A stretch of DNA of 36,209 nt, taken from positions 1 to 36,209 of the forward strand of contig JACQEN010000006.1 in the NCBI GenBank assembly GCA_016200585.1. The letters run 5' to 3'. This DNA is from Deltaproteobacteria bacterium (GTDB lineage: Bacteria > Desulfobacterota > Binatia > HRBIN30). The notes beneath the pieces are model-generated. The model had not been told where the DNA came from. It did not search any database and worked only from the letters and a program-made list of their open reading frames with translations. Position numbers and translations under genes: made by a program. Positions 1 through 36,209 of the stretch are shown here, in pieces; the stretch's first letter is position 1, and every line of letters starts with the position of its first letter.

Positions 1-853
1 ACGAGCAATCCATGCGAATCTTGCCGTCCCAAACGACGCACATGAAGCGGAACGATGGATCGACCGCTTCGTTTACGACAGTGATGTCGAGCCCATGCCG
101 CGCCGCGATCGGCGCCCAGTAGGCCACGCCTGCGCCACCCATCGGATCAACGCCAATGCGCACTTTCGCCGCACGAATGGCGTCGATGTCGATGATCGTT
201 GCCAAATCGTTGGCGTAGGCCGCCGTATAATCGTGGCGATGCGTTGTCGAAGCTGCGAGCGCAGGCTCGAACGGCAGGCGCTTGATCGTCTGCCAATCTC
301 CGCCGAGCAGAGCGTTCGCCTGTTCCTCGACCCACTTGGTGATGTTCGTGTCGGCGGGCCCGCCGTTCGGCGGGTTGTACTTGAAACCACCGTCTTCCGG
401 CGGATTGTGCGACGGCGTGATGACGATTCCATCGGCGAGCTGGCTGCGTCGTCCGCGGTTGTGCGTCAAAATCGCCAGCGACACGGCCGGTGTCGGCGTG
501 TAGCCGCGGGCACTGTCGATCATCACGTCGACGGAATTCGCCGCCAGCACCTCCAGCGCCGTGGCCAACGCCGGCTCCGACAGCGCGTGGGTGTCCATGC
601 CGAGGAACAGCGGTCCGTCGATGCCCTCGCTCTTTCGGTAGCGGCAGATCGCCTCGGTGATGGTGACGATGTGCGCTTCGTTGAAGGCCGACTTCAAGGA
701 CGATCCACGATGCCCGGACGTGCCGAAGGCGACGCGCTGCTCGCGCACCAGCGGATCGGGACGTTGGCTGTAGTAGGCGGTCACCAGTCGAGCGATGTTG
801 ACCAGCATCGAAGGGTGCGGCGGCTTGCCGGCGTATGGGCTGAGGTTGGACAT
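1..853 (-). CDS. pgm: Phosphoglucomutase (alpha-D-glucose phosphate-specific), 3'-truncated by window edge
   Basis: Reverse-strand translation from ATG at 853: MSNLSPYAGKPPHPSMLVNIARLVTAYYSQRPDPLVREQRVAFGTSGHRGSSLKSAFNEAHI...; FGTSGHRG and TPSHNPPEDGGFKYNPPNGGPAD are typical Pgm motifs. Not listed in the ORF track because it runs off the edge. Confidence 0.93.
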   Translation of the reverse strand, partial: MSNLSPYAGKPPHPSMLVNIARLVTAYYSQRPDPLVREQRVAFGTSGHRGSSLKSAFNEAHIVTITEAICRYRKSEGIDGPLFLGMDTHALSEPALATALEVLAANSVDVMIDSARGYTPTPAVSLAILTHNRGRRSQLADGIVITPSHNPPEDGGFKYNPPNGGPADTNITKWVEEQANALLGGDWQTIKRLPFEPALAASTTHRHDYTAAYANDLATIIDIDAIRAAKVRIGVDPMGGAGVAYWAPIAARHGLDITVVNEAVDPSFRFMCVVWDGKIRMDCS

Positions 854-987
854 GAATCGGTTCTCTACCGTTCAATCGCTCTGTTTCAACCACATCCTGC
901 CTTCTTCTGTCGCTCCCGGCAATGTCGTCGAGAGGGATGGATTGCCCCCCACACCTCCTGCTACGACCGCGGCCAGAGGAGCACGAG

Positions 988-1734
988 ATGCGGCAACTGG
1001 TTCTATTGCGACACGGTGAGAGCGTATGGAACAAAGAGAATCGGTTCACCGGTTGGACCGACGTCGGTCTCAGCGAAAAAGGCGTACAGGAAGCCATCGA
1101 AGCGGGACGCGTGCTGCGCAAGGACGGGTACGGTTTCGACATCGCCTACACCTCGGTGCTCAAGCGAGCCATCAAGACCTTGTGGCTGGCGCTCGAAGAG
1201 ATGGATCTCATGTGGTTGCCGATCCAGCACAGCTGGCGCCTCAACGAACGGCACTACGGTGCGCTGCAGGGGTTGAACAAAGCCGAAACCGCCGAGCGCC
1301 ACGGCATGGAACAAACCAACATCTGGCGCCGTAGCTACGACATCCCGCCGCCGCCGCTAGCTCCTGACGACCCACGCAGCCCGGTCGGCGATTTGCGCTA
1401 CGCCCATTTGCAGGCGAATGAGCTGCCGCTGACCGAATGCCTCAAGGACACCGTCGACCGCTTTCTCCCCTACTGGCATGAAACCATCGCCCCGAGCCTA
1501 CGCGCCGGACAACGCGTGCTCATCGCCGCGCACGGCAATAGCTTGCGCGCTCTGCTGAAATACCTCGACGACATCTCCGACCAAGAAATCGTCGGCATCA
1601 ATGTCCCGACCGGTATCCCGCTGGTCTACGAGCTGACCGACGACCTCAAGCCGATTCGCCACTTCTATCTCGGCGACCCCGACGCAGTGAAAAAAGCAAC
1701 CGCGGCGGTGGCGGGTCAGCTGAAGAAGAAATAG
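988..1734 (+). CDS. gpmA: 2,3-bisphosphoglycerate-dependent phosphoglycerate mutase
   Basis: [32 protein letters not shown]...; RHGES catalytic motif and [15 protein letters not shown]; internal ATG at 988 chosen by homology instead of the ORF start 922. Confidence 0.95.
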
Positions 1735-1747
1735 GCGGGTTCAACGA

Positions 1748-1772
1748 GCTCGTCGGGCGTTGGGCGACGAGC
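1748..1772. terminator. Putative hairpin (bidirectional terminator) between convergent gpmA and uspA-like genes
   Basis: gctcgtcg (1748-1755) / cgacgagc (1765-1772), perfect 8-bp arms, 9-nt loop; no strong T-tract. Confidence 0.4.
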
Positions 1773-1826
1773 GCAGGGCGTCGAGAACTGGCGCGCCGGC
1801 AACGCGACACGAGCCAAGTCGCGGTC

Positions 1827-2267
1827 TTACTTGGCGCGGACCGTCAGCACCGGCACCGGGCTCTTGCGCACCACCTTTTCGGCAACCGAGCCGATCACCA
1901 AGTGGGCGATGCCGGTGCGGCCATGGGTACCCATGACGATCAGATCGCTATCCAGCTCGCACGCGGCTGCCATGATTTCGCTCGACGTGTATCCGTCACG
2001 AACGTACGCGCGAACCCGGCCGCAGCCCGAAAAACCGTCAACCGCAAACTTCTCCACGCGACGGCGCGCATCCTCACGAATCTCAGCGGCGCGCTCTTTG
2101 CGGTAAGAAGCGTCCCCGTACGCCTCGACCAGAGGTAAGGTATCGACCACGGTCACGACGTCCACCGAGGCCTTGAGGCGACGCGCCCACTCCGCCGCCA
2201 ACCGCGCCGCAGCATTCGCCCCCTTCGAAAAGTCAGTCGCGATCAAGATTCGTCGGATCGATTTCAT
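1827..2267 (-). CDS. Universal stress protein (UspA family)
   Basis: MKSIRRILIATDFSKGANAAARLAAEWARRL...DLIVMGTHGRTGIAHLVIGSVAEKVVRKSPVPVLTVRAK; G-2x-G-9x-G(S/T) ATP-binding signature. Confidence 0.92.
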   Translation of the reverse strand: MKSIRRILIATDFSKGANAAARLAAEWARRLKASVDVVTVVDTLPLVEAYGDASYRKERAAEIREDARRRVEKFAVDGFSGCGRVRAYVRDGYTSSEIMAAACELDSDLIVMGTHGRTGIAHLVIGSVAEKVVRKSPVPVLTVRAK

Positions 2268-2505
2268 AGCCTTCTCCTCGACCAAATGAAGTAGCGAATG
2301 CTGCGCCAGCCGGCGTGGCAAGACACCGCGGACACTCACCCCCCTTATGACTGAAACTAACACGCAATGTCTCCCAGTTTTGCAAACCTACGAAAGGTTC
2401 CCGAGGGGCAGCACCGCCCTCCGGCTACGGCTCGTGGCAGGCGGTTTGCAGAATTCACAAAGTGGATAGTTTCGCCAAATTCCTACGAAAGGAGGAGAAG
2501 TCACT

Positions 2506-3012
2506 ATGGCAACCTCAGAAGCCCTGAAGGCAAAGGAGGCGAAGCCGGCCGCTCCGGTGCGTGCGCTCGCACCGATGTCGGCCTGGGAGCGGGAGATGGA
2601 TCGCTTGTTCGACGACTTCCGCCACTTCGCATGGCCGAGATTCTTCAAACCCGAACGTTGGTTGGCGCCCAAGGAGGATTTCGTTCGGCCACCTGCGATC
2701 GAAATCAGCGACGAAAAGGATCACGTCGTCGTCAAGGCCGAGCTACCGGGGATGTCGAAGGACGACATCGAAGTGAACCTGACCGACTCGACGCTGACGA
2801 TCAAGGGCGAGAAGAAGCGCGAGAAGGAGGTCAAGGAAGAAAACCGCTACTGGAGTGAACGCGAGTACGGTTCGATCTTCCGCTCGATCGATTTACCGGC
2901 GGAGGTCAAACTCGACGACGTCAAGGCGACCTTCAAAGACGGAGTCCTTGAGATCCGGCTCGCCAAAACGGAACACGCGAAGCGCAAAGCGGTAAAGGTA
3001 CAGGTGCAGTAG
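2506..3012 (+). CDS. Hsp20/alpha-crystallin family small heat shock protein
   Basis: PPAIEISDEKDHVVVKAELPGMSKDDIEVNLTDSTLTIKGEKKREKEVKEENRYWSEREYGSIFRSIDLPAEVKLDDVKATFKDGVLEIRLAK; RBS aaaggagg upstream. Confidence 0.95.
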   Translation: MATSEALKAKEAKPAAPVRALAPMSAWEREMDRLFDDFRHFAWPRFFKPERWLAPKEDFVRPPAIEISDEKDHVVVKAELPGMSKDDIEVNLTDSTLTIKGEKKREKEVKEENRYWSEREYGSIFRSIDLPAEVKLDDVKATFKDGVLEIRLAKTEHAKRKAVKVQVQ

Positions 3013-3079
3013 CGCTGCCGCCAACGCTCGTCGAATCCGCAGCATCGATTCGAAGCGATCGTTGCGGTAGTTTGCGCTG

Positions 3080-3838
3080 ATGCACTCGCCGCAGAGCTGG
3101 GATCCTGAGCGTTACGCGCGCAATGCGCGTTTTGTGTCCGACCTCGGAATGCCGGTGGTCGAATTACTGGCGCCGCAACCGGGTGAGCGCGTTCTCGATC
3201 TCGGCTGCGGCGACGGCGTGCTTACCGAAAAGCTTGCAGCTTTGGGCTGCGATGTCGTAGGCATCGACGGTAGCGCCGCACAAATCGAAGCGGTGCGGGC
3301 GCGCGGCATCGACGCCCGCGTCATGGACGGCCAAGAACTCACGTTCGGCCCCGAGTTCGATGCCGTGTTCAGCAACGCTGCCATGCACTGGATGCGACGC
3401 GGTGAAGCGGTTGTGCGCGGCGTCCACAATGCGCTCAAGCCCGGTGGTCGCTTTGTGGCGGAATTCGGCGGGGCCGGATGCGTCGAAGTCATCCGCAGTA
3501 CGTTGATCGCCGCACTCGACCGTCGTGGAGTCGACGGCAAGGCCGCCGATCCGTGGTATTTTCCAACCGACCAGGAATATCGTCAACTGCTCGAAGCAAA
3601 CGGCTTCGACGTTTCGTACATCGCCCTCATCCCGCGACCGACGCCGCTTCCGGGCGACGTCGGCGGCTGGCTCGAGACGTTCGCCGAGAGCTTCATCTCG
3701 AAACTGCCGCGCGAAGACCGTCCGGTCTTCGTCGACGAAGTACGCGAAACCTTGCGACCCAAGCTCTGCAACGCCGCGGGTCAATGGACCGCTGACTACG
3801 TCCGCTTGCGTTTCAACGCCCGCAAGACGGCCGTATAG
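3080..3838 (+). CDS. Class I SAM-dependent methyltransferase
   Basis: GERVLDLGCGDGVLTEKLAALGCDVVGIDGSAAQIE motif I; FDAVFSNAAMHWM motif. Confidence 0.9.
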   Translation: MHSPQSWDPERYARNARFVSDLGMPVVELLAPQPGERVLDLGCGDGVLTEKLAALGCDVVGIDGSAAQIEAVRARGIDARVMDGQELTFGPEFDAVFSNAAMHWMRRGEAVVRGVHNALKPGGRFVAEFGGAGCVEVIRSTLIAALDRRGVDGKAADPWYFPTDQEYRQLLEANGFDVSYIALIPRPTPLPGDVGGWLETFAESFISKLPREDRPVFVDEVRETLRPKLCNAAGQWTADYVRLRFNARKTAV

Positions 3839-3869
3839 GCTTGCCCCGCGCCGTCCTTACGACCCTCGT

Positions 3870-4037
3870 CAGCTTGGCGCGCGGGCCCTCACCGGCACAG
3901 CCGAAAAGCTTCGACAAGACGTCGAAGCGCTCGCCGCCGCCGGCGCCAACTATCCGGTTCTCAACCTGCGCCAAGGCAAGACCATTGAAGAGGTCATCAG
4001 CCAACTCGACCAGCTCCCCGCCATCCTGCAGGGCTAG
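3870..4037 (+). pseudogene. C-terminal remnant resembling LLM-class (luciferase-like) flavin oxidoreductase
   Basis: In the frame of ORF 3525..4037, past the methyltransferase stop: QLGARALTGTAEKLRQDVEALAAAGANYPVLNLRQGKTIEEVISQLDQLPAILQG*, resembling the C-terminal helix-strand of LLM oxidoreductases; no upstream body. Confidence 0.45.
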
Positions 4038-4054
4038 GCCAAGACACCTACGTT

Positions 4055-4540
4055 TCACGCCACGATCTCATCCAGCCCGGCGCGGAAGACCGACACCGCC
4101 TCTTCGTGACCCAGCAGCCGTGTCCGCCGATGCGTAATCAACCATTGACCAGCGCGGCGCTCCAGGGCCCAGCGGTTGTAGCTGACTCGATATATCTCGA
4201 TTCCTTCGTCGTTGCGCAGATAGACGCGTGAGTAGCCAACCGCGACCGCCCGATCGCCGTCGAGCTTCACCACCGCCGGCCCGATCTGATGCGCGCACCG
4301 ACCCACCATCTGTTGGTGGCGCGGCGAGCTCACCATGTCGCGCACCGCGACTCTGCCGCGCATGATACGTACGTCGGCATCATAAATGCCGTCTTCCGCA
4401 AAGACCTCGGCCGTGCGCTCCACGTCGCCGATGTCCACCGCCAGCCCGTAGCGCGTGATGAGCTTGTGGATGGCCAGCTCGTCCTCGACCGCCTGCAGGC
4501 GCTGCCCCAATTGCTCGACCCGTTGCTCGAGATCCGTCAT
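4055..4540 (-). CDS. SnoaL-like / nuclear transport factor 2-fold protein
   Basis: MTDLEQRVEQLGQRLQAVEDELAIHKLITRYGLAVDIGDVERTAEVFAEDGIYDADVRIMRGRVAVRDMV...; typical SnoaL_4 layout. Confidence 0.85.
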   Translation of the reverse strand: MTDLEQRVEQLGQRLQAVEDELAIHKLITRYGLAVDIGDVERTAEVFAEDGIYDADVRIMRGRVAVRDMVSSPRHQQMVGRCAHQIGPAVVKLDGDRAVAVGYSRVYLRNDEGIEIYRVSYNRWALERRAGQWLITHRRTRLLGHEEAVSVFRAGLDEIVA

Positions 4541-4605
4541 CGCGTCATCCCTTCTGCGCGCCGATGGCCCGCACGTGTTCCTTGAGCCCGCACTCGGTCA
4601 GACCC

Positions 4606-5799
4606 TCAAATCACCTGGTCGCGCCGCAGCTCGGCGATCTGTGTATCGGTCAATCCGAGCTTCTGCCGCAACACCTCGTCCGTATGCTCGCCAATCGACG
4701 GCGGCGGCGTCGGCGCTACGGCGCTGCTCTCGCCCATGTGGATCGGCGTACCAATGGTCTTGACCCGTCCGCGCGGTACGCAGTCGACCTCGCGCACGAC
4801 GCCGCGTTCAAAGAGATGCGGGTCGCGCCCTACTTCCGGCAAGCTGCGCACCGGAGCGCTAGGAATGCCGGCCTCGGCAACCAAGCGCGCAACATCGTCA
4901 CGTTGGCGCGTCGACGTCCAGCGTTCGACCGCGGACTCGATCTGCTCCCAGTCGCGGGCCCGCTCAGGGACATTGTGCCAGTCCTGTTTCGCGGCCAGGT
5001 CGGGGCGCTGCATGACCTCACAAAGATCGAGCCAGTGTTGGTTGGAAACGCACATGATGGCGACGTAGCCGTCGACGCAGCGAAAGTTGTTGTACGGTGT
5101 CGATCCACCCACCACATGCCGATTGCCGCTGCGTGAGATTTCCTGATTCAGCTCGTAGAATGGCGCCAGATAGCTCAGCAGTGCCGGCACGGCGGCATCG
5201 AACATCGCTACCTCAACCTGTTGCCCACGGCCGCTGGTTTCGCGCTGGCGCAAGGCGAGAAGGATTCCACCGAACAGGTGGGCTGCACCGAGCATGTCGA
5301 TGAACGTCGGGCCGCACTTCACCGGCGGCCGATCGGGATAGCCGGTGATCGACATCGCCCCGACCAGCGCCTGAATCGTGAAGTCCATTGCCGGATACCC
5401 GACGTACGGACCAGTGCTGCCGAAGCCACTGCCCGACGCATAGATGATGCTTGCGTTGCGCGCGCTCAAGACATCGTAGCCGAGCCCCAGGCGTTGCATG
5501 ACGCCGGTCGCGTAATTCTCCAGCAGCACGTCCGCCTTCTCTGCCAGCTGCAACAGAAGCTCGCGGCCGCGCGGCTGCTTGAGATCGATGCGCACGCCGC
5601 GTTTGTTGGTGTTGAGCATGAGAAAGGGATAGCTGGCCCCGCCCGGCGAGCGGTCCATGCGGCGCAGCACGTCGCCCTGTGGCGGCTCGATCTTGATCAC
5701 GTCGGCGCCGTGCTGCGCCAGCAGGAGGGCACAGTACGGACCGTTGTAGACGTGGCCGAGCTCGAGGACGGTAAGTCCCTGAAGGGGCTGTGGGCTCAT
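4606..5799 (-). CDS. CaiB/BaiF family (class III) CoA-transferase
   Basis: MSPQPLQGLTVLELGHVYNGPYCALLLAQHGADVIKIEPPQGDVLRRMDRSPGG...NTNKRGVRIDLKQPRGRELL...ADVLLENYATGVMQRLGLGYDVL; start ATG 5799. Confidence 0.93.
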   Translation of the reverse strand: MSPQPLQGLTVLELGHVYNGPYCALLLAQHGADVIKIEPPQGDVLRRMDRSPGGASYPFLMLNTNKRGVRIDLKQPRGRELLLQLAEKADVLLENYATGVMQRLGLGYDVLSARNASIIYASGSGFGSTGPYVGYPAMDFTIQALVGAMSITGYPDRPPVKCGPTFIDMLGAAHLFGGILLALRQRETSGRGQQVEVAMFDAAVPALLSYLAPFYELNQEISRSGNRHVVGGSTPYNNFRCVDGYVAIMCVSNQHWLDLCEVMQRPDLAAKQDWHNVPERARDWEQIESAVERWTSTRQRDDVARLVAEAGIPSAPVRSLPEVGRDPHLFERGVVREVDCVPRGRVKTIGTPIHMGESSAVAPTPPPSIGEHTDEVLRQKLGLTDTQIAELRRDQVI

Positions 5800-5832
5800 G
5801 AGTGGGTGGTGTAGCAACACCCTTCTCGAACC

Positions 5833-5936
5833 GAAATGGAAAATCAGGAACCGGGAATCAGGAATGCAGAATGAAGGACAATCGAAGCCCCACTGGTTCG
5901 CCGGTGCTCCGTTTTCGCTTCCCGATTTTCAATTTC
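5833..5936. repeat. Imperfect inverted-repeat element in divergent intergenic region
   Basis: gaaatggaaaatcaggaacc (5833-5852) vs reverse complement of gcttcccgattttcaatttc (5917-5936): 17/20 match. Confidence 0.6.
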
Positions 5937-6000
5937 CCTTCTCCTTGCGGTAGCGCGTGTCCTCGCCGATACTCGCGCAGCAACACCAGGGAGGGAAGCA

Positions 6001-6651
6001 ATGAAGCTGTACAACACCAATCTCAGTAACTTTGCCTCAAAGTGCCGGCTGGCGATCTACGAGAAGCAGGCGCCGGTGGAAATCGTTCCCATTCCGGGCG
6101 GCGACCTCAAGTCGCCCGAGTACCTGAAGATCTACCCCCTCGGAAAGACGCCGGCCCTCGAGGTCAACGGCCAGATCATCGGCGAGTCGGAAGTCATCAA
6201 CGAATACTTCGAAGACAAGTTCCCGGAAAAGCCGTTGCTGCCCAAGGATGCGGAAGGTCGGGCTCGTTCGCGCGAGATCGGCCGCTTCCACGACCTCTAT
6301 CTCGAGCCACCGCTGCGTGCGCTGTTTCCACAGGTCGCGGCTAAGGAGAAGGACCAGAAGCTCATTGCCGAGAAGCTGCAAGAAGTCTCGTCGCGACTCG
6401 ATCAACTCGAAACCATGATGTCGTCCGGACCCTACGCGCTCGGAGCCCAGTTCACCTTCGCCGACTGCGCGCTGGTCCCGACATTTTTCTTCCTCAACCT
6501 GCTGGCGCCCATGCTGGGCGGCGAACCGTTTTCGGAGGGCCGTCCAAAGCTGGCAGCATGGTGGGCGAAGGTTCAGGAACGGCCGACGGTGCAGAAGATC
6601 CTCGAAGAACAACAGTCGGCGTTGATGCAAAGGATGCAAGCGGGGAATTGA
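6001..6651 (+). CDS. Glutathione S-transferase family protein
   Basis: MKLYNTNLSNFASKCRLAIYEKQAPVEIVPIPGGDLKSPEYLKIYPLGKTPALEVNGQIIGESEVINEYFEDKFPEKPLLP; thioredoxin-like N-domain; RBS ggaggg. Confidence 0.94.
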   Translation: MKLYNTNLSNFASKCRLAIYEKQAPVEIVPIPGGDLKSPEYLKIYPLGKTPALEVNGQIIGESEVINEYFEDKFPEKPLLPKDAEGRARSREIGRFHDLYLEPPLRALFPQVAAKEKDQKLIAEKLQEVSSRLDQLETMMSSGPYALGAQFTFADCALVPTFFFLNLLAPMLGGEPFSEGRPKLAAWWAKVQERPTVQKILEEQQSALMQRMQAGN

Positions 6652-6670
6652 GGCTGATCTGAGGTCCAGT

Positions 6671-6731
6671 GAGTCGACAGTCAACCGTCGAGGGTTCAAA
6701 ATCCAGGCAAGAAGCTCTCGACTGTCGACTC
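6671..6731. repeat. Inverted repeat with short-word direct repeats upstream of enoyl-CoA hydratase gene
   Basis: gagtcgacagtc (6671-6682) / gactgtcgactc (6720-6731), perfect 12-bp arms; followed by cccgactcttgactc. Confidence 0.6.
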
Positions 6732-6761
6732 CCGACTCTTGACTCAAAAGAGGAGAAACCG

Positions 6762-7538
6762 ATGAGCTACGAATTCATCAAGTACGAGAAGCAGGGGCGC
6801 TTGGCGCGCATCGTCATCAATCGACCCGACGTCATGAACGCACTGCATCCACCGGCCAATCAAGAGCTGTCGAAGGCGTTCGACGACTTCGACGCCGACC
6901 CGGAATGCTGGGTCGCGATCATCAGCGGCGCCGGTGAGAAAGCCTTCTCCGCCGGCAACGATCTCAAGTACTCGGCGCAACATGGGATGGCCGGCGAGAT
7001 GGGCAAGGGAGGTTTCGGCGGCATCACGGCGCGCTTCGACCTCTTCAAGCCGGTGATCGCCGCGGTCAACGGCTTGGCGTTGGGCGGTGGTTTTGAAATC
7101 GCCCTCGCCTGCGACATCATCGTCGCCGCCGATTCGGCGCGTTTCGGTCTACCCGAACCAAAAGTGGGTCTAGCTGCCCTGGCGGGCGGCATGCAGCGCC
7201 TGCCGCGCACCGTTCCGCCCAAGATCGCCATGGGCATGATGCTCACCGGCAAGCCGTTGACCGCTGCGGAAGCTGCCCAGTGGGGCATCGTCAACGAAGT
7301 CGTGCCGCTCGACCATCTACAAGCGACGGCTGAACGCTGGGCCAACGAAATCCTGGCGTGCTCGCCGTCCTCGGTTCGCGCCACCAAGCAAGTGGCGTTG
7401 CAGAGCCAAGGCCTGGAGCTCGAAGAGTCGATGAAGAAATCATACCCGCTCGTCGGCAAGCTGTTCGGATCGGAAGACATGATGGAAGGCGTCATGGCCT
7501 TCGCGCAAAAGCGCAAGCCGGAGTGGAAGGGAAAGTAA
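6762..7538 (+). CDS. Enoyl-CoA hydratase/isomerase (crotonase) family
   Basis: MSYEFIKYEKQGRLARIVINRPDVMNALHPPANQELSKAFDDFDADPECWVAIISGAGEKAFSAGNDLKYSA...AAVNGLALGGGFEIALACDIIVAADSARFGLPEPKVGL; RBS agaggag. Confidence 0.95.
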   Translation: MSYEFIKYEKQGRLARIVINRPDVMNALHPPANQELSKAFDDFDADPECWVAIISGAGEKAFSAGNDLKYSAQHGMAGEMGKGGFGGITARFDLFKPVIAAVNGLALGGGFEIALACDIIVAADSARFGLPEPKVGLAALAGGMQRLPRTVPPKIAMGMMLTGKPLTAAEAAQWGIVNEVVPLDHLQATAERWANEILACSPSSVRATKQVALQSQGLELEESMKKSYPLVGKLFGSEDMMEGVMAFAQKRKPEWKGK

Positions 7539-8368
7539 AAGTCTACGCCAACCTCGCGGGCGTGGAAGTCGGCGACGGCTTCCCCGTCCGCATCGTCGGC
7601 GCCATCAACGTCAGCCCCGAGTCGTTCTTCGCCGGTTCGGTTGCCCGTGATCGCCGTGCCCTGGGCAAGCTGGCCCAGCGTATGGCCGACGAAGGCGCCG
7701 CACTGCTCGATATCGGCGCCATGTCGACCGCACCGTACGTACGCGGCGCCATCGACGAAGACGAAGAGCGCAAGCGCATGCTGGCGGCGGTGCGGATCGT
7801 ACGCGCTGCCGTCGGCATCCCGCTGTCGATCGACACGCAACGCGCCAGCGTCGCCGCCGCCGCGCTCGAAGCGGGAGCCGACGTCATCAACGACATCAGC
7901 GGCCTGCGCCGCGACGCGGGTATGGGTCCAGTGGCACGCCACGCCCGTGGTGCAATTCTCATGGCACTCGAATACGGCCCAAGCCGCGCGGCGCCGCTGT
8001 CACTCATTGCCGGTCTCTTGCGCCAGTGCCTGCAGCGCGCCGCCGCGGCGCGAATCCCGCGGCAGCAGATCGTTCTCGACCCCGGAATCGGCTTCTTCCG
8101 CCAAAGCAAGGTTTCCTGGCACGAGCTCGATTGCGAAGTACTGCGCCACCTCGGCCGGCTGCGCCGCCTCGGACAGCCGCTGCTCGTCGGCGTCTCACGC
8201 AAGTCATTCATCGGCCACCTCACCGGCCACAAGACGCCGGCGGATCGCCTCTACGGCTCGCTTGCCGCCGCCGCCATTGCGGTTGCCAACGGCGCCAGCC
8301 TGGTGCGGGCGCATGATGTCCGGGCGACCGTGGATGTGGTACGGGTGGCAGAATCCCTGCGCCGTTGA
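7523..8368 (+). CDS. Dihydropteroate synthase-like protein (divergent pterin-binding domain)
   Basis: GTG start overlaps upstream stop by 16 nt. IVGAINVSPESFFAG, LLDIGAMSTAP, IDTQRASVAAAALEAGADVINDISG, IVLDPGIGFF, LLVGVSRKSFIG, VRAHDV. Confidence 0.82.
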   Translation: MEGKVKVYANLAGVEVGDGFPVRIVGAINVSPESFFAGSVARDRRALGKLAQRMADEGAALLDIGAMSTAPYVRGAIDEDEERKRMLAAVRIVRAAVGIPLSIDTQRASVAAAALEAGADVINDISGLRRDAGMGPVARHARGAILMALEYGPSRAAPLSLIAGLLRQCLQRAAAARIPRQQIVLDPGIGFFRQSKVSWHELDCEVLRHLGRLRRLGQPLLVGVSRKSFIGHLTGHKTPADRLYGSLAAAAIAVANGASLVRAHDVRATVDVVRVAESLRR

Positions 8369-8578
8369 GAGATGCGGTCTCACGTTGACTTAGCCGAGCC
8401 CGAGCGTCTAATTTGCCCTGATGCGTACTCTCTGGTTCAGCGCGGCCTTGATGCGGCGGTCATCGGTAGGATCCCGCCGCCGGGGCAGACGCTCGTCATG
8501 ACGGTGAGATCTGCGCGCGCCTTGCGGGCCACGGGCAAGGCGCCTCCGGCCGCAGCACACGAGCACCGCAGCTCGATC

Positions 8579-9031
8579 ATGAACGTCGGAAGGCGCGTCG
8601 ACTATGCCGTTCGCGCCCTTTGCTATCTTGCGGCGCAGCCACACGCTCGACTGGTGCCGCGCGCTGAAATTCAAACGCGGCAAGGCATCCCACCACACTT
8701 CCTTTCGAAGATTTTGCGCAACTTGGTCAGTGCCGGTTTTCTGGAGTCGGTACCCGGAGCGCGCGGCGGATTCCGGCTCGGGCGCCGGCCGAGCGATATT
8801 TCGGTGCGGGCGATCTATGAAAGCGTCGAGGGGCCCCTTGCATTGATCGAGTGCGTTGACCATCGTGAGGGCTTCTGCTGTTTTGCGACGGTATGCACCC
8901 AAATCGACATATGGAGCGGCGCTCAGCACCTGCTGGCGGCGTATCTGGAAAAAATCACCATCGGCGATATAGCCGACCGGCACGGGCTGGTGCCGCGTCT
9001 GCGGGATAGATCGCCGGCCGTCGGGATGTGA
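8579..9031 (+). CDS. Rrf2 family transcriptional regulator, putative Fe-S binding
   Basis: [84 protein letters not shown] cysteine cluster. Confidence 0.9.
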
Positions 9032-9057
9032 CCCGAGGCAATCTGAAGGAGGAGAGA

Positions 9058-9408
9058 ATGGCGTACATCATCACCCGTTTGTGCAGAGACTGCGTCGACA
9101 CAGCCTGTGTCGCGGTTTGTCCGGTGGACTGCATTTACGAGTACAAAGGATCGGACACGGCTGCATTTCCGAACCAGCTCTACATCCACCCCGACGAATG
9201 TATCGACTGCGGCGCTTGCGAACCCGAGTGCCCCTGGCAAGCAATCTTCGAAGAGGCGGCGGTACCGGACATCTTCAAGGACGACACACCGCTGAACTAT
9301 AAGATGATGGAACTCACTTCCGATTTCCACGTGAAGAAGCACGAGCAAAAGCCGAAGCCCACCGCGGAAGAGATCGAAGCCAACAAGAAGAAGTGGAGCT
9401 GGAGCTGA
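9058..9408 (+). CDS. Ferredoxin (two Cys-cluster motifs)
   Basis: [66 protein letters not shown]; CxxCxxxxCxxxCP and CxxCxxCxxxCP; RBS aaggagg. Confidence 0.95.
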
Positions 9409-9419
9409 AAAGCACCGGA

Positions 9420-9480
9420 GTTAGGGGTTGAGGGGCTACGCCGTCTCGGGAAGATGTCCCCAACCCCTAACCCCTAACCC
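9420..9480. terminator. Hairpin-forming G/C-word repeat between convergent ferredoxin and ecfT genes
   Basis: gttaggggttg (9420-9430) / caacccctaac (9461-9471), perfect 11-bp arms, plus cccctaaccc continuation. Confidence 0.55.
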
Positions 9481-9506
9481 CGAAACCTCATCGCCACCTG
9501 CTTTGC

Positions 9507-10286
9507 TCAGCCCACCCTGGTCCAGCCGGCCTGCCACAACCACAGGTACAAGGCTGCGACCGACAGGCTCGATGCCATCACAGCCGCATCGCGCCAAGTG
9601 AACTCATAGCGCTCGAACGTCGTTCTCGGCTTTGGCGACTGGAAGCCGCGCGCCTCGAGCGCCATCGCCATGCCGTCGGCGCGTCGCAACGCGCCCATGA
9701 ACACCGGTACGATCACCGGCACATAGCGCCGCATGCGCTGCAACAGATTGCCCTGGTCGAAGTCGAAACCGCGACAGCGCTGCGCTTGCACGACCGTTGC
9801 GGCGGCGTCGATGAACACCGGCACGAGGCGGAACGCCAGAGTCATCGTGAAGCCGAGCTTGTAGGGCATGCCGACGCGCGTCAGCGCGTAGGCAAATTCC
9901 TCGATCTTGGTGGTCGACAGGAACACGACGCCGACGCCGAGAAAGGTCACCAGCTTGAAGGCCATGCCGAGGGCGAAACGCATGCTGGTCGGGCTGATTG
10001 CGGCCGGCCCAAATCGTACCCAGGGCTCACCGCCCCGGTAGAAAAGCGTCCACACCGCGAAGGTCATCACGAAGACCAACATGAAGATGATCCGCAAACG
10101 CCGCACGTTCGGCCAGGCCCCGGCACTGTGGATCAATGCTGCAATCCCCAGTGCCAGCGGCAACGACGCCGCCGGTTGCTCGCTGACGAATGCCGCCACA
10201 AAGAAGCAAGCCATCGAAAAAACTTTCACCGTCGGGTGCAACCGGTGCAGCAGCGAACGGCGCTCGATGTAAAGGAAGAGAGGCAT
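9507..10286 (-). CDS. ecfT: ECF transporter transmembrane (T) component
   Basis: MPLFLYIERRSLLHRLHPTVKVFSMACFFVAAF...; ARG-type coupling motif MEARGFQSPKPRT region (MALEARGF). Confidence 0.9.
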   Translation of the reverse strand: MPLFLYIERRSLLHRLHPTVKVFSMACFFVAAFVSEQPAASLPLALGIAALIHSAGAWPNVRRLRIIFMLVFVMTFAVWTLFYRGGEPWVRFGPAAISPTSMRFALGMAFKLVTFLGVGVVFLSTTKIEEFAYALTRVGMPYKLGFTMTLAFRLVPVFIDAAATVVQAQRCRGFDFDQGNLLQRMRRYVPVIVPVFMGALRRADGMAMALEARGFQSPKPRTTFERYEFTWRDAAVMASSLSVAALYLWLWQAGWTRVG

Positions 10287-10290
10287 CGCT

Positions 10291-12024
10291 TCACTTCCCC
10301 GGAATCAACTTCGCCACCTCGGCTGCCAAATCGTCCACGCATCCAACCGCCAGCCCCAGACGTTTGCCAAGCCGTGTGACTTCGGGCGAACGGAAGTGAG
10401 CGCTGGCGAGCAGATCTTCCTGCAGCAGCAGATCGAGCAACGGCCCGTCGAACAACACGCGCCCTTCGCGCATCAACACGCCACGCTCGGCATACTCGGC
10501 GACGACCCAGGGGCTATGCGTAATCATCAGAATCGCCATGCCTTGCGCATGCAGCCGTGCGATCAAATCCATCATCCGCCGCTGCTCGAAGTAGTCGAGG
10601 CCCGTCGTCGGCTCGTCGAGGATCAGTAGCTGCGGCCGTTGTGCCAACAGCGAAGCAACCGCGAGTCGTTGCCGATGCCCTTTGCTCAAGAGGAAAGGGT
10701 CCTCGCCTTCCAGCCCGACGAGCCCAACCGCATCGAGCGCCTCAGCCACCCGTTGCGCTACCTCGCCGCTAACGAAGCCGAGATTGCGCGGACCGAACGC
10801 CACCTCGTCAAGGACCGTTGCCGCGAAGATTTGATGGTCGGGGTTCTGAAACACGTAGCCGATGTCGTGCGCCACGCGGTTGAGCGGCAACTCCCGAACG
10901 TCCTCACCCGCAAGCCTCACCTGCCCCGCCAGCGGCCGCAAGAGCCCATTCAGATGCTTGGCCAACGTCGTCTTGCCGGAACCGTTTTGACCGATCAACG
11001 CGATGAACTCTCCCGCCCGGATCGTCAGCGAAACGCCCCGCAGCGCTTGTTGTCCCGAGTCGTAGTAAAAGTCCAACCCCGCGGCTTCGATGAGCGGCTC
11101 GCTCTTCGCTTGCGCACCGGGAACGCCGAGGCTGCCCGTTGAGATGGCCGCAGAAGAAGCGACCTTCTCAGCGCGAGCGGGAAACGCATACCGTGCCCGC
11201 AGCCTTGCCTCGGCATCCTCGATCGAGGTCAGCGGCGCGGACAGCTCAAAGCGCCGGGCTACGCGGCTCAAGTCGGGAGGGCGCACACCGTACTTTTCAA
11301 GAAACTCGACATCGGCAAGCAAGCGCGCCGGCTCATCGTCGGCAACCACGCGGCCATCGCTCAAGATGATCAGCCGATCGGCAAGCTCGGCTGCCGCCGT
11401 CTCATGCTCGATCACCACCAGTGTATCTCCCTGTCGGCGCATCGCGGCCAGCACAGCGAAGATTTCCAACTTGCCGAGTGGATCGAGATCGGTCGTCGGC
11501 TCATCGAACACCAGGAGCTGCGGCCGCAGCGCCACGGTTGCGGCAATCGCCAGACGTTGTTTCTCTCCACCCGAGAGCGTCGAAGGGTCGCGTCCATCGA
11601 AACCTTCGAGACCGACGGCCGCCAGCGCGGCCGGAATACGCCGCCGCATGTCATCGGAGGTAACACCCAGCTGTTCCATGCCGAAGGCGATCTCCTGGAC
11701 GACGTTCGTTGCGAAGAGCTGGGCTTCGAAGTCTTGCGAAACCAACCCGACCTTCCCTGCCAGGTCGGCAACCCCCTGCCCCAACATGACTTCACCGAGG
11801 ATTTCAATCTCGCCTGTCAGCTCGCCGGCTTGGAACGCCGGGACCGTGCGATTGAGGCATTTCGCGAGTGTCGACTTGCCGGCACCGGTGGCGCCCATGA
11901 CGACAACCATCTCGCCGGGTCGGACGGAAAATGAAACTTCGCGAAGAGCCGGCGCCGCCTGCTCCTGGTAGCGGAAGCTCACACGCGAGAAGCGAACCGC
12001 AGCGTCGGTAGATGGAGTTGTCAC
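10291..12024 (-). CDS. ecfA: ECF transporter ATPase, two fused ABC ATPase domains (EcfA-EcfA' fusion)
   Basis: Two Walker A (GATGAGKSTL, GQNGSGKTTLAKHLNGLL) and two Walker B (LLVFDEPTTDLDP, LLILDEPTTGLDY) in one 577-aa ORF; GTG start. Confidence 0.95.
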   Translation of the reverse strand: MTTPSTDAAVRFSRVSFRYQEQAAPALREVSFSVRPGEMVVVMGATGAGKSTLAKCLNRTVPAFQAGELTGEIEILGEVMLGQGVADLAGKVGLVSQDFEAQLFATNVVQEIAFGMEQLGVTSDDMRRRIPAALAAVGLEGFDGRDPSTLSGGEKQRLAIAATVALRPQLLVFDEPTTDLDPLGKLEIFAVLAAMRRQGDTLVVIEHETAAAELADRLIILSDGRVVADDEPARLLADVEFLEKYGVRPPDLSRVARRFELSAPLTSIEDAEARLRARYAFPARAEKVASSAAISTGSLGVPGAQAKSEPLIEAAGLDFYYDSGQQALRGVSLTIRAGEFIALIGQNGSGKTTLAKHLNGLLRPLAGQVRLAGEDVRELPLNRVAHDIGYVFQNPDHQIFAATVLDEVAFGPRNLGFVSGEVAQRVAEALDAVGLVGLEGEDPFLLSKGHRQRLAVASLLAQRPQLLILDEPTTGLDYFEQRRMMDLIARLHAQGMAILMITHSPWVVAEYAERGVLMREGRVLFDGPLLDLLLQEDLLASAHFRSPEVTRLGKRLGLAVGCVDDLAAEVAKLIPGK

Positions 12025-12025
12025 G

Positions 12026-12811
12026 CTAAATGAGCACGATCCCTAAGGCCAGCAGGACCATCACCGGCAACAGTCCAAATCCGACCGCCGCGGCGCCGGT
12101 ACCACCCTCCGACGGCGGCACGAACGGCGGATGCCAGGACCCGCTCGAGAGCAAATTGCCGACGACGATGCCGCCGATCGCCGCTACCGCGACGACCAGC
12201 AAACCGGCGCGCCGACTGGTGCGACGCCCTCTTTGCCTCTGCGGCATGACGTCGCGGTACAAGAGGCGACCGCGTTTGGCGCGCGGGTAGATCACCGAAA
12301 GCAGGAAGGGGCCGAGGAGCAAGCTTGCCGCGACGTTGTTGAACAGGACGATGTTGCCGAGCACTCGAAACGGAATGAAACCCAGGAGATTCAGTCCCCA
12401 CCCGATGGTCATCGCGCAAGCGCTGCTGGCAATCGAAACCACGAAGACGAACTTGATCCACGCGCCGGCGCTGCGCGGCACCGGATCTTCGTCTGAGAGC
12501 AACTCCCAGGCGCGGTAGGGAATGAAGCCGTAGAGAAAATTTCCGACGAAGCCGAACATGTCACCGGGCCCGATACCGCCGAAAAAATCGCCGATGATGT
12601 TGCCGATCGCCGCACCCCAAGCCGCCGCCGGCCCGAACAAGAACGAGCAAACCACCGGCACCGCGTTGGCTGGCCGCAGCTCGGTGACCCCAGGAATGAT
12701 CGGCAGAACTTTGAAGGGAATGAGAATCGCAGCGTAGAGCGACGCACTCATCGCCGTCAGCACCACCATGCGAGTGTTACGCCACATGTCGATGAGATCG
12801 CGCATCGACAA
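12026..12811 (-). CDS. ECF transporter substrate-binding (S) component, substrate unknown
   Basis: Hydrophobic protein: MRDLIDMWRNTRMVVLTAMSASLYAAILIPFKVLPIIPGVTELRPANAVPVVCSFLFGPAAAWGAAIGNIIGDFFGG...; 1-bp gap to the fused ATPase gene. Confidence 0.85.
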   Translation of the reverse strand: MSMRDLIDMWRNTRMVVLTAMSASLYAAILIPFKVLPIIPGVTELRPANAVPVVCSFLFGPAAAWGAAIGNIIGDFFGGIGPGDMFGFVGNFLYGFIPYRAWELLSDEDPVPRSAGAWIKFVFVVSIASSACAMTIGWGLNLLGFIPFRVLGNIVLFNNVAASLLLGPFLLSVIYPRAKRGRLLYRDVMPQRQRGRRTSRRAGLLVVAVAAIGGIVVGNLLSSGSWHPPFVPPSEGGTGAAAVGFGLLPVMVLLALGIVLI

Positions 12812-12933
12812 CGTTCTAGGGTCCGGACAATCGCAGGGTCAAGAGAACGCAGGCGGGAATGTTGGGTCTCGGCCGCGGTCGAGCTTCATTGGGCACCGAT
12901 CACCGGAGGGTGGTGGCCCCCGTCGCCGACAAA

Positions 12934-13095
12934 TCACAGATGGCGCTTGGCCGGTGGCGAACCTTCGGACTCACCGTGCGGATCGCTTTGACGCGTTTCA
13001 TTCTCCGTGACCAGGGGCGCATCGCAGTGCGAGCAGATCCCACTCGGCGGCTTCACTTCGAATCGTTCTTCACACTTCGGACAGATGTAGCGCAT
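12934..13095 (-). CDS. Small zinc-ribbon protein (53 aa)
   Basis: MRYICPKCEERFEVKPPSGICSHCDAPLVTENETRQSDPHGESEGSPPAKRHL; CPKC...CSHC; start ATG at 13095. Confidence 0.7.
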   Translation of the reverse strand: MRYICPKCEERFEVKPPSGICSHCDAPLVTENETRQSDPHGESEGSPPAKRHL

Positions 13096-13146
13096 GTTGC
13101 GCTCCTTTTGACGACACCGCCACGCTACCACAACTACCGATGCGCG

Positions 13147-14333
13147 CTACGTCCTTTCGCGCGCTGCCGCCAGCAACTCCTCACGGAAATCGGGATGCGC
13201 AATGCCCGCCAATGCCACGGCACGTTCGCTGTCCGTGAGCATACCCAGATTTGCCGCGCCGTGCTCGGTGACGATGTACTGCACGTGGTGTCGCGGCGTC
13301 GAAACCGGCGTACCAGACGGCAGCTGCGGCACGATCGTCGAGACCAACTTCCCGTCGACCCGCGCCGTCGAGTGCAAACAGATCGTGCTCTTGCCGCCCG
13401 GGCTGTCGTGCGCGCCGATGACGAAGAGCTCGTGCCCGCCGACGCCCGAGTACTGCCGCGGGCCCACGGTGTCGGCCATGATCTGTCCGCTGAGATCGAC
13501 CGCCAACGCGCCGTTGATGCTCACCATGTTGCGGTTCAAGCGGATGATCGCCGGGTCGTTGACCTGTGCCACCGGCAACATGCGGACTTCGGGATTGCGG
13601 TCCATCCAGCGGTACAGCTCGCGGCTGCCGGCGCCGAACGTCGCAATCGAAAAGCCGTCGTAGACTCCCTTGTGGTTGGAGATTTTGCCGGCCTGGTGCA
13701 GGTGCATGATGCCGTCGACCATCATCTCGGTGTGAATCCCGAAGTCGCCCTTCTTCCCCTCCGCCAGGAGTTGAGCAATCAGGTTCGGAATTCCGCCGAT
13801 GCCGATTTGCAGAGTCGCGCCGTTCTCGATGAGATGTTCGACGTGCGCGGCAATCGCCCGGTCGTCATCGACAACCTCCTGCGGCGGCAACTCGAAGATC
13901 GAGCGCTCGGATTCGATGATGCAGTCGACTTCCGAAACGTGGATGCGATTTCCGCCAAAGCGTCCGAGCCCGAGCACGTGCGGCATTTCGCGATTGACCT
14001 CGGCGATCGCCAAACGGGGAAGTCGGCAGGCAGATACTGAACCCGTGCGCCCATCGCCTTCATCATGCGTTCGATCGGCCCGTAAAAGCCGCTGACCAGG
14101 CGCACCCCCGGCTGCTGCAAGACCGAGTAGGGCTCGATCAGCAGGCCGGAGAACAGCAGCAGATCGGTGAAGTCATTGCGTTCACCCAGGGCGCTCAGGA
14201 ACATCGACGGCTGCCCCGTCGCAATCGGCGCCGCGAGGGTATCCTGCCGCTCAATCAGGCTGACGGCGTCGGCGACGCTGCGCCGCTTGCGGTCGTAGAT
14301 CATCTGCGCGTCGCCGTGTGTCGCTCGTGCCAT
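13147..14333 (-). pseudogene. Acetyl-CoA hydrolase / 4-hydroxybutyrate CoA-transferase family gene, disrupted by frameshift plus internal deletion
   Basis: N-part in ORF 13779..14333 (MARATHGDAQMIYDRKRRSVADAVSLIERQDTL...GARVQYLPADFPVW), C-part in another frame, ORF 13147..14013 (MAIAEVNREMPHVLGLGRFGGNRIHVSEVD...GIGGIPNLIAQLL...GVGGHELFVIGA...STPRHHVQYIVTEHGAANL). The join near 14015-14030 lacks the expected segment between the two parts. Confidence 0.8.
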
Positions 14334-14477
14334 GTCGCAGTCTCCGCTCTTCGGTAAGAAGCCGATACTATGCCACGTAATCGTTGCGGGGTAGACCCGC
14401 AGAGCGCTGCGCAGTACTCCTAAGGGCGCGAATCGACACGCACGCAGCTTCTTACAAGTAGGCAGGGAGCACGATCG

Positions 14478-14549
14478 ATGACGACGACACGGGTACGCTT
14501 CAGCATCCAGACACCGCTCGAAGGCGACAGGCGGCTTGACGAACCTTGA
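14478..14549 (+). pseudogene. Possible N-terminal remnant of LLM-class flavin oxidoreductase
   Basis: RBS-like ggcaggga then MTTTRVRFSIQTPLEGDRRLDEP*; VRFSIQTPLEG resembles the first beta-strand of LLM oxidoreductases. Confidence 0.3.
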
Positions 14550-14611
14550 AGCCCACGACGCGCTGTGTTAGCGGAACGGCTTCGTCAGCGGCGCCCAACG
14601 TCGCAAAATGG

Positions 14612-14684
14612 TCCCCGGTAGCTCAGTCGGTAGAGCGTTCGGCTGTTAACCGAATTGTCGCTGGTTCGAGCCCGGCCCGGGGAG
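14612..14684 (+). tRNA. tRNA-Asn (anticodon GTT)
   Basis: Acceptor tccccgg/ccgggga, D-arm agctcagtcggtagagc, anticodon arm ttcggctGTTaaccgaa, T-arm gctggttcgagcccggc, discriminator g; no encoded CCA. Confidence 0.95.
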
Positions 14685-14692
14685 CTTTGAAA

Positions 14693-14736
14693 CCGAGGGG
14701 TTGGTTCCAAGAGGAACCAGCCCCTCGGTGTTTGGG
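14693..14736 (+). terminator. Strong Rho-independent-type hairpin downstream of tRNA-Asn
   Basis: ccgaggggttggttcc aaga ggaaccagcccctcgg (16-bp stem with one G-U) followed by tgtttgg. Confidence 0.8.
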
Positions 14737-14951
14737 CCGATTTCTTGGCGAATCGGCGGCGCAAATCGTCGTCGGCCGGCAGGATCGCTCCGATCAGGCT
14801 TCACATGACAGGATGACGGGCGAGCGGGAGCCGAGTCATTTGCGCTTCGCATGGGTCGACTTCGCATCGGCCGACTTGACGTCGTCCGCCGACGTATCGT
14901 AGCTAGATTCTCTCTAGCTTCCCGTGCGGCTTCCGCCTCTCGAGGACGACC

Positions 14952-15596
14952 ATGATCATGATTGCGATCACGCCCTGCGCGCATCGAAAGACGTCCAACT
15001 GCCAGGACTGCAACGATGAAGAGAAGTACGGCAAGGTGTGGAGTGAATACTCTCACCTTGTCTCAGGTAGGTTGTACGAATCGGAGCTCGGCGACTTGCC
15101 GAAGCTCTTCCCTTGTCAGGGGTGCGGCGGGAGCGGTTGGGTTGCGATCGTCGAGCCTCGGGTCTACTCAAAGAGTTACGGCTATTCGCCCGTGGTCGAG
15201 CACGACGAGATGTGTTCAGCATGTGGGGGAAGGAGAACGGACGCCGTACTCGTCCGTTCCCAATGGATTCCGTGCGATGACTGTCAAAGGGTGCGCAAGT
15301 CTGCTGCAGGTGGTACGCCGTGCAGGGACTGCCGTGGTCGAGGTCGGTTAGGGCTACTACGACGGCAAAAGTGCAACCGCTGCGACGGACTTGGGCGGGT
15401 CCACGAGTACTGCTTCAGCTGCCATGGGAAGGGCGGATACGAGTTGAGTGAGTATACGCTCAAGCCTGAGTATCTCCCCACGAGAATGAATCAGGCCATT
15501 GACTTTCTGCGCTCCCTGCCGCCGCAGCACCAAGCATACTTGCAACGCAAGATCGCAGAGTCCGCGGCAACGGACCCAAACCCCGGTCAGACGTAG
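14952..15596 (+). CDS. Cysteine-rich DnaJ-type zinc-finger-like protein, function unknown
   Basis: Repeated CxxCxGxG-like motifs: CQGCGGSG, CSACGG, CDDCQR, CRDCRGRGRLG, CNRCDGLGRV, CFSCHGKGG; no J-domain. Confidence 0.8.
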   Translation: MIMIAITPCAHRKTSNCQDCNDEEKYGKVWSEYSHLVSGRLYESELGDLPKLFPCQGCGGSGWVAIVEPRVYSKSYGYSPVVEHDEMCSACGGRRTDAVLVRSQWIPCDDCQRVRKSAAGGTPCRDCRGRGRLGLLRRQKCNRCDGLGRVHEYCFSCHGKGGYELSEYTLKPEYLPTRMNQAIDFLRSLPPQHQAYLQRKIAESAATDPNPGQT

Positions 15597-15641
15597 TCGA
15601 ATCAACATCGAGGTCGTCGGAAACCTTAGATAGGGAATTTT

Positions 15642-16775
15642 ATGCCGTCCGTGAATCAATCAACCGTTCATGCTCATCGAGATCTGGTTCTCCGACTGTT
15701 GACAGACAACCCACTGACGGAGGCGGCCCTCGCTCTACTCCCCGAAGACGCGCGTGATACAGAGGTTTGGCAACAGTATTTCCTTGCGGAGGGAACAGCG
15801 GCCATCGAACAACTGCATCAGGCTGCTTCTCGTCGATTCGCCGCCCGTACCGCGACGACCACCGTCTTGGACAGATCGGCAGGCGGCCCAACAGCAGTGC
15901 ATTTCGTAGAGGTCAACACGTGCCTGGATCTCCAAGACGACGGGGGCATCGCCGTGCGCATCTTCGCACGGGGGAAGTCCGTCGGGCCCGTCGGGTGGGG
16001 TACTTCGGACATCCGGGAAGCCGGCCCCGGATACGCCCTCGTCGAGATCGAGGGCGAGTGCGGTACGGTGGACAACGAGTACTATGTCTGGGGTTCGCTG
16101 TTAGAAGACTGGCTCGAAGAACCCGACTGCCTCGAGAGGAGAAGATGGTGTCTGTTGCTGCGGGACGGTGCGTTGCTTGGTTTCTGCGAACGAACCGTCT
16201 CTTATCCTGCGCTAGAAATCCGCGAGGCCGTTCTTTGCACACGCGAAGGTCATCCGATTCCAACGAGTTTCTTACCACGTGATCTGCCGGCCGACATCGA
16301 AACGTTTCGCGAGGCTTTCGTCACCGGGGCTACTACCGCTCCCGTGTATCCGAGCCCAAGACGGCTATGCGGATCCTCCAAGAGCCATCACCACGATGGA
16401 GATGTGATTGCCTCCTTCTCATCCGGCGAGGCGGAGATACGCTTTGTTGTGAGGGAAGACGGCAGAAGCGTCCGACTAGAGGGTGATGGGGGATTCTCAA
16501 GGTACATCTGCAAAGTTGGTGGCTTTCGTCACGACGGCCGGGCAAACGACGAGAGAGGAACCCATCACATCCGCCTTCTGAACGTCAGGGAATCCGCCGG
16601 GGACACCTTTCTGGAGGGTGTGGCTCACTGTGTAGACCCCGACCGAACGGTCGCCAGGCGATTAATCATCGTCTTGAGGCACGGTCGGTTGATTGCGGTG
16701 TTCCCGATTGACGACCCGAACCTCACGATAGTCGCTGATGCAGTTTTGAGGACCGGATTCGTAGGAATGAGATAG
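15642..16775 (+). CDS. Hypothetical protein with internal duplication
   Basis: 377-aa ORF; similar half-domains RRRWCLLLRDGALLGFCERTVSYPALEIREAVLCTREG and VARRLIIVLRHGRLIAVFPIDDPNLTIVADAVLRTGFVG; long ORF in the same tandem arrangement as its neighbours. Confidence 0.8.
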   Translation: MPSVNQSTVHAHRDLVLRLLTDNPLTEAALALLPEDARDTEVWQQYFLAEGTAAIEQLHQAASRRFAARTATTTVLDRSAGGPTAVHFVEVNTCLDLQDDGGIAVRIFARGKSVGPVGWGTSDIREAGPGYALVEIEGECGTVDNEYYVWGSLLEDWLEEPDCLERRRWCLLLRDGALLGFCERTVSYPALEIREAVLCTREGHPIPTSFLPRDLPADIETFREAFVTGATTAPVYPSPRRLCGSSKSHHHDGDVIASFSSGEAEIRFVVREDGRSVRLEGDGGFSRYICKVGGFRHDGRANDERGTHHIRLLNVRESAGDTFLEGVAHCVDPDRTVARRLIIVLRHGRLIAVFPIDDPNLTIVADAVLRTGFVGMR

Positions 16776-16780
16776 CCGGC

Positions 16781-17695
16781 ATGAAGGCGATTATTGCCGC
16801 CGGCGGCGACGCGACACGCGTCCGTCCAGCCCAGGACAAGTCTCAACAGATCGTCTACGACAAGCCTGTCCTGTACTATCTATTGACGAATGCGATGAAG
16901 GCACAGATCCGTGATGTGATGATCGTGTGCAACGAACGCAACGTTGCCGCCGCCGAGGCGCTTTTCCGCGATGCGGAATGGGAGTTCGGGGTAAACGTGA
17001 AGTTTGCGACGATAGCCGTGCCGAACGGCCCGGCTGGAGTATTCCGGCTGCCACAGGTGAGGCGGCACATAGGTACCGAGCCGGTTTGCCTGATTCTCGA
17101 CGGCATCTATCACGGCGGCAACTTCGATGAGGTTGTCCGCAGCTGTGCCAAGATCACTTCCGGTGCAACCGTGTTGGCAGCGCGCACTTCCGACCCACGG
17201 CCATATGGCTGGATCAACACCGACGCCAACGGGGATGCAATCGAAATCGTCGAGAAGCCGGGATTTGTACCAGAACCTGATCGCAGCTATCTGGTACAGA
17301 CACACATGTACTTCTACGGCCCCGAGGTGATCTACTTGGCGAGTCAGCTACTACCGTCAGACCGTAATCAATATGAGGTAACCGATCTTCATACTCGCTT
17401 CCTGAGTCAGCAATCGCTCGACATCAAGATTCTAGAGGACCGAGGCTGCCCTCTGCTTTGGGACGATGCGGGGACCGCAAGGAAACTGCTGGCCCTGGCC
17501 ATTGCGGTTAGGGGCATACAGGAAGATGGAAATGCAAGGACGTTGGTGGGATCGCCGCATCTTCAAGCGCTTCGAAATGGGTGGGTAACGAGTCGACAGA
17601 TTCGCGAGTTGTGTTCCCCATTCCTGAAGAGGGGGATCGAGTACTACGACGCGCTGAGCGCAGAGGTGACGAAGATCGGCGGGGAGATAGGCTAA
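16781..17695 (+). CDS. Divergent glucose-1-phosphate thymidylyltransferase (RmlA)-like nucleotidyltransferase
   Basis: MKAIIAAGGDATRVRPAQDKSQQIVYDKPVLYYLL...GATVLAARTSDPRPYGWINTDANGDAIEIVEKPGF...YLVQTHMYFYGPEVI...RNGWVTSRQIRELCSPFLKRGIEYYDAL; RmlA-like architecture including RNGW C-terminus. Confidence 0.82.
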   Translation: MKAIIAAGGDATRVRPAQDKSQQIVYDKPVLYYLLTNAMKAQIRDVMIVCNERNVAAAEALFRDAEWEFGVNVKFATIAVPNGPAGVFRLPQVRRHIGTEPVCLILDGIYHGGNFDEVVRSCAKITSGATVLAARTSDPRPYGWINTDANGDAIEIVEKPGFVPEPDRSYLVQTHMYFYGPEVIYLASQLLPSDRNQYEVTDLHTRFLSQQSLDIKILEDRGCPLLWDDAGTARKLLALAIAVRGIQEDGNARTLVGSPHLQALRNGWVTSRQIRELCSPFLKRGIEYYDALSAEVTKIGGEIG

Positions 17696-19374
17696 CCCTG
17701 TGCGCTGAGGCGCCCGATGAGTCGATCCGCAGTGCGGACCGCCAGGGCCATGATGGTCAGCGATGGCGCGTCGCCGCTGCCGCTCGAGGGCACAACCGCT
17801 CCACCGGCGAAGGCGAGATTGGGCACCTCGTGACTGATGCCGTCACCATCGGCTACGGCCGTCTGCCGATCAGTTCCCATGCGGCAGGTGCCGAGCACAT
17901 GCGCCGCGGAGAAGCGGTCGAGCGCCGACGTCTCCTCTACGATCTCAGCGCCCGGTACGGCCCCAAACACCGCTCGCGTCGTGTCGGCCATGTGCCGCAG
18001 CAACTGGCGCTCGTTGTCACCGAGCTGCGAGTGAATGCGCGCCACGGGAAGGCCGGTAGCGTCGCGCAGCGATGGATCCAGGTCGACGTAGGTTTCCTGG
18101 TTCGGCAGCCACTCGCCCATGGCGATGAGGCCGACGGCGTGCCCGAACTGCGCCGCCATGCGCTCTTGATGGGCCCGCCCGAACCCAGCGATGAACCGCT
18201 GTGCATACGCCGCGGGACCTCGCAACCCCAGCGCGCCATGCGCCGTCGACAGTCGAAAGCCGCCGACATAGCCGCGTGGCGACTCGTTCGGCACAGCAAA
18301 CCGCCACGCCGTTCCGTCGATCGGTTGTCCGCGATGTGCATCGACACGCTCCGGCAACATTGCCACGGCCGACCAATGGAGGTGCTCGGTAAGATGCAAA
18401 CCGACCTGCCCGCTGTTGTTGGCAAGTCCGTGCGGGAATCGTTTCGATTTGGACAGCAGCAGCAAGCGCGGCGTTTCAATTGCCCCACACGCGACAATCA
18501 CGGCATTGCAAGATAAACGCTCTCGCGTACCGTCCGGCTTGGCGTAGGCGACAGCGTTGACGCGGCCAGCGCCGTCCACCTCCAACTCGACCACCTGGAC
18601 ATCGGCATATAGATCGAGGCGCTTCGTACCAGCGGCGGGTGGAAGGAAGACCACGTCGGCGCTTGCCTTGTCTCCCAATGGACAACCTTGCGTGCACGAA
18701 TTGCAGTAGTTGCACGGCGGACGACCGTTGTGCGGCTGCGACAAGATCGCCAACGAGTTGGCCACGAGCGGAGCTCCGATAGCCTCGAACGCAGCAGATA
18801 GCCGACGACTTGCGTACGACAGCCCGTGCGGCGGCAGCGGTGGCGCTTTGCTGCGAGGCCGCCATTCGTTCCCAGAAGGTGCGGCTACGCCGATGTGCTC
18901 TTCGATGATCTCGTAGTAGCGCTCGAGCTCGCTGTAGGAGAGCGGCCAATCGGTGCCCTCGCCGAAGCGCGAACGCATCTCCAGCGCGTACGGATGGAAT
19001 CGGTGCGCTTCACCTTGGAAGTGCAGCGTGCTGCCACCAACGCCACGTACGTGTTCGTAACGCACGAAGTCGCGACGATCGCCGTTCACGTACCGCCCGA
19101 AGACTCGATCGAACGAACGATAGGCTTCCCACTCGGGTCCAATCTCCTGCCCTACTCCAAAACCGTAACGTGGACGTCCCTCTGCATCGCGCTCCGGGTC
19201 GTATGGAAAATCGTGCCGCTCAAAATCGTCTTGCGTTTGCGGATAGTCGACCGCTGGTGAGAAGCGCCGTCCGCTCTCGAGCAGCGCGACGCGGACGCCA
19301 CGGCTCGTCAGCCGCCAGGCCGCTGCCAGCCCGCCCGGGCCGCCGCCGATGATCACAATCTCTGTGTCACCCAT
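17692..19374 (-). CDS. GMC-family FAD-dependent oxidoreductase (sugar/alcohol dehydrogenase large subunit-like)
   Basis: MGDTEIVIIGGGPGGLAAAWRLTSRGVRVALLESG...; CNYCNSCTQGCPLGDKA Cys cluster; C-terminal LGTCRMGTD...GDAPSLTIMALAVRTADRL. Confidence 0.9.
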   Translation of the reverse strand: MGDTEIVIIGGGPGGLAAAWRLTSRGVRVALLESGRRFSPAVDYPQTQDDFERHDFPYDPERDAEGRPRYGFGVGQEIGPEWEAYRSFDRVFGRYVNGDRRDFVRYEHVRGVGGSTLHFQGEAHRFHPYALEMRSRFGEGTDWPLSYSELERYYEIIEEHIGVAAPSGNEWRPRSKAPPLPPHGLSYASRRLSAAFEAIGAPLVANSLAILSQPHNGRPPCNYCNSCTQGCPLGDKASADVVFLPPAAGTKRLDLYADVQVVELEVDGAGRVNAVAYAKPDGTRERLSCNAVIVACGAIETPRLLLLSKSKRFPHGLANNSGQVGLHLTEHLHWSAVAMLPERVDAHRGQPIDGTAWRFAVPNESPRGYVGGFRLSTAHGALGLRGPAAYAQRFIAGFGRAHQERMAAQFGHAVGLIAMGEWLPNQETYVDLDPSLRDATGLPVARIHSQLGDNERQLLRHMADTTRAVFGAVPGAEIVEETSALDRFSAAHVLGTCRMGTDRQTAVADGDGISHEVPNLAFAGGAVVPSSGSGDAPSLTIMALAVRTADRLIGRLSAQG

Positions 19375-19885
19375 GCGGCGCCTGTTCGTAGTCCGGATAG
19401 CCTCCCGGTTGCGGTCCGTGCGACATACCGACCGATTTCCACGCCAGCGGGTGGGTATAGTGCAAGCGCATCGCCCGATCGCGAACCGTACGGAAGAAGA
19501 ACCAAGGCAGCGACTCGTTCTCCGCTGCCGCGCATTCCGCCAGCACCGCCTCACGCTCGGAGATGGGGAGAGCTTCAAAAGACAGCGCGGCCCGGCGCCG
19601 GGCCGCGCGTTCGACGAGCGCAACACCCTCGACCAGCGCGCGTCGCGTTTGCCGCGTCGCTTCGCACTCATCCACCAGACGGTCGAGAACGCCGGTCTGC
19701 CGTGCACCAGGCACGTAACCGTCAGGAATGAGCGTATCGAGCACCACTTCCAGCGTCGCACGTTCGCGACTGCCGATGCGGGACGGAAGAAAAATGCGGC
19801 GCAAGATGTCGGCGCCGGTCAGGAGCAATATCGCTCCAATGGCGCGGCGTAGGAAGACACGCCTGTTCCAACGCAGCCAGTGCAC
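19367..19885 (-). CDS. Gluconate 2-dehydrogenase subunit 3-like small subunit with Tat-like signal
   Basis: MHWLRWNRRVFLRRAIGAILLLTGADIL...ATLEVVLDTLIPDGYVPGARQTGVLDRLVDECEATRQTR...WFFFRTVRDRAMRLHYTHPLAWKSVGMSHGPQPGGYPDYEQAP; overlaps the GMC gene by 8 nt. Confidence 0.85.
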   Translation of the reverse strand: MHWLRWNRRVFLRRAIGAILLLTGADILRRIFLPSRIGSRERATLEVVLDTLIPDGYVPGARQTGVLDRLVDECEATRQTRRALVEGVALVERAARRRAALSFEALPISEREAVLAECAAAENESLPWFFFRTVRDRAMRLHYTHPLAWKSVGMSHGPQPGGYPDYEQAPHG

Positions 19886-20008
19886 CTGCTATCGGTTCCC
19901 GACGGGGCTACGAAGGAGCAGCAACACGCTACCCAGGTACAGCACGCCGCGAAGGTTGCATACCTCGATATCGCCTCAGGTATGCAGAGGTCTCAAGCCG
20001 AGGCGAGA

Positions 20009-20170
20009 TCAGCGATTGCGCAGGGAGAGGAGACCGGCCCCAAACAACCCCACACCAACCCCGATCAGCCCTGCGTCACCCAGCGCTGGGGCCTGCGACC
20101 GCACTGCGAGACCGGCAAAGGCCGAAGCGGGAATCAGCAGCGTCAGTAGAACGAGTATCGATGCTTTCAT
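20009..20170 (-). CDS. Micro-protein: signal peptide + short linker + C-terminal APALGDAGLI-TM-RNR (paralogue of next)
   Basis: Own reverse-strand translation: MKASILVLLTLLIPASAFAGLAVRSQAPALGDAGLIGVGVGLFGAGLLSLRNR*. Below the ORF-track size cutoff. Confidence 0.72.
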   Translation of the reverse strand: MKASILVLLTLLIPASAFAGLAVRSQAPALGDAGLIGVGVGLFGAGLLSLRNR

Positions 20171-20182
20171 AGCCCCGAAATT

Positions 20183-20350
20183 TCAGCGCCTACCGATGAA
20201 CGCAGCACCTGCACTCACAAGGGCGACACCAAATACGATCAGGCCTCCGTCCCCGAGCGCCGGAGCCACTGCCGGTACCCGCTCTCCCGCAGTCGCTATC
20301 CATGGAGTCACCAAGCCCATCGCCGTACCGAGCAATAGAATCCGCACCAT
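20183..20350 (-). CDS. Micro-protein: signal peptide + C-terminal APALGDGGLI-TM-GRR (paralogue of previous)
   Basis: MVRILLLGTAMGLVTPWIATAGERVPAVAPALGDGGLIVFGVALVSAGAAFIGRR*; strong RBS gggaggagg upstream of ATG 20350; 12-nt gap to next micro-ORF. Confidence 0.75.
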   Translation of the reverse strand: MVRILLLGTAMGLVTPWIATAGERVPAVAPALGDGGLIVFGVALVSAGAAFIGRR

Positions 20351-20450
20351 CGAGCGTCCTCCTCCCAGCGCCGTAGCTACCTCTTACGCAACGCACGGTC
20401 AAGGCAGACTCGACCCAGCCAAACGGCACCTGCACCAATGTATTCGCCGA

Positions 20451-20906
20451 TTATTTCTTCTCTGGCACCCGGAACTTCTCGTGACAGCCTTTGCAGTTGT
20501 CGAACATTTTGTCGGCCGCGGCCGATACATCACCGCCACTCTTCGCAGTTGCGGCTAGATCTCCCGACGTCTTTTCGAGGTCCTTGGCGCCAGCTTCGAA
20601 GGTCTTCCAGTCAGTCCAGATTTCCGGCTTGGCGCGCGACTCGGCATGCGTGCTTCCTGGCGGGAACAGCGGGAGGATCTTGGCCGCGTCCTTCTTAATC
20701 GCCGACGCCGCCTCCGGTACCGCCTTGAGGTCGCCCGACTTCAACGCGTTGCCAATGGCCTTGGCGTTCTTGCCAATGCCTTCCATGAGCTCGTGGCGGT
20801 CGTGAATCGGACCCGGCGGCAGATTCTTCGCATCATGAGCCCGTACCTGCGCTTGACCTGCCACAACTCCTGCGACGACCACGATACCCATCCACTGCTT
20901 ACGCAT
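20451..20906 (-). CDS. Cytochrome c' / class II c-type cytochrome
   Basis: Signal peptide, RHELMEGIGKNAKAIGNALKSGDLKAVPEAASAIKKDAAKILPLFPPGS...; C-terminal NCKGCHEKFR heme motif. Confidence 0.93.
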   Translation of the reverse strand: MRKQWMGIVVVAGVVAGQAQVRAHDAKNLPPGPIHDRHELMEGIGKNAKAIGNALKSGDLKAVPEAASAIKKDAAKILPLFPPGSTHAESRAKPEIWTDWKTFEAGAKDLEKTSGDLAATAKSGGDVSAAADKMFDNCKGCHEKFRVPEKK

Positions 20907-20974
20907 CTCGCCTCCTTGTTCAGCACTCGCAATTTTCGATGTGTGGGGCGCGCAACCTCCAACCCCTGGCCCCG

Positions 20975-21859
20975 CTACTTGGCCGTCACTGTATTGTCAA
21001 TCGGCTGAATGCTCTTCAAGTACGCGGCGACGGCTCGCAAGTCGGCTTCCGGCGCGTCCTTGTAACCTGGACCGCCACCATGCCCATCGACGACGTCGGC
21101 CATCAAGCCCTGGACATTGTCGAAATCCGGCGTCCTCCCTTTCTGCAACAGATTGACAATGTCGGCCTCGTCCCAATCACCGATGCCGCTCGCGTGCGGG
21201 GTGATGTTCGGAACACTCTTGCCGTTCGGCCCCTGCCGCGTCCCCGCCAAATACATCGATGCCAGCGGCTCGCCGAAGCGTGAGCGCGGCGTGTGACAGT
21301 CGCCACAGATCGCCACATGGTCGACCAGGTAACGTCCGCGCTCGACGCCGCCCTTTGGGCCTTCCCGTCCACGCCGTGCGCTGGATCCGAAGAGCAAGCG
21401 CCAGCCGCGATATGCCAGGCGCGCCAGCGGCAGCTCATCGCGATGCGCCTGGTTCGCCTTGTCGACCGGCGACAGAGAGCGCAAGTAGGCAATCAGATCG
21501 GCAACGTCGACGTCGCTCATTCCGGCGTATCGATAGTACGGCATGACCGGCGCCTCGATGCCGTGAGCGCGCGTCTCACCGTCGCGTACGGCCGAAGCGA
21601 TCTCTTCGTCACTCCAAGACCCAACCCCGGTTTGCGCGTGCGGGGTGATGTTGGGTGCGTAGAACGTGCCGAACGGAGTTTTCACCTCGCCACCGCCGGC
21701 CCCGATTGGTCCGCTCTCGGGCGTGTGGCAGCCACAACCGGCGGCCAGCGCGAAAAGGATCTTGCCATGCGCCGCGTCGCCCGCGGCAAACAACGGCGAT
21801 GGCGACACAAGAAGCGCCATCAGAAGCGCGAACGACGAGCCGAGCACGTGCGCCAGCAT
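20975..21859 (-). CDS. Di-heme c-type cytochrome (dehydrogenase cytochrome subunit-like)
   Basis: MLAHVLGSSFALLMALLVSPSPLFAAGDAAHGKILFALAAGCGCHTPESGP...RYLVDHVAICGDCHTPRS...; two CxxCH motifs; ADLIAYLRSL and DLRAVAAYLKSI tails. Confidence 0.92.
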   Translation of the reverse strand: MLAHVLGSSFALLMALLVSPSPLFAAGDAAHGKILFALAAGCGCHTPESGPIGAGGGEVKTPFGTFYAPNITPHAQTGVGSWSDEEIASAVRDGETRAHGIEAPVMPYYRYAGMSDVDVADLIAYLRSLSPVDKANQAHRDELPLARLAYRGWRLLFGSSARRGREGPKGGVERGRYLVDHVAICGDCHTPRSRFGEPLASMYLAGTRQGPNGKSVPNITPHASGIGDWDEADIVNLLQKGRTPDFDNVQGLMADVVDGHGGGPGYKDAPEADLRAVAAYLKSIQPIDNTVTAK

Positions 21860-21921
21860 CCCCGCAGAATAGAGAGTACGGAGGATGGGAGGAAGGGCTT
21901 GGCGCTTCGCGCCCGCAGCGG

Positions 21922-23961
21922 TCAAATCGTGAAGCGCAGGTCCTCGCGTTCCGAAACGACGCGCACGACGATCTCGCGACGCCCGTCCGGTTCTACTTGC
22001 CCCCAGCGCAAAGCAAACGACTCGGCTTGAAAGTCGGGTGGAAACTTGGCCGAGCGCCCGAGAACGACCTGCTGCGCGTCGAGCTCTTGGGCTGTGCGCG
22101 CCACGGCAAACATGGCGTCGTTTGACGTCACGACAATCGGAATCACCGTCTTGCCGTGGGCCTCGGCCAGGTTCACCACGGCGGTGAAGATGTTCTGCTC
22201 GTCGGTGGTGAAATGCGGGTTGTCGTCGTTGGCTGCCAAACCGCTTTCGACCTTTACGGTCGGCACCACCAAATCGACGTCTTCGTGCTCCGCCTCCTTG
22301 AGGGCCCGGTCGAGGTGGTACAGGTTCTTCGGATCACGCACCGGAATGATGCGACACGGGCGTGTTCCGAGGCCGAGCCTCGCCGCATCGAGCTCGGGGC
22401 GATAGTCGAGATTGAACTTCTCGAGGTGATGCGTCGCATGACCGCGATGGCTCCAAAAGCGCTCCGTCAGCGCAAAGATGACGAAGAAGATGGCCGTGAA
22501 CGTGATGCCCCATTCCGTCGCTACGGTCTTGGTCACCAGATTGATCAATGCCACCGCCAACAGGACGAGGAAGATCAGCGACAACCCGATCGGCAGCTCG
22601 ATCGCGCCGACCCGAATGTTCAAAGGCACCTTCCAGGCGCGTGGCTGCTTGTCCTTGAAGCGCAGCACGACCATCGAGAGCGACTTGAACACGAAACTCC
22701 ATACCACGCCGAACGCATAGGCCTCGCCCAGGGCATAGACGTCACCACGGCTGGCGATGATCGTAAAGATCTGTAGCCCGACCACGAGGTTGATCAGGCG
22801 GTAGGACGTCCCGTAGCGCCGATGCGGGTGACGAAACCAGTCGGGAAGCACCCCGTCCTCCGCAACCCGATTGAGTACGCCGTTCGAACCGACGATTGCC
22901 GTGTTCACCGCGCCGGCGAGAATCAGGAACCCGACAAAGACCACGAAGGCGCGCAACGCCAAGCGCACCGACAATGGTCCGACAACGTACATCGCCAGAC
23001 CACCGATGAGATTGTCGCTGTAGTTGCTCAAACGCACCTCGTCGGGAATGATCAGCACGGCAAAGAACGAGATCACGCCGGTTACCAGCATGCTGTAGAG
23101 GAAGATGATGAAGCCGGCGCGCGTCAGGTTCTTCACCTTCGGATAGGCGATCTCGCGGTTGACTTGCGCCAGCGACTCCTCGCCGCTCATCGCCAGGATG
23201 GAATGTCCGAAGGCAATCGCGATCCCCAGAGCACCGATCCGTCTCGGCCACTCCGAGCCGGCCAGCCAGCCGAGCGAGTCGTCGTTGAACTGTAGCGCAA
23301 AGGGCGGCAACGTGGCGCCGCGCATCCACACCGTCAGGCCGCACCACACCATCATCACCACGACCATCACGGTCGTCACCGCCATGATCTTCAGGGCTTT
23401 GTCGCTCGACTCCGGGATACCCATGATGTTCTGGTGCCAGAAGTAGAGCGTGATGCCGACGGCGATGGCCGCCGACCCCGGGCCGGAAGGGATGCTTGCC
23501 GGTGCATGCATCACGTTCAACAGCTCGTTCAGCAGGCCGACGATGTACTGGCCCGCCGACACACCGCTGATCGGCCCGGTCAGGACGTAATCGAACATCA
23601 GCGCCGACACCGACAGCTTCGCCAGGGTGCTGCCCATCGCCTCTTTGACGACGCGATAGACGCCGCCGCGCACGAACATGGCGCACGATTCGATGTAGAC
23701 GCCGCGCACCGCGTAGGCGAACAGCATGACTGCCCCGATATACCAAGGTGCGGCCTTACCAATGGCGTGCTCGACGATACCGCCGATGTAGTAGACGGTC
23801 GACGCCATGTCGCACAGCACGATGGCCGCGGCGCGCCAGTAGGAGATGAACACCAGCATAGCGCTGGTCAGGACGATGATCTGGGGACGCCCACCAGCAG
23901 TTCGTCCACCCGTTTGTTCTTTGATGATCGGTTGAGCCAGTGCCACGGTTGGAACCTCCAA
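21922..23961 (-). CDS. APC-superfamily permease with C-terminal UspA-like domain
   Basis: Multi-TM protein: ...MLVFISYWRAAAIVLCDMASTVYYIGGIVEHAIGKAAPWYIGAVMLFAYAVRGVYIESCAMFVRGGVYRVVKEAMG...; cytosolic tail ...CRIIPVRDPKNLYHLDRALKEAEHEDVDLVVPTVKV...; probable TTG start. Confidence 0.88.
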   Translation of the reverse strand: MEVPTVALAQPIIKEQTGGRTAGGRPQIIVLTSAMLVFISYWRAAAIVLCDMASTVYYIGGIVEHAIGKAAPWYIGAVMLFAYAVRGVYIESCAMFVRGGVYRVVKEAMGSTLAKLSVSALMFDYVLTGPISGVSAGQYIVGLLNELLNVMHAPASIPSGPGSAAIAVGITLYFWHQNIMGIPESSDKALKIMAVTTVMVVVMMVWCGLTVWMRGATLPPFALQFNDDSLGWLAGSEWPRRIGALGIAIAFGHSILAMSGEESLAQVNREIAYPKVKNLTRAGFIIFLYSMLVTGVISFFAVLIIPDEVRLSNYSDNLIGGLAMYVVGPLSVRLALRAFVVFVGFLILAGAVNTAIVGSNGVLNRVAEDGVLPDWFRHPHRRYGTSYRLINLVVGLQIFTIIASRGDVYALGEAYAFGVVWSFVFKSLSMVVLRFKDKQPRAWKVPLNIRVGAIELPIGLSLIFLVLLAVALINLVTKTVATEWGITFTAIFFVIFALTERFWSHRGHATHHLEKFNLDYRPELDAARLGLGTRPCRIIPVRDPKNLYHLDRALKEAEHEDVDLVVPTVKVESGLAANDDNPHFTTDEQNIFTAVVNLAEAHGKTVIPIVVTSNDAMFAVARTAQELDAQQVVLGRSAKFPPDFQAESFALRWGQVEPDGRREIVVRVVSEREDLRFTI

Positions 23962-24073
23962 AAGCGGATAGATCAGCCCCTGTTGCGTCCCGTCCGTCGA
24001 AAAAGCGGCAACGCCGACAGATCTCCCGAAAACGCCTGTACTGCGAGTTACGCGGGTGTGTGGCCCACAGGAG

Positions 24074-24535
24074 CTACGACTTCGAATCGTGCTCGATCAG
24101 GCGTCTGTAAATCTCCGAGCGGTCGTGCGCCTGCATCAAACTGTTGCGCAGGCCGGCATCCTTCATCAGCCGCGATACGCGCGCCAGGACCTTCAGATGC
24201 TCGCCCGTCGATTCCTGCGGCACGACCAGCAGGAAGAACAGCCGCGTCGGCTGCCCGTCGAGCGATTCGAAATCGACTCCCTGCGGATGGCGGCCGAACA
24301 CCGCGGCAAACTTGGATACACCTGGAAGCCTGGCATGAGGGATGGCAATTCCTTCACCGATCGCCGTGCTGCCGAGTCGCTCGCGTTCCTGCAGCGAGCT
24401 CAACAACCCTTGAGAATCGATCTCGAGGTTCTTCGCCGCCGCCGAGTCGGCCAGCTCCTGGAGCACACCCACCTTCGTCTGCCCCGCCAACACCGGAATG
24501 ACCACCTGCTCCGACAAAAAGTCTGCGATCTGCAT
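24074..24535 (-). CDS. PTS EIIA-like (nitrogen-regulatory, PtsN-type) protein
   Basis: MQIADFLSEQVVIPVLAGQTKVGVLQELADSAA...RERLGSTAIGEGIAIPHARLPGVSKFAAVFGRHPQGVDFESLDGQPTRLFFLLVVPQESTGEHLKVLARVSRLMKD; conserved active-site His in IPHAR. Confidence 0.92.
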   Translation of the reverse strand: MQIADFLSEQVVIPVLAGQTKVGVLQELADSAAAKNLEIDSQGLLSSLQERERLGSTAIGEGIAIPHARLPGVSKFAAVFGRHPQGVDFESLDGQPTRLFFLLVVPQESTGEHLKVLARVSRLMKDAGLRNSLMQAHDRSEIYRRLIEHDSKS

Positions 24536-24613
24536 AGTTCCCCCTGCAATCCGCAAGGGCCGTGCCGAATGCAGTGACATCGGCCCTCTTTGCGACTCAC
24601 AGGCGAGGTCGGC

Positions 24614-24656
24614 GTTGCATCATGCAACCTACACGGCACCGCGGTGCATTTTGCAA
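24614..24656. promoter_or_regulatory. Cluster of palindromes in divergent ptsN-like/AAA-regulator promoter region
   Basis: gttgcat-c-atgcaac (24614-24628), gcaccgcggtgc (24636-24647), tgcattttgcaa (24645-24656). Confidence 0.5.
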
Positions 24657-24706
24657 GCTCTGCTCATCTTGACCTGCCGCCGAGCCTTGTGTTTTAGGAC
24701 AGCCCC

Positions 24707-27700
24707 ATGCGGGCGGACCCGAGCCCAACGACCCCCGACGCGTTCGTCGGACGGACGCGCGAGCTCGGCGAGCTGCGAGCCGGATTGCGCGGCGTTCTCG
24801 GCGGCAGCGGACGCATGTTTTTGCTGGCCGGCGATCCCGGCGTCGGCAAGACGCGACTCAGCGATGAAATCAGCCGCGATGCGCAGGCGGCCGGCGCCCA
24901 AGTTGTGTGGGGACGCTGCTGGGAAGGGGGGGCGGCCCCTCCCTATTGGCCGTGGATGCAGATCTTCCGGCGCATGGCTCGCGAAGGGCTTCTACCCGAC
25001 TCGGCACGATCCCTGATGACCGACAGCGCCCTCGTCCACTTGATGCATGAGGGCCCAGACGATGCGCTTCTGCCAGTGCATCCCCCTTCCACAGATCTGG
25101 CCGACCAACGCTTTCGATTATTTGACGCCGCCACCACCTTGCTCGAGCGTGCCGCCGAAGCCCGTCCGCTGGTCCTGATCCTCGACGATCTTCACGCCGC
25201 CGATCAAACGTCGCTGCTGTTGCTTCGCTTCACCGCCCGGGCGCTGCGCGGCAACGCTTTGCTCATCGTCGCCACCTATCGCGAAATGGAGTTGCGGCGC
25301 GTGCCCGCTCTGGGGCAGGCCGTAGCCGAGCTGGCGCGCGACGGCCGCGTCCTTACGCTGCGCGGGCTGAGCCAGCCGGAAACCGCGCAACTCATCGAGA
25401 CCATTCTCGGTCGTCTGCCGGATGAATCTCTGGTGGGCGCCCTGCATGGCGCAACCGCCGGCAATCCGTTCTTCTTGAGCGAGATCGTACGGCTGATGCA
25501 GGCCGAGGGGCGCTTCGACACGACGGACGGCAAGGCCCTGACCGCCTTTACGTTGCCCAGTCAGCTGCGTGAAGCCGTGCGCCGCCAACTTGATCTGCTA
25601 TCCCCAGCCACCGCCGAGCTCATGTCCAAAGCTTCGGTCATCGGCCAGCAGTTCTCCGTTCCCGTCCTCGCTCGGGTCGCGGCTGACAACGAAGGGGAAG
25701 CACCGGCTGCCGAAGTCGATCACAGCCGACTGATCGATCTCTTGGACGATGCTATCCACGGACGGGTGATCCGCTGCATTTCGGTGGCCGGAGCGCGTTA
25801 CGAGTTTGTCCACCAGCTGATTCGCGAAGCGCTGTATGACGCCATCGCACCTTCGATGTTGCTTACGCTGCACGGCCGCGTCGGCACGGCCCTGGAGGCA
25901 CTGTACGGCGACGCCGCGGAGCGGCCGCTGGCTGAGCTGGCGCATCACTACTTGCATTCGGGATCCATCAAAGGTCTCGAATACGCCGACCGCACCGGAG
26001 ATGATGCCCTGCAACGTCTCGCCTACGAGGAAGCGGCACGCTGGTATGAAATGGCCCTCGCGGCGCTCGATCGACTGGCGCCGGACGACACGCAGCGGAT
26101 GCTGGCTCTGCGGCTCGGCCTCGGAGACGCAAGCAAGGGTGCAGCCGACTTCGAAGGCTCGCAACGCGAGTACCGGCGTGCTGCCGAGCTGGCGCGTTCG
26201 CTGCGTCTACCGGTGGAGTTTGCCCGCGCCGTGATCGGCCTGTCGCGTCCCTGGATGCAATGGCAGCCGGACCATGTTCTCGACTCTCTCCAGGAAGAAG
26301 CTCTGCGCGGTCTCGCTCAGAAGGACAGCCGACTGCGTGTTCAACTCATGGCCTTGCGGGGAGCCAACCTGTACGCCGGCGATCGGTGTCAAGCCGTTGC
26401 GCTGATTACCGACTCCGTCGCCATGGCGCGACGCCTGCAAAACGCCCCCGGCCTCAGCCTGGCTCTGCTGCTCGAGCGTTTCCGTTTGGGCGACGAAGGA
26501 CGAATCCACGAAGCGCTGGCGATCGCCGCCGAGGCCGTGACCGCGGCGGAGCGCGCCGGTGATCGAGAGATTGCCTTCAATTTGCAAATGGAGGAGGTCA
26601 AGAATTACCTGTGGCGTGGCGACACGGTTGGCGTCGATGCCGCGACCACCCGCTGTCGCGGCCTGGCCACCCTTCTGCGCCAACCGTTCTGCTTGGGGCA
26701 AGTGTTTTGGATGGACGCCATGCGTGCGGCGCTGGAGGGGCATTTCGACGAGGCCGAGCGCTGCGCCGATCGCGCCAATGCGGAGGAGAACCGCGCCGGT
26801 GTTTCGTCGCCGGTGCTGACGATCTTCCGGACTCTGTTGCGTCGCGAAACCGGTTCCAATGATGTGCTCGATGTCGAAGCGAAGATTCCCGAAGAGATGA
26901 TCGACGTGCCGCAGGTGCGTGCCATGCTGGCGGTGCTGGCTTGCGATCGCGGCGACGCGCCGACGGCGCGTTTCCATCTCGACCGCGCTGCCGGCCGCGG
27001 CTTCGCGAGCTTGGCAAACGACTGGAACGGGTCGTGCGCCGTGGCGCAACTGGCGGAAGTCGCCGCCAGGCTGGGCGCGTCGGAACACGCCCGCAGCCTG
27101 TATGATGCGTTGAAGACGCACGCCGGCCTGGCGGTTTCGTTCAGCTACCAATTCTGCCTGGGCGCGGCCGGACGCTACTTCGGGCTGCTGGCGGCGACCT
27201 TCGGGGACTGGAACCTGGCGGCCCGACATTTCGAGGCGGCACTGGCGATGAATGCCGCGATGGGTGCAAGGCCGTGGCTGGCTCACACGCAACACGAATA
27301 CGCAGCGGCCATGGCGCGTGCGTGGGAAGCGAATCCAGCCGGCGACACGCCGCAAAGCCGAGCCAAGGCAGTCGCCCTGGCGCGAGAAGCAAACGCCACC
27401 GCGCAAACCCTGGGCATGCGGCCCCTGCTGAGCCAGACAACGGCGCTTCTCGAGCAGCTCGCCACCGTGCCGCCGCGCCGGGCGGTACAGCCCCGTGCAG
27501 TTGCAGAGTCGGGCGGTGCATTCCAACGACAAGGCGACGTCTGGAAGATCACCTACGGCGGCACGACATGCCAGCTCAAAGATATGCGCGGTCTCGCTTT
27601 CATCGTGCACCTGCTGCGCCACCCCGGCGAAGACATCCACAGTACTGCCCTGGTACGGCTGGGCGATGGCGCCGACACCCAGGCGCAAGCTGGAGCGGCG

Positions 27701-28096
27701 GCAGCGACGACAGAGATACGCACCGACCTCGGCGACGCCGGCGAAGTCCTCGATCATCAGGCACGCACGGCGTACCGCCAGCGTCTCATCGAGCTGCGCG
27801 GCGAGCTCGAACAAGCCGAGGCGTACAACGACCCTGGCCGCAGCGCCGGGCTGCGCGCCGAAATCGCCTCGCTGACCGAAGAGCTGCAGCGCGCCGTCGG
27901 CCTGGGCGGACGCCAGCGCCGCTCCGGATCGCACACCGAACGCGCCCGCGTCAACGCCACCCGGGCCATCGCCGTCGCCATCCAACGCATCGCCGAACAC
28001 AACCCGGCCCTCGCTCGCCATCTCAGCGAGCGCATCAAGACCGGTACGTTTTGCAGCTATCGCGCCAACGATGAACGCATGGACTGGAACCTGTGA
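24707..28096 (+). CDS. AAA_16-type ATPase / TPR-like regulator (1129 aa) with uncharacterised C-terminal domain
   Basis: FVGRTRELGELRAGLRGVLGGSGRMFLLAGDPGVGKTRL Walker A, LVLILDDLHAADQTSLLLL Walker B, helical-repeat middle; C-terminal domain about 27512-28093. Confidence 0.9.
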   Translation: MRADPSPTTPDAFVGRTRELGELRAGLRGVLGGSGRMFLLAGDPGVGKTRLSDEISRDAQAAGAQVVWGRCWEGGAAPPYWPWMQIFRRMAREGLLPDSARSLMTDSALVHLMHEGPDDALLPVHPPSTDLADQRFRLFDAATTLLERAAEARPLVLILDDLHAADQTSLLLLRFTARALRGNALLIVATYREMELRRVPALGQAVAELARDGRVLTLRGLSQPETAQLIETILGRLPDESLVGALHGATAGNPFFLSEIVRLMQAEGRFDTTDGKALTAFTLPSQLREAVRRQLDLLSPATAELMSKASVIGQQFSVPVLARVAADNEGEAPAAEVDHSRLIDLLDDAIHGRVIRCISVAGARYEFVHQLIREALYDAIAPSMLLTLHGRVGTALEALYGDAAERPLAELAHHYLHSGSIKGLEYADRTGDDALQRLAYEEAARWYEMALAALDRLAPDDTQRMLALRLGLGDASKGAADFEGSQREYRRAAELARSLRLPVEFARAVIGLSRPWMQWQPDHVLDSLQEEALRGLAQKDSRLRVQLMALRGANLYAGDRCQAVALITDSVAMARRLQNAPGLSLALLLERFRLGDEGRIHEALAIAAEAVTAAERAGDREIAFNLQMEEVKNYLWRGDTVGVDAATTRCRGLATLLRQPFCLGQVFWMDAMRAALEGHFDEAERCADRANAEENRAGVSSPVLTIFRTLLRRETGSNDVLDVEAKIPEEMIDVPQVRAMLAVLACDRGDAPTARFHLDRAAGRGFASLANDWNGSCAVAQLAEVAARLGASEHARSLYDALKTHAGLAVSFSYQFCLGAAGRYFGLLAATFGDWNLAARHFEAALAMNAAMGARPWLAHTQHEYAAAMARAWEANPAGDTPQSRAKAVALAREANATAQTLGMRPLLSQTTALLEQLATVPPRRAVQPRAVAESGGAFQRQGDVWKITYGGTTCQLKDMRGLAFIVHLLRHPGEDIHSTALVRLGDGADTQAQAGAAAATTEIRTDLGDAGEVLDHQARTAYRQRLIELRGELEQAEAYNDPGRSAGLRAEIASLTEELQRAVGLGGRQRRSGSHTERARVNATRAIAVAIQRIAEHNPALARHLSERIKTGTFCSYRANDERMDWNL

Positions 28097-28159
28097 AGAA
28101 GGAGCGGCTGGCATTCTTGCTGACGAACGCGACCTAGGCTCGTAAAAAAGGGGGTTTGC

Positions 28160-30391
28160 ATGGGGTGGTACAAGAGAACGCAAATCGCAACGGCAGCCGT
28201 GGTGATCTTGACGATGCTGCTTCCCGCTGCCGTTGTGGCTGACGACGACGAACCGGACTCCGGCGAGGCAACCAAGAAGGAACGCAGAGAACAGGCCTCG
28301 AAGGACAAGCCAGCGCTGCTCCTCGAGCCGATCGTGGTCGTAGGCAAGCGCGACAACTCATACCTCTTCAGCGCTCCCACCTCGGCGTCGCGAATTCCCC
28401 TCGACGTCATGGACACGCCGCGCTCCGTGCAGGTCGTTCCGCGCGCCGTGATCGACGATCAGCAGGCGATCACGCCCAACGAGATCACACGTTCCGTGAG
28501 CTCCGTTCGCCCGTCCGGCGCCTGGTACGGCAACGACGAGGCGTTCATCACGCGCGGCTTCTTGCAGCAGAACGTGTACAAGGATGGTCTGCGCGGTGCG
28601 GCCATCGTCGGCTTCATCGATCAACCCGCCGCCGGCGACGTCGCTGAGCTCGACCGCGTCGAGGTCATCAAGGGCCCGGCCTCGTTTCTTTTCGGACGCG
28701 TCGAGCCTGGCGGCATCGTCAACTACATCACCAAGCAACCCTCCTTCAGCCCGGCCTACTCGCTGATGCAACGCTTCGGAAGCTACGACCTCTATCGCAC
28801 CGAAGCCGATCTCACCGGACCGGTCACCGACAATCTGGCGTATCGCCTCATCGGTTCCTACCAGCGCGGCGGCCTCTTCGAACGCTTCACCGAGGAAGAG
28901 CGTGGCTTCGGATCGGCGAGTGCGCTGTGGCGGCCGAACGACTCGACCCAGGTGCGGCTGCGTACCAGCTTTGCGTACGACGATTCCGTCTTCGCTGCGG
29001 GCTTGCCGATCGTCGATGGACGGCTTCTCGATGGCGTCGCCTACAACCAGTTTCTCGGCGAGCCATCGGTGAACAAGCGCATCTCGAGAGCGTTGGAGAC
29101 CTACGTGGAAGCCGTCCACCGGGTCAACGAATCGTTGCAACTCACGCTTCTCGGCGGCTACCAACCGGCCTGGCTGATCAACCGCGACCTCGAGCTCGGC
29201 GAGTTTCTGGTACCGGATCAAATCCCGTACTACGACCCCGACAGTCGAACCTTGGCGCGAACGCTGTACGACAGCAACTTCAAAACCCAGGACGCGCAGC
29301 TGGAGCTCGGGGCAAACCTCTCCTACGCGCCGGCGGATCTCGGTCTCGGCTGGCTGCGCGATGTACGTGGCAACCTCGTCGCCACAGCCGGCTGGGAAAG
29401 AAATGAGGCTCACGGTCCGCTGACCTTCGGTACGTCGAGCCGCGTCAACCCATTCACTCCGGTCTACCAGGGCTACTTTCTGAGCGAGGATATCCATGTG
29501 CACCAGGACCTCCACGGTGCGGCGAACGAAGTCAGCGGCGGGATCGAGAATAGCTTGCGCTGGCGCGACCGCGTCGAGCTGCTGGCCGGCGTGCGCGTCA
29601 GCTACGTCGACAGTCACGCCGCCTTCGATCTCGTGCCGGCTGAATTCTCGGAGCACGGCGGGTTTCACGAAACACGGCCGGTACCGTTCGTCGGCGCCTT
29701 GGTCCGGCCGCTGCGGCCGCTTTCTCTCTACACCAGCTACAGCGAGTCGTACTTGCCCTACCGGTTTCCTCGGCTCACGGCGCACGGCGGGCCGCTGCAG
29801 CCGGAGACCGGCTCGCAGATCGAGGGTGGGGTGCGTTGGGAGTCGTTCGATAGCCGTCTCCTGGCGACGGCCGCGATCTACCAGATCGACAAGGACCATC
29901 TCATCGCACCGGACCCGCAGGACCCGATCCATCTCGCCAACATCGGATCGGCGCGCAGCCGCGGCTTCGAGCTCGACGTCGCAGGAAGCCCGCTCCCTGG
30001 TTGGGATCTCATCGGCAGTTACGCCTACACCGACGCACGCATCACCGACTCGCCGGACGGCACGCAGGGCAACCGTCTGTTCGCCGTGCCCTACAACAGC
30101 GGCAGCCTATGGACGACCTACGAGCTGCAAACCGAGCCGCTGCGCGGCCTGGGCGCCGGCATCGGCGTGTTCTTCTCCGACTCCGTCGAGAACGACACAC
30201 TCAACAGCGCCAAGCTGCCGAGCTGGGTGCAAGCCGATGCGGCGCTCTTCTACGCGCACGAAAAGTTCGAGGCGCGCTTGAACTTGAAGAACTTCACCGA
30301 CGAGAAGGTGTTCCTGTCGCAGAACGATAGCTTCAGAGCTATCCCCGCGCCGCCGCTGACCGTGCTCGGCAGCATTTCCGTACACTTCTAA
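28160..30391 (+). CDS. TonB-dependent outer-membrane receptor (siderophore-receptor-like)
   Basis: EPIVVVGKRDNSYLFSAPTSASRIPLDVMDTPRSVQVVPRAVIDDQQAITPNEITRSVSSVRPSG...FITRGFLQQNVYKDGLRG...VEVIKGPASFLFGRVEPGGIVNYITKQP plug; C-terminal beta strand LTVLGSISVHF. Confidence 0.95.
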   Translation: MGWYKRTQIATAAVVILTMLLPAAVVADDDEPDSGEATKKERREQASKDKPALLLEPIVVVGKRDNSYLFSAPTSASRIPLDVMDTPRSVQVVPRAVIDDQQAITPNEITRSVSSVRPSGAWYGNDEAFITRGFLQQNVYKDGLRGAAIVGFIDQPAAGDVAELDRVEVIKGPASFLFGRVEPGGIVNYITKQPSFSPAYSLMQRFGSYDLYRTEADLTGPVTDNLAYRLIGSYQRGGLFERFTEEERGFGSASALWRPNDSTQVRLRTSFAYDDSVFAAGLPIVDGRLLDGVAYNQFLGEPSVNKRISRALETYVEAVHRVNESLQLTLLGGYQPAWLINRDLELGEFLVPDQIPYYDPDSRTLARTLYDSNFKTQDAQLELGANLSYAPADLGLGWLRDVRGNLVATAGWERNEAHGPLTFGTSSRVNPFTPVYQGYFLSEDIHVHQDLHGAANEVSGGIENSLRWRDRVELLAGVRVSYVDSHAAFDLVPAEFSEHGGFHETRPVPFVGALVRPLRPLSLYTSYSESYLPYRFPRLTAHGGPLQPETGSQIEGGVRWESFDSRLLATAAIYQIDKDHLIAPDPQDPIHLANIGSARSRGFELDVAGSPLPGWDLIGSYAYTDARITDSPDGTQGNRLFAVPYNSGSLWTTYELQTEPLRGLGAGIGVFFSDSVENDTLNSAKLPSWVQADAALFYAHEKFEARLNLKNFTDEKVFLSQNDSFRAIPAPPLTVLGSISVHF

Positions 30392-30472
30392 GCGCCGGAC
30401 GCGACTTGGCGGTACATCCGGCGTGCCGGATTCGGCCGCCGAGCAGCCAAAACTCACACACCAACCATCCGT

Positions 30473-30503
30473 ACTGAACAACTGTTCAGCGCCGGGTTAC
30501 GCC
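30473..30503 (+). repeat. 31-nt repeat copy 1, contains dyad TGAACA-AC-TGTTCA
   Basis: actgaacaactgttcagcgccgggttacgcc; 27/31 identical to 31040-31070. Confidence 0.85.
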
Positions 30504-30598
30504 TCTCGATAAAGGCGCGCCGGGGGCATGGGCGATGTCGCTGGCCCTGTTGGTCGGCGATGTTGCCCGGCGCAGCCGAATCCCAAGAGGAGGCACAG

Positions 30599-31021
30599 TT
30601 GACTGCCAGTATTTGCGCCGCATCCACGCCCGCTCCACGTGCCGAGTCGATGGCCGCCCTTACTCCAGCTCCTCGTTCCAAGCAAATCTTCCGCCGCGAG
30701 GGCGAGTACTGGACCGTCGCCTTCGACGGCGCCCTCTGCCGCCTCAAGCATACGCGCGGCATGCAACACATGGCGAGATTGCTCAGCCGGCCCGGCGAAC
30801 GCATCGCCGCCGTGGCGCTTGTCTCGCAAGGTACATCGCCTGACGACGAAGCCGCTGCGGAACGGGCTCGGGTCAACGTCACGCGGCAGATCAGCGCGGT
30901 CTTGAAACGTATCGCCGCCTACCACCCGGCCCTCGCCGAACACCTCGCGTCGACCGTGCACACCGGCTTGTCCTGCTCCTACACGCCGGACTCGCGCCTG
31001 CCGACGCGCTGGGAGATCTGA
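30599..31021 (+). CDS. Small stand-alone protein homologous to C-terminal domain of the 24707..28096 regulator
   Basis: TTG start at 30599 behind agaggagg; IFRREGEYWTVAFDGALCRLKHTRGMQHMARLLSRPGERIAAVALVSQG...ERARVNVTRQISAVLKRIAAYHPALAEHLASTVHTGLSCSYTPD. Confidence 0.82.
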   Translation: MTASICAASTPAPRAESMAALTPAPRSKQIFRREGEYWTVAFDGALCRLKHTRGMQHMARLLSRPGERIAAVALVSQGTSPDDEAAAERARVNVTRQISAVLKRIAAYHPALAEHLASTVHTGLSCSYTPDSRLPTRWEI

Positions 31022-31039
31022 GGGCAAAGGCAGGCGGCG

Positions 31040-31070
31040 ACTGAACAACTGTTCCACGCAGAGTTACGCC
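31040..31070 (+). repeat. 31-nt repeat copy 2
   Basis: actgaacaactgttccacgcagagttacgcc, direct orientation relative to copy 1. Confidence 0.85.
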
Positions 31071-31167
31071 AAGGGTTCGAAGCGGAAGTCGCTCAGCGAG
31101 CACCGGGGTCGGCAAGTGAAAATGCGGATGGGCACTTTCTGAGCTTCTCAAAAAAAGGAGGGGCATC

Positions 31168-31896
31168 ATGAGAAGATCAAGTCTCAGTGTGGCGGCGGGA
31201 GTCACTCTGCTGTGGGCGGGGACGGCTCTGGGGACGCCAACGCCGCAGCAGAGCTGCGACTACGCCCGCATCACGGCGTGGAAGGTGTACCAGTCGTGCG
31301 TCGATGCGGTCGTCGCGAAGGACGCCAAAGGAATCGCTTTCGATTCATGGAAGGCCTTTTGGAAGTGCCGGCATGCCTATTTCAAGAAGTGGACGGCATT
31401 CCAGTCCAAAGCGTCACTCGCCGGCAGCACGTGCGTCGGCGCCCGATTCTCTGACGCCAGTTTTGTCGTCATCGACAATCTGACCGGGCTCTATTGGGAA
31501 AAGAAGTCGGACGACAGCTCTGTGTCGGACAAGGACAATCAATACAGCTGGGGCAGCGGCGGGTTTTCCACCGGAGGTGCCTTCACGACGTTTGTACATT
31601 TCCTGAACAATGGCAACCCCTTGGTCAACGATTGGCGGCTGCCGACCCTCGCCGAGTTGCAAACCCTCCTGCTCGACTACCCGTGTACGGGCGGCGGCGG
31701 CGGCACGGGATGTGAGTGCACAGGACCGTGCGTCGATCCTTTGTTCAACAACACGCAGTCTAGCTACTACTGGTCGGATACGCGGTACGTTCCCGACGGA
31801 GGCCGCGCTTGGGTCGTGTCTTTCGGCACTGGTCTCGTCATTCCTTTCATCCAGACCGACACCGACTACGTGCGGGCCGTCACCGCCGGCTTTTGA
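31168..31896 (+). CDS. Secreted DUF1566 (Lcl C-terminal-like) domain protein
   Basis: Signal peptide; LTGLYWEKKSDDSSVSDKDNQYSWGSG...NDWRLPTLAELQTLL...SSYYWSDTRYVPDGGRAWVVSFGTGLVIPFIQTDTDYVRAVTAGF; RBS aaaggagg. Confidence 0.88.
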   Translation: MRRSSLSVAAGVTLLWAGTALGTPTPQQSCDYARITAWKVYQSCVDAVVAKDAKGIAFDSWKAFWKCRHAYFKKWTAFQSKASLAGSTCVGARFSDASFVVIDNLTGLYWEKKSDDSSVSDKDNQYSWGSGGFSTGGAFTTFVHFLNNGNPLVNDWRLPTLAELQTLLLDYPCTGGGGGTGCECTGPCVDPLFNNTQSSYYWSDTRYVPDGGRAWVVSFGTGLVIPFIQTDTDYVRAVTAGF

Positions 31897-31954
31897 TCGA
31901 ACATTTGTCCCCCAGTTTGGTGGTTTCCGCGACAAGGGAGGGAAAGGAGATCTC

Positions 31955-33847
31955 ATGAAATCGTTGACATCGATCGCAATTGCCAGCCTCCTGGCTGGTG
32001 CACTGGTTCCGCGAAACGCCGATGCAGTGACCGCCACATTGGTCGGCGACACCTTCACCATCTACTCGAGCCCGAATGCGAACAAGGGTAAGGTCGCCAC
32101 ACTCGAGGTCGCCGGCCCGCCGGCGCTGAGGAATACATACGTCAAGTTTGACCTCAATCCCTTGCCCGCCGGCATCACGGGAAGCGACGTGGCGAAAGCC
32201 ACGCTGACGCTGTTCGCCAACAAGGTGATTACAGGCGGGTCGTTCGACGTGCTGCAGCTGACCAGCGGCTGGGACGAGCTCTTGGTGACGTGGGACAACG
32301 GTCCGCTCTTGGGCACGACTGTGAGCTCGGTCGCCATCGACCTCGCCGACAAGAACACATTCAAGGCCTTCGACGTGACCGCTGCCGTCAAGGCCTGGGT
32401 CGACGCTCCGCTGACTAACAACGGCTTGTTACTGGTGGATTTGTTTGATGGCCTGAATGTCAAGTTTGATAGCAAGGAGAACGGTTCAAAGAGCCATCCG
32501 CCGCAGTTGGAAATCACCCTGGCGGCAACCTCGGCGACGATCGTCGATGGGTCGGTGGGCAATGCCGACCTGGCGAACAATGCTGTGACCAGCGCCAAGA
32601 TCGCCGATGCCTCGGTGGGCAATGCTGATCTCGGCGGGGACGCGGTCACCAGCAACAAGATCCTCGACGGCTCGATCACCGGCGCTGACGTCGCCGACGG
32701 CTCGTTGCGCAACGCGGACATCAACTTCAGCCCGCTCACCGCAGGCCAATACAACACCGGCGTTGGCGAGTCTGCCCTTCAATCTATAGGGAGTGGCATC
32801 GGATCGTCCAACACGGCCACGGGCTACCACGCGCTGACCTCCACCATAAACGGCTTTTTCAATACAGCCACGGGAGCCAGAGCACTGGCTTCCAACATTT
32901 ATGGCACTTCTAACACAGCCACAGGCGCTGATGCACTTGGTCTCAATGACGGGGGCGACGACAACACGGCCGTAGGAAACGCGGCGTTGGGAGGTAATGT
33001 TGTAGGCTCCGCCAACACGGCCATTGGTCGCAGTGCGCTGGAGAATAATAGCACCTCCTACAACACCGCGGTCGGTTTCAACGCACTAACTTCAAGTACA
33101 TCCGGCGGCGAGAATATTGCCGTCGGTGCGAACGCTACCGATGCCCTCACCACCGGCTCCAACAATACGGCTATCGGCACAGGGGCCTTTGGCAATCTCA
33201 CGGCCGGCACGGGCAACATCGCCGTCGGTTGGCATGGCGGGCTGTCGGCGACCACCAACGACAACGACATCTACATCGGCAGCACGGGCGCTGCCGCGGA
33301 GAACAACACGATTCGCATAGGCAACACCTCGCACACCAAGACCTTCATCCGCGGTATCTACGGCCAGACCACCGCGAACACCGCCATTCCTGTGCTTGTC
33401 GATAGTTTCACCGGCCAGCTCGGCACCGTCTCTTCGTCGCGCCGCTTCAAGATCGATATCCACGACATGAAACAGGCCAGCAGCGCGCTGCTGAAGCTGC
33501 GACCGGTGACCTTCAAGTACAAGCCCAACCTCGACCCGTCCGGCACCACGCAATACGGGCTCATCGCCGAGGAGGTCGAGCAAGTCATGCCCGACCTCGT
33601 GGTCTACGACAAGGACGGCAAGCCGGAGACCGTGAAGTATCACATCCTCGCCTCGCTGCTGCTCAACGAGCTGCAGAAGCAGTACCGCACGCAGCAAGCG
33701 CAGCAGAAGACTTTGGCCGCGCAGCAAGCAGAGCTGCGCTCGGTGCACGCCGAGAACACAGCTTTGCGTGCAGCGGTCGACGAGATCCAGGTCTTGAAAG
33801 CTCGCCTGGCGGCCTTGGAGGCGGGATCGGTGGTGGCGGCGAAGTAG
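31955..33847 (+). CDS. Secreted DNRLRE-like / head-repeat / S74 intramolecular-chaperone protein
   Basis: Signal peptide MKSLTSIAIASLLAGALVPRNADA; N-terminal DNRLRE-like domain; NADLANNAVTSAKIADASVGNADLGG repeats; NTATGxxAL repeats; C-terminal SSSRRFKIDIHDM...LLKLRPVTFKYKPN...QYGLIAEEVEQVMPDLVVYDKDGKPETVKYHILASLLLNELQKQ and coiled coil. Confidence 0.85.
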   Translation: MKSLTSIAIASLLAGALVPRNADAVTATLVGDTFTIYSSPNANKGKVATLEVAGPPALRNTYVKFDLNPLPAGITGSDVAKATLTLFANKVITGGSFDVLQLTSGWDELLVTWDNGPLLGTTVSSVAIDLADKNTFKAFDVTAAVKAWVDAPLTNNGLLLVDLFDGLNVKFDSKENGSKSHPPQLEITLAATSATIVDGSVGNADLANNAVTSAKIADASVGNADLGGDAVTSNKILDGSITGADVADGSLRNADINFSPLTAGQYNTGVGESALQSIGSGIGSSNTATGYHALTSTINGFFNTATGARALASNIYGTSNTATGADALGLNDGGDDNTAVGNAALGGNVVGSANTAIGRSALENNSTSYNTAVGFNALTSSTSGGENIAVGANATDALTTGSNNTAIGTGAFGNLTAGTGNIAVGWHGGLSATTNDNDIYIGSTGAAAENNTIRIGNTSHTKTFIRGIYGQTTANTAIPVLVDSFTGQLGTVSSSRRFKIDIHDMKQASSALLKLRPVTFKYKPNLDPSGTTQYGLIAEEVEQVMPDLVVYDKDGKPETVKYHILASLLLNELQKQYRTQQAQQKTLAAQQAELRSVHAENTALRAAVDEIQVLKARLAALEAGSVVAAK

Positions 33848-33865
33848 GACAAGACAATGGGGACG

Positions 33866-33903
33866 GCAGGGACACCAGCTGGATGCTCAGCTGGTGTCCC
33901 TGC
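33866..33903. terminator. Perfect 15-bp inverted repeat (bidirectional terminator) between convergent genes
   Basis: gcagggacaccagct (33866-33880) ggatgctc agctggtgtccctgc (33889-33903); right arm includes the 3' coding end of the 33887..34489 gene. Confidence 0.75.
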
Positions 33904-34489
33904 GTTCTGCCAGACGGGCGCGGGTCATGCGCTCGCGCAGGCCGCCTTCTCGTACGAAGGCTTGCTCGAGTTGGCGGATCTGTTGATCCAGGAGGTAGCT
34001 GGCGACGCGAATCAGGCCGACAATTACGTTGGCGCAAATCGCCGAATCGCTGTGCTCGATGCCCTTCCGGAAGGTAGCGTAGCTGGCATTCGGCGTGCGG
34101 TTCAGCTCGCGCAGCCGACGCGCGTATGCATGCTCCTTGGACCATTCCACGATGCCATGCAGGCGTAAGAAGTCGCGGTAGTCGGCGAGCAGCTCTTCCA
34201 GGCTCGCACGCGCCACATTGGTCAGTTTGATCTCCATTTCCTTCGAGGTCGCCGAGGCCATGCTGCCCTCGATGATGTTCTGCTTGCCCGAACGCGCCGC
34301 CTGAATCATCTGGTCGTGGGTGCGGCTGCGCTTGTCGATGAAGCGATTGCAGAAATAGACGGTGGCGTCGTAGACGATCTCGGCTTTCTGATAGGAGAGC
34401 AGGTTCTTGTAGCCACCGTGTCTTGGAATGAAGGGGCGGTGCATGGGAAGCCTCTGGAAAGGCGACATAAGCGACAACAGAGCCAACAA
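33887..34489 (-). CDS. Four-helix-bundle (S23/Avd-like) protein
   Basis: GYKNLLSYQKAEIVYDATVYFCNRFIDKRSRTHDQMIQAARSGKQNIIEGSMASATSKEMEIKLTNVARASLEELLADYRDFLRLHGI; start may be internal (MHRPFIPRHGGYKNLL). Confidence 0.82.
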   Translation of the reverse strand: MLALLSLMSPFQRLPMHRPFIPRHGGYKNLLSYQKAEIVYDATVYFCNRFIDKRSRTHDQMIQAARSGKQNIIEGSMASATSKEMEIKLTNVARASLEELLADYRDFLRLHGIVEWSKEHAYARRLRELNRTPNASYATFRKGIEHSDSAICANVIVGLIRVASYLLDQQIRQLEQAFVREGGLRERMTRARLAERRDTS

Positions 34490-34576
34490 CGACTGCTGTC
34501 CTTGGAGTCCTTGGCGTCGCCTTGGTCGTCAAATCTTCAGAGACTCTACAGACACTCGCGTCACAGTCAACACAGC

Positions 34577-36209
34577 TTAGCCGATCTGCGCTAACTCCAG
34601 CCTTCCGGCCCAGCGGTGTTTCAAGACCACGCGCAACAGCTTTGATTCTGCCGTTTCCAGATTCGGGTCGCGCTGCAGCCAGCGATCGGCGGCGCGTTTG
34701 GCTTCCTCCATCAATCCACGATCGCGGATGAGATTGGCGACCCGGAAGTCCGGCAGGCCCGATTGCCGCGTCCCGAGCATCTCGCCGGGTCCGCGGATTT
34801 CCAGATCGACTTCCGCGATCTTGAAGCCGTCGTTGGAGGCCGCCAGAGCTTCGAGGCGGCGGCGCGTGTCGTCGCCGCGATGATACGGCGTCAGGAGGAT
34901 ACACAACGACGAATCGCTGCCGCGGCCGACACGCCCGCGCAGCTGGTGCAGCTGCGATAGACCGAAGCGTTCGGCGTGATCGACGACCATGATCGTCGCG
35001 TTGGGCACGTCGATGCCGACCTCGATGACCGTGGTGCTCACCAACAGCTGCACGTCGCCGGCTTTGAAGCGCCGCATCACTGCATCCTTCTCCGCCGGCT
35101 TCATCTTGCCGTGTACAAGTCCGACGCGGTAGCCGTGGAACAGCGTACGCGCCAGCTCCTGTGCCATTGTGGTGGCGTCGCGCAGGTCGCTGTCCTCCGA
35201 GCTCTCGACCAGCGGGTAGACGACGTAGCCTTGATGGCCGCGGTCGAGCTCGCGCTTCACCAGGTCGTAAACCTTCCCCTGCTCGCCCTCGTTTCGCAGC
35301 AGCGTACGCACCGGCTGCCGGCCCGGCGGCAACTCATCGAGCACCGACACGTCGAGGTCGCCGTATACCGTCATCGCCAGCGTGCGCGGGATCGGCGTCG
35401 CCGTCATCAACAAAATATCCGGCGCCGCCGCTTGCTCGCCGGCCATGCGCCGCAAAGCGCCGCGCTGCAGCACGCCGAAACGGTGCTGCTCGTCGATGAC
35501 GCCCAGACCCAAGGCTTTGAAGCGCACCCCCTCCTGAATCAAGGCATGCGTACCGACGACGAGCTGCGTTTCACCGCTGGCGATGCGCACATACAACGGC
35601 TTGCGCTGCGCCTTGGTGCGTGTTCCCGTCAGCAGCGATGCCTCGATTCCCAGAGCGCTCGTCAGCCCTTGAATGGTCGCGTAGTGCTGCTCGGCCAAAA
35701 GCTCGGTGGGAGCCATGAACGCGACCTGGTAGCCGTTCTCGATCGCCACCAACGCCGCCAACAGCGCGACGATCGTCTTGCCGCTGCCGACGTCACCCTG
35801 CACCAGACGATGCAACGGATGCGGTTGTGCCATGTCGGCAAGAATCTCGCCCACCACGCGCTGCTGGGCGCGCGTCAGCTGGAACGGCAGCGCGGCGCGC
35901 AGACGCTTGGTGAGCGTGCCGTTCTCGGGGAGCGCCAGGCCGCTCTCGCGTTCCACCGATCGCCGTCGCAATGCCATGCCGAGTTGCAGAAAGAACAACT
36001 CGTCGAACACCAGCGAACGATGCGCCGCCGAGCGGCAGGCGTTGAGCTGCTCGATGTCCGCCTCGCGTTCGGGAAAGTGCAAGAGCTGCATAGCGTGCCG
36101 CAGGTCGGTGACGCCGGCAACGCGCACCACTTCTTCGGGCAGGACACTCGGCAGCCGGTCGCCGAAGTCGCGCACCGTTTGATGCACGATCGAGCGCATG
36201 ACCGCGACG
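34577..36209 (-). CDS. recG: ATP-dependent DNA helicase RecG, N-terminus truncated by window edge
   Basis: LTRAQQRVVGEILADMAQPHPLHRLVQGDVGSGKTIVALLAALVAIENGYQVAFMAPTELLAEQHY...DEQHRFGVLQR...LLMTATPIPRTLAMTVYGDLDVSVLDELPPGRQPVRT...GRVGRGSDSSLC. Confidence 0.95.
   Translation of the reverse strand, partial: VAVMRSIVHQTVRDFGDRLPSVLPEEVVRVAGVTDLRHAMQLLHFPEREADIEQLNACRSAAHRSLVFDELFFLQLGMALRRRSVERESGLALPENGTLTKRLRAALPFQLTRAQQRVVGEILADMAQPHPLHRLVQGDVGSGKTIVALLAALVAIENGYQVAFMAPTELLAEQHYATIQGLTSALGIEASLLTGTRTKAQRKPLYVRIASGETQLVVGTHALIQEGVRFKALGLGVIDEQHRFGVLQRGALRRMAGEQAAAPDILLMTATPIPRTLAMTVYGDLDVSVLDELPPGRQPVRTLLRNEGEQGKVYDLVKRELDRGHQGYVVYPLVESSEDSDLRDATTMAQELARTLFHGYRVGLVHGKMKPAEKDAVMRRFKAGDVQLLVSTTVIEVGIDVPNATIMVVDHAERFGLSQLHQLRGRVGRGSDSSLCILLTPYHRGDDTRRRLEALAASNDGFKIAEVDLEIRGPGEMLGTRQSGLPDFRVANLIRDRGLMEEAKRAADRWLQRDPNLETAESKLLRVVLKHRWAGRLELAQIG

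Follow-up and report, generated by a model that had tools for sequence, protein, structure and literature searches.

An unnamed winged-helix-like domain shared by a STAND-like ATPase and a small free-standing protein in a probable Binatota genome

Related regulators and the layout of the locus

DNA-binding domains of the OmpR/PhoB class (PF00486, Trans_reg_C, present also in SARP/AfsR proteins and EmbR) are built from a three-stranded sheet, helix 1, a short strand, helix 2, a long helix 3 and a wing. The domain described here resembles them in the predicted order of its elements, in its basic helix 3, in the G at the wing and in its placement behind receivers. It differs from them in having its own motifs (REGEYWT, RDxKGLxYLAxLL, ERARxxVTxxI and TGxFCxY), an additional helix, a helix 3 of greater length and, in its long form, a hairpin inserted between helices 2 and 3.

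The other systems of interest are the MalT-type STAND regulators. The C-terminus of MalT is a LuxR/GerE helix-turn-helix. Regulators of this type combine AAA_16, a TPR sensor and a DNA-binding domain, and STAND proteins are resting ADP-bound monomers, which multimerise on encountering the inducer (PMC6468293). The ATPase encoded in the window (the whole stretch of 36,209 nucleotides that was analysed) shares with them AAA_16 with Walker A and B motifs and a C-terminal, putative output domain, and some of its relatives match TPR_MalT; unlike MalT, it ends in an unnamed domain that does not align with GerE. It also resembles the TOMM kinase/cyclase fusion TIGR03903 in AAA_16 and the region following it (131.8 bits over aa 13-464), but this score is far under the cut-off of 705.75 and the window protein has no kinase or cyclase part. 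The features of the locus are as follows.

24707..28096, + strand: STAND-like regulator, 1129 aa (Pfam AAA_16 5e-26), consisting of an AAA_16 NTPase (aa 13-187), a TPR-like middle and an unnamed C-terminal domain
27512..28072, + strand: the C-terminal domain, long form, aa 936-1122 (own HMM 230 bits; AlphaFold core pLDDT 96-98)
27755..27895, + strand: predicted two-helix hairpin insert (model helices 86-108 and 112-132), which parts predicted helices 2 and 3 of the winged helix and is found in none of the short forms
28160..30391, + strand: TonB-dependent siderophore-type receptor, 743 aa (TIGR01783 3.9e-79, above cut-off)
30475..30503, + strand: repeat copy 1, TGAACAACTGTTCnnCGCnnnGTTACGCC, 29 bp, 95 bp before TTG 30599
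30599..31021, + strand: free short-form domain protein, about 140 aa, TTG start after AGAGGAGG; a longer ORF runs from ATG 30560
30848..30922, + strand: predicted recognition helix of the free form (model helix 97-121), its basic residues kept in the family (conservation in 102 sequences)
31042..31070, + strand: repeat copy 2, 97 bp before ATG 31168
31168..31896, + strand: exported Lcl_C-domain protein, 242 aa, with a signal-peptide-like start (Pfam Lcl_C 1.8e-17); AAAGGAGG before the ATG
31955..33847, + strand: exported fibre-like protein, 630 aa, with CBM96 (2.6e-18), YadA-head-like repeats and Peptidase_S74 (1.6e-12)

The ATPase has the AAA_16 NTPase with Walker A (GDPGVGKT, 24830-24853) and Walker B (LVLILDD, from 25169) that marks the STAND/MalT type. 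The window protein itself matched no TPR model; shorter domain-bearing relatives do match such models. The preliminary description of this DNA was right in starting the C-terminal domain at 27512 and in placing all three genes on the plus strand with the TonB receptor, which starts 63 bp after the ATPase, between the two domain copies. The Lcl_C and S74 genes, which are on the same strand, were not mentioned in it. For the free gene the TTG at 30599, given also in that description, is the most likely start, because AGAGGAGG directly precedes it. The ATG of the S74 gene at 31955 is preceded by AAAGGAG, and the longest ORF starts at 31610.

The shared domain and its two forms

The alignment by eye of the ATPase C-terminus with the small protein, from which the preliminary description started, was borne out: both conserved halves align (blastp E 2e-12 and 2e-11), and Smith-Waterman scores of 153-158 compare with 40 +/- 5, maximum 70, in 1000 shuffles. 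The likeness is real and beyond chance. So is the gap in the small protein, the domain spanning 187 aa in the long and 105 aa in the short form, and the segment without counterpart in the short form corresponds in the models to the predicted helical hairpin and its linkers. Split forms of the domain recur at other loci, again as had been proposed. No Pfam or NCBIfam model matched the part shared by the two window proteins above its curated cut-off, and a literature search found no published description of the domain. Naming it would make many such proteins recognisable as transcription regulators, and would provide a handle on surface-protein control in uncultured Binatota.

The domain was present in 27 of the 58 genomes searched as relatives, many of them with several matches. 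The named records come from Candidatus Binatota, where several copies per genome occur, from MAGs called Deltaproteobacteria, and from Actinomycetota, Chloroflexota and Dormiibacterota, and the matches in Candidatus Binataceae make an origin of the window in Binatota probable; annotated plasmid relatives bear the names 'AAA family ATPase' or 'hypothetical protein'. The genome that contains the window has at least six domain genes: ATPases on contigs C108, C197 and C216, a fusion to a GAF-like part on C258, and free short forms on C108 and C258. An alignment used as query retrieved 40 loci, a single-sequence contig scan with the short window protein none. When 395 genomes of the phylum were searched at E 1e-14, the short form turned up in its own genome only, but this cut-off is too strict to gauge spread. 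Neither a viral fold library nor phage records contributed anything of use.

Across the family the long form measures about 165-200 aa and the short form about 105 aa. The AlphaFold model of the long form, made with 102 sequences, contains three strands, helices 30-40 and 48-64, the hairpin (86-108/112-132), helices 145-167 and 169-178 and a C-terminal strand; the short-form model has the same order of elements with the hairpin missing. In a tree of the 102 sequences, built with the insert columns left out and thus based on about 116 columns with many forks open, the short forms were scattered, requiring eight changes, at least four of them forced by supported branches. A single clade for the short forms was rejected (p 0.0001), so the hairpin has come or gone repeatedly. 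The tree test also rejected the window pair as a split or local duplication of each other (AU p=0.021); the two window copies do not pair on the tree, so the free protein did not arise by local duplication of the ATPase tail. One locus (L048, G018:C20:1-20000) carries four domain genes in 20 kb, two of them with near-identical domains, and a short-form ATPase there groups with a long form on the tree.

What kind of fold this is had been guessed from the sequence layout as a winged-helix or output domain, and several observations point the same way. With the short-form model as Foldseek query, the majority of the top 50 PDB matches were OmpR/PhoB-class DNA-binding domains (GlnR, ArlR, OmpR, PhoB, KdpE, AfsR and EmbR), with a best E of 0.056 and no fold match below 0.05. 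The top two fold matches of the long form were, weakly, AfsR and CosR, in a search which, like the PDB profile search, was swamped by coiled-coil matches. By hhalign the domain was collinear, from one end of the fold to the other, with 32 local Trans_reg_C sequences (P 7e-4, probability 26%). With GerE there was no alignment (P 0.085-0.38) and no Pfam GerE match, PF00486 did not match either window protein up to E 1, and no sequence search alone connected the domain to a known wHTH family. Helix 3 is conserved as a basic helix in the 102 sequences, with R148, R150 (100%), K/R155, K/R158 and K/R163, and the wing carries K/R180-T-G. The domain is also found where an output domain would be expected: it is preceded by Response_reg (E 2e-31) in L096 and L097, by TPRs in L074 and L118, by an alpha/beta hydrolase in L144, by a GAF-like part in L012 and by a cyclase-AAA_16 part in L044. 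This fusion pattern matches the distribution of output domains. Because the fold matches, the profile alignment, the fusions and the conserved basic positions combine, a DNA-binding winged helix is the best reading of the shared domain; each line being moderate, we consider it very likely on all of them taken together. Most likely, the domain is an unnamed branch of OmpR/PhoB-like winged helices with an optional two-helix hairpin between helices 2 and 3.

Two side observations concern the surroundings of such genes. The receiver fusion of the long form at L096:4637-10274 belongs to a cluster in which there are other receiver-like genes and a gene of the MMPL family, and in L043 and at G013:C50:20043-20198 a free short form adjoins a gene with a GerE domain.

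Exported proteins encoded next to domain genes

Half of the same-strand genes downstream of domain genes (29/58) look exported, compared with 85/382 of the other genes in the loci (Fisher p=2e-5), as judged by a home-made signal-peptide heuristic, the same for cases and controls, in loci which, coming partly from related species, are not fully independent. Among the upstream neighbours 18/90 look exported. The downstream products include S74 fibres, Lcl_C proteins, BNR propellers and, recognised by eye, beta-helix proteins and EF-hand/dockerin-like repeats. In L044, L045, L046, L047 and L050 the free short form is followed by an exported repeat, lectin or propeller protein, and the free gene overlaps the start of the next gene in L044, L045 and L047; in L043 and L093 no exported gene lies directly behind the free form. 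As a control we took 38 large Trans_reg_C-AAA regulators, for which 4/12 co-directional next genes were exported, a proportion indistinguishable from 50% and a count too small to call the trend special to the domain. Seen from the other side, 9/11 S74 genes and about 20 further Lcl_C loci that were fetched had no domain gene adjoining, nor were hidden ones found when checked for.

The S74 protein of the window has a homologue in L047, where its gene comes directly behind that of a short form. Exported proteins of a fibre-like design, in which a CBM96-like part is combined with many NTAVG-type (YadA-head-like) repeats and, at the C-terminus, a Peptidase_S74 chaperone, are encoded at 31955-33847 in the window, in L047:249-2876 and in L157:1574-3841; S74 genes numbered 11 in 19 genomes.

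The repeat, a possible circuit and its alternatives

The preliminary description had named three stretches as candidate DNA-binding sites. Two of them, 30473-30503 and 31040-31070, turned out to be two copies of one repeat, the third, 28097-28160, contains no copy of it. The window has TGAACAACTGTTCnnCGCnnnGTTACGCC in two places, and none of 100 shuffles produced it. Its 13-bp core is found exactly at only these two places in the 5.62 Mb assembly, which contains three further sites with one mismatch; a reversed control pattern gave two matches. The repeat overlaps the inverted repeat CTGAACA-AC-TGTTCAG, and is also readable as two direct 8-mers, ACTGAACA and ACTGTTCA. Direct-repeat half-sites can be bound by OmpR-class proteins, KdpE being an example (PMC3264566). 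Both start codons behind the copies have strong ribosome sites. No counterpart indicating a family-wide operator repeat was found in 44 other domain-gene pairs, and repeats about as good occurred in 1-2/80 control pairs. No sigma-70 promoter was recognised by consensus, and Rfam detected only a tRNA at 14612.

We propose that the free short form, which lacks the hairpin, regulates transcription locally. It would bind both repeat copies, the one upstream of its own gene and the one upstream of the Lcl_C and S74 genes, and would thereby control, by activation or by repression, itself and this surface-protein unit. Taken as a whole this proposal seems reasonably likely. The ATPase would most likely be the inducible partner, its C-terminal domain serving as the output of a STAND-type regulator. 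By analogy with MalT it would rest in a closed, ADP-bound form and be opened and multimerised by an inducer acting on the TPR part, and its probable targets would be the genes of this cluster, among them that of the TonB receptor, which begins 63 bp downstream. As the repeat lies on both sides of the free gene, two short DNA fragments and one small protein would be enough to test the proposal directly.

The free domain could instead be a partner or decoy that does not bind DNA, pairing with the C-terminal domain or the hairpin of the ATPase and so tuning it. The hairpin is an obvious interaction surface, and five loci (the window, L012, L044, L047 and L050) have a free short form and a long form less than 4 kb apart. 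We nevertheless regard this as unlikely: the short form retains the basic residues of the recognition helix and the wing, for several free short forms the locus that was fetched contains no long form (though some of these are at contig ends), and the tree does not pair the short form of the window with the long one. Local regulation through the repeat also competes with the view that the direct repeats are the ends of a small inserted cassette carrying the short gene, the gene order being an accident of insertion. It is true that they flank exactly one gene and that other short genes have no equivalent repeat; but both copies include an inverted repeat and stand at nearly equal distances (95 and 97 bp) upstream of start codons that have strong ribosome sites, and no mobile-element gene was found among the neighbouring genes scanned, which makes a cassette quite improbable.

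The idea that fared worst is that of the preliminary description itself, in which the ATPase and the free domain jointly control the TonB receptor. The receptor gene, 63 bp after that of the ATPase, may share its transcript, but no repeat copy precedes it, and as a conserved theme receptor control is unsupported: just one of the 36 genes directly downstream of domain genes encodes a TonB receptor, namely the window's own, none was found beside the other domain genes scanned, and L044 and L047 have the free domain immediately behind the ATPase, without an intervening receptor. We consider a receptor module very improbable.

Returning to the free form as a local regulator, one may speculate further that the hairpin serves as a control element that can be removed. 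Forms that have it and are linked to the ATPase would be inducible and free forms lacking it autonomous, both would read the same operators and together set the expression of surface fibres and lectins, and it would be to this end that the hairpin was repeatedly lost or gained. This extension is tentative, and we consider it unlikely to hold.

Another arrangement of the two forms was seen in the same genome. At L012 (G000:C258) the GAF-like fusion of the long form is divergent from a free short form, and the pair is flanked by genes for exported DUF2961, DUF1554 and two beta-helix-like proteins.
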